Below, in pieces: positions 1-57,979 of a stretch of DNA of 57,979 bases. The notes beneath the pieces are model-generated. The model searched no databases. It was not told the origin of the DNA and saw nothing but the letters and a program-made list of their open reading frames with translations. Every line of letters begins with the position of its first letter. Position 1 is the stretch's first letter. The stretch is taken from IMG/VR virus record IMGVR_UViG_3300029988_000010, positions 1 to 57,979 of that record; one strand, given 5' to 3'. The stretch is from a virus. Made by a program: the position numbers and the translations under genes.

Positions 1-126
1 GCTCAAAGGCCTGGACGGAATACCACGCCGCGCGCTCTCGCGCGGAGGTGGCGGCGGCGGCGGCGGTGGCGGCGGTGGCGGTGGTGGCGGCGGTGGAGGT
101 GGCGGCGGTGGAGGTGGTGGCGGCGG
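1..126. repeat. Terminal direct overlap, left copy (circular contig)
   Basis: Bases 1-126 match 57840-57965 exactly. The copies then diverge inside the GGN tract by what looks like loss or gain of in-frame units. This fits a circular or circularly permuted molecule opened at a hard-to-assemble repeat. A short physical terminal repeat is possible but less likely because a gene spans the join in frame. Confidence 0.85.
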
Positions 127-335
127 TGGCGGCGGAGGTGGCGGAGGTGGCGGCGGTGGCGGAGGTGGCGGCGGTGGTGGTGGCGGCGGCGGTGGTGGCG
201 GAGGTGGCGGTGGCGGAGGTGGCGGCGGCGGAGGTGGCGGCGGTGGTGGAGGTGGCGGCGGTGGCTCGCCGAGCCAGTTACGCGCGGTCCTTCGACACGC
301 TCCTGCACGTGATCGACGCCGAACTCGCGGCCTAA
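1..335 (+). CDS. C-terminal part of the junction-spanning Ala/Val/Glu-rich phage protein
   Basis: This is the continuation of the gene that starts at 57305. The frame entering at base 3 encodes SKAWTEYHAARSRAEVAA, identical to the end of the window, then about 70 residues made almost only of Ala, Val and Glu, and a normal C-terminus (FDTLLHVIDAELAA). Joining 57305-57839 to 1-335 gives 290 codons without a frame break. The tail comes from a GGN-type DNA repeat read in the GCG/GTG/GAG frame and should be a long helix. Phage proteins with a similar N-terminal half and an alanine-rich helical tail before a short conserved end are familiar to me, but their function is unknown. Confidence 0.75.
   Translation, partial: SKAWTEYHAARSRAEVAAAAAVAAVAVVAAVEVAAVEVVAAVAAEVAEVAAVAEVAAVVVAAAVVAEVAVAEVAAAEVAAVVEVAAVARRASYARSFDTLLHVIDAELAA
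42..264 (+). repeat. GGN trinucleotide-type low-complexity tract (coding)
   Basis: About 220 bases made almost entirely of GGC, GGT and GGA units on the plus strand, inside a coding frame. The strand has many closely spaced GG pairs, so slippage and two-tier G-quadruplexes are plausible. The right end of the window carries a shorter, diverging version, so the true unit number is uncertain. Confidence 0.9.
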
Positions 336-341
336 GCGCTA

Positions 342-390
342 GGGCCGACCGGTGGGCTCGTTGCCTTCGGCCTCGCTCACCGGTCGGCCC
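342..390. terminator. Perfect 13-bp hairpin after the Ala-rich gene
   Basis: GGGCCGACCGGTG (342-354) and CACCGGTCGGCCC (378-390) are perfect inverted repeats around a 23-base loop that contains GCCTTCGGC, a UUCG-type tetraloop on its own small stem. It lies 6 bases after the stop codon at 335 and 30 bases before the next gene. There is no clean T-run, so it could be a processing or attenuation hairpin instead of a terminator. Confidence 0.5.
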
Positions 391-420
391 ATCCTTGTTT
401 GATCCAATCCCGGAATTTTC

Positions 421-915
421 ATGACCGATCTGTTCGACCAGACCACAACCATCAAGGCCCTGACGCTCTGGCAGCCGTGGGCGTCGCTGTTCGCCGCCGG
501 CGTCAAGCGCCACGAGACCCGCGATTGGGCGACGCCCTATCGCGGTCCCATCGCCATCCACGCCGGCCTGACGATCGACGTCGTCGGCGCGCCGCATGCT
601 TTGGTCGAGGCCGCGCTCGGCCGGAACTGGCGCGGGATCGTGCCGGTCGGCATGATCGTCGCCATCGGCGAACTCACGGCATGCGTCGAAGGCGCGAGAC
701 TCGCGCCGTCGCTGACCGAAGCTGACCGCGCGGCCGGCAACTTCGCCGTGGGCCGGTTCGCATGGCGCATCGACAACCTTCGCCCGCTTGCCAAGCCCAT
801 CCCAGCGACCGGCCGCCAAGGCATCTGGAACTGGCAACCGCCGCACGACATCGGCTCCAACCTCAGGCCGCCCGTCAACCACGCCGCGCAAGCCAAATAC
901 ATCGGGTGGGCGTGA
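421..915 (+). CDS. ASCH domain protein
   Basis: 164 residues. The N-terminus (KALTLWQPWASLFAAGVK, then HETRDW and YRGPIAIHA) is the classic start of an ASCH/PUA-like domain, a small beta-barrel family linked to RNA or modified-base binding. The fold fills most of the protein. The stop overlaps the next start (TGATG at 913-917), so it is coupled to its neighbour. Its substrate cannot be told from sequence. A second PUA-like protein (DUF3850-type) is encoded at 48079-48624. Confidence 0.8.
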   Translation: MTDLFDQTTTIKALTLWQPWASLFAAGVKRHETRDWATPYRGPIAIHAGLTIDVVGAPHALVEAALGRNWRGIVPVGMIVAIGELTACVEGARLAPSLTEADRAAGNFAVGRFAWRIDNLRPLAKPIPATGRQGIWNWQPPHDIGSNLRPPVNHAAQAKYIGWA

Positions 916-1328
916 TGAAGCCGTCTTCGCAGCAGCGCGACCTGATCAAGGCTGTCGGCGCGTACTTCCGGTCGACCAAGCGGCAGATCGAGCCGTCACT
1001 CATCCAGGCCGCCGCGCGCGAACCGCTCTACGGCAAACCGGAGTTACGCAACATCCAGGTCGCCCAGAACGTGCTGCGCACCTGCATGGAAGCCACGTTC
1101 AGCCAAATGCTTCCCTACTCGGACATCACTCCCATCGAGCTGTCGATCCGGCTGGCCAGCTACGCGATCAGCGTGCTGCCGATCGAGCGCCAAGGCGCCG
1201 CGATCGAGGCCATGATCGCCACCCTGCCGGCGGCGCACCGCAAGCGCGTGAGCGCCGGGATCATCATCAAGACCGAATGGGGATCGGCCGACGCCAGCAC
1301 CCCGAATGTTCCGGAAGGGAGAGGCTGA
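915..1328 (+). CDS. Hypothetical phage protein, helical
   Basis: 137 residues starting MKPSSQQRDLIKAVGAYF, joined to the ASCH gene by a TGATG overlap and ending 2 bases before the DHH gene. It is rich in helix-forming residues, with no membrane segment or recognisable motif. I do not recognise a family. Position suggests it is cotranscribed with the ASCH and DHH genes. Confidence 0.65.
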   Translation: MKPSSQQRDLIKAVGAYFRSTKRQIEPSLIQAAAREPLYGKPELRNIQVAQNVLRTCMEATFSQMLPYSDITPIELSIRLASYAISVLPIERQGAAIEAMIATLPAAHRKRVSAGIIIKTEWGSADASTPNVPEGRG

Positions 1329-1330
1329 CC

Positions 1331-2239
1331 ATGAAGCCCGACATCTGCATCTATCACGCGCCATGCCAGGACGGCTTCACCGCCGCCTGGGCGATCTGGA
1401 AACGCTGGCCCGACGTCGAATTCGTGCCCGGCGTCTATGGCGCCGAGCCGCCGGACGTGATGGGCAAGCGCGTGCTGATCGTTGACTTCAGCTATAAGGC
1501 GCCAGTTCTACGCCGCATGGCCGAAAGCGCGGCCTTCATCGCGGTGCTCGACCACCACAAGAGCGCCCAGGCCGACCTCGCGGACTTCGTGGTCGACGCG
1601 ATCGACTGGCAGCCGCGCCACGAGGACCAGGGCCTCGCCGGCGGCGCCGGCCAAAACATCCAGGCACTGTTCGACATGAACAGGTCCGGCGCGATGCTGG
1701 CTTGGCGGTACGCCTTCCTGAGCAGCGCCCCGGCGATCGTCCGACATGTTCAGGATCGCGACCTTTGGCGGTTCGAATTGCCATGGACCCGCGAAATCGC
1801 CGCCGTCCTGTTCAGCCACGAATACACTTTCGAAGCATGGGATGCGATCGCCCGCGACCTCGAGGCGCCCCTGACGTGCGAGATCATCGCCGCGCAGGGC
1901 CAAGCCATCGAGCGCAAGCACCGCAAGGACGTCGCCGAGCTGCTGAAAATGACTACGCGGCCGATGGTGATCGGCGGCCAATGTGTCAAGGTCGCCTGCA
2001 TCCCCTACACCCTGAGCAGCGACGCCGCGAACACCCTGGCCGAAGGGGCGCCCTTCGGCGCCTGCTACTATGATAACGCCGACGGGCGGCGCGTCTTCTC
2101 GTTGAGATCGAAAGACGGCGGCGCGGACGTCTCTGAGATCGCCGTCCGCTATGGCGGCGGCGGCCACGCCCGCGCGGCCGGCTTCTCCATGCCACAGGGC
2201 TGGGAAGGCGATTACGACCCGCGCGGGGTGATGGTCTGA
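1331..2239 (+). CDS. DHH-family phosphoesterase
   Basis: 302 residues. An N-terminal DHH domain has a metal-binding Asp in the HAPCQDGFTAAW segment, VDF near residue 51 and the DHH triad at 74-76 (VLDHHK). The C-terminal DHHA1 signature GGGGHARAAGF is near residue 280. This two-domain layout is that of nanoRNases and cyclic-nucleotide phosphodiesterases, and is shorter than RecJ. A phage copy could recycle short RNAs or degrade host second messengers used in defence; the choice between these is inference. It shares a TGATG junction with the next gene. Confidence 0.85.
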   Translation: MKPDICIYHAPCQDGFTAAWAIWKRWPDVEFVPGVYGAEPPDVMGKRVLIVDFSYKAPVLRRMAESAAFIAVLDHHKSAQADLADFVVDAIDWQPRHEDQGLAGGAGQNIQALFDMNRSGAMLAWRYAFLSSAPAIVRHVQDRDLWRFELPWTREIAAVLFSHEYTFEAWDAIARDLEAPLTCEIIAAQGQAIERKHRKDVAELLKMTTRPMVIGGQCVKVACIPYTLSSDAANTLAEGAPFGACYYDNADGRRVFSLRSKDGGADVSEIAVRYGGGGHARAAGFSMPQGWEGDYDPRGVMV

Positions 2240-2433
2240 TGGTCGTCTTCACCAATGAGATAGACCGGGTCGTCAGCGTGAACGTCGAGCGCCTCGGCCA
2301 ATTCGAGTTCCGTCCGGGGGTCTGGGCGCAAGGCGTCACGATCATCATCGAGGAGACGGATAACGAGCTGGCCGCCACCTTGACCAACGACGAGGCCCAA
2401 GCGTTGCTTGGCCAGTTGCGGGCGGTGCTGTGA
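2239..2433 (+). CDS. Small hypothetical protein
   Basis: 64 residues (MVVFTNEIDRVVSVNVERLG...). Its start overlaps the stop of the DHH gene and its stop overlaps the next start, both as TGATG, which supports translation. The pattern looks beta-rich with a helical C-terminus (NDEAQALLGQLRAVL). Family not recognised. Confidence 0.6.
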   Translation: MVVFTNEIDRVVSVNVERLGQFEFRPGVWAQGVTIIIEETDNELAATLTNDEAQALLGQLRAVL

Positions 2434-2720
2434 TGGAGCCGCTCTGTCACGCCGTCTGCTGCACCGTCCGGCGCAAGCGCGGCCAGTTCATGTGCCTCAA
2501 CCACTGGCGGCGGCTGCCGCATGCCCTCCGCGACCAGATCAACGCCACGTGGCGCGCGTGGCAGGCCCGCGAGAACGACGGCTCGGCGCTCTGGCTCGCC
2601 TACGTCGAAGCCTGCGACGAAGCCCGGCGCTGGACCGCCGAGGGTGAAGGCCACATAGCCCAGTTCGAGGCCGACGCGCCGCGCATCCGGGCGCTCCACG
2701 CCCTGCGGGAGGCGCGGTGA
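2433..2720 (+). CDS. Small putative zinc-binding protein
   Basis: 95 residues. The N-terminus has clustered Cys and His (CHAVCCTVRRKRGQFMCLNHW), resembling small phage zinc-ribbon proteins that end in CxxHW followed by a short helix. The rest is helical and charged. ATG at 2433 is preferred over the GTG three bases upstream because it gives the same TGATG overlap seen at neighbouring junctions. Confidence 0.6.
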   Translation: MEPLCHAVCCTVRRKRGQFMCLNHWRRLPHALRDQINATWRAWQARENDGSALWLAYVEACDEARRWTAEGEGHIAQFEADAPRIRALHALREAR

Positions 2721-3124
2721 TGACCCTGAGGCCCTGGCCCATATTCCGCGTCGAGGTCTATTCCTTCGAACCCTCCCTCTACACCGCCCCGACGCGGTCC
2801 AAGGCTCGCTGGCGCGCGTTCGAGGCCTTCCGGGAATACCGGTCGAGCGAGTCCTTCGTCGAGTTCCTGGAGCGCGGCGTGAAAATATCTAAGGTGGAGA
2901 CGCCTTTGGCCGACGACGGCTACGACAACGTCCGCGCCCAATACGGCGTCAGCCCGTCGATCGGCACAACCTACCGCCTCGACCATGAAGGCCCGAACTC
3001 TGGCCGGGAGGTCCTCTGCCTCTACCCGGGCAAGCACACCTGTATGATCCATTGCGCCTATGAGGGCGCGGGTCGCGCGATGATCGTGCATCCGATGAAC
3101 ATCCGACCGGCTGACGGCGCCTGA
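2720..3124 (+). CDS. Hypothetical phage protein
   Basis: 134 residues (MTLRPWPIFRVEVYSF...). A mixed alpha/beta sequence with two distinct parts: an N-terminal stretch ending in FLERGVKI and a C-terminal stretch containing GREVLCLYPGKHTCMIHCAY. No catalytic motif is recognised. Joined to its neighbour by TGATG at 2718-2722. Confidence 0.6.
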   Translation: MTLRPWPIFRVEVYSFEPSLYTAPTRSKARWRAFEAFREYRSSESFVEFLERGVKISKVETPLADDGYDNVRAQYGVSPSIGTTYRLDHEGPNSGREVLCLYPGKHTCMIHCAYEGAGRAMIVHPMNIRPADGA

Positions 3125-3126
3125 CG

Positions 3127-3252
3127 ATGGCCGTGCCAGCCCCTCAGCCGCGGCCCCTCGACCCCGCCATCGTGCGGGTGATCGAAGCGCTTGCGCGTTG
3201 GCAGGCGCGGAAGGACTATGCCGCTACCCGAAAGCAGGAAACACCCCGATGA
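3127..3252 (+). CDS. 41-residue ORF upstream of the Xis-like gene
   Basis: The frame runs from ATG at 3127 to TGA at 3250-3252 and reads MAVPAPQPRPLDPAIVRVIE, then ALARWQARKDYA. It starts 2 bases after the previous stop and overlaps the Xis-like start by ATGA. The Pro-rich start plus one amphipathic helix is typical of tiny phage proteins beside integrase modules. Function unknown. Confidence 0.55.
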   Translation: MAVPAPQPRPLDPAIVRVIEALARWQARKDYAATRKQETPR

Positions 3253-3494
3253 TTGAATTTCTGACCGCAACCCAGGTCCGTCAACGGTTTGGCGGCATCA
3301 GCGACATGACGCTCTGGCGCTGGATGCACGATGAGCGGGTCGGCTTTCCGCGGCCCACGGTGATAAACCGGCGGCGCTACTTTCGCGAGTCCGACATTGC
3401 GGAATTTCAATCCCGCGCAACGGAATCCCCGGTGGGTTCAGAGGCCAGATCGCTGCCGCCTCAATCCCGCGAACTGGCCACTAAACGCCCCTGA
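3249..3494 (+). CDS. AlpA/excisionase-like DNA-binding protein
   Basis: 81 residues. The segment FLTATQVRQRFGGISDMTLWRWM followed by GFPRPTVINRRRYFRESDI is a MerR/AlpA-type winged helix (recognition helix plus an RRYF wing). Such proteins act as excisionases or activators of integrase genes. It abuts the serine integrase by TGATG. The C-terminal 25 residues are low complexity. It probably sets the direction of recombination, although serine integrases usually use unrelated directionality factors. Confidence 0.75.
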   Translation: MIEFLTATQVRQRFGGISDMTLWRWMHDERVGFPRPTVINRRRYFRESDIAEFQSRATESPVGSEARSLPPQSRELATKRP

Positions 3495-5137
3495 TGCGCG
3501 TCGCCCTCTACGCCCGCTACAGCAACGACCGCCAGAACGAGCGCTCGATCGAGGATCAGTTCGCGGTCTGCCGCCGCCACGCCGAGGCGCGCGGCTGGAC
3601 CGTGGTCGCCGGCTTCTCCGACGCGGCGATCAGCGGCGCGGCCATGGCCAACCGGCCGGGCATCCTGTCGCTGCTGGCCTGCGCGGCGGCCGGCGAATTC
3701 GACCGGGTGCTGGTGGAAGACACCGACCGCCTGGCCCGCGACCGCGAGCACGACGCCCACATCTTCAAGCGGCTGACCTACGCCCATGTGATCATCTCGA
3801 CCCTGACCTCCGACCACGTCACCGCGATCGAGAGCACCTTCAAGGGGCTGATGAACGAGCTCTACCTGGTCAACCTTAGCCAGAAGACCCGGCGCGGCAT
3901 GCGCGCCAACGCCGAGCAGGGGCTGGCCACCGGCAGTCGGCTCTACGGCTACCGCTCGGCGCCCGGCGGGGCGACGGCCATCGTCGAGGCGGAGGCGCAG
4001 GTGGTGCGGGAAATCTTCGCCCGCTTCGCCGCCGGCGAGACCGGCCGGGCCATCGCCGGCGACCTCAACGCCCGCGCCATCCCGTCGACCCGAGGCGGCG
4101 CCTGGACCGGCGTGCAGATCGTCGGCAACCGCAAGCGCGGCAACGGCGTACTCTACACCGAGCTTTACGCCGGGGTGAAGGTCTGGAACCGCATGACCGT
4201 GGTCAAGGACCCCGACACCGGCAAGCGGCTGCCGCGCATGCACCCACCGTCCGAGTGGAAACGCACCCCGGCCGAACCCCTGCGGATCGTGCCCCAGGCC
4301 CTCTGGGACGCCGTCCAGGGCCGCAAGGCGGTGGAGGGCGAGCTGCACCCCGGCCAGATCAGCGCGCGGCGTAGGGGCGTCCTCTCAGGCCTGCTGAAGT
4401 GTGGTTGCTGCGCCGCCAGCTACACCAGCTATTCCAAGACCCGCCTGGTCTGCGCCGCCAACCGCGAGAAGGGCGCGGCCGTCTGCGACAACAGCCACAT
4501 GGCCGACCGCGCCGCCATCGAGGACCGCGTCCTCACCGGCCTGCGCGCCCAGCTGGCCAGCCCGGAAGCCGCCGCCCTCTATGTCCGCGCCTACCATGCG
4601 GCCTACGCCGAAGCCGCGGCGGCCGAGCGCCGCGAACGCGCGCCGATCGAGAAGCGGATCGCCGAGCTGCACCGCATCGAAAACCGCTACTGCGACGATG
4701 TCGAGGCCGGCCGCGCCACACAGAAGGGCTATGAGCGCGCCATCGCCGCCGAACAGGAACGCGCGACCCTCGAGGCCAAGCTGGCGGCGATCGACGCCGC
4801 AGAGGGCGCGGGTAGCCCAGCCATCGCCCTGCATCCTTCCGCCCCGGCCCGCTACGCCCAGCTGATCGACCAGCTGCACGCCACCCTGGCCACGGCCGGG
4901 ACCGACCCCGACGCCCGGCCGCTGATCGACGCCGTCCAAGGCCTGATCATCCGCATCGACCTGCACCCCGACGCCGGCGCGCCCAACGGCTTTCGCATCA
5001 ACCTTGTCGGCGACCTCGCGAAGTTCCTGGACGCGCGCGCCGAACAGGCCCGCAGAGCCGTTGGGGGTAAGTTGGTAGCTGGGGGCGGCAACCGACATAC
5101 ACCCAGCCCAAGAATGCCGGTAGATATCGCCGCGTAG
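3494..5137 (+). CDS. int: Large serine recombinase (phage integrase)
   Basis: 547 residues. The N-terminal resolvase domain begins MRVALYARYSNDRQNERS with nucleophile Ser10, followed by EDTDRLARDREH. A recombinase domain spans roughly residues 150-270. A zinc ribbon follows (LKCGCCAASY... then CAANRE... and CDNS), then a helical coiled region rich in Glu/Arg and a C-terminal tail, the usual order and size for large serine integrases. It indicates a temperate life style. The attP site is expected next to this gene, but I could not identify its core. Confidence 0.93.
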   Translation: MRVALYARYSNDRQNERSIEDQFAVCRRHAEARGWTVVAGFSDAAISGAAMANRPGILSLLACAAAGEFDRVLVEDTDRLARDREHDAHIFKRLTYAHVIISTLTSDHVTAIESTFKGLMNELYLVNLSQKTRRGMRANAEQGLATGSRLYGYRSAPGGATAIVEAEAQVVREIFARFAAGETGRAIAGDLNARAIPSTRGGAWTGVQIVGNRKRGNGVLYTELYAGVKVWNRMTVVKDPDTGKRLPRMHPPSEWKRTPAEPLRIVPQALWDAVQGRKAVEGELHPGQISARRRGVLSGLLKCGCCAASYTSYSKTRLVCAANREKGAAVCDNSHMADRAAIEDRVLTGLRAQLASPEAAALYVRAYHAAYAEAAAAERRERAPIEKRIAELHRIENRYCDDVEAGRATQKGYERAIAAEQERATLEAKLAAIDAAEGAGSPAIALHPSAPARYAQLIDQLHATLATAGTDPDARPLIDAVQGLIIRIDLHPDAGAPNGFRINLVGDLAKFLDARAEQARRAVGGKLVAGGGNRHTPSPRMPVDIAA

Positions 5138-5144
5138 CGGCAGC

Positions 5145-5159
5145 GCGCACGGCGTGCGC
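5145..5159. repeat. GCGCACGSCGTGCGC palindrome, copy 1 of 9
   Basis: A 15-bp palindrome with one central base, in the 108-bp gap between the integrase and the next gene. The same word or its complement recurs at 10654, 22126, 27916, 29774, 33402, 42685, 47787 and 54476. Confidence 0.85.
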
Positions 5160-5245
5160 GACACTGAATCGAAAATGGCCGCGAGGGAAGCGGTTGAGGG
5201 CGCCGCTACACGCGCCTATGTTCCCGCCTTGTTCAGGTCGGACCT

Positions 5246-5557
5246 ATGCCCCGCGATCCCAACGCCCTTCACGTCTCGATCAGTCCGGAGATCGACCACG
5301 TTCCGTTCGGCGACTATGAGGGGCTGCTGTGGACGCTGGAGATCCAGTGCTGGTCGTGCAAGCGTGAAACCGTCTATGGCCCGGCCGAGGTCGCGGCCAT
5401 CTTCGGCGCGCATCGCACGACCGGCGACCTCAGCCGGCTCGGTCGCTGCCAGACGCCCGCATGCGGGCATAGCGCGCCCCACATGAAGACCGTGGTGATC
5501 GACCCGCCGGCGGACTACGTCGGCGGCTATCGCTCGCTACCGCCGCGCCGCGCATAA
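5246..5557 (+). CDS. Small cysteine-rich protein, likely zinc-binding
   Basis: 103 residues. Two Cys pairs (CWSC near residue 35, and CQTPACGH near residue 70) suggest a zinc ribbon. It is the last rightward gene and converges with the late operon on the terminator at 5556-5588. A separate gene from the integrase, since a gap of about 108 bases lies between them. Function unknown. Confidence 0.6.
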   Translation: MPRDPNALHVSISPEIDHVPFGDYEGLLWTLEIQCWSCKRETVYGPAEVAAIFGAHRTTGDLSRLGRCQTPACGHSAPHMKTVVIDPPADYVGGYRSLPPRRA

Positions 5558-5588
5558 AAAAAGCCCCCGGCCGGGTTGGCCGAGGGCT
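5556..5588 (-). terminator. Rho-independent terminator of the leftward late operon
   Basis: Read on the minus strand, AGCCCTCGGCC and GGCCGGGGGCT form a GC-rich stem around a short loop, followed directly by seven T. It lies 34 bases beyond the last late gene (stop at 5623). On the plus strand the hairpin has no T-run, so it mainly serves leftward transcription. Confidence 0.85.
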
Positions 5589-5622
5589 CAAGTCATCTGC
5601 GGGAGGGGAAGACCCGCGGATT

Positions 5623-6180
5623 TCAGCGAGGCTTGTCGATCGTCGAAGTTATGGTGGTCGACGACTTAACCTCGGGCGCGCGGTGGAAGTGATCGTTCGC
5701 CCATCCGCCGGCGAGGGCGAGGATGGCGGTGACGGCCGCAGCCAGCAGCGGCGTCAGCCAGCGGCTCAGCTTTTCGTCGTTCCGATCCTTGGTGACCGCG
5801 ACCTTCTCGTCGGCGCGGGACTTTTCGACCGCCAGTTCGCGGATCACGGCTGCGCGCTCAAGCGCGCGGATCTTATCGGCCTTCAGCTCGTCAACGATGG
5901 GCGTGATCTTGGCGACGGACTCGGCCAGGGTCGTGAACTGGGACTTGAGCGCCTCCTGCCCGTCCTTGATCTCGGTCAGCGCGCCGCCCAGGATGCCAAA
6001 CGCGGTCTGATCGTCAGCCTGGTGCTTGACGGCCGCGCCCTTGATTTCGGCCTGCTCGCTCCGGATGCCGCGCAAAATCTCAAGCATGGCCGCGTCGTCC
6101 TTTCCGCGCGACCGCGCTGACCGAGGTTTTGCAACAGACGGGTCCGGCTTGGACGCAGGCGATCGACCGCGGGCCGTCAT
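5623..6180 (-). CDS. Membrane-anchored coiled-coil protein of the lysis module
   Basis: 185 residues starting MTARGRSPASKPDPS; the start overlaps the lipase stop by ATGA. A basic N-terminus is followed by about 100 residues of heptad-like helix (EQAEIKGAAV to KDRNDEKLS) and one transmembrane segment near residues 142-162 (LTPLLAAAVTAILALAGGWA), leaving a short tail. The layout resembles XhlA-like or spanin-like lysis accessories, but the membrane segment is C-terminal, unlike classical Rz. It is the last late gene before the terminator. Confidence 0.65.
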   Translation of the reverse strand: MTARGRSPASKPDPSVAKPRSARSRGKDDAAMLEILRGIRSEQAEIKGAAVKHQADDQTAFGILGGALTEIKDGQEALKSQFTTLAESVAKITPIVDELKADKIRALERAAVIRELAVEKSRADEKVAVTKDRNDEKLSRWLTPLLAAAVTAILALAGGWANDHFHRAPEVKSSTTITSTIDKPR

Positions 6181-7055
6181 GGAGCACCGCCATTTTTCGT
6201 GGCGCTGACGCTCCCTCCGGTCGTCGCTTGAGCGCGGCCGTTTCGCGCGGCGGCGATGGTTTCGAGGCGGCCGCGGTAGTTCCAGATCATGTGATCGTCG
6301 ACCGAGGTCACGTCGCGATCGAACAGGCCCTCGACGAAGGTCCAGAGGTCGATGGCGATCCGGGCCCAGAGGTTGCGGTCGCGCCGCAGGGCGACGGTGG
6401 GCGCCGCGCCTTTCAGCAGGCGCGGGTCGCCGGTATGGCGGAAGCCGGCCAGCGGCGGCGGCACGCCGGGCACCAGATCCCAATTGTCGACCAGGCGGTA
6501 GTGAGGACACTTGACCAGGGCGTCGAAGGCCTTGGTCGCCACGCGCGGGCTGCCGAAGGTGTAGCAGGCCGCCAGGGTGTCGCGCTCGAGGTCGGCCGCC
6601 GCCAGCTGCGCCAGGGCGCCGCCCAGGCTATGGCCGGTGATGTAGAGGCCCAGGTCCGGCGGCAAGGCGTTGACCCGCGCCCGGCACCAGGCCGCAATAT
6701 CGCCGTAGGCCTGCCAGAAGCCGGCGTGCACCGCGATCCCATCCCGGCCGGGCATGGGGATCAGCCGGGCGTCGAGATCGTAGCCCCAGTCGGCGAGGTC
6801 GGCCGTACCGCGGAATGACAGGATGGCCATCTCCGGCCCGTCGGCCAGGAACACCTGGATGTCGTCGGCGGTCAGGGCGGCGATGCGCCCAAAGCCGCCC
6901 GGCGCGATCATGGTGTTGATCGCCTCCGGGCGGGCATAGGCGTACTGGGCGAACCTGGCCATCAGCAGCGCCGTGCGGTCGCTGTAGGCGGCGCGCCAGG
7001 TCGGGGCCAGACGCGCGTCGTCTGGCCCGAGCGGCGCCATGGCGGGATCGGTCAT
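6177..7055 (-). CDS. Class 3 lipase-like alpha/beta hydrolase
   Basis: 292 residues. The nucleophile elbow GHSLGGALA places Ser at residue 143; the FRGT motif before it (oxyanion region), TFGSPRV after it, an Asp in LVDNWDLVPG and His253 in DDHMIWNY complete the Lipase_3 pattern. No signal peptide is visible. It sits in the lysis module and is ATGA-coupled on both sides (7052-7055 and 6177-6180). A lipase here could attack host phospholipid or envelope lipid at lysis or entry; this role is inference. Confidence 0.85.
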   Translation of the reverse strand: MTDPAMAPLGPDDARLAPTWRAAYSDRTALLMARFAQYAYARPEAINTMIAPGGFGRIAALTADDIQVFLADGPEMAILSFRGTADLADWGYDLDARLIPMPGRDGIAVHAGFWQAYGDIAAWCRARVNALPPDLGLYITGHSLGGALAQLAAADLERDTLAACYTFGSPRVATKAFDALVKCPHYRLVDNWDLVPGVPPPLAGFRHTGDPRLLKGAAPTVALRRDRNLWARIAIDLWTFVEGLFDRDVTSVDDHMIWNYRGRLETIAAARNGRAQATTGGSVSATKNGGAP

Positions 7056-7159
7056 GGCTGCGTCAGCACCATGGACATGACCACCACGAAGGCGATCACG
7101 TTCACCGCGACCAACGCCCAGGCCATCGGCGGCACGCGCCAGCGGTCTCTATCCGTCAT
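7052..7159 (-). CDS. 35-residue single-pass membrane protein
   Basis: ATG at 7157-7159 follows a strong ribosome site (GGAGG, 8 bases upstream) and the frame ends at 7052, overlapping the lipase start by ATGA. The product starts MTDRDRWRVPPM and continues with a hydrophobic segment (AWALVAVNVIAFVVVMSMVL), one probable transmembrane helix with positive charges before it. It may be a pinholin-like or antiholin-like partner for the lysis module, or a lipase chaperone; this is unproven. Confidence 0.6.
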   Translation of the reverse strand: MTDRDRWRVPPMAWALVAVNVIAFVVVMSMVLTQP

Positions 7160-7201
7160 GCGAAGCCCTCCGCTGGCGTGAAGCCGGCCGCCGACCGCGA
7201 C

Positions 7202-7717
7202 CTATTTGGTCGCGGTCGTGGTGGTGGCCGAGCCGGGCGCGACGCCGTCGCGGACGATGCTGGTCGGCGCGGCGCTCGGCAGCACCGTGTGGTTCAGCGC
7301 GGTGGCGACGACATCGGCAGGATGGGCCGTGGTCGCCGCGGCGGCGAGGATGGCGGCGCAGCCGTTGGCGGCCTCGTCGCCGGTGGCGATGGCGACCGAC
7401 GGCGAGCTGACGCCCGTGCCGGAGCCAACCGACGTCGCCGACGCCGTCGCCTTGCTGTTCAGGTTGGAGAAGGTGTCCGGGCTGTCGGTCTGGCCGCAGG
7501 CTGTCACGGTATCCTGGGTCTGGCCTTGCGGAATGAAGCGCGGCGCGCGGTCGACGGTCACGCTGAACTGGCCGGCGGTGACGCCGCTGTTGGCGTTCAT
7601 GTTGATGGCCACGCCCTGCACCTTGACGGCGTCATGGCTGGTCAGGGTGGTGCAGCCGGACAGCGCGACGGCGCCGATGGCGAGGGCGGCGAGGGCCGCG
7701 ATCGAGGCAAGTTTCAT
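7202..7717 (-). CDS. Putative phage lipoprotein
   Basis: 171 residues. The N-terminus MKLASIAALAALAIGAVALS followed by GCTT is a signal peptide with a lipobox (LSGC). The mature part is Thr/Ser/Ala-rich with two more Cys. Starting at MKLAS, not further upstream, puts the signal peptide at the terminus. In a lysis module it could be an outer-membrane spanin subunit, a surface-exclusion protein, or an envelope protein expressed late. No family recognised. Confidence 0.65.
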   Translation of the reverse strand: MKLASIAALAALAIGAVALSGCTTLTSHDAVKVQGVAINMNANSGVTAGQFSVTVDRAPRFIPQGQTQDTVTACGQTDSPDTFSNLNSKATASATSVGSGTGVSSPSVAIATGDEAANGCAAILAAAATTAHPADVVATALNHTVLPSAAPTSIVRDGVAPGSATTTTATK

Positions 7718-7727
7718 GGTAGGCTCC

Positions 7728-8024
7728 TTAGGGTTGACGGGGTTGAACGGTGAGGCTTGCATTGGGGCTGTGCGCCCGGTCGATGATCGCGACGCTGCCG
7801 TGTTCCGGCAGCACCGCGCAGAACGACGCCGAAGCGCCGATGGTGACCTGGCCGCAGCCGGCGGCCAGGCCGAGGGAGGCCGAGCGGATGCCGGTCGCGT
7901 CGGCCTGTTTCTCGATGTGGACGACGCCCACGCCGACGTAGAGGTAGCTGTGGCCGCCGATCGGGAGGCCGGCGCAGCCTGAGAGCAGGAGGCAGCCGGC
8001 GAGAGCAGGCGAGCGGGTGATCAC
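7728..8024 (-). CDS. Second putative lipoprotein (o-spanin-like position)
   Basis: 98 residues from a GTG start (8022-8024) that overlaps the previous stop. The short leader VITRSPALAGCLLLSGCAGL carries a lipobox (LLSGC). The mature part contains GHSYLYVGVGVVHIEKQA and two further Cys. Position among holin, endolysin and membrane proteins makes an outer-membrane spanin possible, but it is longer than most Rz1 proteins and not Pro-rich. Confidence 0.55.
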   Translation of the reverse strand: MITRSPALAGCLLLSGCAGLPIGGHSYLYVGVGVVHIEKQADATGIRSASLGLAAGCGQVTIGASASFCAVLPEHGSVAIIDRAHSPNASLTVQPRQP

Positions 8025-8230
8025 CGCGATCCGCGCCTGCCGCAGCACGACGCGTCGGGCTCGGGAATCGAAATGCTGATCAGCATTCCGCGAGCCTGTT
8101 TCTCGGCTATCTCCCGCATGCGCTTGGCGTACCGAGCGCACTGGCAATCAGGCCTGCAAAACGGCCTGTCGTCCGGCCGCGTGGCGCGAAGGCGACGCTG
8201 CCTGGCATCGAGGACGATCTGAGAAGTCAT
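8021..8230 (-). CDS. Small Arg/Cys-rich protein
   Basis: 69 residues starting MTSQIVLDARQRRLRATRP, with CRPDCQCARY near the middle and CC near the end. ATGA overlap with the gene before it, and a 3-base overlap with the GTG of the lipoprotein gene after it. Possibly a small metal-binding protein. Family not recognised. Confidence 0.5.
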   Translation of the reverse strand: MTSQIVLDARQRRLRATRPDDRPFCRPDCQCARYAKRMREIAEKQARGMLISISIPEPDASCCGRRGSR

Positions 8231-8694
8231 GTCCCGACCTTCGGACCTTCGCGGCCGTCCATTTCGTACCAGGTGAACTCGCCATCCTCGCCGACCGGGA
8301 AGTGAGCGCCGCACGTGGTGCAGAAGGTGCCGCTGTAGAAGAAGGGGTCGCGGGCATACGTCGCCGCGATCTCGCGGCTCATGGTCGTGATCTTGCCGCA
8401 GGCCTGATGGCGATAGGCGTCGCGGAACGGTCGCACGAAGCCCTTGGACCGTTCGGACTCTGAGAGAACGACGTAGTCTTTCTGTTGACCGTTCGGCTTC
8501 AGCTCGCGGTGATCGTCGGTCACGGGTCCGCCGCCCGCCAGTTCGACCGCGTGACGGTCGACCGGGATGGCTTCAGCCTTCCTCCGCGCATCCTCCCGGT
8601 CGCGCTCACGCTGGGCGCCCGCTTGGCGACGCAGGCTCGCCGCATCCTCTTCAAGGCGCGACGCTTCGGCATCTAGGTCGGCTGCTGATCGCAT
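8227..8694 (-). CDS. Hypothetical protein with coiled coil and zinc-knuckle-like Cys
   Basis: 155 residues from ATG at 8692-8694. Residues 1-45 form a charged helix (DLDAEASRLEEDAASLRRQA), followed by a globular part with HQACGK and later FCTTCGAHF, which could hold a metal. It ends in an ATGA overlap with the next gene and starts 2 bases after the previous stop. Function unknown. Confidence 0.55.
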   Translation of the reverse strand: MRSAADLDAEASRLEEDAASLRRQAGAQRERDREDARRKAEAIPVDRHAVELAGGGPVTDDHRELKPNGQQKDYVVLSESERSKGFVRPFRDAYRHQACGKITTMSREIAATYARDPFFYSGTFCTTCGAHFPVGEDGEFTWYEMDGREGPKVGT

Positions 8695-8696
8695 GG

Positions 8697-9044
8697 TCAG
8701 TCTTTCTTCCTGGTCTCGAAAATGAAGGCGCTCTGGTCGGCGCTGACGGCCATCGACATCAGCCACGCGCCATTGGCGTCGATCTCGGATACTGGGACCT
8801 CGGCTCTGCCGCCCGCGCGGTTCACGAGCACGATCAGCAGCTGCGTGCGCATGCCGTCGAGAAGGTCGGTGAGAACGTGGTTAGGGTCGGCATATTGGGT
8901 CTTGAGGGCCGTCTGGGCGTGGACGTTCGCGCCCTCGAGCGCGGCCAGATCGTTCAGGCACGCCTCGCAAAAGGTCGGGCCGCCGCACCGGGCCTTGTAG
9001 CCGTCGGCGCGGGGATAGACATGGCCATGGCCGGTGAGGTTCAT
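8697..9044 (-). CDS. Small hypothetical protein
   Basis: 115 residues (MNLTGHGHVYPRADGYKARC...). The N-terminus holds CGG and CEAC, a possible metal site; the C-terminal half is mixed alpha/beta. Its start overlaps the stop of the PLD-like gene by ATGA. Family not recognised. Confidence 0.55.
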   Translation of the reverse strand: MNLTGHGHVYPRADGYKARCGGPTFCEACLNDLAALEGANVHAQTALKTQYADPNHVLTDLLDGMRTQLLIVLVNRAGGRAEVPVSEIDANGAWLMSMAVSADQSAFIFETRKKD

Positions 9045-9703
9045 GCCGCCCTCGCCTTGGCCTGCGCCTGGGCGATCTGGTGTTCGATGATCAGCTCGGC
9101 CTGGAACTTGGTGACCGTGCTGCGATCGAGGATCACCGACAGGGTGTTGTTCTGGGCCTTGTAGCCGACCCCGCCGGCCGCCGTGGCGCCGGTGATGAAG
9201 GTTCCCTCGCCGTCGGTCGACCAGTTGGTCGAGCCCTCGCTGGCGACGCGGCCGTCGGCGACGAAGCCCTTGGTGTGGCTGATCGAATGGGTCTTGGACT
9301 GGCCGATGACGAAATGGGTGTTGAAGGCCGCCAGGTTCCGCGCCGCGTCGGCGGCGAGCAGCGCCTTTTCATGCGTCCCGCCGGCCTGGCTGAGGTCCAG
9401 GGTGATCAGCATGAGGATGTTGGGGTTGACGGTGTGGGCCATCAGGATGTCGTTCAACTCCGGATCGTCAAAGCCGAACATGTTGAGGAAAAGGCTGGTG
9501 GTCACCCGGCTGAGCAGGTGCTTGAGGATGTCGTGCACATCGTCCCGGCCGACATAGAACAGCACCACGTCGGCGCTGGCGTCCGGCGCGAAGGCCTTCT
9601 CCGGCGTGTATTGCGCCAGATCCTGCAGGGTGAAGGCCTGCAGGGTCGCGGTCGGGTCGGCGATGGCGTTGGACGCGGATAGCGCGACGGCGGTATCGGT
9701 CAT
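9041..9703 (-). CDS. Phospholipase D-like (single HKD) protein
   Basis: 220 residues from ATG at 9701-9703. The HKD signature is present once: HTKGFVADGRV followed by GSTN, matching HxKx4D...GSxN. Single-HKD proteins act as dimers (for example Nuc-type nucleases) and may cleave nucleic acid or phospholipid. No signal peptide is seen. It lies between endolysin and small lysis-region genes, with a two-stem hairpin 20 bases upstream of its start, so envelope lipid or released host DNA are both possible targets. Confidence 0.75.
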   Translation of the reverse strand: MTDTAVALSASNAIADPTATLQAFTLQDLAQYTPEKAFAPDASADVVLFYVGRDDVHDILKHLLSRVTTSLFLNMFGFDDPELNDILMAHTVNPNILMLITLDLSQAGGTHEKALLAADAARNLAAFNTHFVIGQSKTHSISHTKGFVADGRVASEGSTNWSTDGEGTFITGATAAGGVGYKAQNNTLSVILDRSTVTKFQAELIIEHQIAQAQAKARAA

Positions 9704-9723
9704 GGATAACCCCATAGACAGGG

Positions 9724-9770
9724 CCCAAGGCCTCAAGCACCCCGGCGAAGGCCGGGGGATAGGCCTTGGG
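9724..9770. repeat. Two-stem hairpin element A1
   Basis: Outer stem CCCAAGGCCT (9724-9733) pairs with AGGCCTTGGG (9761-9770). Between them lie CAAGCA, an inner stem CCCCGGC/GCCGGGG closed by GAAG, and GAT. It is followed by ACAAAAATG on the plus strand. It lies upstream of the PLD-like gene on the transcribed strand. The inner stem differs completely from other copies but stays paired. Confidence 0.85.
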
Positions 9771-9785
9771 ACAAAAATGTAAGGG

Positions 9786-10403
9786 CTAAACCCAGATCAG
9801 TTTTGCGGCCTTCAGCGCGGCCTTGCGGGCCGCGAGGTCGGTCAGGCCGCCGTTGACGGCGCGGGTGACGGCGACGACGTCGTCGGCGTCGGCCAGGGCG
9901 TTGCAGGCCTTGGCCAGCCAGAAATGCGCGGCGTCGGACGCGGCTACCGCCATCGAGGACGCGAGCTGATCGGGGTCGGCGAGCAGGTCGATGCCGGTGA
10001 AGACTTTTGCCTGGGCGTACCCCCCGCGAAAGGTGCGCATCAGGAAGCCGCGCCCGCGAAACCGCCAGCCGTCGCCGGTCCCGCTGCCGCCGTTGCCGTT
10101 GCGCCCGGCATAGACCAGGTTGGCCAGGGCCTGCGGATTGTGCGCGTAGGGTTGGGCGATGGCCTTGCTGAGGAAGCGGCCGGGCCAGACGCGAAGGATG
10201 TCGGCGACGCTGTAGTCCAGGTTCTCCTCGAACCGGGTGAAGCCCTCGCACTCGACGAACATCTGCGCCATCCAGTGCGCCACACGCAGCGGGGTGTCGA
10301 TCTCGCAGGCCGCCGCCTCGGGCGCGAGCACGCCGGCGAGCGTCGCCGCGTCGCAACGCGGCGCGAAAGCGGCGACGGACGCGGCGGTGATGACGGCGGT
10401 CAT
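9786..10403 (-). CDS. Endolysin, GH19 chitinase-like muramidase
   Basis: 205 residues starting MTAVITAASVAAFAPRCDAA. The GH19 pattern is clear: FVECEGFTRFEENLDYS (catalytic Glu region), YAGRNGNGGSGTGDGWRFRG, and VNGGLTDLAAR near the end. Phage GH19 enzymes cleave the glycan backbone of peptidoglycan. No signal peptide, so export needs the holin-like protein encoded directly before it. The start overlaps the holin stop by ATGA. Confidence 0.88.
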   Translation of the reverse strand: MTAVITAASVAAFAPRCDAATLAGVLAPEAAACEIDTPLRVAHWMAQMFVECEGFTRFEENLDYSVADILRVWPGRFLSKAIAQPYAHNPQALANLVYAGRNGNGGSGTGDGWRFRGRGFLMRTFRGGYAQAKVFTGIDLLADPDQLASSMAVAASDAAHFWLAKACNALADADDVVAVTRAVNGGLTDLAARKAALKAAKLIWV

Positions 10404-10633
10404 TTGCTGGACGCACCCCGATCGATGATGGCGAACAGGCCAACAATCACTGGGCCGCTCAGGGTCGATATGTCGGCGACCGAAACGCCGCAACCGAGCG
10501 CGACGAGGTCGCCGACGGCGACGATGGCGATGCCATAGAGACAGAGCTTGTTGATCTCGATTGGAACCCAACGCGGTTTGGGCGCGGGCGCCGGGGTCGC
10601 GTCAATGGGCGCCGTGGGAGGCGTCGTCGGCAT
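10400..10633 (-). CDS. Holin-like membrane protein
   Basis: 77 residues. A Pro-rich N-terminus is followed by two hydrophobic stretches (LCLYGIAIVAVGDLVALG and ISTLSGPVIVGLFAII) with a short polar turn between, and a small charged tail. Two transmembrane helices and coupling to the endolysin fit a class II holin. Confidence 0.75.
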   Translation of the reverse strand: MPTTPPTAPIDATPAPAPKPRWVPIEINKLCLYGIAIVAVGDLVALGCGVSVADISTLSGPVIVGLFAIIDRGASSK

Positions 10634-10653
10634 GATTATCTCCGGGGTTAGAC

Positions 10654-10668
10654 GCGCACGCCGTGCGC
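10654..10668. repeat. GCGCACGSCGTGCGC palindrome, copy 2 of 9
   Basis: The 15-bp palindrome lies in the 48-bp gap between the tail tip gene and the holin gene. No CAAGCA arm is attached here. Confidence 0.85.
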
Positions 10669-10681
10669 GAGGGTCACGGCG

Positions 10682-13600
10682 TCAGGCGCGCGCGGTGATG
10701 GTGATCTGGCCGTTGCTGCCGCCGTTGACGGCGATGGTCCCAGCGGCGCCGGTCGTATTGGTCGTGCCGCCCGTGGCCGTGCCGCCGGCGCCCGCCGCCG
10801 AGTTCGTCCCGCCGCCGCCGCCGTTGGCGGTCATCGCGGGGCTGGTGACGGTGGACGCGCCGCCGGCGGTCGCGGCGCCAATGCTTTCGTTGGTTCCGCG
10901 CACGCCCAGGCTCCAGGAAATGACGGTCGTGCCCGGCGTGACGGACAGGCCGGCATAGGTCGCGCTGCCGCCCTGGCCGCCGTCGTGGATGCTATAGGTG
11001 GTGCCGTGGATGAATTCATAGTAACAGCCGCCGTCGGCGCCGCTCAGGACGATGTCGACATGGGTATAGGAGCCGCCGGGCAGCGTGATGCTGCCGGAGC
11101 CGCCCGTGCGCGTCGCCGTAATCACGTCGCCCGGAACCGTCGATCCCGGCGCCGAAACGCTCCCGACCGTCTGGTTGGTGGCGATCACGGTGATCGAGCC
11201 GATCACCCCGTTGACCTGGTATGCCACGCCGACGTCATAGGTTTGCGCCGGGGAGACGGCGGTGATGTCGTAGGACGTGGTGGAGATCGGGTGCAGCCCG
11301 GCGGATGTCCACGCCATCCCGCCTGACACGCGATAGAAAAACGCCACGCCGGTCGCCGAGGGATTGTCCGACGCGCCGGTGATGATCAGCGCGGGGATCG
11401 ACTGCGAGGCGTTCGAGAGCGTGCCGCCGACAGCCGTCCAGGCGCTCCCGCTCGGCGCGGCGGCGCCGAGGGCGGCGGGCGTCATCGTATAGGGGTTGCA
11501 GCTGGCCAGGTCCTGGGCCGCCCGGCCCCACAGGTTGACGCTCTGGAACTTGACATAGACCGTCTGGCCGGCGGTCGGGGCGAGGTAGGGAAACTGGAAG
11601 ATCGCGTCGTCAAGCCGCACGAACGGCGCGCCAACGCTGTGGGCCGCGATCGGCGTATTCTGGAAGCCCCGCCGGATATAGGTCCCGAGCGAATAGCGGC
11701 CAGGATTGGTCAGGGTCGCGGCTTCGTAGCCGATCAGCTCCTGGTCGATCAGGCACAGGGTGCCCCCGTTGTCGACGGTCGCCAGCGAGGCGCCGGCCAG
11801 CTCGCCGCCGCTGGCGCCCAGGTCGACCCCCAGCGTGTGGCTCGTGTCCGGGTCCGTGGCGGTCGCAAGGCTGGTCGTCGCCGCGCCGAAGCGCCCGGGC
11901 GTGTTGATCGTGCCCACCTGCTGGTAGCTGGAACCGTCGACGCTGGTCCAGACGATGCAGCCGCCCCAGTAGGGACCGCCCGACACAGCCGCCCACACCT
12001 CGCCCTGCTGACCGGCCGTCAGCACCGACGGCGGGTTGAACAGGAGCGGCCCGGCGACGGCGCCCTGCGTGGCGGCGTAGTCGCCGATCGCGACACCCTG
12101 GACCAGTTGCGGCTGCGAGATGTAGAGCGCGTTCTCGCCGCTCGCGGTCCAGCTGTGCGCGCCGGCGTCGGACAGCACATCGACCGTCGCATAGAGGGCG
12201 GTCGCGGTCGGGACCTCGACGGTGATCGAAACAAGCCAGATGCCGCTGACCAGGCTTTCCACCATGGTCGCCGACAGGACGTAGGCGGAGCCTAGCACGG
12301 TGCCGGGCGTGAGGATCACGCCGGCGTTGAGATCGACCTCGATATAGCCGCCGTTGACGGCGCCGCTATCGGCCAGCGTGACCCGGGCGTTCTTGCGGAC
12401 ATCCTTCTGCAGGCAGACCCGGAAGGTGTAGTTCAATCCTTCGAAGCTGGCGATCGACTGGCTCAGGCCATGCACGCCCGCGCCGGCCGTCGCGACGATG
12501 GTCGATGCCAGCGACAGGCCGAACTGGTCGGTCGTGGAATTGGCGGTGATCGAGGCGTTGGTCTTGGTCCAGGCCGCGTTCGCCGGGCTGTCGGACCAGA
12601 GCAGCAGGTTGGCCTCGACACTGCCCGGGTCGACCAGCTGGTTGGCCAGATAGCCGGTTCCGGTCTGCATGCTGAACAGCGGCGTATTGCCGATGCCGGC
12701 CAGATAATCCTCGCAGATGAAGCTCAGGCCGTACTTCTCGTCCTCGTCGATCTGGACGATCCGCACCGGATAACCATCGAGCCCGAGTCCGGGGTCGGTG
12801 AGTTCGACCAGGTCGCCCGGCTCCAGCAGCGCATACATCCAGCCGAGCTTGAATTTGTACTGGGCCCGGACATAGAGGGTTCGCTGCAGGTAGAGCTGCG
12901 CCGCGATCGCCGCGACGTCGGGATCGCAGATCACATGGACCGTGGTCGGGTCCTGCCGGCGTTCGCCATATTGGTCGACGTTCGCGGCGTCCGAGGCCAG
13001 GGCGATGGCCATGTTGTACTGATTTGTGCGGTCCAGATATTCGAGCTGGACGACGTTATAGGCGTCGGTCTGGTCCTCGATGTCGACCTCGAGCACCGGC
13101 GCGCCGGGACTGTCCTGCACAAAGTCGTCGTCGAGCGCATAGACCGCCGCGCTCGGCGGGGTGTAGGTCTTGCCGTTGCCGGTGAGCGGCGTGTCGCCGT
13201 AGGGGATGAACTTCAGCAGGCCTTCCGACCAGACGCAGGTCGAGTTGGTGGCCAGCAGCACCTCGGTCAGAAAGTCCGACGCGCTGCGCTCCTGGTCGAT
13301 CAACGGCGACAGCACCAGGCCGGCGGCGAGGCAATAGTCCTGATACTGGGCCATCGACCCGAGCAGCCCGCTGGACGGCCACAGCGGCACGCCCGTGCGC
13401 GCGTTCTGCAAAAAGTCGGCGACGACCAGCGAGGGATCGACGTCATAGGCCCCGGACGAGGTCGCGATCGGGCCGTAGCCCGTGGTGCGGATGACCTCGA
13501 AACTGTGGTTCGGCGGCGCCGCGTCGCCATCGAGGGCGTAGTTGGAGGCGTAGACGATCGCCAGGCCCGAATAGCCGATGGCGTGGTCGGGGTGGGCGGC

Positions 13601-14035
13601 GGTCAGATAGGTCCAGACCGCCTGGCCGACGTCGCCGGTGTTCATGTTCAGCTTGGCCTGGCTCAGCGCATAGGTCGCGCCGTGGGGGCCGCTCAGGCCG
13701 CCGCCGGTCGTGGGAATGCCCTGGCCGCTCGTCGGGCCGCCGCCGTTGGTGTAGATGTTGGCGTCGACATAGACCACGTCGATGCCGTCGATCGGCCCCT
13801 CGCACACCGCCATGATGATGGTGGCGGAATAGCTGTAGCCGGTTGTCGCGCCGCCGCCCTTGCCGCCGCCCTTGCCGCCGTTCTGGGCCTTGGACGTGAA
13901 GTCCAGATAGTCCATCAGGTTGCAGGCGCAGCGGAAGGTGCCCCAGCCGAGCGGGATCTGCAGGCCCATTGACGAGGTCTGGACCTGGACGCCGGCGTAG
14001 CGGGTGATCGCGTTCGAGGCTGTCCTACCGGCCAT
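10682..14035 (-). CDS. Tail tip / host specificity protein (GTA ORFG15-like position)
   Basis: 1117 residues from MAGRTASNAITRYAGVQVQT. The N-terminal 470 residues resemble TipJ/J-type baseplate hub proteins (ending with segments on line profiles such as LLEPGDLVELTDPGLGLDGY). Residues ~480-660 hold a jelly-roll-like module beginning NLLLWSDSPANAAWTKTN, also seen in the DUF2460 protein encoded at 15492-16718. Fibronectin-like segments follow, and the last ~130 residues are very Gly-rich, as in receptor-binding tips. It follows NlpC/P60, so it should sit at the tail tip. Two hairpin elements lie just upstream. Confidence 0.85.
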   Translation of the reverse strand: MAGRTASNAITRYAGVQVQTSSMGLQIPLGWGTFRCACNLMDYLDFTSKAQNGGKGGGKGGGATTGYSYSATIIMAVCEGPIDGIDVVYVDANIYTNGGGPTSGQGIPTTGGGLSGPHGATYALSQAKLNMNTGDVGQAVWTYLTAAHPDHAIGYSGLAIVYASNYALDGDAAPPNHSFEVIRTTGYGPIATSSGAYDVDPSLVVADFLQNARTGVPLWPSSGLLGSMAQYQDYCLAAGLVLSPLIDQERSASDFLTEVLLATNSTCVWSEGLLKFIPYGDTPLTGNGKTYTPPSAAVYALDDDFVQDSPGAPVLEVDIEDQTDAYNVVQLEYLDRTNQYNMAIALASDAANVDQYGERRQDPTTVHVICDPDVAAIAAQLYLQRTLYVRAQYKFKLGWMYALLEPGDLVELTDPGLGLDGYPVRIVQIDEDEKYGLSFICEDYLAGIGNTPLFSMQTGTGYLANQLVDPGSVEANLLLWSDSPANAAWTKTNASITANSTTDQFGLSLASTIVATAGAGVHGLSQSIASFEGLNYTFRVCLQKDVRKNARVTLADSGAVNGGYIEVDLNAGVILTPGTVLGSAYVLSATMVESLVSGIWLVSITVEVPTATALYATVDVLSDAGAHSWTASGENALYISQPQLVQGVAIGDYAATQGAVAGPLLFNPPSVLTAGQQGEVWAAVSGGPYWGGCIVWTSVDGSSYQQVGTINTPGRFGAATTSLATATDPDTSHTLGVDLGASGGELAGASLATVDNGGTLCLIDQELIGYEAATLTNPGRYSLGTYIRRGFQNTPIAAHSVGAPFVRLDDAIFQFPYLAPTAGQTVYVKFQSVNLWGRAAQDLASCNPYTMTPAALGAAAPSGSAWTAVGGTLSNASQSIPALIITGASDNPSATGVAFFYRVSGGMAWTSAGLHPISTTSYDITAVSPAQTYDVGVAYQVNGVIGSITVIATNQTVGSVSAPGSTVPGDVITATRTGGSGSITLPGGSYTHVDIVLSGADGGCYYEFIHGTTYSIHDGGQGGSATYAGLSVTPGTTVISWSLGVRGTNESIGAATAGGASTVTSPAMTANGGGGGTNSAAGAGGTATGGTTNTTGAAGTIAVNGGSNGQITITARA

Positions 14036-14059
14036 GGAGAAGCCCACCATAGACAGGGG

Positions 14060-14095
14060 CCCAGGCCCTCAAGTAGCGAAGCGGTAGGGCCTGGG
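14060..14095. repeat. Two-stem hairpin element A2
   Basis: Outer stem CCCAGGCCCT (14060-14069) / AGGGCCTGGG (14086-14095), internal CAAGTA, mini-hairpin GCGAAGC, then GGT. It lies 24 bases upstream of the tip protein start and shares the flank ACAAAAA with elements A1 and A3. Confidence 0.9.
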
Positions 14096-14110
14096 ACAAA
14101 AACACAGGGG

Positions 14111-14146
14111 CCCAAGGCCTCAAGCAGCGAAGCGGTAGGCCTTGGG
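14111..14146. repeat. Two-stem hairpin element A3
   Basis: Outer stem CCCAAGGCCT (14111-14120) / AGGCCTTGGG (14137-14146), internal CAAGCA, GCGAAGC, GGT. It is a near-tandem neighbour of A2, but the outer stem differs at paired positions, so the duplex is kept by compensatory change. Confidence 0.9.
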
Positions 14147-14158
14147 ACAAAAATGAGA

Positions 14159-14605
14159 TCACGAGGCCTTGGCCCAAAAGCTAAAATACATCCGCTCGCG
14201 GGCTTTCAGGCCCACGTCGCCATCGAGATCGCCCAGGATCACCGCGCCGTCGGGGCGGCTCGCGTGGACGATCTGCGGCCACGTCGTGACGATGGCGCCA
14301 TGGCTGAAGGCGCGGCCGAAGCGGAACAGCACCACGTCGCCGGGTTGAACCTGGTCGCGGGTGATCTCGCCGGCGAGCCTGCGGATGATCGCCAGGTAGC
14401 GCTCGACCTCGCGGTGCAGGTGCCAGTCTGGCGGATAGTCGCCGGTGTCGAATGGGGGCACCAGGCCGACATTCTCATAGATGGCCAGCACCAGCTGGGC
14501 GCAGTCGACGCCGATCCGCTTCAGCTTGGCGCGATGATGATAGGGCGTGCGCAGCCATGTGATGGCCTCGGCGACGACGGCCGCTCTACCCTCAGCCTCG
14601 GTCAT
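14159..14605 (-). CDS. NlpC/P60 family tail peptidase (GTA ORFG14-like)
   Basis: 148 residues from ATG at 14603-14605. The NlpC/P60 Cys is in IGVDCAQLV and the His in FSHGAIVTTWPQIVHA, with PGDVVLF between them. In GTA-like tails this protein lies between DUF2163 and the tip protein, and is thought to open peptidoglycan at entry. The start overlaps the DUF2163 stop by one base (TGATG). Confidence 0.88.
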   Translation of the reverse strand: MTEAEGRAAVVAEAITWLRTPYHHRAKLKRIGVDCAQLVLAIYENVGLVPPFDTGDYPPDWHLHREVERYLAIIRRLAGEITRDQVQPGDVVLFRFGRAFSHGAIVTTWPQIVHASRPDGAVILGDLDGDVGLKARERMYFSFWAKAS

Positions 14606-15489
14606 CAGACGCCGTTCCCCGTGATCGCGGGCGGCGTGAACGGCTGGCCGCGGAAGTGGATCAGGTTCGATTGCGCCGAGCAGTCGGCCATGGTCAGCAG
14701 GCAGCCGCGCGCGGCGGTGAAGGTGTCGCCGCTCGCGGGCGCATAGGGCAGCGGGAACGCCACCGACATCGCACCCGAAGCGTGGGCGTAGGCCTGCACG
14801 GCCCGGCTGACACCCTCGTTGGCGCCCGAGGTGAAGGTGATCACCCCCTTGGTGAAATAGCCGTCGGCCTCGGTCAGGTTGGTGTTGAAGGCGGTCTTGG
14901 TCGCCCCGGTCGCGACCACGCCGCTGACCGGCGACGCAGTCAGCCCGCAGTCGGCGTCGTAGTGCGTGTTGAGACACCCTGCCTGGAACACGTCCGGGCC
15001 CATGTTGACGTTCAACAGGACCGTCCAGGCCGACACTGTCATCGTGAACTTGGCCCGGGAGATATCCTTCAGCTGCGTCACCCGGCCGGAGAAGGCGATG
15101 GTCGCCCCGACGATGGTGTAGGGAAAGGACCAGTTGGCCAGGAAGCCGCGATAGAGGATCACCGTGGCGCCATCGAAGCCGCGGCCCTGGGCGAAGGGGA
15201 TCAACGGCGCACCATTGATCAGGTCATCCACCGTGGCCGAGATATTGACGTCGAGCGTCGCGACTTCCAGCCCGAGCTTGGTGGTGATCTTGCCGCGATC
15301 GATCCCTGGACCGGCCAGATAGGTGTGGCCGTTGAAGGTCAGCGGCGTGTTGATCCCGGCGCCATGCCAGTAGATCGTCGTGCCGCCATTCAGCTTGATC
15401 GCCCACAAGTCGACCATCTGGAAGTCGACGCCGCTGTCGAGCAGCGCCAGCGTCGCGCCGGAGATCCCGTTATCGATGGGCGTCTTCAT
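14605..15489 (-). CDS. DUF2163 baseplate hub protein (GTA ORFG13-like)
   Basis: 294 residues starting MKTPIDNGISGATLALLDSG. It shows the DUF2163 layout: an N-terminal beta-rich half (LWAIKLNGGTTIYWHGAG) and a C-terminal half with conserved Cys (FQAGCLNTHYDADCG and later RGCLLTMADCSAQS). GTA gp13 homologues build the baseplate hub and bind an iron-sulphur cluster through four Cys; the four Cys seen here agree with that. It starts 2 bases after the DUF2460 gene. Confidence 0.88.
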   Translation of the reverse strand: MKTPIDNGISGATLALLDSGVDFQMVDLWAIKLNGGTTIYWHGAGINTPLTFNGHTYLAGPGIDRGKITTKLGLEVATLDVNISATVDDLINGAPLIPFAQGRGFDGATVILYRGFLANWSFPYTIVGATIAFSGRVTQLKDISRAKFTMTVSAWTVLLNVNMGPDVFQAGCLNTHYDADCGLTASPVSGVVATGATKTAFNTNLTEADGYFTKGVITFTSGANEGVSRAVQAYAHASGAMSVAFPLPYAPASGDTFTAARGCLLTMADCSAQSNLIHFRGQPFTPPAITGNGV

Positions 15490-15491
15490 GA

Positions 15492-16718
15492 TCAGGGCCG
15501 CAGACTGGTGAATTTGAGGCTCTTGCCGGTCCACAGGGTGTTGACGACCCGGTCGAAGCTCAGGTCGTCCTGCAGGAAGCGGCAGCCGAAGTAGAAGTAG
15601 CCTGACCAGGTCAGGGCGTGGCCGGCGGCCGGGGCGGTGGCGAAGGTCACGACCCCGTTCGGTCCGATGGTATAGGCCCCGGCGGCGGACCCGTTGTCGA
15701 GGATGGTCGGGCCATAGACGCCATAGACCGCCTCGCTGAAGCTGTTGATCTGCCTCAGCAGCTGGAATGACAGGGTCGAGCCGTCGCCGGTCCCGAACGC
15801 CGCCGGGCTGGACGCCGGGACCTGGCAGTCGGTCGGGTCGACGAACAGGAAGGGTCCGAACTGGCCCTGGGCGACGTTGAAGAATTCCCACAGCAGCGCC
15901 AGATCTTCCTCGCTCGGCGCCTGCTGCAGCACACCGTAGCTGTGCTCGAACTGCCAGAGCGGCGACGGCCAGTAGCTGGTGCGCCGCTCGCGGCCCGAGG
16001 CGGTGCGGATCACCTCGGTCGACCACATCGGCGCCTTGGTCACCTTGGGCGAGCGCCCAGGGAGCCAGGGGAGCACCGGCAAGCCGGCGACGCCGCCCCA
16101 GATGCCGGGATCGGCCGCGGCCGCCGTCGCCACATAGGCGCCCGGCGTCCCGCCCGGCTCGAGCTGGGCGCCGCAGATCAGGATGCTTTCGGTGCCGGCG
16201 GCCGAATATGACACCGTCCCGGCGGCGTTGCAGACGTAGGTCGTGCACTCCCAGGTATCGACCGACGGGTCCTGCAGGCCGATCGAGAACCGGAACCAGC
16301 CCGATCCTTCGGGAAACTCCTCGGCCGCGACATTGGCGACCGCGCCGGAGGTCGTCAGCCCGGTGATCGCGCCGGTGGACAGATTGAGGGTCGCGTAGGC
16401 GAAGACCGCGCCGCTGGTGTCGCCGAGCTTCAGGACGACATAGCCGACCGATCCGGCCTTGACGTAGCGGCTGAAGGTATAGGCGAGCGCGGGCTCCTGG
16501 ACGGTGACGGCCTGGAAGTCCGCATGCAACGCGCCGCCGGCCGCCGCCGTCATCGTCTGCGCCGTCGAGCCGCCGAAGGGGTCGGTCGAGCCGGACGCGC
16601 TGTCGGCGGCGCCGCTCTTGGTCCAGGCGGCGTCCGTCCCGTCGTTCGAATAGGTCAGCAGGTTCCCACGCGGCAGCTGGGTCAGCGCGTTCGGCGGATT
16701 GAAGGGGGTGATGGTCAA
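15492..16718 (-). CDS. DUF2460 distal tail protein (GTA ORFG12-like) with N-terminal jelly-roll
   Basis: 408 residues. Residues ~1-200 form an extra module starting NLLTYSNDGTDAAWTKSGAA and ending with PGGTPGAYVATAAA, like carbohydrate-binding or sialidase-type jelly-rolls in phage tails. The C-terminal half (WPSPLWQFEHSYGVLQQAPS, FFNVAQGQFGPFLFVDPTD) is the DUF2460 distal tail domain. Most distal tail proteins lack the front module, so this is a fusion that could display a glycan-binding ring. It starts 11 bases after the tape measure stop. Confidence 0.85.
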   Translation of the reverse strand: MTITPFNPPNALTQLPRGNLLTYSNDGTDAAWTKSGAADSASGSTDPFGGSTAQTMTAAAGGALHADFQAVTVQEPALAYTFSRYVKAGSVGYVVLKLGDTSGAVFAYATLNLSTGAITGLTTSGAVANVAAEEFPEGSGWFRFSIGLQDPSVDTWECTTYVCNAAGTVSYSAAGTESILICGAQLEPGGTPGAYVATAAAADPGIWGGVAGLPVLPWLPGRSPKVTKAPMWSTEVIRTASGRERRTSYWPSPLWQFEHSYGVLQQAPSEEDLALLWEFFNVAQGQFGPFLFVDPTDCQVPASSPAAFGTGDGSTLSFQLLRQINSFSEAVYGVYGPTILDNGSAAGAYTIGPNGVVTFATAPAAGHALTWSGYFYFGCRFLQDDLSFDRVVNTLWTGKSLKFTSLRP

Positions 16719-16729
16719 GGTTTGTCCCG

Positions 16730-19630
16730 TCAGAACGGCATATTGCTGCCGGGCTTGGCCCGATTGCCTTCGCGGATCGCTTGGCGCACCTGGTTCGCGG
16801 CCTCGTGACGATGCTCTTTCAGCGCAGCCCTGAAATCGTCGGGCGAACTGCCGTCCGTGGCGGCGTGATAGTGGTAGTCACCGTTCATATTGATGGTGTG
16901 GCCACCGCCCCCACCGGTGCCATCGCCATCACCCCTACCCGGACCAGCGGCGACAGCATTCATCAGCGCCGTGTTGTCGGCCTTGGGGATGATGCGCTCA
17001 CCCGCGTGGATCTGGGCGATCATGTCGGTTGGCAGGACGTTGGTGCCAACATCGAGGCTTGCGAGACCCTTGTAGGCTGCGACACCCGAGAACGCGACTG
17101 CCGCCGCCGCTGGCGCCAGGATGGGACCGACGATTGGGATTCCAACGACGGCCTTATACGCGCCGCCAGCCGCTTGAGCGGCGTCGGCCATGATCGCCGG
17201 ACCGGCCGTCGCCGCCGTGATCGCCTTGGATGTGGTGGCGGCCGTGGCGTCAGAGGTAACCCTGGCGGCATTGCCGGCGGCGGTGGCGGCTGTCTGCGCA
17301 GTCTGGCTAGTTACAACGGCCGCCGTCTTCTGCGTCTGCGTCAGCAGGTGGATCAGCAGGCCACCCTTCTCGGTCGCCGCGTCGGAGGCGCCGATCTCGG
17401 CATTCAGCAGCGCGTGCTCGGTCCAATACCGGACGTCCGCTTCAATCTCCTTCGTCGCCGTTTCCAGCGCCAACCGCTCCAGGATCTGGCCGAGTGTTTC
17501 GCGACCGCCCATGATGCCGGAAACGAGTTCATTTTCCGCCGAGAGGATTTCCGAGTTGGCTTCCTTCCATGCCTTCGCGGAATTATCCGCCGTCTGGCGC
17601 GCCAGTTCGCTGAGTTTCGCGGCCTTGGCCACTTCCGCCGCGATGATGGCGTCGCCAGCCTGTTTGGTGGCGTCAACTTCATCCTTTTTCGCCGCCTTGT
17701 ATTCAGCCGTACCCTCCGCCGCGAGGGCTTCAATGAATTTGTCGGTCGCGATCCGTATGGCGAGGATACGGTTGGCGGCATCCTCGGCGTCCTTTTCCTG
17801 CTGATCGATCAGGGCCTTGATCTGGACGGTGGCCTGGGCCTTGCTGAGAACGCCCTTCTTTTCGGCGTCCTCGACATCCTTGATCTGTTGGTCGGTCGCT
17901 TCCTTCTGCCGCGAAGCCTTTTGCTGGATTTCGTCGATATCGTGCGTGTCCGCGTCCTGGCGCGCCGCGATCTCGTCGCGGATGCCTTGGATCGCCTGCT
18001 CGTGGGTGAGCTGGTCGACCTTTATGCGGATCGCCGCCTGGTCCTTCGACGTCAGCCCCATAGCCTGGGCGAGGCCCTGGATTTCCGACCAATAGGCCAG
18101 TTCCGACGCCTTCATGTCGGTAATCATGGTATTGTGGGAGGCTTCTTCCTTGTCAAACTCCTCCTGCAGCGCCTGCATGTCGGACTCGTCGCCGGCACCG
18201 CTGTCGGCCTTCGCCTTGGGCGTCTTCGGCGTGTCCGACTTGGCCGCCTGGGCGCGCGCCGCGGCGGCTTCCTGCTCGTAGAGCGCCTTGTTGGTCGGGT
18301 CGGCGGCCACCGCCTTGTTCAGATTGTCGTTGATCTCCTGCAACGTGATCTTGAGCTTTTCGCCACTGGTGCGCGAGGCCTCGAACTGCTCGTGCAGCTT
18401 GGCCGCCGCCGCGACGCCGTCGGTCTGGACCTGGGCGTCGTGACCGTGAATCTGCGCGAGCCGCTCGGCCGCCGCCTCGTTCTGCTGGACGACGGCCAGC
18501 TGTTTCTGCGCGGCGGCGAGCTCCGCGTCGAGGTTAGGATTGCGTCCCGCGCCACCTTCGCCCGCGATCAGACGCTGATAATTGCCGATCTGCTCCTGGA
18601 TGGCGTGCATCTGATCGGCATTGGAATTGCGCCCGACCGACTTCATGTCGTCCCAGACGCCCGCGACAGTGGCGCCGAGAGTCCGCCATGCGGTCTCCAG
18701 GAAGCCCAGATTCTCCGGCGCCTGCTTGCCGAGGTAGTTGTAGACATCCTCGGCGAGGGCGTGTTCGGCCTCTTCCTTGCGGCCCTGGTCCTCAAGCTGC
18801 TGGATGTACTGGACCTGGGCCGTGGTCAGCTGGTGATAGTGCTCCTGATACTCCTGGGCGAACTTGGCGACGCCGGAGTCCATCTTCTCGAACTCGGCGT
18901 TGAACTTGTCCGCGCTCTCCCCGGTCAGCTGGCTCATCCGGGTGGAGTCGGCCCCGATCAAGGCCAGGGTCTGGCCGGTGAACTTGCCGCTGGCGGCCAG
19001 GTTCATCAGCTCCTTGGTCGCCGTCCCGACGCCCTCATGGGCGAAATTCGCCAGGGTCTGGGCCGTGACCTGGATCTGCGAGATGGTGACGCCGGAAATC
19101 CCGTTGGTCGCCTCCAACGAATTGTTGAATTTGGCGACCTCCTCGGAACCCTGTTCGGCGGCGATGCCGAAGGCGACCATCGGCGCCGCGACCGCCACCA
19201 CGCCAGCGGCGACCAGCAGGAATTCGGGCGTCAGCAGGCCGAGCTTGCCGGCGAGGATGGTCGCCGACCCCGCCATGCGGTTGAAGTTGCCGCGGGACAG
19301 CTCGCGCGCCATCACCAGGCTTTCGCGCGTGATCCCCGCCATGCCGGAATGCACGCCGCCGAGCGCCTCCTCGGCGACCTTGGCGCCGCCGGCCATGCCA
19401 CGCAGCTCGCCGTTGATCAGGGCGACCTGGGCTTTGGCGCGCGCCACGCCGTCGGCGGCGGCCAACATCGCAACGCGCTGCGCATCCGTCGCCGGGACCG
19501 TATCCTTGGTCGCCCTGACGAGATCGTTCAGGTCCTTCTGGTAGGCCTTTTGCGCCGCCGACGCCTGCGCGAGCCCGACTGTCAGTCCGGCGACATCGGC
19601 GGTGATCGAGACGGCGACGTTGTTGGGCAT
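16730..19630 (-). CDS. Tape measure protein
   Basis: 966 residues from ATG at 19630; the start at MPNNVAVSITADVAGLTVGL fits tape measure N-termini. It has a hydrophobic segment near residue 150 (FLLVAAGVVAVAAPMVAFGI), a long charged coiled-coil region (about 450-720), and Ala-rich hydrophobic segments near 830-890. Near the end IAQIHAGERIIPKADN is a common tape measure C-terminal motif. Length implies a tail of about 140 nm by the usual 0.15 nm per residue rule. Confidence 0.92.
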   Translation of the reverse strand: MPNNVAVSITADVAGLTVGLAQASAAQKAYQKDLNDLVRATKDTVPATDAQRVAMLAAADGVARAKAQVALINGELRGMAGGAKVAEEALGGVHSGMAGITRESLVMARELSRGNFNRMAGSATILAGKLGLLTPEFLLVAAGVVAVAAPMVAFGIAAEQGSEEVAKFNNSLEATNGISGVTISQIQVTAQTLANFAHEGVGTATKELMNLAASGKFTGQTLALIGADSTRMSQLTGESADKFNAEFEKMDSGVAKFAQEYQEHYHQLTTAQVQYIQQLEDQGRKEEAEHALAEDVYNYLGKQAPENLGFLETAWRTLGATVAGVWDDMKSVGRNSNADQMHAIQEQIGNYQRLIAGEGGAGRNPNLDAELAAAQKQLAVVQQNEAAAERLAQIHGHDAQVQTDGVAAAAKLHEQFEASRTSGEKLKITLQEINDNLNKAVAADPTNKALYEQEAAAARAQAAKSDTPKTPKAKADSGAGDESDMQALQEEFDKEEASHNTMITDMKASELAYWSEIQGLAQAMGLTSKDQAAIRIKVDQLTHEQAIQGIRDEIAARQDADTHDIDEIQQKASRQKEATDQQIKDVEDAEKKGVLSKAQATVQIKALIDQQEKDAEDAANRILAIRIATDKFIEALAAEGTAEYKAAKKDEVDATKQAGDAIIAAEVAKAAKLSELARQTADNSAKAWKEANSEILSAENELVSGIMGGRETLGQILERLALETATKEIEADVRYWTEHALLNAEIGASDAATEKGGLLIHLLTQTQKTAAVVTSQTAQTAATAAGNAARVTSDATAATTSKAITAATAGPAIMADAAQAAGGAYKAVVGIPIVGPILAPAAAAVAFSGVAAYKGLASLDVGTNVLPTDMIAQIHAGERIIPKADNTALMNAVAAGPGRGDGDGTGGGGGHTINMNGDYHYHAATDGSSPDDFRAALKEHRHEAANQVRQAIREGNRAKPGSNMPF

Positions 19631-19650
19631 GGTGAGTTCCCCGCGCGGGT

Positions 19651-19950
19651 TCAGTCCGTCACGTCCGGCAGCGGGCTTTCCCACTCGCCATCGTCGTCAT
19701 CATCGCCACCGGCGCCTGAGGCGCACCCGGTGCGCTCGGGCGGGGCCCACCACTTCATGCCGCGGAAGTAGTCGGCGACCAGCTGGTCGGCCGGCGGTCG
19801 TTCCGCCAGCTGCCATTCCATCTCTTCGTAGAGCGGCCAGGTCAGGTTGGCCCACCAATAGTCCCGGGTGTGGCCGAAGTAGCGGCAGGCGTTGAGAACC
19901 ACGCCCTCCCAGTTTGGGTCGGGGACTAGGTCGCCCCGGTCGCTTCCCCC
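19651..19950 (-). CDS. Tail assembly chaperone T part, made by -1 frameshift (GT fusion)
   Basis: The frame is open upstream of its GTG codon (19900-19902) and overlaps the end of the G-like gene in the -1 frame. After the slip it reads DLVPDPNWEGVVLNACRYFG and then HTRDYWWANLTWPLYEEM. A methionine start is missing, as expected for lambda-type G/GT. The C-terminal Asp-rich tail (DDDDDGEWESP) ends 20 bases before the tape measure start. Confidence 0.7.
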   Translation of the reverse strand, partial: GGSDRGDLVPDPNWEGVVLNACRYFGHTRDYWWANLTWPLYEEMEWQLAERPPADQLVADYFRGMKWWAPPERTGCASGAGGDDDDDGEWESPLPDVTD

Positions 19951-20390
19951 GGCTCTTCGTCCGTTTCGACGTCGTCAGCCGACGCCTCCCGGATCACGAA
20001 CAGGCCAGACTGACGGCGCACCGTGAGCCACGCCAGCTGCCGGTCGAATTCGGTCATCGGCCAGGAGTCCAGCTCGTCCCGCGTCAGGTCGGGATGAGCC
20101 GCGCTCAGGCCGACAAACAGCGGCCCCATCACCAGGCGGTCGAAATCCTCGTTGGCGAGCGACGTGAACACACCGCCCATCGCCGCCATGTTGCGACTTC
20201 CCGCGCCTTCACCGCCATCGTCCGCCGGCGCAACGGCGATCGCCGCGTTGATCAGCCCCTGCAGCTCCAGCAATTCCTTGCGGCACTTCTTCAGGTCGCG
20301 CCAGACCAGCTGCGGGATCGGCCATGATTTGGCGTTCAATGTGACGAAGGCGGTCGTCTCTACCGGTAGCCCTTGAGCGGGGTCGGTCAT
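19926..20390 (-). CDS. Tail assembly chaperone G-like
   Basis: 154 residues (MTDPAQGLPVETTAFVTLNA...). Its position between tail tube and tape measure, small helical fold and overlapping -1 frame downstream all match the lambda gpG class. Such proteins coat the tape measure during tail assembly and are absent from virions. The Ala/Glu-rich end (EEPGEATGAT) is encoded around the slip site. Confidence 0.75.
   Translation of the reverse strand: MTDPAQGLPVETTAFVTLNAKSWPIPQLVWRDLKKCRKELLELQGLINAAIAVAPADDGGEGAGSRNMAAMGGVFTSLANEDFDRLVMGPLFVGLSAAHPDLTRDELDSWPMTEFDRQLAWLTVRRQSGLFVIREASADDVETDEEPGEATGAT
19944..19950 (-). promoter_or_regulatory. Candidate -1 slippery site GGGGGAA
   Basis: On the minus strand GGGGGAA lies in the G-like frame as G GGG GAA, 15 bases before its stop at 19926. 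Slipping back one base re-pairs the Gly tRNA on GGG and enters the T frame. The A-site re-pairing is imperfect, so efficiency is uncertain. Confidence 0.55.
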
Positions 20391-20405
20391 CGTCTCTCCT
20401 TTGCG

Positions 20406-20834
20406 CTAGCGCGCGTATTTGTTTGAGTGTTTCGCCCGGTGCTCGGACATCTTGTGGTTCGCACCGTCGATCATTTCGGGGTGATCGATCGACTGGGTGA
20501 CGATCTTGCCGAAGCTGCCGGTGACCACACCGGCCTTGTCGGTGATCAGGATCAGGTCGCTGGACAGGTCGAGGTTGCCGAGCCGCGCCAGGACGCCCAG
20601 CAGGGCGCGCCGGTTGGCGCGGATGTCCCGCACGTTGTCGCAGGCGATCGGCGCTTGCCGATCGAGCACCCGGTGGCCGCAGATCTTGCGGCCCACATGG
20701 CGGCGGATGTGATCGACCTCCAGCTGCGAGAGCTGGAAATCGGCCATGATCTGCTCGACCGGCACGCCGTTGGCCAGGTTCTGAAACACCAGCCGCCGCA
20801 TCCGGCCGAGCGCTCGGCGATCGTCTTCGGTCAT
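20406..20834 (-). CDS. HTH-like protein in the tail gene cluster
   Basis: 142 residues from ATG at 20832-20834 (MTEDDRRALGRMRRLVFQNL). The segment PVEQIMADFQLSQLEVDHIR looks like a helix-turn-helix (sigma-4/response-regulator type). The rest is mixed, with LILITDKAGVVTGSFGKI in the second half. A DNA-binding-like protein between tail tube and chaperone genes is unusual; it may be a minor tail assembly factor with a misleading HTH resemblance. Three hairpin elements sit upstream. Confidence 0.55.
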   Translation of the reverse strand: MTEDDRRALGRMRRLVFQNLANGVPVEQIMADFQLSQLEVDHIRRHVGRKICGHRVLDRQAPIACDNVRDIRANRRALLGVLARLGNLDLSSDLILITDKAGVVTGSFGKIVTQSIDHPEMIDGANHKMSEHRAKHSNKYAR

Positions 20835-20842
20835 ATTTTCCT

Positions 20843-20877
20843 GCCCTATCGCTCGCTGGCGCTCGCTGCTTGAGGGC
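20843..20877. repeat. Two-stem hairpin element B1 (reverse orientation)
   Basis: Outer stem GCCCT (20843-20847) / AGGGC (20873-20877). Read on the minus strand: CAAGCA, then GCGAGC-GCCA-GCGAGC, then GAT. The inner hairpin has GC pairs separated by a tandem GA/GA step, which can form sheared pairs. Its edge is 8 bases upstream of the HTH-like gene start. Confidence 0.75.
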
Positions 20878-20885
20878 GTATTTGC

Positions 20886-20924
20886 GCGCCCTAGCGACTG
20901 CTTGCGCTCGCTGCTTGAGAGCGC
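20886..20924. repeat. Two-stem hairpin element B2 (reverse, divergent)
   Basis: Outer stem GCGCCCT (20886-20892) / AGAGCGC (20918-20924) with one mismatch. On the minus strand CAAGCA is intact and the inner stem is GCGA...TCGC. The G(G/A)T side is degenerate. Confidence 0.6.
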
Positions 20925-20926
20925 AT

Positions 20927-20962
20927 GGCGCGGACTCAAGCAGCGAAGCGGTAGTCCGCGCC
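20927..20962. repeat. Two-stem hairpin element A4
   Basis: Outer stem GGCGCGGACT (20927-20936) / AGTCCGCGCC (20953-20962), a perfect 10-bp duplex unlike other copies, around CAAGCA, GCGAAGC and GGT. With B1 and B2 it fills the whole gap downstream of the tail tube gene. Confidence 0.9.
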
Positions 20963-20969
20963 TTGAAGG

Positions 20970-21728
20970 TTAAGCCGCGTCCGCGAACGTGGCCGTGCCG
21001 AGGGAGCCATTGGTCCCGACGAAGGCCATGTAGTCGAGCGAGGAGCTGCCGAAGCCGCTCTTTTTCAGTGAGTGGCTGTAGCCGCCGGCGATGCAGTTGG
21101 TGAACACGAAGATGTCCTGCTGGGCGCCCCAGGGCAGCACGTGCACCGCCTGGAACTGGCCGGTCAGGCCTTGCGGCTGGTTGTTCATGGCGATGGTCGC
21201 GCCGGTCGTGGTGATCGAATAGGCGTAGGAGATGGCGTAGCTGACGCCCTCATCGCCGGCCGCGAAGGTGTAGACGCCGGCGGTGACCATATAGGACTTG
21301 CCGGCCACCGGCGCCGAGGCGACGCAGGTCAGGATCGCGCCCGTGGTCGGATTGACCACGCCCAGATCGAACAGGAAGGTCGCCGAGTTGACGACGGTCC
21401 CGGTGTAGGGCGACGACGCGGCGACGGCGACGAGCTCGCCATCGGCCTCGAGGTAGGAACCGGAGGCCTGGGTGTCGCCGAGCATGATGTCGGAGAGGAT
21501 GCGCGGCTGGGTCTTGCCCATCTCGACCTTGCCGCTGACGTCCATCTCGCCGGCGCCGACGGCCAAGGCCATCTGATATTCGCCGAACAGGCTCTCGGTC
21601 TTGCGCTTGAAGTCGATCGACTGGCTTTGCGGCACGAAGGCGCGCGCCGGCGTCGGGTTGTTTTGATTGGCGGTGGCGAAAACGCGGCCGGCGCCGAAGG
21701 TGGGTTTGCCGGAAAGGGGTTGGACCAT
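20970..21728 (-). CDS. Major tail tube protein
   Basis: 252 residues, beta-rich (MVQPLSGKPTFGAGRVFATA..., SIDFKRKTESLFGEYQMALA), with the ending GGYSHSLKKSGFGSSSLDYM typical of alphaproteobacterial siphovirus tube proteins. An inserted segment (SYMVTAGVYTFAAGDEGVSY) resembles one in the head-tail connector protein. It is preceded by a leader shared with the scaffold-bearing capsid gene. A phase-typical position between neck genes and the G/GT chaperones supports the call. Confidence 0.8.
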   Translation of the reverse strand: MVQPLSGKPTFGAGRVFATANQNNPTPARAFVPQSQSIDFKRKTESLFGEYQMALAVGAGEMDVSGKVEMGKTQPRILSDIMLGDTQASGSYLEADGELVAVAASSPYTGTVVNSATFLFDLGVVNPTTGAILTCVASAPVAGKSYMVTAGVYTFAAGDEGVSYAISYAYSITTTGATIAMNNQPQGLTGQFQAVHVLPWGAQQDIFVFTNCIAGGYSHSLKKSGFGSSSLDYMAFVGTNGSLGTATFADAA

Positions 21729-21733
21729 GGCGG

Positions 21734-21792
21734 GGCTCCATCAAAGGGAAAGGCGCGCTTCACAGCGGGCCGCGGCAGCCTTGCCCAAGGGC
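21734..21792 (-). promoter_or_regulatory. Conserved leader upstream of the tail tube gene
   Basis: On the minus strand: GCCCTTGGGCAAGGC, a short variable spacer, GGCCCGCTGTGAAGCGCGCC, TTTCCCT, then GATGGAGCC with the ribosome site GGAG, and the ATG 6 bases later. The same blocks in the same order precede the capsid gene at 31727-31784. It may hold a strong late promoter or a translation-enhancing leader. Confidence 0.7.
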
Positions 21793-21821
21793 CGAAAGGG
21801 CGGTGAGCCGCGGGAAGCGGA

Positions 21822-22067
21822 TCAGGCGGCAGGCTTGTCGGCGACCGGCTGCGCGGCGACCTTCGCGTCGACCCGCGCCTTGGCCGGCTTGGCCGGTTTG
21901 GCGGCGGCGGCGGGCGCACCGGGTGCGCCGGACTCGAGCCGCTTGATCAGCGCCGGCAGGGCCGTGACGACCTGGTTGTAGGCATCGGTGGCCCGGCCGA
22001 GCGCGCCGGTCGCCAGATGCTCGCGGAACCATTCGTTGACGGTTTCGGCGTGGGGGGTCTTGGACAT
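21822..22067 (-). CDS. Small Ala/Pro-rich structural-region protein
   Basis: 81 residues (MSKTPHAETVNEWFREHLAT...). A helical N-terminal half is followed by an Ala/Lys/Pro-rich tail. It lies between the neck proteins and tail tube. A similarly sized Ala/Lys-rich protein is encoded at 29350-29595 beside the head genes. Function unknown. Confidence 0.6.
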   Translation of the reverse strand: MSKTPHAETVNEWFREHLATGALGRATDAYNQVVTALPALIKRLESGAPGAPAAAAKPAKPAKARVDAKVAAQPVADKPAA

Positions 22068-22112
22068 CGTGAGGTTCCCTGGCTTCGCGCCACATCAGCG
22101 CGGTGAAAATCC

Positions 22113-22150
22113 GCGCTCAAGCAGCGCGCACGGCGTGCGCGCGTTAGCGC
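22113..22150. repeat. Two-stem hairpin element A5 with palindrome inner stem
   Basis: Outer stem GCGCT (22113-22117) / AGCGC (22146-22150), CAAGCA, inner stem GCGCGCACG/CGTGCGCGC, then GTT. This copy links the two repeat families: the GCGCACGGCGTGCGC palindrome (22126-22140) is here the inner hairpin of the two-stem element. Confidence 0.88.
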
Positions 22151-22171
22151 CACGCAAAAACTCGCTTCCCG

Positions 22172-22804
22172 TCAGGGAAGCGTGATCCGGATCGGCAGCT
22201 TGGCGAGCGCCTGAGGGTCCAGGTCGCCAGGCGAGGAGTCGGTGCGGCCTTCGATGCGGCACCAGTACACCAGTCCGCCCAGGGTGAACTTGGGATCGCC
22301 GTAGTCGCCATCGGGGGCGAAGCTCTGGCGCACCATCCGTTCAAGAGCGGTCAGCCCGGTGTCCGGCGCCAGGTCGGGGTTCTGGCCGGCGTTGCAGTAG
22401 ATCCAGCCCTCGCACTCCAGCGTGGTGACCATAAAGGTTTCCTGGTCCTCGTCGGTGGCCCCAATGCGGCGCAGGAACAGGGCGGGCTGGGCGGCAACCT
22501 CCGACCAGTGTTGGACGCGCCGCCCGAATGTCTGGAACCCGGCGATGAACGCGGCGTCGGTCGCCGCGGAGGCCAGAGGGTCCGACAGGGTAATCGTCGC
22601 CGCGTCGGGATCGAGCGACAGGATGGTCACGCCCTTCACGGCGCCGGGACCGAATACAGGCAGTCCGGGGAACAGGCCATCAAAGTTGCTGACGTCGGTT
22701 AGGACCGCGCTGGCCGCCGCCGCATTCGCGGTCAGACCCACGGCGCAGGTCGCCTGCCAATGCGCCAACAGCGCGGCCATCGGCGTTTCGAAGTCAATGT
22801 TCAT
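22172..22804 (-). CDS. Tail terminator / minor tail protein-like
   Basis: 210 residues (MNIDFETPMAALLAHWQATC...). The stretch RIGATDEDQETFMVTTLECEGWIYCN and size fit the gpU/gp9-type tail terminator position, between the HK97 gp10-like protein and the tube. An inserted segment (VFGPGAVKGVTILSLDPD) may be an extra loop. Identification rests on order and general similarity. Confidence 0.6.
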   Translation of the reverse strand: MNIDFETPMAALLAHWQATCAVGLTANAAAASAVLTDVSNFDGLFPGLPVFGPGAVKGVTILSLDPDAATITLSDPLASAATDAAFIAGFQTFGRRVQHWSEVAAQPALFLRRIGATDEDQETFMVTTLECEGWIYCNAGQNPDLAPDTGLTALERMVRQSFAPDGDYGDPKFTLGGLVYWCRIEGRTDSSPGDLDPQALAKLPIRITLP

Positions 22805-22845
22805 AACAGTCCTCGCGCACGACCGCGCGTCGCGCTGCTTGAGTG

Positions 22846-23352
22846 CTAGGCGTTGGCCTTCGCCACGGCCGCCTCGACGACGGCGTTGAGCCGGGCGGTG
22901 ATCTCCGGCTGCATCGCCGCCAGCGGCCCGCGCTCGAAGGCGCGTTCGGTGATATCGACGGTGCGCGAATAGGCCTCGACCAGCACGGTCTGCGGCGCCG
23001 AGAGCTTCAGCGACCAGTAATGGTCGAGCTTCATCGCGTGCGACCGGACCTTGGTCGGACGATGCGCGCCGTATTCTTCCGCCGCCGCCTTGGCGAAGTC
23101 CTGCGAGCCCTTGGCGCCCTCGATGTCGACGTAGCCGGTGATCCGGGTCGGATCGGTGAACAGCCGCAGCCGCTCCGAGCTGCGCAGCTTGCCGGTCAGG
23201 CTGGGCGTCGCGGCCTCGACGCGGGCGAGCAGCTCCGCGGAGAGCTGGTCGATCGCCGTCTTCAGGTCGTCGTAAAGGGCGTCGGGGAACTGCTCGAACC
23301 GTAGCCCGACTTGGCGGATGCCAGTGACGTCAATGTGGATCAGATCGGTCAT
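22846..23352 (-). CDS. HK97 gp10-like neck protein
   Basis: 168 residues. The N-terminus IDVTGIRQVGLRFEQFPDAL and SLTGKLRSSERLRLFTDP, then EYGAHRP, follow the HK97 gp10 pattern of head-tail joining proteins. Its neighbours (connector before, terminator after) match. A hairpin element lies 9 bases upstream of its start. Confidence 0.72.
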   Translation of the reverse strand: MTDLIHIDVTGIRQVGLRFEQFPDALYDDLKTAIDQLSAELLARVEAATPSLTGKLRSSERLRLFTDPTRITGYVDIEGAKGSQDFAKAAAEEYGAHRPTKVRSHAMKLDHYWSLKLSAPQTVLVEAYSRTVDITERAFERGPLAAMQPEITARLNAVVEAAVAKANA

Positions 23353-23361
23353 ACTTACGTT

Positions 23362-23396
23362 GCCCTATCGCTCGCATTCGCTCGCTGCTTGAGGGC
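23362..23396. repeat. Two-stem hairpin element B3 (reverse)
   Basis: Outer stem GCCCT (23362-23366) / AGGGC (23392-23396). On the minus strand: CAAGCA, GCGAGC-GAAT-GCGAGC, GAT. Same tandem-GA inner stem as B1 but with a different loop. A decayed relative (GGCCGAAGGCC) follows at about 23411-23421. Confidence 0.8.
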
Positions 23397-23423
23397 GACC
23401 GGCTCAGGCAGGCCGAAGGCCGG

Positions 23424-24341
23424 TCAGGCGAGCGTCGGGACGCGGAAATCGTCCAGCGCGGCCTCGATGTCGGGCGGGAACTGGCCAGACTGACCGGGCG
23501 CGTTGCCGAACCACCAGCGCCGCGTCCCCAGCGCTGGAGAATCCTGCTGGATCAGCGACGGGTCACGCCCCTTGGCGGCGAACCGCGCCGTGATCAGCCG
23601 CAGGCAGATGCCAATCAGGTCATCGGGAATATCCAGGGTCGCATAGACGAAGGCAAGCGCCTGACCCTCGTCGGCGGGGTTGAAGGTGTAGACGCCGGCG
23701 GCGACGCTGAACTGACCCTGCGCCGGGCCTTCCGCAACCTGCGTCAGCGGCGCACCGCTCGCGTAGGCGACGGACTGGGCGCAGGAGAAGGTTTCGGCCT
23801 GGGCGACCGTGACCTGGTAGGGCGCCGAGACAGGAACCGTGCCGGCCTCGGTGACCAGGGCCCCGAAGCCAGCGGTATAGGTCACGGTGACGGGCAGCGC
23901 CTCCCAGAGGGTGGCCACCCCGGTGAAGGGGTTGAGGCGCAGCAGCTGGCCGGTCTCGAGGTTGACCCGATAGTCCGTGCCCGCGTTGAGCGTCTGGGTG
24001 GTCGCGGGCGTGGTCGCCGATCTTGGCGCCAGGGTCTGGATCACCGAGACGACCGCCAGCGCCGGCCAGCGGGTCAGCTGCAGCTGGGCGAAACCGCCGG
24101 GCGTCTGATAGGGATAGGCGTCCTGCTCGATGTCGAACGCGTCCTGCAGATACTCCGGCGCGAAGCTCCGCTTGCAGTGCCGCTCGATCGCGCGGGACAC
24201 CTGGGCGATCGCGCGGGTCAGCCAGGCGTCGTTCGAGGTGTCGCTCGCCTTGAGCTCCAACTCATCCTTCACCGTCCCCAGGTCGGTCAGGTTAGTGCTG
24301 GCGGCCGGGCCGAGCACCGTCGTGACGACGCTGTAGCCCAT
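23424..24341 (-). CDS. Gp6-like head-tail connector with inserted module
   Basis: 305 residues. The N-terminal ~110 residues (TVKDELELKASDTSNDAWLT, RAIAQVSRAIERHCKR) are the gp6-like connector fold. Between residues ~185 and 240 lies an insert (APYQVTVAQAETFSCAQSVA... GVYTFNPADEGQALAF), then a C-terminal helix (IPDDLIGICLRLITARFAAK). The insert resembles a piece of the tail tube protein. Its ATG overlaps nothing; GH16 ends at 24342, directly before it. Confidence 0.8.
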   Translation of the reverse strand: MGYSVVTTVLGPAASTNLTDLGTVKDELELKASDTSNDAWLTRAIAQVSRAIERHCKRSFAPEYLQDAFDIEQDAYPYQTPGGFAQLQLTRWPALAVVSVIQTLAPRSATTPATTQTLNAGTDYRVNLETGQLLRLNPFTGVATLWEALPVTVTYTAGFGALVTEAGTVPVSAPYQVTVAQAETFSCAQSVAYASGAPLTQVAEGPAQGQFSVAAGVYTFNPADEGQALAFVYATLDIPDDLIGICLRLITARFAAKGRDPSLIQQDSPALGTRRWWFGNAPGQSGQFPPDIEAALDDFRVPTLA

Positions 24342-25181
24342 CTATTTCACCCCCGCCGCGAGCGCCCAGGCCCGCACGTAATCCACCGTCATATCCCCGC
24401 CTTGCCATCCGGCGGCCGGCAGGTTGTTGTTCCAGCTGCCCGGACCGACGGCCAAGGCCAGCAGGATATACATGTGGGTGTGGAAGCCCGGGTTGGGGAT
24501 CGAATAGGTCGCGACGTCGTCGATGAAGAAGGTGAGGACCGTGGGAGTCCAGAGCACGCCGTAGATATGGTCGACGCTTCCGTCGACGCCCTTGCACTCG
24601 TTGGCGTTGCTGCTGGTGACGGTGTTCTCGGCCCATTGATTGGCCGGCGGCGTCGCGAGATGCCAGGACTGGAAGGCCGACCCTGGCGTCGAACCGAGCG
24701 CCTCAAGGATGTCGATCTCCATATTGGCGTCGAGCGGCGTGTTGCGGCCCAGCAGGAAGAAGGCGGGCCACATGCCGGGCGCGACCTCAGCCCGCAGCTT
24801 AGCTTCGAAATAGCCGTAGGTCTGGCTGAACGACCAGTAGGTGGTCAGCGCGCCGGAGGTCCAGGCCTTGCCGCCATTCACCGGCAGCGAAGGTTTGGCG
24901 CAGGGCCGCGCCTGGATCAGCAGCTGATCGTCGGTGACGATCCAGGGCGTGACGCCGTTGTAGCCGGGTCCGGAGAAGATCTGCAGGTCGCCGTTGCCAT
25001 ATTCCCGCGACGACGGTGCGTTCGGCTCGCCATACCAGAACTCGCTGGTCCAGACCGCCGCCTTGGCGTTTAGCGGGGCGGTGAAGTCTTCCTCGAACGT
25101 CAGCGCCCCGAGCACGGTCGCGCGATTAAGCGCGGTCCCGGCGGCGCTGAAGGGCGAGCTGGAATAGGTTTGAGCGACCAT
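24342..25181 (-). CDS. GH16 family glycoside hydrolase (laminarinase/lichenase-like)
   Basis: 279 residues. The GH16 catalytic motif is MEIDILEALG, with Glu155 as likely nucleophile, Asp157, and Glu160 as acid/base. Flanking segments (WPAFFLLGR, YGYFEAKLRAE, FHTHMYILLALAVGPGSW) fit the jelly-roll. No signal peptide is visible, unlike its neighbours. GH16 enzymes cut beta-1,3/1,4-glucans or galactans. Placed in head genes, it may be a virion depolymerase or a diffusible enzyme. A decayed copy of its C-terminus lies upstream. Confidence 0.88.
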   Translation of the reverse strand: MVAQTYSSSPFSAAGTALNRATVLGALTFEEDFTAPLNAKAAVWTSEFWYGEPNAPSSREYGNGDLQIFSGPGYNGVTPWIVTDDQLLIQARPCAKPSLPVNGGKAWTSGALTTYWSFSQTYGYFEAKLRAEVAPGMWPAFFLLGRNTPLDANMEIDILEALGSTPGSAFQSWHLATPPANQWAENTVTSSNANECKGVDGSVDHIYGVLWTPTVLTFFIDDVATYSIPNPGFHTHMYILLALAVGPGSWNNNLPAAGWQGGDMTVDYVRAWALAAGVK

Positions 25182-25192
25182 CGGGCTTCTCC

Positions 25193-25453
25193 CTACTGCA
25201 CGCCGCGGAGCAGCTGTCCGGTGCAGAACCGGTTCGCGGCCGGCAGCACCCCGGAGGCGGTCAGGTTGTAGACATCGACGTCGGCGTTATCGTTCGACGG
25301 CACATGGGTCTGGCTTTGCACCAGGCCGGTATCCAGCAGGCTGTCCCAGCTGCAAACGATGACATCGCCGGCGCGCGCCCATACTCAACCGTCATCGCAT
25401 CGCCCTTCCAGTCCGCGCCGGGAACGCTGTTGTTCCAAGGCGCCGGAACAACC
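25193..25453 (-). pseudogene. Remnant of a second GH16 gene
   Basis: On the minus strand the region encodes VPAPWNNSVPGADWKGDAMT then VEYGRA, matching the GH16 C-terminus (GPGSWNNNLPAAGWQGGDMT, VDYVRA). A one-base frame change near 25375 then gives AGDVIVCSWDSLLDTGLVQ... ending RFCTGQLLRGVQ and a stop at 25193-25195. There is no start codon or catalytic part, so this is a truncated, frameshifted fragment. Confidence 0.7.
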
Positions 25454-25455
25454 GA

Positions 25456-27360
25456 CTAGGAACTCAGCGCGCCAATGGCGACGCCGAAATTATGCAGGCA
25501 GGTTCGCATGTTAAGCGCGTCGTTCTGGTTTGTGTTGACGTTGAAGGCGCCCCCAAAATGGAAGGCCATCAGGTTGTTGACGCCGGCCAGCAGCCCGCTG
25601 GCGTAGCCGAGCTGAAGGTTGCGGTTTTGGAATGCGGCTGACGTATCAGTCCCAGTCGGGCCGGCTACGCCGTCCTTAAATGCCGCCCAAGCGCCTGACG
25701 CGGTCCTGTTCCACATGATGTGGCCCGGCGCTGCGGCTGCTGCTGACATCGTTTTTGGCGACCCATAGTTCGGCTGGCCTTGGAAGTAGCCAGCGCCGTT
25801 GATGCCGATCGCCGACCCCGCACATCCAACGTCATACGAACTGGTGGCTCCAGCGCCGGGATTGGCGGTCAGGAACCATGCTCCCATGTGCATAGAATTC
25901 TGGGAGGCCTTCAGCGCCGGGGCCGTGGACAAGTTGATGCCGGTGCTCAGGTAATCCGACGTCGATCCATCGCCCGACCAGCCGGAATTGGCGGTGAAGA
26001 TGGGGCTTCCGGTCCGGGAGAGCTTGTAGTTGGCGACGGTGTAGCCAGAAACGCCACCGCCAGGGGTCGTTAGAGACAGCAACGTCGTGTCGTTGTCCGG
26101 CCCCGCGAGCATGTAGAGGGCGTCGAGGTACTGAAGGAGGCCGAACGATTTCAGCGCCGCGTAGAGCGTGTCGATCTCGTTGCGATACACCGACATGACG
26201 CCAGTCGGGATATTCGGCGCGCGGTTGATGAAGGTCGAGGTTTCGGACTGTTCGGATAGGGGTGCGCCAACCCCATGGAAGCCGTGGAGATAGGCGGCGC
26301 GCGAGAGCGGCTTCTGCACAGAGCCGTCCGGGGTAAGGCGGCAGGTGAATTGGCTGCTCGCGTCGCGGTTCCAGACCCCGTGGTAGAGAACGTTGTTGGC
26401 CGGATCGTTGATGAAGTTGCCCATGTCACGGACGTAGCCGGGGTTATCCATGCCAACCATCCACTCATCGAAGGACATCGGCTTGCCGCTGGCGCGCGCA
26501 AAATCGGCGATATACCGGATGCCGTAAGGGTTGGCGGCATAGCCGAGCACCGCTGGCGCGTAGGACATGGTGTCGAAAGTCTGATTGTAGGCCGCCGAAG
26601 AGGCGACGTAGTAGGCATCGATGCTGATCACATCGACGTAGGCGTTGCCGGGGTAATAGCCTTCCGTTCCCGTCTGGCCGGTAGGATCGAACACGGTCCC
26701 GACGCTGTCGGTGCTCTGTAACGGAACACACCAGACGGCCTTCAGCCGGGGGCTGATATTGCGCATCAGCGCCGCGACGTGCTGGAACGCGGCGATGTAC
26801 TGCCCGGCGGTCGTCGCGTTGGTGACGGCCCACGGCCACGTTGGGGTGCCGTACCCAAATCCGGCCTCATGGCCTAACCGGACGAAGATATCGCCATTCG
26901 GTTGGTGGGCCTCAATTTGCTCGAACATAGCCGTGTACTGCTGGTCGAACGTTCCAGCGGAGACGGCGGTCATCGCCTGGGTGTTGGTCGCCAGCGGGAT
27001 CGCCCAAATGAGCGGGATGCCCGGATAGGCCGCGCACTGGCTTTCCACCTGACCGATGCACTGGTCAAAGGTGCCGACGTTATTTTGGTACGGTGTCGAC
27101 CCACCAAGACCGTACTGACCAAAGGCGTGGATCATGTCCGGCGCTTGGCCGGTGAAGGCCTGCCACACTGCCATGTCGGCGAGGGTGATGCACCGAACCG
27201 CTGTCAGAAGCGGGCGCTTGGCCAGCCTGTATCCCTGCACCGCGTTCGCGATGGAATAGGCATCCTTGGCCACGGGTCCGTCAACCTGCGCCAGCGCGCT
27301 CGACGCATAGGCCGCGATGGGGGCGGCGCAGAGGCCCACTAGAAGGTCGCGCCGCTTCAT
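25456..27360 (-). CDS. Exported GH26-like (clan GH-A) glycosidase with C-terminal LamG-like domain
   Basis: 634 residues. The N-terminus MKRRDLLVGLCAAPIAAYAS, ending SALAQ, is a Tat-like or Sec signal peptide. The catalytic barrel shows RLGHE (Glu166, acid/base) and SFDEW (Glu300, nucleophile), with SIDAYY between them, as in mannanase-like GH26. The last ~200 residues look like a concanavalin/LamG lectin fold (LSTGINLSTAPALKASQNSM, LQLGYASGLLAG). Bacterial signal peptides are rare on phage structural proteins, so the product is probably exported by the host. It overlaps the preceding gene by ATGA. Confidence 0.8.
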   Translation of the reverse strand: MKRRDLLVGLCAAPIAAYASSALAQVDGPVAKDAYSIANAVQGYRLAKRPLLTAVRCITLADMAVWQAFTGQAPDMIHAFGQYGLGGSTPYQNNVGTFDQCIGQVESQCAAYPGIPLIWAIPLATNTQAMTAVSAGTFDQQYTAMFEQIEAHQPNGDIFVRLGHEAGFGYGTPTWPWAVTNATTAGQYIAAFQHVAALMRNISPRLKAVWCVPLQSTDSVGTVFDPTGQTGTEGYYPGNAYVDVISIDAYYVASSAAYNQTFDTMSYAPAVLGYAANPYGIRYIADFARASGKPMSFDEWMVGMDNPGYVRDMGNFINDPANNVLYHGVWNRDASSQFTCRLTPDGSVQKPLSRAAYLHGFHGVGAPLSEQSETSTFINRAPNIPTGVMSVYRNEIDTLYAALKSFGLLQYLDALYMLAGPDNDTTLLSLTTPGGGVSGYTVANYKLSRTGSPIFTANSGWSGDGSTSDYLSTGINLSTAPALKASQNSMHMGAWFLTANPGAGATSSYDVGCAGSAIGINGAGYFQGQPNYGSPKTMSAAAAAPGHIMWNRTASGAWAAFKDGVAGPTGTDTSAAFQNRNLQLGYASGLLAGVNNLMAFHFGGAFNVNTNQNDALNMRTCLHNFGVAIGALSS

Positions 27361-27896
27361 TGGGTGAAGCTCCCTGCGACGGTTCCGGAGGCGTAGGAGC
27401 CAAGCGACGCGCCGCAGTCGAGGCGATACTCTACGAAGGCCTGGGCTTCGTAGAGGTCCTCACTGACGCCCTGACCGCTCAAGCTCAGGGATTCGATCTG
27501 GGCGCCGAAGACGGTCAGCGGGACCCAGGTCGCGCCCGCATTGAACGACCGCTCGACAGGGCAAACGGCCGACATGGCCGCGGCGGGAATCGTGAGGTGA
27601 AAGGTTCGCCCCGCGACCGGCGTGAAGGCCGCTGACGCGGAGGCCGAAGCGATCGAGAAGGCCACCGTGCTCGCATTGGCGGGGAACGCGTTCAGCTGCA
27701 CGACGGCGGCGCTCTGGGTCTGCCCGAACGAGTCGGTGTAGGTCGCCGGCGGCGACCCGCTGGCGGTCTGCGCCGATGCGGCCAGCGGCGCGAAGGCGGC
27801 GATGCCCGCCAGGACGGCGAGGATCAGCAACATCCCCCGTCCGCGATGGAGGGCGGCCGGTAGGCTGGCGCGGCGGTTATGGGGCATGGGCTGCAT
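27357..27896 (-). CDS. Small secreted beta-rich protein
   Basis: 179 residues from ATG at 27894-27896. A hydrophobic leader (MLLILAVLAGIAAFAPLAAS followed by AQ) starts at residue 22 and ends with an Ala-x-Ala type cleavage site; the true start may therefore be 27833. The mature part is Ser/Thr/Ala-rich with two Cys (VCPVE, LDCG). It is ATGA-coupled to the GH26-like gene, so the two may act together outside the cytoplasm. Confidence 0.6.
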   Translation of the reverse strand: MQPMPHNRRASLPAALHRGRGMLLILAVLAGIAAFAPLAASAQTASGSPPATYTDSFGQTQSAAVVQLNAFPANASTVAFSIASASASAAFTPVAGRTFHLTIPAAAMSAVCPVERSFNAGATWVPLTVFGAQIESLSLSGQGVSEDLYEAQAFVEYRLDCGASLGSYASGTVAGSFTQ

Positions 27897-27915
27897 CAGG
27901 TCAGTCCTTAAGCGC

Positions 27916-27930
27916 GCGCACGGCGTGCGC
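27916..27930. repeat. GCGCACGSCGTGCGC palindrome, copy 4 of 9
   Basis: The palindrome, extended to GCGCGCGCACGGCGTGCGCG, lies just upstream of the secreted protein gene at the edge of the glycan island. A decayed TTAAGC replaces the CAAGCA arm. Confidence 0.75.
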
Positions 27931-27975
27931 GCCACGGCATGGCCGTTGTTGAAGGGGTCGCGCCAGGGGCGCCGG

Positions 27976-29130
27976 CTATCGCCACACCCCGCCCGGGGCG
28001 CCCTGGTTCTGCCAGTCGGTCATCGACTGGTAGAAGACCTCGAGGTTGATGTCGGGCCAGCGGACCATCAGCTCGGCGTGGCCGATGGCGACGCGGTTGG
28101 CGAGGTAGAGGCTGTTGCCGGCCTCGCGCCACTTACGCCAGAAGGCGATGTCCTCATCGACGTGGCCGTCGTTCCAGGTGCCGTCGGGCGCCGGGGTTGA
28201 ATGGAACCAGGGCTTGGGCAGCTGCCGCAGCTTTTCGGTGCGGATCAGGGTCAGGCCGAAGTGGGCGGTGGCCACCGGCTGCAGGTCCGGCTCGAAATCG
28301 GCGCGCGACAGGGTCGGGGCGTTGTCGCCCTCCGGCCCCTCGACGGTGAACAGCGCCGTCTCCAGGTGGCGCGAGGACTGGATCGGCGCGATCGCGTCGG
28401 CCTCCGGGTGCAGCATCATCAGCTGCATCAGCTGCGCCACGTGGGCCGGCGAGAAGATCGAGTCGTAGTCCAGGGTCAGGATCGCATCGGGGTTGTCTTC
28501 CTCGATGATCCGCTCGAACACCTTGGTCAGCGACTGGCCCCAGAAGGCCCCGCCGTGCTTGCGGAACTTGACCTGGCACGGCACCATCGCCTCGATGGCG
28601 CAGAAAAGGTTGTCCATGAAGCCGAGGCGCGGCACGCTCATGGCGCCCGAGACGACGATCTCCGACACGAACGGCTTGTGGGCCTCCAGGTTCAGGGAAA
28701 TGTCGAGGTCGGCGCAGTCGCCGAGCTCGGATCGCCAGGGCCGGATGATGACCAGGCCTTGAGCCGCCAGCAGCTTGCGCAGGGTGTCACGGTCGAACAG
28801 GGCCTTGTGGAAGTCGTCGGCGTCGGTCTGGCCGCCCAGCAGCCAGCCCTGGTGCGGGGCGGGGTGGCCCTCCAGGTAGGATTGGGCGATCTTGGCGAAG
28901 TCCGGCACGGCGATGCGCAGACGACCGCCCTTTTTCAGGGCGCGGGTCCAGTCCTGAAGCACCGCCGCGACCTGGCCATGCGGGAAATGCTCCAGCACAT
29001 GGCTGGCGTAGATCTCGTCGACGGTCTCGTCGGCATAGGGCAGCGGGTAGATTTCCGAGCCGTGGTCGTGGCCCAAGGGCGTGAAGCCAGGCGCGGACGT
29101 GGGGCCGGCGCCGAGGTCGAGTTTAAGCAT
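27976..29130 (-). CDS. Fused SAM methyltransferase and glycosyltransferase-like protein
   Basis: 384 residues from ATG at 29128-29130. Residues 1-160 form a class I methyltransferase: LDLGAGPTS (SAM loop), EIYASHVLEHFPHGQ and KKGGRLRIAVPDF. From about residue 190 a GT-A-like nucleotide-diphospho-sugar fold follows (FMDNLFCAIEAMVPCQ, DAILTLDYDSIFSP with a D-x-D, and HVDEDIAFWRKWREAG). The longer upstream frame only reads through tandem hairpins and is not used. It may modify surface glycan or a virion protein. Confidence 0.75.
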   Translation of the reverse strand: MLKLDLGAGPTSAPGFTPLGHDHGSEIYPLPYADETVDEIYASHVLEHFPHGQVAAVLQDWTRALKKGGRLRIAVPDFAKIAQSYLEGHPAPHQGWLLGGQTDADDFHKALFDRDTLRKLLAAQGLVIIRPWRSELGDCADLDISLNLEAHKPFVSEIVVSGAMSVPRLGFMDNLFCAIEAMVPCQVKFRKHGGAFWGQSLTKVFERIIEEDNPDAILTLDYDSIFSPAHVAQLMQLMMLHPEADAIAPIQSSRHLETALFTVEGPEGDNAPTLSRADFEPDLQPVATAHFGLTLIRTEKLRQLPKPWFHSTPAPDGTWNDGHVDEDIAFWRKWREAGNSLYLANRVAIGHAELMVRWPDINLEVFYQSMTDWQNQGAPGGVWR

Positions 29131-29157
29131 GTCGGGGAAGTTCCTCTGTCGGGAGGC

Positions 29158-29259
29158 GCGCTCAAGCAGCGCGAAGCGCGGTAGCGCGGGGATGCGCTCA
29201 AGCAGCGCGAAGCGCGGTAGCGCGGGGATGCGCTCAAGCAGCGCGAAGCGCGGTAGCGC
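29158..29259. repeat. Three tandem 36-bp two-stem hairpin elements
   Basis: Copies start at 29158, 29194 and 29230. Each has outer stem GCGCT/AGCGC, CAAGCA, inner hairpin GCGC-GAA-GCGC and GGT, and the first two are followed by the spacer GGGGAT. The inner stem is four pairs, longer than GCGAAGC, still closed on GAA. They lie 27 bases upstream of the methyltransferase-glycosyltransferase start. Confidence 0.92.
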
Positions 29260-29276
29260 AAAAAGGATGGGGGTCG

Positions 29277-29306
29277 ATGGGGACCGGACCGACACCCGGT
29301 CCCCAT
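29277..29306. repeat. Perfect 11-bp inverted repeat with competing partner
   Basis: ATGGGGACCGG (29277-29287) pairs with CCGGTCCCCAT (29296-29306). A second, overlapping option pairs CCGGACCGACACCCGG with the downstream CCGGGTGTCGGCCCGG (about 29330-29345). Mutually exclusive hairpins are possible. No proper T-run follows on the minus strand. Confidence 0.5.
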
Positions 29307-29349
29307 CTGGTCAGCGCTGACGTCTGGTCCGGGTGTCGGCCCGGATGGT

Positions 29350-29595
29350 TTACTCGGCGACCTTTTCCGCGGCGGCCTTGGCGCCCTTTTCGGGCTTGGG
29401 CGTCATGGCGGCCTTGGCGGCGTCAGCCGCTTCCGCCGCGGCGGCGTCTTCGGCTTCGGCGCAGGCCTGGACCTCGTCGAGCAGCACCTTGGCCGTCGCG
29501 ATCGAGCGGCGGATGTGGTGGATCTCGACGCCGCCGTGAGCGGGTAGCAGCTGAGCCGCGAGCGCGGCGACGTGGTCGGGTTTATGTTTGGGCAT
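29350..29595 (-). CDS. Small Ala/Lys-rich structural-region protein
   Basis: 81 residues (MPKHKPDHVAALAAQLLPAH...). A helical protein with an Ala/Glu/Lys-rich C-terminus, similar in composition to the 81-residue protein encoded at 21822-22067. It lies between the small head protein gene and the glycan island. Function unknown. Confidence 0.55.
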   Translation of the reverse strand: MPKHKPDHVAALAAQLLPAHGGVEIHHIRRSIATAKVLLDEVQACAEAEDAAAAEAADAAKAAMTPKPEKGAKAAAEKVAE

Positions 29596-29618
29596 GGCGC
29601 GTCGGTCCTTTGACGATC

Positions 29619-29797
29619 CCTTCTCCCTGAGGGAGAAGGAGGGGCCCGCGCCCGTAGGGCGTGGGAGGTTGAGGGGTTACGGACGGTCGGGGTTAGCCCG
29701 GCGGCGCCGTAACCCCTCAACCGGCCCTTTGGGCCACCGTCTCCCAATGGGAGAGGGAGTGACCCCGCGTGACGCGCACGCCGTGCGCGTCACGCGG
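29619..29797. repeat. Compound intergenic palindromes of chromosomal (BIME-like) type
   Basis: The 213-bp gap contains three nested inverted repeats: CCTTCTCCCT/AGGGAGAAGG (29619-29639), GGTTGAGGGGTTACGG/CCGTAACCCCTCAACC (29667-29722), and CCGCGTGACGCGCACG/CGTGCGCGTCACGCGG (29765-29797), the last around the 15-bp palindrome at 29774-29788. Sequences of the CCCCTCAACC...GGGAGA type are familiar as intergenic repeats of Caulobacterales chromosomes; that comparison is from memory. No ORF of interest is seen. Confidence 0.75.
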
Positions 29798-29808
29798 TCA
29801 GGCGCGGC

Positions 29809-30273
29809 CTAGCCCTCGACGAGGGACAGGACGTTGGCCTTGGCGGCGGTGATCGGCGCCTGTTCGTTGCGGTAGCCGTTCGCCGTGACCTGGAAGGTCT
29901 GGGTCGTGGTCGGCGAGATGACGATGTTGAGGTAGCGTTTCCGCTGCCGCGTGTCGGTGTTGAACTTGTAGTTGTTCTGGCCCGAGGTCTTGCCGATGCC
30001 GACCACGAAATCGACGTTGGTCGCCGTGGCGGAGCCGCCGCGGAAACCGACGCAGTCGGCGAAGGTGGAGGCGACCGTGGTGTCGCTTTCCTGCATTTTC
30101 AGCACCGACGGCGAGCCGGCCTGGGTCGAGGCGGACTGGGTGGTCGCCGAGATGTCGATGGTGACGTAGTCCAGGCCCAGAGTGTCGATGTTGGACGAGG
30201 TGTAGGTGCCCGCATTGGTCGCGGAGCCGGCGCTTTGGGTCGCGTCCAGCAGCAGTTTAGCCTGAGGAAGCAT
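29809..30273 (-). CDS. Small head protein (decoration or capsid accessory)
   Basis: 154 residues from ATG at 30271-30273, behind a good ribosome site (AAAGGA). The sequence MLPQAKLLLDATQSAGSATN and TLGLDYVTIDISATTQS is beta-rich, as in phage decoration proteins encoded next to the capsid gene. Fold assignment is by position and composition. A reverse hairpin element sits 17 bases upstream. Confidence 0.6.
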   Translation of the reverse strand: MLPQAKLLLDATQSAGSATNAGTYTSSNIDTLGLDYVTIDISATTQSASTQAGSPSVLKMQESDTTVASTFADCVGFRGGSATATNVDFVVGIGKTSGQNNYKFNTDTRQRKRYLNIVISPTTTQTFQVTANGYRNEQAPITAAKANVLSLVEG

Positions 30274-30290
30274 GGGAAGGGTCCTTTCTT

Positions 30291-30326
30291 GCGCTACCGC
30301 GCGCCTGGGGCGCGCAAGTTGAGCGC
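30291..30326. repeat. Two-stem hairpin element B4 (reverse)
   Basis: Outer stem GCGCT (30291-30295) / AGCGC (30322-30326). On the minus strand: CAACTT instead of CAAGCA, inner stem GCGCGCC-CCA-GGCGCGC, then GGT. Confidence 0.78.
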
Positions 30327-30359
30327 GGATGGGGTTGGAAAAGGAGGGCGAACCAGGGG

Positions 30360-30395
30360 CCCAAGCCCTCAAGCAGCGAAGCGATAGGGCTTGGG
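30360..30395. repeat. Two-stem hairpin element A6
   Basis: Outer stem CCCAAGCCCT (30360-30369) / AGGGCTTGGG (30386-30395) around CAAGCA, GCGAAGC and GAT. Compared with A2 and A3 the outer stem again differs on both sides in matching positions. It ends 11 bases from the capsid stop codon. Confidence 0.9.
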
Positions 30396-30406
30396 ACAGA
30401 GACTCC

Positions 30407-31720
30407 TTACGGGCTTTTCGCGGCGACCAGCGGACCGGCGGCGGTCGTCGAGCCGAGGTCGTGGTTGTTGATGTCGAAGCGCTCGGTGCCCAGCAGGCCG
30501 ATCTGGTCGTTCTCGAAGTAGCGGTGATCGGACCGACGGATGGTCACGCCGCGGCGCTCGCCCATGGCCGAGGACTTGGCCAGGTCGCCGAAGTAGAACA
30601 TCGGAAGGCCCGAGCCGGGGGTGACGATCGGCAGCTGTTGACTGATCACGACCGGGAAGCCGAGCAGGCGCGGCGTCAGCGGATCGGCCAGGGTGAGGGT
30701 GGTGTTGCCGCCGGCCTTGGCCAGGACGGTGCCGACAGCGGAATAGAACATCTGCTGGCTCATGTACCACTTGGCGCTCTTGATCGCGTATTGCGGCAGC
30801 ACGCCCATGACGCCGGTGAAGTCGGCCACCGTCAGCGAGGTCAGCGATGCCGAGGAGGTCTGGTACTGGCCAGCGGTATGAGTACCGTCGCCGAACAGGG
30901 TGCTCAGCCCGCGAATGCCGCCGTAGGACGATGTGCCGTCCCCACTGAAGCCGGAGGCGTCCTCCTTGGCCGCGAAGGCGTAGGCGATTTCTCCCACCAG
31001 CCAGTCGGCGATCGAGACGACCGCATCCTCGGCGATTTCGTTGGACATCCGGGTCAGGGCGCCCAGCTTCTTGGCGGTCAGGTTGATGGCGTCCCACTGG
31101 GCCTGGGACTCGGTCGTCGCCTGGTTTTCACCAGTGAAGTAGGCGGTCAGGCCACCGACGCGGCGGGGCCAGTTCAGGGTGTCGCTGCCCATCGGGATGA
31201 CGGTGCATTCCTTGCGGAACACGCCGAATTCTTCGCGAAGCACGATGATGTTGGCGAGCAGCTCTTCCGGAACCAGGAAGCCACCGGCGCTATCGACGCC
31301 TTCGCCCTGAGCCTTGGTCAGCGGCACGCCGCGCGATTTGCACCAGTCGATCGCCTCGGCGTTGCCGAAGATCGTCGCCTTGAACCACATGCCGGCGGTG
31401 TAGGCCTGGTCGACGGCGCGGACGGTCTGGCCGCCGATCTCGCGGTCCTTGAAGTTCTTCAAGGAGCCGTACAGCTTGTGGGCGCTGGCGGGCGCCGAGG
31501 GGGTCAGCCGGTCCTGGCCCGCCACCGGGGTGGCGAGGCTGGCGGCGACCTTTTCGGCCTCCTCGACGCGGCCGAGCTGCAGCTGCAGATCGGCGATCTT
31601 CTCCTTCAGGGCGTCATAGACGTCCTGCTTGAACCCATCGGCTTCGGACTTGCCGGCCATGGACTCCAGTTCGTCCGCGGCCTTGCTCAGCTGCTGCCGC
31701 AGTTCGTGCTTCTTCGCCAT
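30407..31720 (-). CDS. HK97-fold major capsid protein with N-terminal scaffold (delta) domain
   Basis: 437 residues. Residues 1-75 are a coiled-coil scaffold (MAKKHELRQQLSKAADELES...), then a linker, then the HK97 core: GVDSAGGFLVPEELLANIIV, LTAKKLGALTRMSNEIAEDA, FSGDGTSSYGGIRGL, and GERRGVTIRRSDHRYFENDQ. HK97 proteases normally remove such a delta domain. The ribosome site GGAG is 9 bases before the ATG, in a leader shared with the tail tube gene, which suggests strong expression. A paralogue lies at 33441-34487. Confidence 0.92.
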   Translation of the reverse strand: MAKKHELRQQLSKAADELESMAGKSEADGFKQDVYDALKEKIADLQLQLGRVEEAEKVAASLATPVAGQDRLTPSAPASAHKLYGSLKNFKDREIGGQTVRAVDQAYTAGMWFKATIFGNAEAIDWCKSRGVPLTKAQGEGVDSAGGFLVPEELLANIIVLREEFGVFRKECTVIPMGSDTLNWPRRVGGLTAYFTGENQATTESQAQWDAINLTAKKLGALTRMSNEIAEDAVVSIADWLVGEIAYAFAAKEDASGFSGDGTSSYGGIRGLSTLFGDGTHTAGQYQTSSASLTSLTVADFTGVMGVLPQYAIKSAKWYMSQQMFYSAVGTVLAKAGGNTTLTLADPLTPRLLGFPVVISQQLPIVTPGSGLPMFYFGDLAKSSAMGERRGVTIRRSDHRYFENDQIGLLGTERFDINNHDLGSTTAAGPLVAAKSP

Positions 31721-31726
31721 AATCTA

Positions 31727-31784
31727 GGCTCCATCTGAGGGAATGGCGCGCTTCACAGCGGGCCGGTTCGCCTTGCCCAAGGGC
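31727..31784 (-). promoter_or_regulatory. Conserved leader upstream of the major capsid gene
   Basis: On the minus strand: GCCCTTGGGCAAGGC, spacer, GGCCCGCTGTGAAGCGCGCC, ATTCCCT, GATGGAGCC, then ATG. Nearly identical blocks precede the tail tube gene (21734-21792), 10 kb away. Confidence 0.7.
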
Positions 31785-31845
31785 GTGTTGGGGGCAGAGC
31801 GACGCGCGGGGCGGCGCTCTGATCTTGGTTGTCGGGACCTGAGTT

Positions 31846-31883
31846 GCACTACCGCGCGAACGCGGACCGCACCGCTTGAGCGC
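31846..31883. repeat. Two-stem hairpin element B5 (reverse, divergent)
   Basis: Outer stem GCACT (31846-31850) / AGCGC (31879-31883) with one mismatch. On the minus strand CAAGCG, a poorly paired interior, and GGT. It lies directly after the protease stop codon. Confidence 0.55.
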
Positions 31884-31884
31884 G

Positions 31885-33324
31885 TCAGTCGTTGCTCGGC
31901 AGCGAGGCCTTGAGCTCGCGGGCTTCTTTCAGCCGGCGCTGCTCGGGGGTCATGTCGTCGGGAATGACCGTGGCTTCCGGCTCGGCGGGGAGGCTGTCGG
32001 ACGGCGCCGGTTCGTCGGGGGGCATTTCCTCGTCGTCGGCGAGGATGGACTTGATGCACTCTGCCGCGGCGGCGTGGCTGTCCATCGCCTGCTGGTGCAG
32101 GTCCAGGGCCTTCACCAGCGTTTCCTTCGTCGCCGCCGAAATGCGACGGCCGGCCTTGGCGCGGAGCGCGGCTTTGGCGGCGGGGCTCATCCGCGCCTCA
32201 TAGTGGTCGAGAACGGTGCGCACGCTGGTCTTGACGCCGTCGGGAATGTCCGTATCCGGCAGCCGCGAGGCGGCGGCGCGCAGGCCGCCAGCGTCAGCCT
32301 TTAGCACGTCGCCGTGCAGATGGGCGAAGGGCAGCTTGTAGGACCCGCGCAGCTTCGGCGCGGATGCGTCGTAGGCCAGGAAACCCTTGCGGGCGATGGC
32401 CGGGTCGAAATCAGCGCCCCCGGCATGCTCAAAGATCGACGCGGCGGCGGCAGGACCATCCCAGCTGTCGCCGGACTCATCCAGCGGCAGATCCGTGGCC
32501 GCGGCGCACTTCCAGTCCGCAGCGTCGTCGCCCGCGGCGCGGAGCACGAAGCGGTCGTCGATGACCAGGGCCTCGGTTGGGTCCTGAAGCCAGCGCTTCA
32601 GTCCATCGCGGGCCCGTTCGGCCGCTTCCGCGCTGATAGTCCCCTTGGCCTGCAGATAATAGCGCGTCGGCGCCGTTCCCTTGGCCTGGGTGCGAAGGGC
32701 TTCCAGATCCTTGCGGGGCAGGAACACGGTATCGCCGTTGTCCAGCACCTTTTCCGCCCATTCCACCAGCGGCCAGGTGTCGACGCCCAGGCTGCGCGCC
32801 TCGCCAAGGGCGTTGGGGTTGCAGGGCACCGGGCAGACCGAGATTTCCAGCAGGGTCTGTTTCTTGAAGTCGATGCCGTAGGGGCGGTTCTTGTCGGCGC
32901 TGAAGGCCCATTCCTTCGGCAGGAAGCCGACGGAGACGGCGTTCATGAACTTGCCCTTCAGCAGCCGGTAGATGGTGTCGGCGAAGGGGTAGATGTCGGC
33001 GCTGGCGAATTCGATGTCGCCGACCAGCTTGTCGCCTTCCACGGCCACGTAGGGGCTCCGGCCGATCGGCGGCTCCCAGCTCATGTGGCTGAACAGCGCG
33101 ACCGGGTTGCGCTTGAAGAGGCTGGTGTCCCAGCCCTTGGGATCGATGCTGTCGTCGGAGTGGTCGACAGTGGCGTCGCTGAAGACGAAGCGCATGGTGC
33201 GGGCGTCTTCAGCGCCCTGCTGCTGGGGTTCAGTCGTGGAGAACCGGAACACGGTCCCATCCGGACGTTGGCCATCCTTGGCCGCGGCGCGGAAGTCGTC
33301 CGTGGAGAGGAGCTTCATGGGCAT
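31885..33324 (-). CDS. Prohead protease with long C-terminal extension
   Basis: 479 residues. The HK97-type (U35) protease occupies residues ~1-210: NPVALFSHMSWEPPIGRS with the catalytic His, AVSVGFLPKEW with the catalytic Ser, and ISVCPVPCNPNA at the domain end. After a middle linker, residues ~265-375 form a second domain (SYKLPFAHLHGDVLKADAGG, DIPDGVKTSVRTVLDHYEAR) that I recognise as recurrent in phage head proteins. The C-terminus is charged and may act as scaffold. It lies between two capsid genes, one of which encodes the cleavable scaffold. Confidence 0.85.
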   Translation of the reverse strand: MPMKLLSTDDFRAAAKDGQRPDGTVFRFSTTEPQQQGAEDARTMRFVFSDATVDHSDDSIDPKGWDTSLFKRNPVALFSHMSWEPPIGRSPYVAVEGDKLVGDIEFASADIYPFADTIYRLLKGKFMNAVSVGFLPKEWAFSADKNRPYGIDFKKQTLLEISVCPVPCNPNALGEARSLGVDTWPLVEWAEKVLDNGDTVFLPRKDLEALRTQAKGTAPTRYYLQAKGTISAEAAERARDGLKRWLQDPTEALVIDDRFVLRAAGDDAADWKCAAATDLPLDESGDSWDGPAAAASIFEHAGGADFDPAIARKGFLAYDASAPKLRGSYKLPFAHLHGDVLKADAGGLRAAASRLPDTDIPDGVKTSVRTVLDHYEARMSPAAKAALRAKAGRRISAATKETLVKALDLHQQAMDSHAAAAECIKSILADDEEMPPDEPAPSDSLPAEPEATVIPDDMTPEQRRLKEARELKASLPSND

Positions 33325-33345
33325 GGCGACCCTTATCCTTACGTT

Positions 33346-33381
33346 GCGCTACCGCGCGCCAGAGGCGCGCTGCTTGAGCGC
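33346..33381. repeat. Two-stem hairpin element B6 (reverse)
   Basis: Outer stem GCGCT (33346-33350) / AGCGC (33377-33381). On the minus strand: CAAGCA, inner stem GCGCGCC-TCT-GGCGCGC, then GGT. It is 21 bases upstream of the protease start. Confidence 0.85.
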
Positions 33382-33391
33382 GTTTTACGTT

Positions 33392-33438
33392 GCGCTACCG
33401 CGCGCACGGCGTGCGCGGCGTGCGCGGCGCCTAAGCGC
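33392..33438. repeat. Partial two-stem element with palindrome and GTGCGCGGC duplication
   Basis: GCGCT plus ACC lead into the 15-bp palindrome (33402-33416), then GTGCGCGGC is repeated and a decayed TAAGCGC arm follows. It looks like a copy of element type A5 in reverse, damaged by slippage, next to the stop codon of the second capsid gene. Confidence 0.6.
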
Positions 33439-33440
33439 GG

Positions 33441-34487
33441 TTAGGGCGCGACCAGGACGGCGAGGCTGCCGTTGTTGGTGTTGTCGCCCATGTCGTGGAT
33501 GACGGCGTCGAAACGCTCGGTGGCGAGGATCGCGAGCTGGTCCTCGATCATATAGCGGTCCTCGCTGCGGGCGATGGTCAGGCCGCGGCGCTGGCCGAGG
33601 ACGGCGGCGGCGTACATGTCGCCGAAAGCCATCATCGGCAGCCCGGAAGTCACCGTGGCGGAGAGCGGGAGCGCCTGGGTCAACACGACCGGGAAGCCGT
33701 TGAAATAGGGGGTGGCGATGTTGTCGAGCGGACCGGTGTAAAGGTAGCCGCCGGCATTCGCGAGACGGATCACGGTCTGGGCGAAGGCCGTGACACTCAT
33801 GAACCAGGCCGCGCGGGGGATGGCCGAGGCGCGGACGCCTTCCACGAGCCTGGCCATGTCGCCGGCCTGCAGGGAGCCGAACGCGTCCGCGCTCGCCGCC
33901 TGCCGGGCTTGGCCGTGAGCGCCGTCGTTGGCGATCGTTCCGATGCCCTTCATGCCGCCATACGCCGAGGTGCCGTCGCCGCTGAAGGCGCATTGATCCT
34001 CTTTCACGGCCAACGCCCAAGCCAGTTCGTTGGCGACGTAGTCGACCATGTCGACGATCGAGTCCTCGGCCAGCTCGTTCGAAAGGCGCACCAGGGCGCC
34101 AAGCTTCTTCGCGGTGAGCTTGACCTCGTCCATATTGGTGTTGGTGTTCGCCGCGGGGCTGTTTTCGGCGAAGAAGAAGGCCTGGGCCGCGCCGATGCGG
34201 CGCGGGAAAGACGACGAGTCCGAGCCCATCGGCCACTTACAGGCGCGCCGCCGGAAGGCGCCGTAGCTGTCGCGCAAGTCGAGGATGGCGTTTTCGAGCG
34301 CCTCGGGGACCAGGAAGCCGCCGCCGGAGCCAATGCCTTCGGACGCGGCCTTGACGATCGCCACGCCCTTCTTGTCGCACCAGTCGCGCGAGGCCTTACG
34401 GCCGTAGACCGTGGCCAACAGCCATTTGCCGGCACGCTCGTAGCGCGCCTCGACATCCGGACCGAAGCCTGGAAATGCTCGCCTCAT
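33441..34487 (-). CDS. Second HK97-fold major capsid protein (no scaffold domain)
   Basis: 348 residues. It aligns with the other capsid protein over the core: EGIGSGGGFLVPEALENAIL, LTAKKLGALVRLSNELAEDS, FSGDGTSAYGGMKGIGTI, LGQRRGLTIARSEDRYMIED. It lacks the N-terminal coiled coil and starts almost at the N-arm. It lies directly after the portal gene, before the protease, with ribosome site AGGA 9 bases upstream. It may be a minor capsid subunit, a capsomer of a mixed shell, or an older copy kept beside a newer one. Confidence 0.88.
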   Translation of the reverse strand: MRRAFPGFGPDVEARYERAGKWLLATVYGRKASRDWCDKKGVAIVKAASEGIGSGGGFLVPEALENAILDLRDSYGAFRRRACKWPMGSDSSSFPRRIGAAQAFFFAENSPAANTNTNMDEVKLTAKKLGALVRLSNELAEDSIVDMVDYVANELAWALAVKEDQCAFSGDGTSAYGGMKGIGTIANDGAHGQARQAASADAFGSLQAGDMARLVEGVRASAIPRAAWFMSVTAFAQTVIRLANAGGYLYTGPLDNIATPYFNGFPVVLTQALPLSATVTSGLPMMAFGDMYAAAVLGQRRGLTIARSEDRYMIEDQLAILATERFDAVIHDMGDNTNNGSLAVLVAP

Positions 34488-34514
34488 TGGGAATTTCCTC
34501 GCATTGGGCGGGAC

Positions 34515-35840
34515 TCAGTCGTCGGGTGCGGTGTCGGGATCGAGCGGGCCAGCGCCGGGATCACCCAGACCGCCCGGCGCGGGTTGGCCGGTGATATCGC
34601 TGCCCGGGCCCGTCTCGGCGCCGGCGGGCTCGAACCCGAGCGGCGCCATGTTGGTCGGCTGGTAGAGCTTGTCGCCGTCCGGATCGTCCGGCAGGCCCTC
34701 GGCGCGGCGCGCCTCGTTCGGCTTGAGGAACATGCCGGTGATGCCGGCGCGGTAGGCCTGGTAGCGGGTCATCAGCGACGCGCGGATCAGGCCGGCGACG
34801 TCGAACTCGACGAACACGCCGTCCGCCGCCAGGTCGAAGGTCTGCGACAGCTTGGCTTCCCAGCGGCCGAGGTCACTGGAAACGACGTCGTTGGCGTATT
34901 CCTGGTTCATCTCGGGGATCGACGAACCCGCGCCGCGCTCGACGATGCCCAGCTTGTGCATCGGCATGCGGTAGAGGCGGGCGATTTCCTGGACCTGGAA
35001 GCCGCGGGCGGCGATCAGCTCGGCCTCGGCGGCCGTCATGCCGATCGGGACCCACTTCAGGCCCTGTTCCAGCACCGCCGTGTCGCCGGCGTTGCGCAGA
35101 CCCTGCTTGCGGGTCTTCCAGTCCTGGGACAGGCGCTCAGCGGCGTCCTTGGTCAGCTTCTGGTCGGTCGTCAGCACCCCGCCGAGGTTTGTGCTGTTGG
35201 CGGAGAGGCGACCCGACAGCTCCTGTTGCGACAGCGCCAGGCCGATCGCTTCGCGGGCGAGACCGATGCGCGAGGCGCCGTAGAGCGAGGTGTCGAGCGC
35301 CATCCAGCGCAGGTGAAAGATGTCCTCCGACGGGATCATCATCGGCATGGACGCCAGCACGGCGGTCTCATGCAGCCCGCGCCGCGCGACCTGGTAGAAG
35401 ACCTGGCCGCCGGGCGCTTCGTAGATCCACACCCGGTCGGGATTGATCGGCACCAGCGCCGTCGGCCGGCCGCGACCGTCGCGCAGGATCACCGCATAAG
35501 CATTCCCGCGCAGCAGGATGGAGACCTGCATCTGCTCGACGAATTCGAAGCGGCTCTGGTAGTCGTTCGGCTGCTGGAGCAGGCGCTCAATCGGATGGTC
35601 GGCGACAATCCGGCGGCCGCCGTTCGGCAACGACGCGTAGACGTGGACCGGAAGCTTGGCGACGTCCTCCGCGCGGATGGAAACGCAGGCCTGGACCGTC
35701 GAGACCTGCAGCGAGCTCAGCTGGGTGACCGACATGCCGCCCGAGCTGGACGACCGGGGACCATATTCCGCCCACCAGTCGTCGATCGACATGGCGCTCT
35801 TGCCGCGGATCGCGCTGATGACGCTCGACCAGTAACCCAT
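34515..35840 (-). CDS. Portal protein, HK97 family
   Basis: 441 residues from ATG at 35838-35840; a TTG further upstream is less likely. Typical segments: SVTQLSSLQVSTVQACVSIR, EDVAKLPVHVY, HPIERLLQQPND, and the late GMFLKPNEARRAEGLPDDPD. The C-terminus is Pro/Gly-rich. Forms the dodecameric portal through which DNA enters. It follows TerL by 13 bases. Confidence 0.92.
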   Translation of the reverse strand: MGYWSSVISAIRGKSAMSIDDWWAEYGPRSSSSGGMSVTQLSSLQVSTVQACVSIRAEDVAKLPVHVYASLPNGGRRIVADHPIERLLQQPNDYQSRFEFVEQMQVSILLRGNAYAVILRDGRGRPTALVPINPDRVWIYEAPGGQVFYQVARRGLHETAVLASMPMMIPSEDIFHLRWMALDTSLYGASRIGLAREAIGLALSQQELSGRLSANSTNLGGVLTTDQKLTKDAAERLSQDWKTRKQGLRNAGDTAVLEQGLKWVPIGMTAAEAELIAARGFQVQEIARLYRMPMHKLGIVERGAGSSIPEMNQEYANDVVSSDLGRWEAKLSQTFDLAADGVFVEFDVAGLIRASLMTRYQAYRAGITGMFLKPNEARRAEGLPDDPDGDKLYQPTNMAPLGFEPAGAETGPGSDITGQPAPGGLGDPGAGPLDPDTAPDD

Positions 35841-35853
35841 CGCGCGCGACCTC

Positions 35854-37683
35854 TTAGACAAAAAGAAGGCCGTGCTCCTCGTAGGCGGAACGGACCGCTT
35901 CGGGGTTGGTGGCCATGATGGTCACGGCGTTGAACAGGGCCATCGCGGGGTCGATCTTGGCGTCGCCGGCGTTCTGCTTGGTCGCGCGGATCGCCGTGGC
36001 GGTCGGCTCGATTTTCAAATTGCCGATGCACCAGTCCATCAGCGCCTGGTCGGCGTGGCGGAGCGTGCCGTTGGTCAGCTTCCGCTCGGCGGTTTTCAGC
36101 GCGTTCATCATGGCGTAGCCCTGGGCGGCGCCAATGACGTAGTCGCGACCGGTTTCCTTGTTTTCCTCGACGATGCCGACCTCGGCCAGGGCGTCGATCA
36201 GCTCGCCGAGCCCGGCGGGGTCAACCGCGACGCAACAGAGGATGCCGGCGTCGCGGATCTGGACAATCAGGTCGATAATCTCGGCCAGGTCGATGTTTTC
36301 GATGACACCGTCGAGTTCGTCGAGATCGGTGGACAGTTCGCCGCCAACTTCAGGCGCGCCCTGGAAGGTCAGCTCGCCGGCCCGTTCAAAATCCTCAAGA
36401 AGGCTGGCGATGGTCTGGCGCCGCGACAGCACGATCCGGTGCGCCCAGGCGTGCGACCAGGATAGCCAGCGCTTGACGCGTTTCTTTGTCCCAAGGCCTA
36501 TCGCTTCGCCGCTTGAAACGTCCGGCGCCGCGCCAGCGGGGGCATCGGCAGCGATCTCGACCTCGATCGACTCGCGGCCGAGGACGGTCATGCCGTAGAG
36601 GTCGTCGCGGCCGCCGCCGTCCAGGCCGACCACGACCACTTCGCAGCGATCGAGGATGTCGGCCAGGGTGAGCCGCACCTTGGTGCGCTTCCAGAAATCG
36701 GCGCCGACCCAGTTGTCCGACCGGGCGCCCATGCCCGGCTCCACGTTCAGATGCTTGGCGAAGAAGCCCACCAGGGACTTGGAGCCTTCGCGCTGGGCCT
36801 TGGCGTATTCGTCGAGCAGGAATTCCTTGTCGACCGACAGGCCGAGGTTGGGGTTGGTGACGTAGAAGTTCTCGGGCTTCTTGTAGGCGCCCGATTTGAT
36901 CATGTCCTCCGGGAATTCGTAGAGGACGCCGAGGGAGCGTGGGGCGATCAGCTTGCCGTCGCGGATGTCGCGGAACCGGCGTAGCCAGTCGAGGAAGACG
37001 CCCGCCGGCGGGTCGTCGCTCTGGGTTGAGAGGGCGATCACGAAGCCTTCGGGGCGGCTGGCCAAGCCGCCGGTCGCTTCGCGGAGCATGTTGCGGGCGT
37101 TCGCGCGCCTTCCGAACAGCCACAACTCATCGATCAGGACGAATGAGGCCTTCTTGCCTGAGACGGTCTCGGAATCGGCGGCGACAACCTGGAGGGTCGC
37201 CTCGGTGATGCGGTGGGTGATCGTCCGGGTGTGGTCCTGGACCCGTAGAAGGTTCCGCAACTCCGGGTCCTCGGCGATCATATCCTTTGCCGGGCCGAAG
37301 CTGTTGTTCGCGACCTCTTTCGTCGGCGCCAGGATCAGCAGCTCGGCCGAGTGGCGCCAGTTGCGGATCAGGGCCGTCAGCATGATGCCGGCGGCGATGG
37401 TCGATTTGGAATTCTTCTTGCTGATCAGCAGGAAGAACTCGCGGATCAGGCGCCGCGCCGCCGTGGCGTCGTAGGCGCCGAAAATGGCGGCGACGAACTC
37501 GAAGACGAAGTCCTCGCAGGCGTCGCCGAAGGAGGGCTTGCCCGGCGCATCGACGATCTTCAGCGACTTGAAGACGTTGAGCGCGGCGGCGGCCTCGTCC
37601 GGAAAGATCGGCGGCGGGATCAGCGACTGCCGGGCGACGATCCGCTCGCGCCAGTCGAGGCAGGCGGTCGAGTGGGTTTGCAT
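35854..37683 (-). CDS. terL: Terminase large subunit
   Basis: 609 residues from ATG at 37681-37683; an upstream in-frame ATG lies inside a hairpin element and was not chosen. ATPase: deviant Walker A ISKKNSKST and Walker B FVLIDELW. Nuclease (RNase H fold): VVVGLDGGGRDD, CCVAVDPAG and DPAMALFNA supply acidic residues. Between the domains, SSGEAIGLGTK is encoded by a half copy of the hairpin element. Packages DNA into the prohead. Confidence 0.93.
   Translation of the reverse strand: MQTHSTACLDWRERIVARQSLIPPPIFPDEAAAALNVFKSLKIVDAPGKPSFGDACEDFVFEFVAAIFGAYDATAARRLIREFFLLISKKNSKSTIAAGIMLTALIRNWRHSAELLILAPTKEVANNSFGPAKDMIAEDPELRNLLRVQDHTRTITHRITEATLQVVAADSETVSGKKASFVLIDELWLFGRRANARNMLREATGGLASRPEGFVIALSTQSDDPPAGVFLDWLRRFRDIRDGKLIAPRSLGVLYEFPEDMIKSGAYKKPENFYVTNPNLGLSVDKEFLLDEYAKAQREGSKSLVGFFAKHLNVEPGMGARSDNWVGADFWKRTKVRLTLADILDRCEVVVVGLDGGGRDDLYGMTVLGRESIEVEIAADAPAGAAPDVSSGEAIGLGTKKRVKRWLSWSHAWAHRIVLSRRQTIASLLEDFERAGELTFQGAPEVGGELSTDLDELDGVIENIDLAEIIDLIVQIRDAGILCCVAVDPAGLGELIDALAEVGIVEENKETGRDYVIGAAQGYAMMNALKTAERKLTNGTLRHADQALMDWCIGNLKIEPTATAIRATKQNAGDAKIDPAMALFNAVTIMATNPEAVRSAYEEHGLLFV
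36484..36516. repeat. Half copy of the hairpin element inside terL
   Basis: On the minus strand the 29 bases ending GGCCTTGGGAC match element A3 at 27 of 29 positions: TCAAGC, GCGAAGCG, then TAGGCCTTGGGAC, followed by AAAG. The 5' outer arm is missing. It is read in frame as SSGEAIGLGT. Confidence 0.85.
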
Positions 37684-37687
37684 CAGC

Positions 37688-37713
37688 GGCCTCAAGCAGC
37701 GAAGCGACGGGCC
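37688..37713. repeat. Two-stem hairpin element A7 (short outer stem)
   Basis: GGCC (37688-37691) / GGCC (37710-37713) enclose T, CAAGCA, GCGAAGC and GACG. It fills the gap between terS and terL, 4 bases upstream of the terL start. Confidence 0.75.
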
Positions 37714-37718
37714 GGAGG

Positions 37719-38195
37719 TTAGTTGAACAGCTTGGGCGCTTCAGGCGGCGCGAACTTGCCGCCGGCGGCGACCACGTTCTCGGCCTCTTCCTGGCGCGCT
37801 TCCTTCTTGCCCATCCTGATCGCCGCCGGCGCGCGCGGTGCGTTTTGCTCTCGCGCCTTCAGGGCCGCCGAGGCGCCCTGTTTGTCGATCTCCGCCTTGT
37901 AGGCCTTGATCGCTGAGACGTTCCCCTTGCGCGCCGCGTGGGCCAGCAACTCGATCGCCTCGGCCTTGCGCAGGGTCGGCCCCTCGGTCAGCTCCGATCC
38001 AAAATATTTCACCAGCGTGGGGACACTGATCCGAAGGACGACCGCAATCTCCTCCTGGCTCATATTCCCCGCGCGTAAATCCCTAACCCTTTCATAGACT
38101 TCCTCGGCGAACACCAGCTTACGTCGGCCCCGCTTGCTCGGAAGGTCCCGCAGCGGCAGCCCGAACAAGTCTTTCGGCTCGGAAATTTCGGTCAT
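37719..38195 (-). CDS. terS: Terminase small subunit
   Basis: 158 residues from ATG at 38193-38195 (MTEISEPKDLFGLPLRDLPS). A helix-turn-helix (YERVRDLRAGNMSQEEIAVV, LRISVPTLVKYFGSEL) would bind the packaging site, followed by helical oligomerisation segments and a basic, Ala-rich tail. It sits before terL, as usual. Other starts further upstream are possible, since no clear ribosome site is seen. Confidence 0.8.
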   Translation of the reverse strand: MTEISEPKDLFGLPLRDLPSKRGRRKLVFAEEVYERVRDLRAGNMSQEEIAVVLRISVPTLVKYFGSELTEGPTLRKAEAIELLAHAARKGNVSAIKAYKAEIDKQGASAALKAREQNAPRAPAAIRMGKKEARQEEAENVVAAGGKFAPPEAPKLFN

Positions 38196-38253
38196 GTCGA
38201 AAAAATCTGCGCGTGCGATCCATCGCGGTTGGCGGCGCGGGATGAGGTTGGAG

Positions 38254-38274
38254 CTATACCCCCTAGGGGGATAG
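38254..38274. promoter_or_regulatory. Palindrome CCCCCTAGGGGG upstream of terS
   Basis: A perfect 12-bp palindrome (38259-38270) with near-symmetric CTAT...ATAG flanks, 59 bases upstream of the terS start. It could be an operator, a packaging (pac/cos) site recognised by TerS, or a promoter part. Confidence 0.4.
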
Positions 38275-38301
38275 CGATGGGCCATCCTTAGAGGAGGGCC
38301 A

Positions 38302-38628
38302 TCAGCGCCTTGCGGCGCGGGCGACGGCGGTCTTGGCGGTGTGGTGGGAGCCGCAGAGGCACTGGCCATTCATGGGGTCGAAGGGCGCGCCGCCATCGCG
38401 GCGTTCGATGATGTGGTCGGCGAACATGCGGGCGCCGGGTTCGCGCTTCCAGCAGCGTTTGCCGTTGTCGATCGCTTCACAGCGGCGACCGCCGCGGGCG
38501 ATCACCGCCTCGCGCCACTCGGCATATTCAGCCGTCGAGAAGATGTCGTCGGCGACCTTGGGTGGCGTGGCGACGCGGCGGCTATTGAACGTGCCGAGGC
38601 TGGACCGGAAGGTCGAGAGTTTCGCCAT
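38302..38628 (-). CDS. HNH endonuclease
   Basis: 108 residues from ATG at 38626-38628 (MAKLSTFRSSLGTFNSRRVA). The HNH core reads RCEAIDNGKRC, then FADHIIERRDGGAPFDPMNG, then QCLCGSHHTAKT, with the Cys pairs of a zinc site and the His-Asn-His residues. HNH enzymes beside terminase genes assist DNA cleavage during packaging in several phages. The longer upstream frame lacks family similarity. Confidence 0.85.
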   Translation of the reverse strand: MAKLSTFRSSLGTFNSRRVATPPKVADDIFSTAEYAEWREAVIARGGRRCEAIDNGKRCWKREPGARMFADHIIERRDGGAPFDPMNGQCLCGSHHTAKTAVARAARR

Positions 38629-38813
38629 CGGTGAACCACAGCTTCGCACTTGAGACCCGGCGTCTTGCCCGGTATCTCGGGGATCGGCCTGCCCGCTGGG
38701 CACGTATTCCGAGAGCGCATTCGCTCGCAGCCGGTCGTCCCGCCGCATCAGCGGCATTGACCGCAGAGAAGCGGACGATTCGCCCAACGCCGCAAGACGC
38801 CATGTAAGATCGT
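38629..38813. other. Gap between NusG-like and HNH genes (possible late promoter or antitermination site)
   Basis: 185 bases without a convincing ORF. On the minus strand short hairpins are visible (GAGCGAATGCGCTC, and CCCGAGATACCGGG). Its position between the antiterminator gene and the late operon suits a late promoter or an antitermination loading site, but no promoter match is clear. Confidence 0.35.
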
Positions 38814-39383
38814 TCAGCTCGCCGCCTTCAACTGGCTGACCGGCAGCACGACGCCGCGCCCGTGCGGGCCTTCCATGATCACATGCACCCGCTCGCCCTT
38901 GGGCGTGGCGACAACCTTGGCGAAGAAGCCGATCCAGGTCCCGGATGTCACCTTCGCGCGGTCACCCTTCTTCGGTCGGTAGATGGGTTTGGCGCAGCGC
39001 GTCTCGTCGAACGCGCCCTCAAGATCGCCGAGTTGGAGATCCAGGATCATCCGGAACGGCATCGGCAGTGGCCGCGTGACGCCATCGTCGCAAGCATAGC
39101 CGAGGAAGCCGTGCACCTCGTCCACGTCAAGCACCTGGCGCTGGTCGCCCAGGTCGATCAGCACGAACAGATAACCGCAGATCAGCGGCCTCACCACCTT
39201 GCACCGGCCGAGCGTTCCGCGACGATTGCCCCACCGCACGTCGATTGGCATGAACACCGAAACCCCAGCCTGCTGGAGCTTGTTCGCGGCGATGAACTGC
39301 CGCTGCGGATTGCAGCGAACCGCGAACCAGCCGCTCGCCGCCGCCTGTCGCCGCCTGATCGCCGTCACTGCCGCCCCCGTCAT
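38814..39383 (-). CDS. NusG/RfaH-like transcription antiterminator
   Basis: 189 residues. An N-terminal NGN domain (SGWFAVRCNPQRQFIAANKL, FMPIDVRW, PLICGYLFVLIDLGDQRQ) is followed by a KOW domain near residue 140 (PKKGDRAKVTSGTWIGFFAK). It would bind RNA polymerase and let it read through terminators in the very long late operon that begins just downstream. Start overlaps the stop of the previous gene (ATGA), so it is the last gene of the early operon. Confidence 0.85.
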   Translation of the reverse strand: MTGAAVTAIRRRQAAASGWFAVRCNPQRQFIAANKLQQAGVSVFMPIDVRWGNRRGTLGRCKVVRPLICGYLFVLIDLGDQRQVLDVDEVHGFLGYACDDGVTRPLPMPFRMILDLQLGDLEGAFDETRCAKPIYRPKKGDRAKVTSGTWIGFFAKVVATPKGERVHVIMEGPHGRGVVLPVSQLKAAS

Positions 39384-40435
39384 CGTCCGTCCCCCAGGTT
39401 TGCTGGCGATAGTGTTGATTCAGGATCGCGCACGGTGATCGCCAGCTTCGGCCACACCGGATTGTTGTTCAGCGTACGCAACTTCGCCGCCGCGAAGGTC
39501 GACCACGCCGTGATCGTCCGACTGGCCTGGTCCCAGGCCGATCGGTCGAGGTAGGACCGGGCGAACTCCTCGCCCTGCATGGTCACGACGGTTTTGCGGA
39601 TGGTTTCGTCGGCAAAGGTCGCCAGCTCAGGCAGCCCCCAACGTTCAGCGCGCGTCGCGCCGAGCCAGTTTTCCCACCGATCTTCGGCCAGCCAGCGTTC
39701 CATCGGCCGGCAGTGTCGGCGCTTCACCTCGCCGCTTTCGGTCAGGTAGCGCCGACAAGCCTTGGCCAGCGCCGGTTCGCCGCCTTCACACCGCAAAGCC
39801 GCCTTCTGCCAGGCCGGCCACGCCAACGGTTTCGCCACCCGATCCGGATCGGTCTTGCCCCACAGATCGGCGATCTCATTGAAAGCCGCGCGTTCGCCCC
39901 CGGGCGCATCTGCACGCACGCCCGGTGAGGGTTCTATGAGGGTTATTGGGGGTTCATCTATATAACCACCCGCCAAATTGGCGGGTGGTGAGGCTGTTTT
40001 TGGCGGGTGGTGAGCGCCATTTTTGGCGGGTGGAGAGTCGGTTTCACCACCCGCCATATTGGCGGGTGGACAGGCCGTTTCGCCATCATCCTCCGCCATC
40101 TCCACCACGGCCGCGCCGCCCTGCCGCGAAGCCTTCAACGCGGCCCGATCCTCCTCATGCCGATGCAGCCGATATCGCCGATCCTTCATGCGACCACGCC
40201 CGTCCCGCTCGGCGGTGCGGGTGATCCAGCCCTCGGCGACCAACCACGACAGATGCCGCTCCAACGTCCGCATCGGCAGCGAAGTGAATTCGCAGAGCCG
40301 CTCGTTCGACGGAAAACAGGTCCAGTCCTCGCCTGCGTGATCGGTCGCGTGGTCCGCCAGGGCGACCAGCACGAACTTGGCCCCGCTGGAGTCCAGCGGC
40401 TGCCCGAACGCCCAAGTCAGCGCCGCGTTGCTCAT
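39380..40435 (-). CDS. Replication initiator-like HTH protein containing an iteron array
   Basis: 351 residues. The N-terminal ~100 residues are a winged helix of replication initiators (LTWAFGQPLDSSGAKFVLVA, FPSNERLCEFTSLPMRTLER, HLSWLVAEGWITRT). Residues ~120-165 are low complexity (PPANMAGG, PPAKNG, PPANLAGG), which arises because this part of the gene is made of DNA iterons. The C-terminal half is helical (KACRRYLTESGEVKRRHCRP...). The layout mirrors lambda O, whose gene contains the origin. ATGA-coupled to the helicase. Confidence 0.75.
   Translation of the reverse strand: MSNAALTWAFGQPLDSSGAKFVLVALADHATDHAGEDWTCFPSNERLCEFTSLPMRTLERHLSWLVAEGWITRTAERDGRGRMKDRRYRLHRHEEDRAALKASRQGGAAVVEMAEDDGETACPPANMAGGETDSPPAKNGAHHPPKTASPPANLAGGYIDEPPITLIEPSPGVRADAPGGERAAFNEIADLWGKTDPDRVAKPLAWPAWQKAALRCEGGEPALAKACRRYLTESGEVKRRHCRPMERWLAEDRWENWLGATRAERWGLPELATFADETIRKTVVTMQGEEFARSYLDRSAWDQASRTITAWSTFAAAKLRTLNNNPVWPKLAITVRDPESTLSPANLGDGR
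39965..40069. other. Probable replication origin: iteron cluster TTGGCGGGTGG
   Basis: Six half-sites in 105 bp: a perfect 12-bp inverted pair (39965-39976 / 39978-39989, ACCACCCGCCAA and TTGGCGGGTGGT), two direct half-sites (40000-40011 and 40023-40033), and a second inverted pair (40047-40056 / 40060-40069). An AT-richer strip (39931-39964) adjoins them, an unusual feature in this GC-rich genome. This matches iteron plus unwinding-element origins. Confidence 0.65.
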
Positions 40436-42117
40436 GCCGCCTCACCCTTGGTCCCAGGACCTTGGGCGAGGTAGCGCTCCACCAGCCGTTCGATCGCGCT
40501 CATATCCGAGGTCCGCGCCGGCGTCGCCAGCGCGCCGTCAACGACGCCGTGGGCCTGGCTGGCCTTCAGGCCGAGCACCTCGACCATTTCCGGATCGGAG
40601 CCGTCGTCGGCGATCAGATAGACCAGGGTCACCGGTTCGGGCCAGCATCCTTGCCCCTCGCGATTGATGCGCCCGACGTTCTGTTTGTGCACCGCCGGCG
40701 ACCAGTCCAGCTCGCCGATCACCGCGACCTTGCAGACCTGCTGCAGGCCGTCCAACCCCTCGCCCGACCGCAGCGAGATGATCATCACCCGCGCCCGGCC
40801 CGACACGAATTCGGCCTTGGCGGCGTGCTTCTGCAGCGGCGTTTCCGACCCCGTGTAGAGCGCGGGGTTCAGGTCGGCTAACGACGCCATCCAGATGTCG
40901 TAGACGTCGCGATGCCAGCCAAACAACACCACCTGTTCGCCCGCCTCGGCGAACACCCGCACATAGGCCGCGACCGACCTGGCCTTCGCCACGCCCGTCT
41001 CGTGCCGCAGCAACATGTCCAGCTTGCGCACCGCCTCGCCGCGCTCATGGAAGGTCCCGCTCTTGGCGGTCACCGCCAGCTGGTGGGCGAGCGCCTGGAC
41101 GCTCTCCAGCTGGCGCACATCGTGGTCGATCACCTGGACGATGGTGTTCGGTTCGGGCGCCGAGCCGCGCTTGCGCACCATGGCGTGCTGCTCGACCATG
41201 TAGGAATTCAGCGCCGGCGGGTCGCGGATGACGAAGCCGCCTCCGCACCACTCCCGGACGAAATCATCCCATTCGCCCAGCACCTCCGGCCGGATGAACC
41301 TCATCAGCCGCCACAGCTCGTCGCCATAGTTGAAGATCGGCGTCCCGCTCAGCGCCAGCTTCATGCGGCAGCAATCGATCAGCGCCCGCGCCGCCGAGCC
41401 TTTGGCGGTCGCCTCGCCGTTGCGCAGTGCATGCGCCTCGTCGAACACCGCCAGACCGGTCCCAAGCACGCCCAGGTAATCGATCCAGCCCGCGAGGTTG
41501 GAATAGCTGAAGATCCGCACGTCCACCGGCGGCAGCGGGTGCGGCTTGGTCGTCGCCACCACATGGGTCGATAGGGTGGTGAACTCAGCCAGCTTCTGCG
41601 CCCATTGCAGGCGAAGATGGGTTGGACAGACCACGGTCGCCGGCAGCGCCCCTGGCAGCATCATGCAGGCCCCGCCGGTGTAGGTCTTACCCTCACCGAC
41701 GTCGTCGGCCACCAGCAGGCCGCCGAACATGGCCAGCAGCTCGGCGGAGCGCGCCTGATGCATCCGCACCTGCTGTCCAGGCTTCAACAGCTCAAACAGC
41801 GGCGGCGTGTAATCCGCCGCCATGATGCGGCCGACCTCGGCCTGGGTGTGTTCGAACTGGCGCTTACCGTCCGCCAACGCCAGGGCGGCGTCGTCGCTCA
41901 TCCGCAGCGGATAGCGGCTGATGAACCACGCCAGGTCCGCCGCGGCCTGGGCGTCGCGACCCAGGCGGAACGGCCCGCGCGACGCCTTCGGCAGTTGCGG
42001 AAACACCGCCTTGATCCTGATGGCGACGTGCGGCTCCAACTCGCCGACCATCCATGCGCCGCGATCCAGAGCGAGCGATCCATAGGTGCGGGGCCCCCCG
42101 CCTGGAAGACTCGTCAT
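40432..42117 (-). CDS. SNF2/SF2-type DNA helicase
   Basis: 561 residues from ATG at 42115-42117. Motif I VADDVGEGKTYTGG, motif Ia TVVCPTHLRLQWAQKLAE, motif II VFDEAHALRNG, motif III LALSGTPIFNYGDELW, and late motifs VMIISLRSGEGLDGLQ and VGRINREGQG. A Zn or extra domain is not obvious. Genes of this type replace a DnaB-like helicase or help fork passage in phages. ATGA overlaps on both sides place it between the nuclease and the initiator. Confidence 0.88.
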   Translation of the reverse strand: MTSLPGGGPRTYGSLALDRGAWMVGELEPHVAIRIKAVFPQLPKASRGPFRLGRDAQAAADLAWFISRYPLRMSDDAALALADGKRQFEHTQAEVGRIMAADYTPPLFELLKPGQQVRMHQARSAELLAMFGGLLVADDVGEGKTYTGGACMMLPGALPATVVCPTHLRLQWAQKLAEFTTLSTHVVATTKPHPLPPVDVRIFSYSNLAGWIDYLGVLGTGLAVFDEAHALRNGEATAKGSAARALIDCCRMKLALSGTPIFNYGDELWRLMRFIRPEVLGEWDDFVREWCGGGFVIRDPPALNSYMVEQHAMVRKRGSAPEPNTIVQVIDHDVRQLESVQALAHQLAVTAKSGTFHERGEAVRKLDMLLRHETGVAKARSVAAYVRVFAEAGEQVVLFGWHRDVYDIWMASLADLNPALYTGSETPLQKHAAKAEFVSGRARVMIISLRSGEGLDGLQQVCKVAVIGELDWSPAVHKQNVGRINREGQGCWPEPVTLVYLIADDGSDPEMVEVLGLKASQAHGVVDGALATPARTSDMSAIERLVERYLAQGPGTKGEAA

Positions 42118-42494
42118 AGCCACGACCTCCCCAGTTCGACCACGAACAGCCGCTTGCCGGCGATCTCGCGCGGCATGTCCATCGCGCGCCCCGTGGCCAG
42201 GATGATCGAGCCGACCACACCATGTTCGGCATAGCGGCAGAGCTGACGCAGCGTCGCACTGGCCGTCGCCCCGTTGTGCTTGACCTCGACCACGACGCCG
42301 CCTTCGATCAGGAAGTCGGGCCGGTCCCGAGCACTCAACCGCGCCTCGCGGGTCACCTGCGCCGGCAGGAACACCGCCAGCAGAGCCCGCTCGATGTCCT
42401 CTTGCGCTTCAGCCTCGGTGGACAGCCGGAACCGTCCGCTGTTCAGCGCCGCCAGCGCGCGCAGCGCTACGTCGGGGTTTTCGAGCGCGGTCAC
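42114..42494 (-). CDS. PD-(D/E)XK nuclease (VRR-NUC-like)
   Basis: 126 residues from a GTG at 42492-42494 that overlaps the previous stop. The catalytic core reads RPDFLIEGGVVVEVKHNG (Asp, Glu, Lys), then LRQLCRYAEHGVVGSIILAT. Such nucleases often pair with an SF2 helicase in phages; the adjacent ATGA-linked helicase fits that pairing. Likely trims or resolves replication intermediates. Confidence 0.78.
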   Translation of the reverse strand: MTALENPDVALRALAALNSGRFRLSTEAEAQEDIERALLAVFLPAQVTREARLSARDRPDFLIEGGVVVEVKHNGATASATLRQLCRYAEHGVVGSIILATGRAMDMPREIAGKRLFVVELGRSWL

Positions 42495-42781
42495 AGCGGA
42501 CGCCTCGTCAGCCAGTGGTCGACGATCACCTGTCTGGCGATCCGCCGCGCCGCATAGCGCCGCTGGCGCCAGGCGTTCAGCGCATGGGGCCCGCGCAACC
42601 ACGCCAGCACGCCGCCGAGGGCGCGGCGACGGTCGCGCGCCGCCTCGGCCCGTTCCATGCGGTCCAGTTCGATGTCCAGCAACCGCGCACGGCGTGCGCG
42701 CTGCGCTGCGGCGGTATGATGCGGATAGCGACGCTCGAAGTCGGCGAGGCGGAGACCCAAGGCTTGGCGCGGACAGATCAT
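42491..42781 (-). CDS. Small Arg-rich protein
   Basis: 96 residues (MICPRQALGLRLADFERRYP...), highly basic and helical. It overlaps the clamp gene and the nuclease gene by 4 bases. Its middle (RARRARLLDIELDRMERAEA) is encoded across a 15-bp palindrome. Possibly nucleic-acid binding. Family not recognised. Confidence 0.6.
   Translation of the reverse strand: MICPRQALGLRLADFERRYPHHTAAAQRARRARLLDIELDRMERAEAARDRRRALGGVLAWLRGPHALNAWRQRRYAARRIARQVIVDHWLTRRPL
42685..42699. repeat. GCGCACGSCGTGCGC palindrome, copy 7 of 9 (coding)
   Basis: The palindrome lies inside the small Arg-rich gene and contributes RARRAR. Confidence 0.8.
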
Positions 42782-43929
42782 GCGGCCAGAACCAGCTCCG
42801 GCGCGCGGAAATTGACCGGTTCCAGATTGCGCAGCGGCATGATCACCACATGCTCATCCGGCGCCGACTCGGACCCTTCCAGCGCGAACGGCGAGTGACC
42901 GCCATCCGGCAGCCACAGGGTCACCGTCTTGCCGCGCACGGCGTTCAGGGCATGCAGCAGGTAGCGCAGATTGACCGGAACCTCGGCCGCGATGCCGGGC
43001 GCTTCGCCGATGTCGGCCGCGACGGCGTCGTCCAGCATCTTGGCCAGCACCTGGGCGCGACCGGCGTCAAACGACAGCATACCGTGAGCCCCCCCCCGCG
43101 CCGCCAGCGCCGAAACCAGGCCGACCGCGCGCAACAGCGCATGGCGCGACAGTTGAACCTGGGTCAGCGCGCTGCGATCCGGCAAAATCCGCCGCCACGG
43201 CGGAAACGTGCCGTCTATGGTCTTGGACGAAACCACCATGTCCTCGGCGGTCATCCGCATCTTGCAGCCGGCGTTCAGGCTGAAATCCACCGCCACGTCG
43301 CCGCGCCCGGCCATGTCGAGCCAAAGGCCCAGCGTCCGGGTCGGCACGATCGGACGATGGTCGCCCAGTTGGGCGCTCAGCGCCGCGAGCGTTTCACCGC
43401 CCGGCATGGCGGCCAGCCGATGGCCGTCGGTCGCCACGAAGGCGCCGCCGTCGATGCAGACGCCGTTGAGATAATAGCGCGTCTCCTCGCGCGAGATGAA
43501 CGGCTGCACGCGCCGCAGGGCGTCGCCGGCCTGGGCGTCGAGCGCCGCATGGGCCAGATCGCCGTCGACCACCATCTCCGGCATGTCGGATGCCGCCAGA
43601 CCGCGAAACCGCGCCTTGCCGCCGTTCCAGGTCAGCACGACGCCCTCGCCGTCGATCACCAGTTCGATCGCGTCACTGCGCGGCAGCAGACGCGCGATGG
43701 CCAGCAACCGCCGCGGATCGATGGCGATCTCGCCCTCGCCGCCAACCGGCTCGACCGTCGCCGTCACGTCCAGCTGAACATCGAGATCAGTCCCGGTCAG
43801 GACCACATGGCCGGCCGTCTCGCGGCGCAGCCGGATGCAACCCAGGATCGGGATGCTGTTGCGATGCTCCACGACCGGCAACACGCGCATCAGCGCTACC
43901 GCCAGCGTTCTGGCGCTCGTCCTAAACAT
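42778..43929 (-). CDS. dnaN: DNA sliding clamp (DnaN-like beta subunit)
   Basis: 383 residues from ATG at 43927-43929 (MFRTSARTLAVALMRVLPVV), the start that matches family N-termini; upstream ATGs at 43938 and 43950 are alternatives. Family signatures: EHRNSIPILG, AIDPRRLLAIARLL, FISREETRYYLNGVCI, FVATDGHRLAAM and the late VVIMPLRN. A tail of about 17 residues extends past the usual end. It gives the phage its own processivity factor, perhaps for host polymerase. A G-run (43089-43097) lies inside. Confidence 0.9.
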   Translation of the reverse strand: MFRTSARTLAVALMRVLPVVEHRNSIPILGCIRLRRETAGHVVLTGTDLDVQLDVTATVEPVGGEGEIAIDPRRLLAIARLLPRSDAIELVIDGEGVVLTWNGGKARFRGLAASDMPEMVVDGDLAHAALDAQAGDALRRVQPFISREETRYYLNGVCIDGGAFVATDGHRLAAMPGGETLAALSAQLGDHRPIVPTRTLGLWLDMAGRGDVAVDFSLNAGCKMRMTAEDMVVSSKTIDGTFPPWRRILPDRSALTQVQLSRHALLRAVGLVSALAARGGAHGMLSFDAGRAQVLAKMLDDAVAADIGEAPGIAAEVPVNLRYLLHALNAVRGKTVTLWLPDGGHSPFALEGSESAPDEHVVIMPLRNLEPVNFRAPELVLAA

Positions 43930-45487
43930 CGCTTTCATCTCCATGATCAAAGGGTGCGGTCACCGCTTCAGCCCCGTCGGTCCGATCTTGCGTCCGCTCC
44001 CGACGCGTGATTTTCCCTGGCTGGCTGGCTGGCTGGCTGGCTGGCGCGAACAGCGGCCCAGAAAAGAGGGGCGAGCCCTCGCCGGCGGCGCCGCCCGGGT
44101 CCTTGGCGATCTTGCCGCGCAGCATCTCCTGGGTGGTCAGCGCGCCGGCGCCGCGCGCCCAGGCCACGCGCCGTCGGATGGAGTCGGCGTGCTTAGCTTC
44201 ACGCTCGATGATGATCGCGTCGCAGCCCTCGACCATCGCGGCGAGCGCCGTCGTGCCGCTTCCGCCGAACGGGTCCAGCACCACGCCGCCCTTGGGCGTG
44301 ATCAGCCGCACCAGCCAGGCCATCAAATCGACCGGCTTGACCGTCGGATGGTCCGACCCCAGCCGGTCCTCGACGTCCGCCTTGGCCGAGTAAAAGAACC
44401 GCGCGGCGGAGCCGCTGTCGCCATGATGATGCGTCGCGACCCGGTCGCGCAACCCATAGATATCACCAGAAGTGGGGCTGGACGGTTCGCTTCCGCGAAC
44501 CGGCGCGAACGCGCCGGCTTCGGCGGGAAAGGTTTCGACAACTTCAGCCGAGCCGTCGTGCAGCACGTTGGCCGGCCAGCGACCGACTTGGCTTGGCGGA
44601 TTAACTTTGCCCGAGAGGCCCCAGCCCTCAGCGGGCGTCTGAGTACCCCACGCCGCGGGATTTCCTTCGACCCGGCACCCGTCGATGTTCAATCCGCCCG
44701 TCCCATGCGCCAGCACGGTCCGCGCCACGCCGCCGATCAGCGGCTTTCGCGCCAGGCAGATCGGTTCCAGCGCCGGCTTTAGCGCCGTCCCCCAGCCGTC
44801 GAAGACCCGCGCCTCCGGCGTCGCCGCCGCGTCGTTGCCGGGCTGGTATTCGCGGTCGCTGGTCTTTTCCCAGCCCCCCTTGGCCTGTTCAACGCCCGGG
44901 ATAATCCGCTTGACCGCCGACCCGCGAGCGAGCTTCTCGCCTTCCTCGCCGAGGTAGGCGTCGATGGCCTTGGCGACATTGTGCGACTTCGGAAAGCCGG
45001 ACCCATAGATCCACGCCAGCATGCCGCCGAACTGGCTTTCGTCGATGCACCGCGCGAACAGCCGGAACTGTTCCGGACTCAGCGAGTCGACAAACGCCCG
45101 GATCAGCGGGTCGCTGGCGACCAGCTCCAGCAGCATGTCGCGGATTTCAAACCCGGCGTCCTCGATGGCGCAGGCCAGCCGGTGATAGGTGCGCGTGCCG
45201 CCGAACGCGACCACGTGACCGCCCGGCTTCAGCACCCGATAGACCTCGCGCCAGAACTCCACCGCGAACGCCGTCTCGCCCGTGTCCCAGCGCTGTCCCA
45301 TGAAACCGGCGCTGGCGCGGCTGTAGGGTCCGGAGTCCCCACAGGCCGCCGCGTCATCCGCGCCGAACCGCTTGCCGATCGACACGAGCGCGTAGGGCGG
45401 ATCGGTCACCACGGCGTCGATCGACGCGTCGGCGAGCACCTTCAGCACCTCGCGGCTGTCGCCCTGGTAGACGTCGACCCGGCTCAC
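43922..45487 (-). CDS. DNA N6-adenine or N4-cytosine methyltransferase (beta class)
   Basis: 521 residues from GTG at 45485-45487, overlapping the previous stop. The order is DPPY first (VVTDPPYALVSIGKRFG, residue ~25) and the SAM loop later (LDPFGGSGTTALAAMV, residue ~430), which defines the beta class. HPTVKPVDLMAWLVRLI precedes it. The long middle (e.g. GGLNIDGCRV, GRWPANVLHDGS) is common in large phage DNA methyltransferases. It may protect phage DNA or mimic host CcrM-type marks; site specificity is unknown. Confidence 0.9.
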   Translation of the reverse strand: MSRVDVYQGDSREVLKVLADASIDAVVTDPPYALVSIGKRFGADDAAACGDSGPYSRASAGFMGQRWDTGETAFAVEFWREVYRVLKPGGHVVAFGGTRTYHRLACAIEDAGFEIRDMLLELVASDPLIRAFVDSLSPEQFRLFARCIDESQFGGMLAWIYGSGFPKSHNVAKAIDAYLGEEGEKLARGSAVKRIIPGVEQAKGGWEKTSDREYQPGNDAAATPEARVFDGWGTALKPALEPICLARKPLIGGVARTVLAHGTGGLNIDGCRVEGNPAAWGTQTPAEGWGLSGKVNPPSQVGRWPANVLHDGSAEVVETFPAEAGAFAPVRGSEPSSPTSGDIYGLRDRVATHHHGDSGSAARFFYSAKADVEDRLGSDHPTVKPVDLMAWLVRLITPKGGVVLDPFGGSGTTALAAMVEGCDAIIIEREAKHADSIRRRVAWARGAGALTTQEMLRGKIAKDPGGAAGEGSPLFSGPLFAPASQPASQPGKITRRERTQDRTDGAEAVTAPFDHGDESDV

Positions 45488-45753
45488 GCCCGCACGTCCC
45501 AGAACCGCGGGCCGGAGCGATAGGGGACCCAGCTGCGCGGCCCTGTGCGGCCAAAGAAAACGATGCGCTGCGTCACGCGGCTTCGAACCACCTCCGCCCC
45601 GGCGGCGGTCAGCCGACCGCGCCAATCCACCCACCCGCGCAACCGGCAGGACAGGCGAGCCACCTCTCGCGGCGCGGTATCGCGGGGCGATCCAAGCTCA
45701 GGCCGCGCCAGCGCCTCGACGAGCACGCGCATCTGATCGATTGTCGGCGTCAT
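45484..45753 (-). CDS. Small hypothetical protein
   Basis: 89 residues (MTPTIDQMRVLVEALARPEL...). Possibly a small winged helix (REVARLSCRLRGWVDWRGRL, TAAGAEVVRSRV). It overlaps the methyltransferase GTG and starts in an ATGA overlap. Family not recognised. Confidence 0.6.
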   Translation of the reverse strand: MTPTIDQMRVLVEALARPELGSPRDTAPREVARLSCRLRGWVDWRGRLTAAGAEVVRSRVTQRIVFFGRTGPRSWVPYRSGPRFWDVRA

Positions 45754-46595
45754 GCCGTCCCCTTCGCGGGCTGCAGCACGGCGCGGAACGCCGCCTCATC
45801 GAACGGCGTCAGCGGCAGCCGCGCCTCGGTCCCGTCGAACGAGCATCGCGGCTCAGCCAGGTTCACCCCGCGCAGCAAGCCGGCGAACTGGAAAGGCTGC
45901 CCGCATGCCTCACAGCGAATGCGCAACTCGGCCATGTAGCCGGTCACCGGACCGCCCTCCCCAGCGGTCATCCGCGTGACATCGACGTTGGCGGCGAACT
46001 TCGCGTGGTCGCAGCTCATGCGCCCCCCCCCCACGTCATTGGGCGCGAGCATGGCGTGCCAGGCGCGCAGCTGCGCCATCTTGGCTGCGGCGCGGGCCTT
46101 GATCCGCTCGCGATCCAGACCATAGGCCTCGGTCACCGCATAGATGGGCGCGGGCAGTCGCCGAAGTCGCCCCTCCAGCCAATCCCGGTTGACGCGACCC
46201 GTGGTCGGCTCGCGGCCGTCCAGCCCCTGGATGATGGCGCGAGCGACCGCCTGACTGGCCATGCTCAGCCGACGGGTCAGGCCGATCAACAACCCGTCAT
46301 GGGCCGTCGGCCGTCCCCAGTCCTCGATCTGACTGGAGACCTTCAGCCCAAAATGCCGCTCCACCAGGACGACGTTGGCGACCACGTCGGCCAGCTCGTC
46401 CTCGAGCCAGACCGTGTATGTCTTGCCGCCGGCCGCGCGCGCGTCGGCGCGGTTGGTCAGGAACTCCATCGCCGCTTCGGCGCACTCAGCCAGCTCCTCC
46501 GACAGCTTGCCGAGATGTTTCAAGTCGATCGGCCGGGTGATCGGGACCCAGGGGTTCGGCGCGGCGAAGACGATAGGGTCAGAACCGCCGGTCAT
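45750..46595 (-). CDS. MazG-like pyrophosphohydrolase joined to a zinc-ribbon protein through a poly-G run
   Basis: 281 residues as assembled. Residues 1-190 contain the MazG pattern ExxE...ExxD (KLSEELAECAEAAMEFL and WLEDELADVVANVVL). Residues from MSCDHAKFAANVDVTRM form a second, usually separate phage protein with a Cys pair (CEACGQPFQFAG). The join is a G10 run (46023-46032). With nine G the first frame would end GGCGCATGA, overlapping the ATG of MSCDH as ATGA, exactly like the other junctions here. So two genes are likely, or the run is variable. Confidence 0.7.
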   Translation of the reverse strand: MTGGSDPIVFAAPNPWVPITRPIDLKHLGKLSEELAECAEAAMEFLTNRADARAAGGKTYTVWLEDELADVVANVVLVERHFGLKVSSQIEDWGRPTAHDGLLIGLTRRLSMASQAVARAIIQGLDGREPTTGRVNRDWLEGRLRRLPAPIYAVTEAYGLDRERIKARAAAKMAQLRAWHAMLAPNDVGGGRMSCDHAKFAANVDVTRMTAGEGGPVTGYMAELRIRCEACGQPFQFAGLLRGVNLAEPRCSFDGTEARLPLTPFDEAAFRAVLQPAKGTA

Positions 46596-46945
46596 CAGTT
46601 CACCCCGCCGCGAGGCGCGAAGGCGTCCAGCGCCTGGTCGATCGCCTGATGAAGAGCTTTCCCAAAAAGCGAATAGGCGGCTGCCCGATCACCGTCGGTC
46701 GGCATGGCCGCGATCAGACCGCCAACAGCCATCGCCGCGCCCTTCAGGTGAGCGACGTCGAAGCCTCCGTTGCGCTCCAGCAGAGCGCCGAACACCGATT
46801 GCACGGCGCCCAGCGTCAAGTTGTAGGCGACCACTTCCTCAGACTCACCCTTAAGCCGGGGCTCATGAAACGCAGCGATGCGCCGCAGGTAGCGCGCCGC
46901 TATTTCGGACGTGGCCCGTTGCTCGGCCTCTCCCGCGATTTCCAT
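46595..46945 (-). CDS. Hypothetical phage protein
   Basis: 116 residues from ATG at 46943-46945 (MEIAGEAEQRATSEIAARYL), a TAATG overlap with the upstream gene. It is helical with a central GGFDVAHLKGAAMAVGGLIA. Family not recognised. Its stop overlaps or abuts the MazG-like start at 46595. Confidence 0.6.
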   Translation of the reverse strand: MEIAGEAEQRATSEIAARYLRRIAAFHEPRLKGESEEVVAYNLTLGAVQSVFGALLERNGGFDVAHLKGAAMAVGGLIAAMPTDGDRAAAYSLFGKALHQAIDQALDAFAPRGGVN

Positions 46946-47679
46946 TATTCGGCCTCCCCAGCCGCTCGCCACAGCGTGTCGCGCATCACACCGCCGGACG
47001 GCGCGTCGTTGGTCACCTGGCCCTGGTGCTTGAGCAGGCTCAGCGACTGGCTGACCGTCAGCTCCTTGGCGTCCAGGCAGGTGGCGAGCGTCTGTGCCGT
47101 CGCCGCGCTGCGGTTTTCCAGAAAGGCCATGATGCGCTCACCCAAGCCGCCGACTGTCGTCGGCGGGGGGGGCGACGGGGACGCCATGCGGCCGAGTGAA
47201 TGCGCGACGGGAGGGCGCTCCGGCGGCGCGGCGATCGGCAAATGGGGCGCCTCCGACGGAGCCGGGCGAGGCTTGACGGGAATCTGACGCGCCGCCGCGA
47301 TGACCTTTGGTGCGACGCTCAGGTCCGGGCCTGGCTTGGCCGGGGCCTTGGACGCCCGATGGTCCAGCCGCTTGCCGGTCAGCCACGGTCGTGGCGCCGG
47401 CAGCGGCAGGCCGTGCGTCGAGGCCAGTCGCGTCACCGCGTTATAGACGCCGCTGGCGTTTGAGCTGTAGCCGAGCGCCTCGCCGACTTGTCGATAGCTC
47501 AGGCCTAGATCGACAGTGCAGACGTAGGCGGTCAGCGCACGGGCGGTGTTGAGCGTCTTGGCCCAGCGGTTGCGTTGACCCTCGCCATACAGCGCGGCCT
47601 TATCCACGGCCATGACCCGCGCCACGGCTGCGGCGACCCGGCTGACCTGGTGGTTGATTTGAATGTCGCCCCCCCCCAT
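46945..47679 (-). CDS. DnaA domain-IV-like DNA-binding protein
   Basis: 244 residues. The N-terminal ~90 residues look like the DNA-binding domain of DnaA: VSRVAAAVARVMAVDKAALY, RWAKTLNTARALTAYV, LGLSYRQVGEALGYSSNASG. No AAA+ part is present. A Pro-rich linker leads to a C-terminal winged helix (LGERIMAFLENRSAATAQTL). The start codon is the first base group of a G9 run. It may recruit host factors or bind DnaA-box-like sites of the phage origin. Confidence 0.7.
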   Translation of the reverse strand: MGGGDIQINHQVSRVAAAVARVMAVDKAALYGEGQRNRWAKTLNTARALTAYVCTVDLGLSYRQVGEALGYSSNASGVYNAVTRLASTHGLPLPAPRPWLTGKRLDHRASKAPAKPGPDLSVAPKVIAAARQIPVKPRPAPSEAPHLPIAAPPERPPVAHSLGRMASPSPPPPTTVGGLGERIMAFLENRSAATAQTLATCLDAKELTVSQSLSLLKHQGQVTNDAPSGGVMRDTLWRAAGEAE

Positions 47680-47683
47680 CGGA

Positions 47684-48082
47684 TCAGTCCCGCTCGCCGG
47701 TGCGGCTTCGCCAGCCCTGCGCCTCGGTGTTTCGTAGGTCGGTCAGCAACCGGTCCAGCGCCTCGGCGCAGGCCACGAGCGCCGGCGCGCACGCCGTGCG
47801 CGTTTCGGCATTGATGTCGCGGCTGCAGAACACCCGCGCCAACGCCAAGAAGGCCCTGGCCATCTCCCGCGCCGACCACGCCTCAATCGGGAAGTTGTCC
47901 GGCTGCAGATGCCGGATGTCGGCGGTGACCGCCGCCAGCATCTCACTGGCGGCGACCATGGTCGCGCCGGCCATCGTGACGGTGGCCGACCGACCGCGGG
48001 CCACCGCCGCAACCCAGTCGGCGCGGATTTGGCGCGGTGATCGCAGCGGGCCGCCTCGGGCGTTGTGCGCGCGGCGCGTCAT
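47684..48082 (-). CDS. Hypothetical helical protein
   Basis: 132 residues from ATG at 48080-48082 (MTRRAHNARGGPLRSPRQIR), ATGA-coupled to the gene before it. Helical throughout, with an Arg-rich start. The 15-bp palindrome (47787-47801) is read as part of TRTACAPAL. Family not recognised. Confidence 0.6.
   Translation of the reverse strand: MTRRAHNARGGPLRSPRQIRADWVAAVARGRSATVTMAGATMVAASEMLAAVTADIRHLQPDNFPIEAWSAREMARAFLALARVFCSRDINAETRTACAPALVACAEALDRLLTDLRNTEAQGWRSRTGERD
47787..47801. repeat. GCGCACGSCGTGCGC palindrome, copy 8 of 9 (coding)
   Basis: Palindrome inside the 132-residue gene, in phase with RTACAP. Confidence 0.8.
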
Positions 48083-48624
48083 GGCCGCGCCTCCTCCGAC
48101 AGGCCGGGACGCATCTCGCGGTTTTCCCCCGAAAGGGCCGCATGCCAGTTGGCCAGCGCCGCGGCGGTGGAGATGCAATGGTGCTTGGCCTTGGCCGCGT
48201 TGCCGACGATCGCCGCCGCCAGCGCCTTCCCGGCCAGATAGCCGATCAGCCAGAACCAATCCTCCGGCGTCTTCCCGGCGTCATGAGCCGAGCCCCAACG
48301 TTCGCGCTGGTGCGCCGCCTCCACCACCACGCCGTCGGCGAAGTGGATAACCTCAGGCGTGTTCAGCCGCGCGCGCAGCCGTTCGACTTCGCCGACCAGC
48401 GGGTCGGCGAACCCGAGCACCACATAGCCCGCGCGCAGGCCGATGAAGTCGCGCAGGATGTAGCCGATACGCCGCACCTCGACCTCGCCGCCAGGGTGCT
48501 CCTCCAGCACCAGCTCGTCGCCGACCCGAAAGCCGCGATCGTCCTCGCGGACGTCGAAACCCTTGTCGCCCGCGCGGATGGCTTGGAAGAAGACCGGCCA
48601 GGTTTTCAGGTGATGGCTCGTCAC
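48079..48624 (-). CDS. DUF3850-type (ASCH/PUA-like) protein with C-terminal phage module
   Basis: 181 residues from GTG at 48622-48624, overlapping the previous stop. Residues 1-75 (SHHLKTWPVFFQAIRAGDKG, FDVREDDRGFRVGDELVLEE, RRIGYILRDFIGLRAGYVVL) are the DUF3850 fold. The second half (QRERWGSAHDAGKTPEDWFW, LIGYLAGKALAAAIV, HHCISTAAALANWHAAL) is a widespread phage module usually encoded alone. The fusion suggests linked roles, still unknown. Confidence 0.78.
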   Translation of the reverse strand: MTSHHLKTWPVFFQAIRAGDKGFDVREDDRGFRVGDELVLEEHPGGEVEVRRIGYILRDFIGLRAGYVVLGFADPLVGEVERLRARLNTPEVIHFADGVVVEAAHQRERWGSAHDAGKTPEDWFWLIGYLAGKALAAAIVGNAAKAKHHCISTAAALANWHAALSGENREMRPGLSEEARP

Positions 48625-48860
48625 GGCCAGACGCCTCCGTATTTGCGGAACAGAGCGACCCACGCCGGCGCGGGCCGGGCGACCACGACCGCCAGGTCAG
48701 GGAAGGCGACCCACTCGACCTCCAGCACCGCGGCATTCAGGTCCAGCGACCCCAGCGCGGTTTCGAACGCCGGTGAGCGGTCGGCCAGGTCCGCCGCCTT
48801 TTCCAGGAAGGCCTGCAAAGCGGCGAAATCGCCGCGCAGCTTGGTGTCGCGGAGGGTCAT
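48621..48860 (-). CDS. Small hypothetical protein
   Basis: 79 residues (MTLRDTKLRGDFAALQAFLE...), with a ribosome site GGAG 9 bases upstream and 4-base overlaps at both ends. Helical N-terminus, beta-like C-terminus (VEWVAFPDLAVVVARPAPAW). Family not recognised. Confidence 0.6.
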   Translation of the reverse strand: MTLRDTKLRGDFAALQAFLEKAADLADRSPAFETALGSLDLNAAVLEVEWVAFPDLAVVVARPAPAWVALFRKYGGVWP

Positions 48861-49282
48861 GACGGTGGCTCCTCATCGCGGGAGGCGAAGTTCACGCCTC
48901 CCGCGACTCGCTCTCCAACCGCGGCTGTCAGACGCACAACGGAGAGATCGGGATGAAAGAAGATGACCTTGAGCGCGTGGAGGACGAGCTTCCCGTAACG
49001 ACGGAGGAACGGCTGCTGGGATTGGAGCTGCTCGTCACCGCGCTGGCTCGGACCGATGCGGGACGCTTGGCCCGGGCGCGACTTGTGGAGGGCGGCGGCG
49101 GCGCCGGAGCCATGACGCTGAGGTCCGCCACCGAGGCCGATATGGCCAGGGTGCTCGACCGCATCATCCGGCTGCTGGAGCCTTAGCCAACGCCCCAGTT
49201 GGATGGTCGCGCCGACATTGCCGGCCCGCGACTGCGCACATAGGCGTTCGAAGACCGCCGCGCGCGCCCGGACGCCGCTCAT
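48857..49282 (-). CDS. Possible early-operon ORF overlapped by an opposite-strand ORF
   Basis: 141 residues (MSGVRARAAVFERLCAQSRA...). It has ATGA overlaps at both ends, which favours translation, but beyond residue 45 the composition (GGGPQRHGSGAAAALHKS) looks non-coding and a well-formed plus-strand ORF lies opposite. Either the two overlap or this frame is only partly real. Confidence 0.4.
   Translation of the reverse strand: MSGVRARAAVFERLCAQSRAGNVGATIQLGRWLRLQQPDDAVEHPGHIGLGGGPQRHGSGAAAALHKSRPGQASRIGPSQRGDEQLQSQQPFLRRYGKLVLHALKVIFFHPDLSVVRLTAAVGERVAGGVNFASRDEEPPS
48953..49186 (+). CDS. Candidate small plus-strand gene inside the leftward operon
   Basis: 77 residues (MKEDDLERVEDELPVTTEER, LLGLELLVTALARTDAGRLA...). 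It has a good ribosome site (GGAGAG, 7 bases upstream) and an acidic, amphipathic composition that looks coding. It lies antisense to the ORF at 48857-49282. It may regulate early transcription by antisense, or be a separate gene. Confidence 0.5.
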   Translation: MKEDDLERVEDELPVTTEERLLGLELLVTALARTDAGRLARARLVEGGGGAGAMTLRSATEADMARVLDRIIRLLEP

Positions 49283-49518
49283 GACGCCCTCCCGGCCCGC
49301 AATACGGCGGGATCGGCGTGACGGAGCGTGCCGGGTTCACCGGCGTCCAGGTTACCGGCTCTCAGACCAGGCGTTGGCGGTGGCGGTGTCATTGCGGCAA
49401 AGAGCGTTCGCTGCTCTTCAGCCCCGTAACGACGAGACTCGATCTTACTGAGGTCCGTCCGCCGGATGGCGAAGAAGCCGCAGATTTCATCGACGGTGAA
49501 GCGGCGTGCGTGGCTCAT
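49279..49518 (-). CDS. First gene of the leftward early operon, HTH-like
   Basis: 79 residues from ATG at 49516-49518 with ribosome site GGGAG 6 bases upstream (MSHARRFTVDEICGFFAIRR). The first 45 residues look like a small helix-turn-helix (VDEICGFFAIRRTDLSKIES); the rest is Pro-rich. It lies about 80 bases after the -10 candidate. Perhaps an early regulator. Confidence 0.55.
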   Translation of the reverse strand: MSHARRFTVDEICGFFAIRRTDLSKIESRRYGAEEQRTLFAAMTPPPPTPGLRAGNLDAGEPGTLRHADPAVLRAGRAS

Positions 49519-49580
49519 GCCACACTCCCGCGCATCGCGCTAAGGCGGCCAGCCATCACAGCCGCCGGTTGGCTTTCGGG

Positions 49581-49604
49581 CTCCGCGCGCGCGGAGCGAT
49601 TATA
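49581..49604 (-). promoter_or_regulatory. Leftward promoter -10 (TATAAT) with an adjacent palindrome
   Basis: On the minus strand TATAAT occupies 49599-49604 and is followed by the perfect 16-bp palindrome CTCCGCGCGCGCGGAG (49581-49596), which would cover the start point. No clear -35 is present. The palindrome may be an operator for an early regulator. Confidence 0.45.
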
Positions 49605-49778
49605 GGGCCGCGAGCCGGTCATTTTGCCGCACCCACAAACAAGGCGCGCAAATTGCCCGGTTTCGGCACGGGCCGCGCCATCAGCGTCCGCGCGATCCCC
49701 ATCTTGGGTATCGATCCCGCTTGCCAACGGACGGCGCCGGGCAACCGGTAGGCGCAAGTAAGCTTTGCGATAGGGGGA

Positions 49779-50042
49779 ATGCCGATGATTGCCGCCGACG
49801 ATTGCGCGCCCGTGGGCCGCGCCAGAACACCCGCCGAAACCGAAGCGCTGACGGCGCTGTTCCTCGATGCCGCGAAGAGGTTGGGGTTGCCGATCGGGAG
49901 GCGACCAGCGGCAAACGATGCAGCGCCCAAGCTCGTGGCGATGCTTGAGGAAATTCGTGACGACCTCGCTTGGGCGCTCGAATACGCCGACGAGTTGGCC
50001 GCGTTCATTGCACCGGCTCCGCGATCAGATCCCGCGCTGTAA
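49779..50042 (+). CDS. Small acidic hypothetical protein
   Basis: 87 residues from ATG 49779 behind GGGGG; an internal ATG at 49785 is an alternative. The product (MPMIAADDCAPVGRARTPAE...) is helical with LVAMLEEIRDDLAWALEYAD. It converges on the Cro-like gene and overlaps its end by 38 bases. Function unknown. Confidence 0.55.
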   Translation: MPMIAADDCAPVGRARTPAETEALTALFLDAAKRLGLPIGRRPAANDAAPKLVAMLEEIRDDLAWALEYADELAAFIAPAPRSDPAL

Positions 50043-50265
50043 GCGGAAGCCCGTTTTTCTCAGCGTGATCCAGGATGCGCGCCTGAAACTCAGCAGGCAC
50101 CAAGCCGCCCGTGCCGCCCTTGGACTTGCGCCGGTCCCATTTGCGAATCGCGGCCTCGCCGCGACCGCACAGTTGCGCCAATGTCAGAGAACCCAGGACG
50201 CGCCTGGCTTTTCTGGAAGGCGAAAGCGCTTCGTCAGCGTTGCCATTGTGGACGATTTGTCGCAT
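50005..50265 (-). CDS. Cro-like regulator, divergent to the repressor
   Basis: 86 residues (MRQIVHNGNADEALSPSRKA...). Arg-rich with a possible helix-turn-helix (LGSLTLAQLCGRGEAAIRKW). Its position, divergent from the S24 repressor and upstream of the leftward operon, is that of Cro. Its first codons overlap a 17-bp operator candidate (50248-50264), which suggests autoregulation. Confidence 0.6.
   Translation of the reverse strand: MRQIVHNGNADEALSPSRKARRVLGSLTLAQLCGRGEAAIRKWDRRKSKGGTGGLVPAEFQARILDHAEKNGLPLTARDLIAEPVQ
50248..50264 (-). promoter_or_regulatory. Operator candidate O1
   Basis: On the minus strand TGCGACAAATCGTCCAC. It matches O2 (50334-50350) at 15 of 17 bases and in opposite orientation, 69 bases away. 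It overlaps the Cro-like start codon. Confidence 0.6.
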
Positions 50266-50266
50266 A

Positions 50267-50279
50267 CAACGATCCGTTG
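50267..50279. promoter_or_regulatory. Short palindrome CAACGATCCGTTG
   Basis: 5-bp perfect arms around ATC, in the 99-bp gap between the divergent regulators. It may be a further regulator site. Confidence 0.35.
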
Positions 50280-50333
50280 CTAACTTATTGTCTCGCTTGG
50301 CTGGACTGATTTGGGCTCATTCGTCAATATCAC

Positions 50334-50350
50334 TGCGACAACGCGTCCAC
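50334..50350 (+). promoter_or_regulatory. Operator candidate O2
   Basis: TGCGACAACGCGTCCAC, 15 bases before the repressor ATG at 50365. Sister of O1 in the opposite direction. Confidence 0.6.
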
Positions 50351-50364
50351 CGATATTGCTGTCC

Positions 50365-50955
50365 ATGGACACACTCATGGACTGGCGAGCCGTCGCAGCG
50401 CGGTTGGACACAATGGGGCGCGGGGCACGCACGCGGCTTGCGGCGGCGCTCGACATGGATCGAAGCCAGTTGGCGCGGCTCCTTCGAACGCGCGCCTTTC
50501 CTAAACTTGATCAGGCCGCGATCATCGAACAATTCCTGTCTGGCGCGCCGGCCAATGACACTGGCCTTGGACCGCGCCGGATCGAACCGCAGTCGGTCCC
50601 GCTCTATGGTCTGGCGGCTGGCTCGGACCCTGACCGCATCAATATGGGCGAGGCCTTGGACTGGCTCGCTCTGCCGCGAGGCATGCGCCTGCACGGCGAG
50701 TTTTTCTTCATCCAGCAGGTCGGTGGCTCAATGGAGCCGCGCATCTGGTCAGGTGAGCGGAAGCTTGTGCAGCGCGGCGTCGCGCCAGGACGGCTGCAGG
50801 ACGCGCTGATCGAATTCCGGGACGGGTCAGCGACGATCAAGACCTATAGCCACGAGAAAGACGGCGTGACCTTTTGCCGCCAGTACAATCCGGACAAGGA
50901 AGTCCGCTATGAGGGAACGACCGTAAAGGCGCTGCACGCTGTGCTGGGGCTTTAG
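50365..50955 (+). CDS. CI/LexA-like phage repressor (S24 peptidase fold)
   Basis: 196 residues from ATG at 50365 (a second Met, 50380, is possible). N-terminal HTH: ARTRLAAALDMDRSQLARLL. C-terminal S24 domain: Ala85-Gly86 as the putative cleavage pair (LAAGSDPD), nucleophile Ser122 (GGSMEPRIWSG) and Lys159 (SATIKTYS). RecA-assisted self-cleavage and prophage induction by DNA damage are expected. It faces the Cro-like gene across operators. Confidence 0.88.
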   Translation: MDTLMDWRAVAARLDTMGRGARTRLAAALDMDRSQLARLLRTRAFPKLDQAAIIEQFLSGAPANDTGLGPRRIEPQSVPLYGLAAGSDPDRINMGEALDWLALPRGMRLHGEFFFIQQVGGSMEPRIWSGERKLVQRGVAPGRLQDALIEFRDGSATIKTYSHEKDGVTFCRQYNPDKEVRYEGTTVKALHAVLGL

Positions 50956-50983
50956 CGCGTCACGAAGGCCCCCCAACATGCAC

Positions 50984-51023
50984 CTAGCGCCTTCCACTTA
51001 AAGGCCACCGGCGCATGCGCTAG
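50984..51023. terminator. Inverted repeat between convergent repressor and moron genes
   Basis: CTAGCGC (50984-50990) and GCGCTAG (51017-51023) lie between the two converging genes, with GCGCATGCGC next to the second arm. It may terminate transcription in both directions, but T-runs are weak. Confidence 0.35.
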
Positions 51024-51583
51024 GGCCGATCGGCATCCGTCACATATACCGTGTTTTCGCCTGCAACGGCATTGATCTCTTTCACCAGTCCGCCGCCCTG
51101 CATGTCCATATCGGGGTGGGGCTTGATGCCGAGCAGCAACATGGTGAGCGGCCCAGGATCGTCGGGTCCACTATAGGACGTTTGCCATGTCACGACCGCC
51201 TCTATAGCCCACGGCCCCGCCGGGACGCCGGCGAAGACGAAATTGCCTTGGGCATCGCAGGTTACTTGGCGAAGGTAGTCAGCGAAGTGGGGATCGGCGT
51301 TGTCGGCGGCGGTGAAACCCTGCCGGTCCGCAGCCAAAAATTCCCGCCCGTAGGCATTAAGCGGCACAAGTATCACCGTCGTGCCGGCGCAGGTTTTTAC
51401 GTCCCCACCTCGGGTTTTCATGAAGGCCTGCCCCCGGATCGTCGCAGGTCCAGGCCCCGACCACGGCTGGAAATCGGCCGGTAAGAACGGCGTCTGGATA
51501 TGAAAGGTCGCGGCGTCGGCCCGCGGGAATGCGAAACACGCCACCACGGCGCCGACAGCTAACGGAACGAATATCGACCTCAT
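51020..51583 (-). CDS. Secreted moron protein with Ig/transthyretin-like fold
   Basis: 187 residues from ATG at 51583, behind GGGGGAG. The leader MRSIFVPLAVGAVVACFAFP, ending RADA, is a signal peptide. The mature part has CAGTTVILVPLNAYGREFL and DAQGNFVFAGVPAGPWAIEA, a carboxypeptidase-regulatory/transthyretin-like pattern, with two Cys. It is isolated, oriented opposite its neighbours and next to the repressor, the usual place for lysogenic-conversion genes expressed from the prophage. Confidence 0.72.
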   Translation of the reverse strand: MRSIFVPLAVGAVVACFAFPRADAATFHIQTPFLPADFQPWSGPGPATIRGQAFMKTRGGDVKTCAGTTVILVPLNAYGREFLAADRQGFTAADNADPHFADYLRQVTCDAQGNFVFAGVPAGPWAIEAVVTWQTSYSGPDDPGPLTMLLLGIKPHPDMDMQGGGLVKEINAVAGENTVYVTDADRP

Positions 51584-51698
51584 CGACCGCACTCCCCCAA
51601 TTCCTTGCTAGCCAACGGTTAACCCGCCGTCGTGCCACGTCAAGACGGCCGCGCGATCGGCGACGCGCTCTCGAGTCCACAACATCGTCGCGGCAATA

Positions 51699-51718
51699 TG
51701 CGACAATTCGTGTTGACA
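51699..51718 (+). promoter_or_regulatory. Operator candidate O3 and -35 box of the rightward promoter
   Basis: TGCGACAATTCGT (51699-51711) shares the first 8 bases and the CGT with O1/O2 (TGCGACAANNCGT). TTGACA follows at 51713-51718. The -10 is not clear (ATTTCA at about 51736). It sits upstream of the rightward operon and between divergent genes. Confidence 0.5.
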
Positions 51719-51820
51719 AGCGCGACGAATAGTCCATTTCATCCCCTACCCGCTTCGACGTGATGCGGGTCACGACGCCTTCCGCCGGGCTTGGCGCGAG
51801 GCGCAAGGGAGATGCGCCGG

Positions 51821-52036
51821 ATGCCAACCGCCAACCGCCCCTACCTGATCTGGGACGCCGATCGCGGCGTCTACATCATCCCGTTCCGCTCAACCCCGGC
51901 CGAGGGCGCCCCACCGCAGACGCTCGCGTGGCACTCCAAGTCGCGGACGCTGCTCTCGATGCGCGGATGGGTCCTTGTCGGCTTCGCCGCCTGCTGGATC
52001 GTCGCCGCCATTTTCCTGATGGGCGCGCTGTCATGA
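51821..52036 (+). CDS. Small inner-membrane protein
   Basis: 71 residues from ATG 51821, with AAGGGAG 9 bases upstream. A soluble N-terminal part (IWDADRGVYIIPFRSTPAEG) is followed by one transmembrane segment at the end (WVLVGFAACWIVAAIFLMGA). ATGA overlap with the next gene. First gene of the rightward operon; possibly a superinfection-exclusion or anti-host protein. Confidence 0.6.
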   Translation: MPTANRPYLIWDADRGVYIIPFRSTPAEGAPPQTLAWHSKSRTLLSMRGWVLVGFAACWIVAAIFLMGALS

Positions 52037-52410
52037 CCGACCGCGCGCCCGTCACGTCGCCGATCCGCGACATCGCCTTTGCGCTGATCCAGCGCAGTCT
52101 GGGCGAGCGCCCGGCCCTCGACAGGCTGGTGCTCGACCATCGCGTGATGCCGATGGTCGACGCCGTGATCGACATCGAGGAGCGCTTTGGCATCGACCTG
52201 GAGGCGGACGAAATCTTCCGCCGCGGGCTGACCCTCGCCGGGCTGCTGGATTTGGTCGAGGCCCGCGCGGCGCGCGGGGACCGCGCGCAATGTCAGGACT
52301 CCCGCGAGCCCCGCCCCACCGCGCAGCTGTTCACCCTCGCAGACTTCCGACGCCTCGGCCCCGCAACTGTGAGGCGCTCAACCCTTCATCCAGAGAAAGC
52401 CAGATCATGA
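52033..52410 (+). CDS. Acyl-carrier-like four-helix protein lacking the usual serine
   Basis: 125 residues from ATG 52033. Residues ~5-75 match an acyl carrier fold: DIAFALIQRSLGERPALDRL, then DAVIDIEERFGIDLEADEIF and TLAGLLDLVEARAA. The phosphopantetheine site DSL is replaced by DHR, so modification is not expected. It may be a decoy or a structural partner. The C-terminus is Arg-rich. ATGA overlaps on both sides. Confidence 0.6.
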   Translation: MTDRAPVTSPIRDIAFALIQRSLGERPALDRLVLDHRVMPMVDAVIDIEERFGIDLEADEIFRRGLTLAGLLDLVEARAARGDRAQCQDSREPRPTAQLFTLADFRRLGPATVRRSTLHPEKARS

Positions 52411-52700
52411 TCAAGGAATCCATCAACCTCCTCGGGCGCCGCGCGATCGACAGGGTCACCAAGTTTAAGGGAACCGTCACCTCCGTATGTTTCGATCTGT
52501 TCGGCTGCGTCCAGATCGCGTTGACGCCGCCCGCAAACACCAAGGGCGAGCTTCCCGATGGCCGATGGTTCGACGTCAACCGGCTGACAGTCTTTGCGCG
52601 CGACATTGAGGCAATGCCTGTTCCCGACTTCGACGCCAAGGCGCGGGAGCCGGCTGACTATGGACATGGCGCCGCCGAAAAGCCGGCGATGGCGCGCTGA
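52407..52700 (+). CDS. Small hypothetical protein, beta-rich start
   Basis: 97 residues from ATG 52407 (MIKESINLLGRRAIDRVTKF). Segments GTVTSVCFDLFGCVQIALTP and GELPDGRWFDVNRLTVFARD suggest a small beta barrel of the kind found in phage and Mu-like genes. One-base overlap (TGATG) with the ParB-like gene. Function unknown. Confidence 0.62.
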   Translation: MIKESINLLGRRAIDRVTKFKGTVTSVCFDLFGCVQIALTPPANTKGELPDGRWFDVNRLTVFARDIEAMPVPDFDAKAREPADYGHGAAEKPAMAR

Positions 52701-54799
52701 TGACCGATCAGCTCTCCCCCCTCGCCGTCCAGAACGCGCCGCTGCTGCGGGCCATCGCCTCGGGCACCTACGGCTCCCGCGCCGAACTGGCTGGCGCGGC
52801 GGACATCGTCGTCAACAATCTCAACCGCAAGCTGGAAAGCCTGCTGGCCGAGGGGTTGATCGTCTCCTGCGGCGACGCGACCTATGAGGTCGAACTGACC
52901 GATCTGGCGCGGCGCGCGCTGGCGGCCGTCGACGTGTTCGATGGCGCTCCAGCGACGGTCAACCAGCTCGCCGAACAGACGCTGATCCCGCTGGAGCTGC
53001 TCGACTTCAGTCCGTTCAATCCCCGCCGCGACGCGAGCCAATCCGACCTGCCGGCGCTAGCCGCGTCCATCGCCGACAAGGGCGTGATGCAGCCGATCAT
53101 GGTGCGGCCGATCCGCGCTCTCGGCCGCGAGGTTCGGTTCGAGATCATCATGGGTGAGCGGAGGGTGCGCGCCTCGCGTCTGGCGGTCGAACAGGGCTTG
53201 GTGAAACCGACCTTCGCCATACCCGCCCAGGTCCGCGACATGACCGACGACGAGGCTTTCGAAGCCGCCGGCGTCGAGAACTTGCATCGCGAGGATTTCC
53301 ACTGGCTGGACGAGGCGGAATGGTATCTCGGCCTCGCCGAACGCGGGCGATCTGCGGCGCAGATCATCCGCCTGATCGGCGAAGGCGGCCGCAAGAAGCG
53401 CACCATCCAGCAGTTCATCCAGGTCGCCCGCGAACTGGACGAAGACGCCAAGCGCCGAGCACGGCTGCCCGAGGGCGATCTGCGGCGCCTGTCGCTGGAG
53501 CAGGCCCGGTTCATGGTCGGCAACCGCCGCGAACGCCCGGCGCTGGAGCTATCGCCGAAGATGGCGCTGGCGATGGTCGAGCTGATCTTCTCCCGGCGCG
53601 AAGGCGAGTTGAAGGTCGGCGACGGCGTCATCGTCACCCCGTTGCACAAGCGTCCCCAAGGCGGCGCGCTGACCATTCTGGCGGACCGAAGCCTGACCCG
53701 CTTCACCGTGGCGCCCGGCGGCGTCATCGAGGCGCGCACGGCCTACACCGTCGACCTCGACAAGTGGCTGACCCAGATCGGCTTCATCACCGATCCCGCC
53801 AAGGCGCTCCACCAGGTCCGCGCCGCCGCCGTCGGCGAGCTGGCCGCGGCCCGCGTATCCGACGGGCAGTACCTGACGCCCGAACTTAACCCGCCGGAAC
53901 GTGTCGAACCGTCCGCGAGCCTCATGGGTGACGATGACGAACAGGTCGCGGAGGACGACGACGGCTTCCTGGATGATGATGACGCCTATGAAGCCGCCAT
54001 GGGCGACTTCCGCGCCAGAATCGACGATCTGGACGCCACCCCCTCAACCACTTATCCCGACGGCGGCGCGGCGCCCATAGTCGCGGTCGCACCTCTGATC
54101 CAAGTCGCGCCGGCCCACGCCCTGGTGATCAGCGAGCTGGCGCACGCGCTCCAGCGCCAGACCGAAACCGTCACCCCAGAGTCAGCTGGCGCCGCGCCGA
54201 GCGTGGCGATCCGCAACAGCTACTACAAGGACCCCATCGCCCAGGCGATGATCCACGACCGCCTGCTGATGTTCCTGACCCAGGGACCAAGCACCTATGC
54301 GGCCCTGACGCCCCGCGCCTATGCGTGGCTCGATCAGATCGGCGTCGATACTGACGAGGCCGGGCGCTTCGACATCAGCGACGACTCGCTGCGGTTCCAG
54401 CAGCTGCAACTGGGGCTGCCTGCCGGCCGCCATACCTACATGACCGAATGGCTACGCCCGGCTGAGCCGGAGGCCGCGCACGCCGTGCGCGACACGGAAG
54501 AACCGCTCAGCCCGGCGCAGGGCTCGCCCCACGGACCTGGCGGTTTCGTCGGCGACGCCTTCAGCCAGCAGCTGCGCGAGTCCGCCGACTCGGCGAGCGC
54601 CCAGACCCCGGTCGCGCCGACCTCGGTCCCGGCCGGAGTCCTGCAACGCCTGCTCGCCGCCGCGCGCGAAGCCAAGCGGCTGGTCGAACTGGGCACGACG
54701 ACGCGGCTCAAGACCGAAAGCGCCGAGCCCGGGCTGGCCATGCTCGCCGGCGCGATGGGTGACGCCGAGCGCGCGCTCGCGCCCAAGGCGGCGTCATGA
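52700..54799 (+). CDS. Large ParB/KorB-like protein fused to extra domains
   Basis: 699 residues. N-terminal winged helix (~10-75; LLRAIASGTYGSRAELAGAA). ParB core with the CTP-binding GERRVRASR (151-160) and ENLHREDF near 195, then a KorB-type HTH (RTIQQFIQVARELDEDAKRR). From ~300 extra beta-rich and acidic segments follow, then a long helical tail ending LVELGTTTRLKTES. No ParA is encoded in the window, so partition is unlikely; a regulatory or DNA-spreading role in early transcription or defence evasion is inferred. It exceeds usual ParB length (about 300) two-fold. Confidence 0.8.
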   Translation: MTDQLSPLAVQNAPLLRAIASGTYGSRAELAGAADIVVNNLNRKLESLLAEGLIVSCGDATYEVELTDLARRALAAVDVFDGAPATVNQLAEQTLIPLELLDFSPFNPRRDASQSDLPALAASIADKGVMQPIMVRPIRALGREVRFEIIMGERRVRASRLAVEQGLVKPTFAIPAQVRDMTDDEAFEAAGVENLHREDFHWLDEAEWYLGLAERGRSAAQIIRLIGEGGRKKRTIQQFIQVARELDEDAKRRARLPEGDLRRLSLEQARFMVGNRRERPALELSPKMALAMVELIFSRREGELKVGDGVIVTPLHKRPQGGALTILADRSLTRFTVAPGGVIEARTAYTVDLDKWLTQIGFITDPAKALHQVRAAAVGELAAARVSDGQYLTPELNPPERVEPSASLMGDDDEQVAEDDDGFLDDDDAYEAAMGDFRARIDDLDATPSTTYPDGGAAPIVAVAPLIQVAPAHALVISELAHALQRQTETVTPESAGAAPSVAIRNSYYKDPIAQAMIHDRLLMFLTQGPSTYAALTPRAYAWLDQIGVDTDEAGRFDISDDSLRFQQLQLGLPAGRHTYMTEWLRPAEPEAAHAVRDTEEPLSPAQGSPHGPGGFVGDAFSQQLRESADSASAQTPVAPTSVPAGVLQRLLAAAREAKRLVELGTTTRLKTESAEPGLAMLAGAMGDAERALAPKAAS
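54476..54490. repeat. GCGCACGSCGTGCGC palindrome, copy 9 of 9 (coding)
   Basis: Inside the C-terminal extension of the ParB-like gene, read as AHAVRD. Confidence 0.8.
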
Positions 54800-55116
54800 G
54801 CGACCTGCGCCTCGCGGAATTGCAACGCCTCGGCTCATGCGCGGTCTGCGGCAAGCAGCAGCTGGCGAGCGCCTTGCCATTGTTCTACGTCGTGGAAATC
54901 TCCCGAGCGGGCTTTGACGCCGGGGCCGTTCGGCGCGCCGCCGGCCTGGAGATGCAGATCGGCGCGCTCGCCTCGGTGATGGGTCCCGACGAAACGCTGG
55001 CCAAGGTCATCGACGGCCCGCACCGCGTGTTCGTCCACGAAACCTGCGCCGGCGATGTCGGGCATCTGCTCTGCCTCATCCCCGCTGAAACGTCAGACGA
55101 AGCGGTCGAGCCGTGA
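54796..55116 (+). CDS. Small hypothetical protein with CxxC
   Basis: 106 residues (MSDLRLAELQRLGSCAVCGK...). CAVC near the N-terminus and a late HETCAGDV could bind a metal. ATGA overlap with the ParB-like gene and GTGA overlap with the C5 methyltransferase gene. Function unknown. Confidence 0.62.
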   Translation: MSDLRLAELQRLGSCAVCGKQQLASALPLFYVVEISRAGFDAGAVRRAAGLEMQIGALASVMGPDETLAKVIDGPHRVFVHETCAGDVGHLLCLIPAETSDEAVEP

Positions 55117-57077
55117 CCGCCCGCAAGCTCCTCGTCGCCGACCTCCTCTGCGGCGCCGGCGGTTCCTCCACCGGCTGCGAGCGCGCCTTGGCGGACCTCG
55201 GCCGCGAGATGGAGCTGGTTTGCGTCAACCACTGGCCCACAGCCATCGAGACGCACCGCCGCATGCATCCCCGCGCGCGACACTACGTGCAGGACATCGC
55301 GACCGTGCGCCCGCACCTGCTGGTGCCGGAGGGCTATCTCGACCTGCTGATGGCCTCGCCCACCTGCACCCACCATTCGGTGGCGCGCGGCGGCAAGCCG
55401 ACCTCCGACCAGCAGCGCAGCGACCCCTGGCACATCATCACCTGGCTGACCGAGCTGCGGGTCAAGCGGATCATCATCGAGAATGTCTGGGAATTCGTAA
55501 AATGGGGTCCGGTCGATCCCAAGACGATGAAGCCGATCAAGGAGCGCGAGGGCGAATACTTCCGCGCCTGGATCGACACCCTTTGTCGCCTGCGATTCGA
55601 GCCGGAATGGCGCAAGCTAAACGCCGCCGACTATGGCGATGCCACCACCCGCCAGCGCTTCATCCTCATGGCCCGCAGCGACGGGCGGCGGGTGGTCTAT
55701 CCGGCGACGACCCACATGAAACACCCGCCGAAAGGGGTCGCGCTCGCGCCGACACTGACGTCCTGGCGCCCCGCGCGGGAGATCATCGACTTTTCGATCC
55801 GGGGGCGGTCGATCTTCAACCGCAAGAAAGACCTCGCACCCAAGACCATGGCCCGGATCTACGCCGGCGCGGTCAAGTTCGGTTGGCCCGCGCCCTATCT
55901 GGTGATCCTGCGCAACCACATGGCCGCGCGGGGGCTGGATCTGCCGGTCCCGACCATCGCCGCGAACGGGCTGCATATCGGGCTCGCCGAACCGGTGATC
56001 GTCAACCTCAAGGGCCGATCGACCGTTTCGGACGTCAACGAGCCGCTGCCGACGCAGACCGCCCATGCGGGCCACCTGTTCGCGGCCGAGGCGCTCATCC
56101 TGTCGACCCATAGCGGCGCGCCCCGGTCGGCGACCGATCCGCTTCCGGCGCTTACCACAGGCGGGGCCGGAGACGCCAACCACCCTGGCTGCGCGCGGCC
56201 GATGTTGGTCCAGCCCTTCATCGCCACAGTTGCGCACGGGACGGAGGATGGCGACACAGAGGGCCGGCGCTCTCACAGCCTCGACGATCCCCTCGGTGTC
56301 CAGCACGCTGGCGGCGGAACGTTCGCGCTCATTGAGCCCTTCATCCTGTCGCAGGCGTCGGGCGGCTCCCCGCGCGCGATTTCCGAGCCAAGCCCCTCGA
56401 CGCCGACCCATGGCGCTGCCGCGCTGATCGCGGCCTACTATTCGACGGGCGGCGCCGCGAACGTGCGAACCGACGCCGAGCCGCTAAGCCCGATCACCAC
56501 CAGAGACCGCCTGAGCCTGATCGTGCCGGTGACGCACACCCAACGCGGCAACCAGGCGCGCGACACCGCCGATCCGCTGCCGACGATGACCACGGCCAAG
56601 GGCGGCGAGTTCGCCATGGTCCTGCCGGTCACCCATCACGACAGCAGCGACCGGGTGCGCGACGACGGTGAGCCTCTTCCGACCGTGACCGGCGCCAACC
56701 GCGGCGAACTGGCCTTCATCACCGCCCAGCATGGTGAACGCGCCGGCCAGCCGCCGCGCGTGCACAGTGTTGGGGCGCCGACGCCGACGGTCGCGGCGAC
56801 AGGCCATGTCGATCTCGTTGAAGGCATCGTTGTCGACGGTGTCCGCTACGACATCCTGTTCCGCATGCTGGAGCCGCACGAGCTGGCGGCGGCGATGGGC
56901 TTCACCTCCGAAGATCAGGCCTACGAATTCGCCGGCACCAAGACCGACCAGATCAAGCAGATCGGCAACGCCGTAGCCGTCTCGATGATGAAGGCCTGCG
57001 TCGGCGCGATCATGGCCGACGCCGCGCCACGCAAGCGGCCAGCGTCGCCCGAAGCCCTCAGCGAGGAAGCCGCGTGA
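55113..57077 (+). CDS. C5 cytosine DNA methyltransferase with repeated target region
   Basis: 654 residues from GTG 55113. Motif I LLCGAGGSSTG; motif IV PTC with catalytic Cys85 (the family usually has PPC); motif VI ENV (123-125); motif VIII TRQRFILMARS. Residues ~290-560 contain recurring (D/E)PLPT-type units (EPLPTQTAHAG, DPLPALTTGG, DPLPTMTTAK, EPLPTVTGAN), forming a long repeated target region. Motifs IX/X are at the end (ELAAAMGF, IKQIGNAVAV). Phage copies guard DNA against restriction. Confidence 0.9.
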   Translation: MTARKLLVADLLCGAGGSSTGCERALADLGREMELVCVNHWPTAIETHRRMHPRARHYVQDIATVRPHLLVPEGYLDLLMASPTCTHHSVARGGKPTSDQQRSDPWHIITWLTELRVKRIIIENVWEFVKWGPVDPKTMKPIKEREGEYFRAWIDTLCRLRFEPEWRKLNAADYGDATTRQRFILMARSDGRRVVYPATTHMKHPPKGVALAPTLTSWRPAREIIDFSIRGRSIFNRKKDLAPKTMARIYAGAVKFGWPAPYLVILRNHMAARGLDLPVPTIAANGLHIGLAEPVIVNLKGRSTVSDVNEPLPTQTAHAGHLFAAEALILSTHSGAPRSATDPLPALTTGGAGDANHPGCARPMLVQPFIATVAHGTEDGDTEGRRSHSLDDPLGVQHAGGGTFALIEPFILSQASGGSPRAISEPSPSTPTHGAAALIAAYYSTGGAANVRTDAEPLSPITTRDRLSLIVPVTHTQRGNQARDTADPLPTMTTAKGGEFAMVLPVTHHDSSDRVRDDGEPLPTVTGANRGELAFITAQHGERAGQPPRVHSVGAPTPTVAATGHVDLVEGIVVDGVRYDILFRMLEPHELAAAMGFTSEDQAYEFAGTKTDQIKQIGNAVAVSMMKACVGAIMADAAPRKRPASPEALSEEAA

Positions 57078-57289
57078 TGCGCCAGGAATTCCTTCGCGAG
57101 GCCGGCGCGGCCATCGAACGCGCCCACAACTGGCTGCGCCATGCCGAGCTGGCGCGCGAGATCGGTCGCCCGTGGGCCGACTGCCTCGACTTCGCCCGCC
57201 TCTGCCTCACCGAGGCGACCGAGTACGTCGCCCACGCCCAACGGATCGACGCCCGCGCGCCCATCCATTCCATCCAGCAGCGCCTCTAA
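57077..57289 (+). CDS. Small helical protein
   Basis: 70 residues from ATG 57077 (MRQEFLREAGAAIERAHNWL, RHAELAREIGRPWADCLDFA). A two-helix, charged protein overlapping the methyltransferase stop by TGATG. Function unknown. Confidence 0.6.
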   Translation: MRQEFLREAGAAIERAHNWLRHAELAREIGRPWADCLDFARLCLTEATEYVAHAQRIDARAPIHSIQQRL

Positions 57290-57304
57290 CCAAAAGGGAA
57301 AACC

Positions 57305-57979
57305 ATGTCCAGTTCAACCACCATCAGCCTCGCCGACGTCACCCCGGAAATCGCCGCCGATAGCATCATGGCCTTCGCCCGCGAGGGCCGTTTGGTCCAA
57401 GGCCGATGGCACGGCCGGGGCGGCGGCGACGACGGAGCGGGCCGCGAGATCGCTTGCCTGCTCGGCTCGATCCATCCCGATATTAACGGGACCGGCGACT
57501 GCCCCGCATCGCTGATGCCGCGCTGGATGGCGCACCTGACCGTGCGCCTGTTCGACGGCGTTCCAGCGGCCACCGTGCGTCACTACGGCGAGGCCTACGC
57601 CACACGCATGCATCGCTGGGGCGCTCTCGATGGCGCCGGCTGGGAGCGCATCCGCAAGGCCTTCATCAGCGAGGTCATGTCCGGCGCGATGAAGCGCGCC
57701 GAGGAATTGGCGAAGGGCCACACGTCGCCACTGCTGACCGAGATCCGCACGGTCACCGACGAACTGCTGGCGATGCTCATGGGCGGTGTCGCGACTTGGT
57801 CAGAATACCGCGCCCTTCGAGATCGCGCCGCCAAACTGCGCTCAAAGGCCTGGACGGAATACCACGCCGCGCGCTCTCGCGCGGAGGTGGCGGCGGCGGC
57901 GGCGGTGGCGGCGGTGGCGGTGGTGGCGGCGGTGGAGGTGGCGGCGGTGGAGGTGGTGGCGGCGGCGGAGGTGGCGGCG
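57305..57979 (+). CDS. N-terminal part of the junction-spanning Ala/Val/Glu-rich protein
   Basis: ATG 57305 has an AAGGGAA ribosome site 5 bases upstream. The globular part (SLADVTPEIAADSIMAFARE, then GRWHGRGGGDDGAGREIACL, LGSIHPDINGTGDCPASLMP) fits phage proteins of unknown function with a helical, alanine-rich tail. From about residue 193 the sequence is Ala/Val/Glu only and runs off the window, continuing at base 3. The complete protein is about 289 residues if the left-end repeat length is right. Confidence 0.78.
   Translation, partial: MSSSTTISLADVTPEIAADSIMAFAREGRLVQGRWHGRGGGDDGAGREIACLLGSIHPDINGTGDCPASLMPRWMAHLTVRLFDGVPAATVRHYGEAYATRMHRWGALDGAGWERIRKAFISEVMSGAMKRAEELAKGHTSPLLTEIRTVTDELLAMLMGGVATWSEYRALRDRAAKLRSKAWTEYHAARSRAEVAAAAAVAAVAVVAAVEVAAVEVVAAAEVAA
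57840..57965. repeat. Terminal direct overlap, right copy
   Basis: Identical to bases 1-126. The last 14 bases (57966-57979) no longer match position for position, because the GGN units are arranged differently. Confidence 0.85.

Follow-up and report, generated by a model that had tools for sequence, protein, structure and literature searches.

A gene for the terminase large subunit (terL) in a phage genome from IMG/VR contains a short segment that closely resembles palindromic repeats lying between other genes of the same genome, which raises the question of how a repeat came to stand in frame inside the gene for a packaging motor. The window, i.e., the whole stretch of DNA analysed here, comprises the 57,979 nucleotides of record IMGVR_UViG_3300029988_000010. 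Very probably, the terL segment derives from a short mobile palindrome that occupies the intergenic gaps of this phage, and is a decayed copy with one arm left. The terL product contains both Pfam domains of an HK97-type terminase, TerL_ATPase and TerL_nuclease, with conserved motifs intact, and matches terminase large subunit families in PHROGs; its nearest solved protein, both by profile and by fold, is the HK97 TerL (6z6d). A nucleotide search with terL gave no credible match among isolate phages. The reading frame is intact, and the same allele can be found in three more contigs from separate samples (L001-L003), which excludes an assembly error.

Read on the minus strand from position 36516, the segment is TCAAGCGGCGAAGCGATAGGCCTTGGGACAAAGAAAC. 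A sequence-only reading had reported 27 of 29 bases in common with the intergenic copy A3, and the resemblance is in fact slightly longer. Without gaps, positions 36516-36483 share 31 of 34 bases with the copy at 30353-30402 (A3), and positions 36516-36485 share 30 of 32 with the copy at 14104-14153. The second-best position within terL reaches 17-18 of 32, and simulation of the whole window by 40 first-order Markov copies, which keep its dinucleotide content, yields no match better than 23 of 32. Thus, the observed 30 of 32 is not due to chance. The segment is also found, at 36484-36524 (32.1 bits, E 3.5e-7), by a covariance model built for this family, although the terL copy and some other copies in the window had been used to train it. 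The half copy codes for SSGEAIGLGTK, as had been proposed, which corresponds to residues 390-400 counted from the ATG at 37683. It is also evident that one outer arm is missing, again as first noticed from the letters: terL has CCGGACGTT where the intergenic copies have the 5′ arm CCCAAGGCC.

The terL copy starts exactly at the core (TCAAG) and ends in an A-run beside native AAGAA codons. In its 3′ arm and tail, GATAGGCCTTGGGACAAA, it does not differ from the 3′ half of the copy at 9725, and no single intergenic copy is identical to the whole of it. Hairpin folding is lost in the terL copy (z +0.55 for RNA and +0.78 for DNA), in comparison with z −3.9 and −4.5 for the intact copy at 14104. The arm-specific pattern GCGAAGCGRTAGGSCYTGGGAC was found in five viral stretches only, all of which have sequences of this phage's repeat loci, and in none of 289 alphaproteobacterial genomes. 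Since the 3′ arm and tail are confined to this phage population, the comparison points to the phage's own intergenic copies as the most likely source of the terL copy.

Table 1. The terL gene and copies of the palindromic repeat in the window
Feature	Position	Strand	Remarks
terL, HK97-type terminase large subunit	35854..37683	−	609 aa, ATG at 37683; Pfam, PHROG, fold
One-armed palindromic repeat copy in terL	36483..36516	−	core TCAAGCGGCGAAGCGATAG, 3′ arm GGCCTTGGGAC, A-rich tail
Intergenic copy A2, long arms, A-run tail	14104..14153	+	nearest whole match of the terL copy; hairpin z −3.9
Intergenic copy A1	14053..14102	+	tandem, 51 nt upstream of A2; model hit
Intergenic copy A3	30353..30402	+	repeat listing, terL comparison, model hit
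Fourth copy with A-type arms, longer inner stem	9725..9776	+	model hit, 24.1 bits
Short-armed copy	37684..37724	+	between upstream gene (37719-38201, terS position) and terL start codon, opposite orientation
Tandem array of three copies, period 36 nt	29154..29270	+	repeat family D7
Cluster of three copies	20832..20968	both	model hits
Copy with long inner stem	22109..22161	+	model hit
Copy immediately upstream of a start codon	23351..23400	−	model hit
Copy with long inner stem, between head genes	33335..33385	−	model hit

At least 13 copies in the window are found by the covariance model at E <1e-4 (Table 1). Common to them are TCAAGC[AG]GCG, CG[AG]TAG and, in between, an inner hairpin that varies in length; complementary arms lie outside. 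Long arms followed by the tail GGGACA and then A or AG are present in four of them (9725, 14053, 14104 and 30353). The tandem copies at 29154-29270 overlap, in another frame, a long ORF on the minus strand (27976-29295) at its 5′ end, and the true start codon of this ORF may lie downstream of them.

The general layout of the repeat is arm3-C-TCAAGCAGCGAAGCGGTAG-arm3′, followed by an A-rich tail; one unit consists of 26 bp and about 10 nt of A-rich sequence downstream; tandem arrays have a period of 36 nt, equal to 12 codons. Across 206 different copies, taken from bacterial genomes as well as viral contigs, the three variable arm pairs are of Watson-Crick type in 194, 197 and 188 copies (91-96%), compared with 102, 80 and 134 (39-65%) expected from base make-up. 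Pairing ends beyond the three variable pairs outside the fixed C-G and T-A pairs. In an alignment of 48 copies, 99% of the cells are paired, the covariation score was reached by none of 500 shuffles, and sliding the partner cuts pairing to at most 57%. This comparison shows arms that covary and a repeat family that is real, with pairing under selection. No Rfam family matches the repeat; the sole hit is a chance miRNA match (E 0.23) elsewhere in the window. Neither the DNA core nor the peptide occurs in the open-access texts searched, and in this literature the family appears to be undescribed.

The repeat is patchily distributed and multicopy in alphaproteobacteria, and is also present in uncultivated phages. 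We have identified the 19-base core in viral contigs (83 stretches) and in bacterial genomes (at least 118 stretches), the latter mainly from Erythrobacteraceae, Caulobacterales and Rhodobacterales; a reversed control pattern was found in none of 30 genomes. When searched with the covariance model, 6 genomes out of 96 sampled across the class turned out to be carriers, as did 13 out of 40 belonging to a single family, and copy number ranges up to at least 56 per genome. Two genomes of the class sample (G195 and G197) are a 1.7 Mb alphaproteobacterial genome with at least 56 copies and one with about 20, mostly of a 55-nt long-stem variant. Furthermore, named plasmids of Asticcacaulis, Cereibacter and Rhodovulum carry the repeat outside annotated genes. 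The isolate phages in the collection show neither the repeat nor a credible nucleotide match.

Copies of the repeat can also be found in frame inside other genes. Many of them use the frame seen in terL and code for (A/P/R)SSSEAVG(Q/R)xK. The genes concerned are named NrdJ, TrmFO, CysS, GlyS, PutA, NuoG, RfbB, LeuA and PheS by NCBIfam, and lambda-type TerL, portal, terminase small subunit, primase and DNA methyltransferase by PHROGs. When scored strictly (a frame open for 150 nt on each side and with the best third-position GC), 16 of 21 in-gene copies use the terL frame, a number that includes the terL copy itself and four copies in PheS, the latter perhaps from one event; the other open frames are used by 2, 2 and 1 copies. 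In PheS of Erythrobacteraceae, the empty form has exactly 30 residues between fixed motifs in 20 of 33 loci, whereas the filled form has 42-44 residues, i.e., is 36-42 nt longer. Erythrobacteraceae PheS genes have one to four in-frame copies at one site, next to many empty relatives (L183, L230, L269, L274, L275 and L289-L317), and the PheS of L269 contains an array of four 36-nt units. Similarly, the lambda-type (GpA-like) TerL has a copy near the N terminus in at least two sub-clades (L327, L337 and L338, versus the empty L328-L335 and L341), and the genes of empty relatives, about 85-88% identical, are exactly 33 nt shorter than the filled ones. Phage portal proteins have a terminal tail that includes the repeat in frame (SSSEAVGDETPGDG) in five loci (L091, L100, L102, L107 and L276). 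The mobility that had been proposed from the terL match is supported for the family by the empty and filled sites in PheS and the lambda-type terminase, the nearest empty sites in both cases coming from other species. Site comparison of this kind shows that members of the family evidently become inserted, with the frame kept, in conserved genes of both alphaproteobacteria and phages.

The position of the segment in the terL product was examined with an AlphaFold2 model (mean pLDDT 86, pTM 0.60) based on an alignment of 41 terminases. SSGEAIGLGTK ends a loop between strands 363-378 and 400-415, which are the first two long strands of the nuclease fold and follow the conserved GLDGGG motif; residues 381-397 have pLDDT <50. 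According to the model, the segment belongs to the nuclease domain itself, where it fills a pre-existing variable and disordered β1-β2 hairpin loop; the sequence-only reading had placed it in the linker that separates ATPase and nuclease, which the model does not support, but the loop that the same reading expected is predicted. Among relatives 58-77% identical, the loop can be missing altogether (GRE-RGSRDWLSW) or have about 20-30 residues, and the linker of relatives overall varies from 0 to more than 30 residues. Relatives typically have APEEVQEPVNGKKRVKRWL, compared with APDVSSGEAIGLGTKKRVKRWL in the window TerL, in which the flanks of the loop, APE/D and KKR-VKRW, are native.

None of the TerL relatives that are 58-77% identical has the segment, and 24 of the 25 contigs carrying such relatives are free of any repeat copy, as predicted for phages that do not have the element; the exception, G119, has the repeat elsewhere. 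The residues of the segment are not conserved in these relatives, the loop residues of which are unrelated. The empty allele could have been shown by a relative more than 77% and less than 100% identical, but none was found. The linker EEVQEPVNG of relatives looks replaced by DVSSGEAIGLGT in the window TerL. The net gain in the loop is 3-7 residues, in comparison with 11-13 for a clean insertion, which implies that some native linker was replaced, whichever history applies. Of the original reading, a one-armed copy of intergenic type that is absent from relatives holds. The insertion or exchange proposed for terL itself has indirect support: with a linker that is already variable and a gain of 3-7 residues, replacement, or insertion plus deletion, is needed.

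How the copy reached terL could be explained in more than one way. Chance, or convergent coding in which selection on the loop yielded the same bases, is hardly conceivable: the match of 30 of 32 exceeds the simulated maximum of 23, the corresponding residues in relatives are unrelated, and a non-coding arm and tail that only this phage has are part of the match. A fixed regulatory RNA or terminator, with the terL copy acting as a regulatory hairpin in the mRNA, would agree with the good folding of intergenic copies (z −3.8 and −3.9), with their location between genes and often right before start codons, and with covariation, which means that pairing is selected. Nevertheless, it is very unlikely, given that the terL copy is unfolded (z +0.55), that no T-run lies 3′ of the hairpin on either strand, and that a fixed regulator would not be expected to occur patchily, to form tandem arrays or to stand in frame inside enzymes. 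Within terL itself, a regulatory hairpin is ruled out by folding. Movement as a REP by a RAYT, a Y1 tyrosine transposase for which GTAG would be the recognition tag, has in its favor a core that ends in GTAG or ATAG and a REP-like size and copy behavior (PMC3733652). This explanation is very unlikely because, of the 28 genomes in which exact copies are present, 24 have no Y1_Tnp, and some of these 24 have as many as 13 and 15 copies; moreover, the AG of the putative tag is part of the paired stem and the first G of the tag is variable (GTAG or ATAG), whereas a terminal tag would be unpaired. RAYT dependence was dismissed on this genome content (PF01797 missing in 24 of 28 carriers).

A further explanation is possible, at somewhat less than even chances: gene conversion or short-homology recombination may have patched the half from core to tail into terL, with no insertion of a mobile unit at that place. 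The exact extent of the copy, from the core to the A-run at native codons, would be expected of such a patch, as would a 5′ arm that is never seen at the terL site and a linker that is replaced instead of being extended by a full unit. The relative L007 also has GTTCAAG at the corresponding place, a possible homology. On the other hand, this TTCAAG homology is limited to one relative, clean insertions of 33-42 nt occur elsewhere, and a decayed full insert would look identical.

For the decayed copy of a mobile repeat that we favor, copying within the phage lineage most likely brought the sequence into terL, as shown by the arm and tail confined to this population. The landing site is the predicted disordered β1-β2 loop of the nuclease, which tolerates changes in length. 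Survival may be due to the open frame TCA AGC RGC GAA GCG RTA GGC, one of few in the repeat, which would give a short soluble SSxEA[VI]G peptide and leave the fold undisturbed; this frame also predominates in other genes. Either a whole repeat may have been inserted, with later loss of its 5′ arm and of some of the former linker, or short-homology recombination or template switching may have introduced only the part between the core and the A-rich tail. More generally, the repeats may spread as DNA units, and genic copies would persist where the SSSEAVG frame coincides with a surface loop or terminus. In these data, no mobilising gene for the repeat was found and no transposition event was observed.

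Short palindromes inside genes have precedents. Ogata and colleagues reportedly described the Rickettsia palindromic elements (RPEs) RPE-1 to RPE-8. RPEs occur in frame in conserved genes, including those of tRNA-related enzymes, and are also intergenic; elements of the RPE-1 type are longer than the present repeat. To our knowledge, RPEs are known from Rickettsia and not from phages. Like RPEs, the present repeat is a short palindrome that can be found in frame in protein genes with shorter empty homologs (PheS and lambda-type TerL) and in intergenic regions. Unlike RPEs, it is carried by Erythrobacteraceae, Caulobacterales, Rhodobacterales, others and phages, and its unit of 26 bp plus about 10 nt has a core, TCAAGCAGCGAAGCGRTAG, that is not known from RPEs, of which RPE-4 and RPE-6 are treated in PMC3733652.

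Intragenic palindromes known so far comprise RPEs and intragenic GTAG and CGTC REPs (PMC3733652). CGTC REPs, to which type RPE-4 and RPE-6 belong, are marked by a terminal CGTC, TGTC or CCTC tag and a CCA tail, with AT in the first positions of a stem of 8-9 bp (PMC3733652), and occur in tRNA synthetase genes of an Erythrobacter species (Di Nocera 2013, PMC3733652). The present repeat is similar to them in size class, in its alphaproteobacterial hosts and in having intragenic copies, including ones in tRNA synthetase genes. It differs in that its 206 copies show no such tag and no AT start, that its tail is A-rich instead of CCA, and that its variable stem is 3 bp closed by C-G and T-A, versus 8-9 bp. 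GTAG REPs are palindromes of 20-40 bp with an unpaired terminal GTAG beside a 6-13 bp stem (PMC3733652). The present repeat also falls in this range, has GTAG, the TAG of which can end flanking ORFs, and has intragenic copies. However, the AG of its GTAG pairs with a CT on the 5′ side and the first G varies to A; direct 36-nt tandem arrays are common, and most carriers have no Y1 transposase. Unlike an intrinsic terminator, the hairpin is followed 3′ by A-rich sequence, with a T-run 5′ on the other strand. On the whole, the family behaves as RPEs and intragenic REPs do, but it has no unpaired GTAG or CGTC tag and no CCA tail, and its unit is different from that of the RPEs.

In-frame palindromic repeats in essential genes have so far been regarded, for the most part, as a peculiarity of Rickettsia and as a footnote to REPs. 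An apparently undescribed family does likewise across alphaproteobacteria and their phages, and matched empty and filled genes are available in culturable Erythrobacteraceae. Two old questions become testable in this way: what moves such repeats, and how PheS and terminase tolerate a 12-residue insert. We tentatively suggest that these are undescribed mobile palindromes common to alphaproteobacterial chromosomes, plasmids and phages, which would be selected both for the hairpin and for a harmless SSSEAVG peptide, carried between hosts by phages, and moved by something other than RAYT. If so, dual selection lets the repeat spread into essential genes, phage packaging motors included. The terL copy also shows a phage spreading its own private sub-family into a motor gene.

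The window shows further features. An HNH endonuclease gene adjoins the terminase genes (38302-38787, minus strand). Two distinct ORFs match major head protein families, with a head maturation protease between them (30407-31720, 31885-33324 and 33441-34487, all minus strand), and the phage seems to have two capsid-like genes. The two ends of the window, 1-138 and 57840-57977, repeat each other with 97% identity over 138 nt, and this end repeat falls inside a GGC/GGT-rich repeat of glycine type. The genome thus seems to be circular or terminally redundant, with its closure in a region of low complexity.
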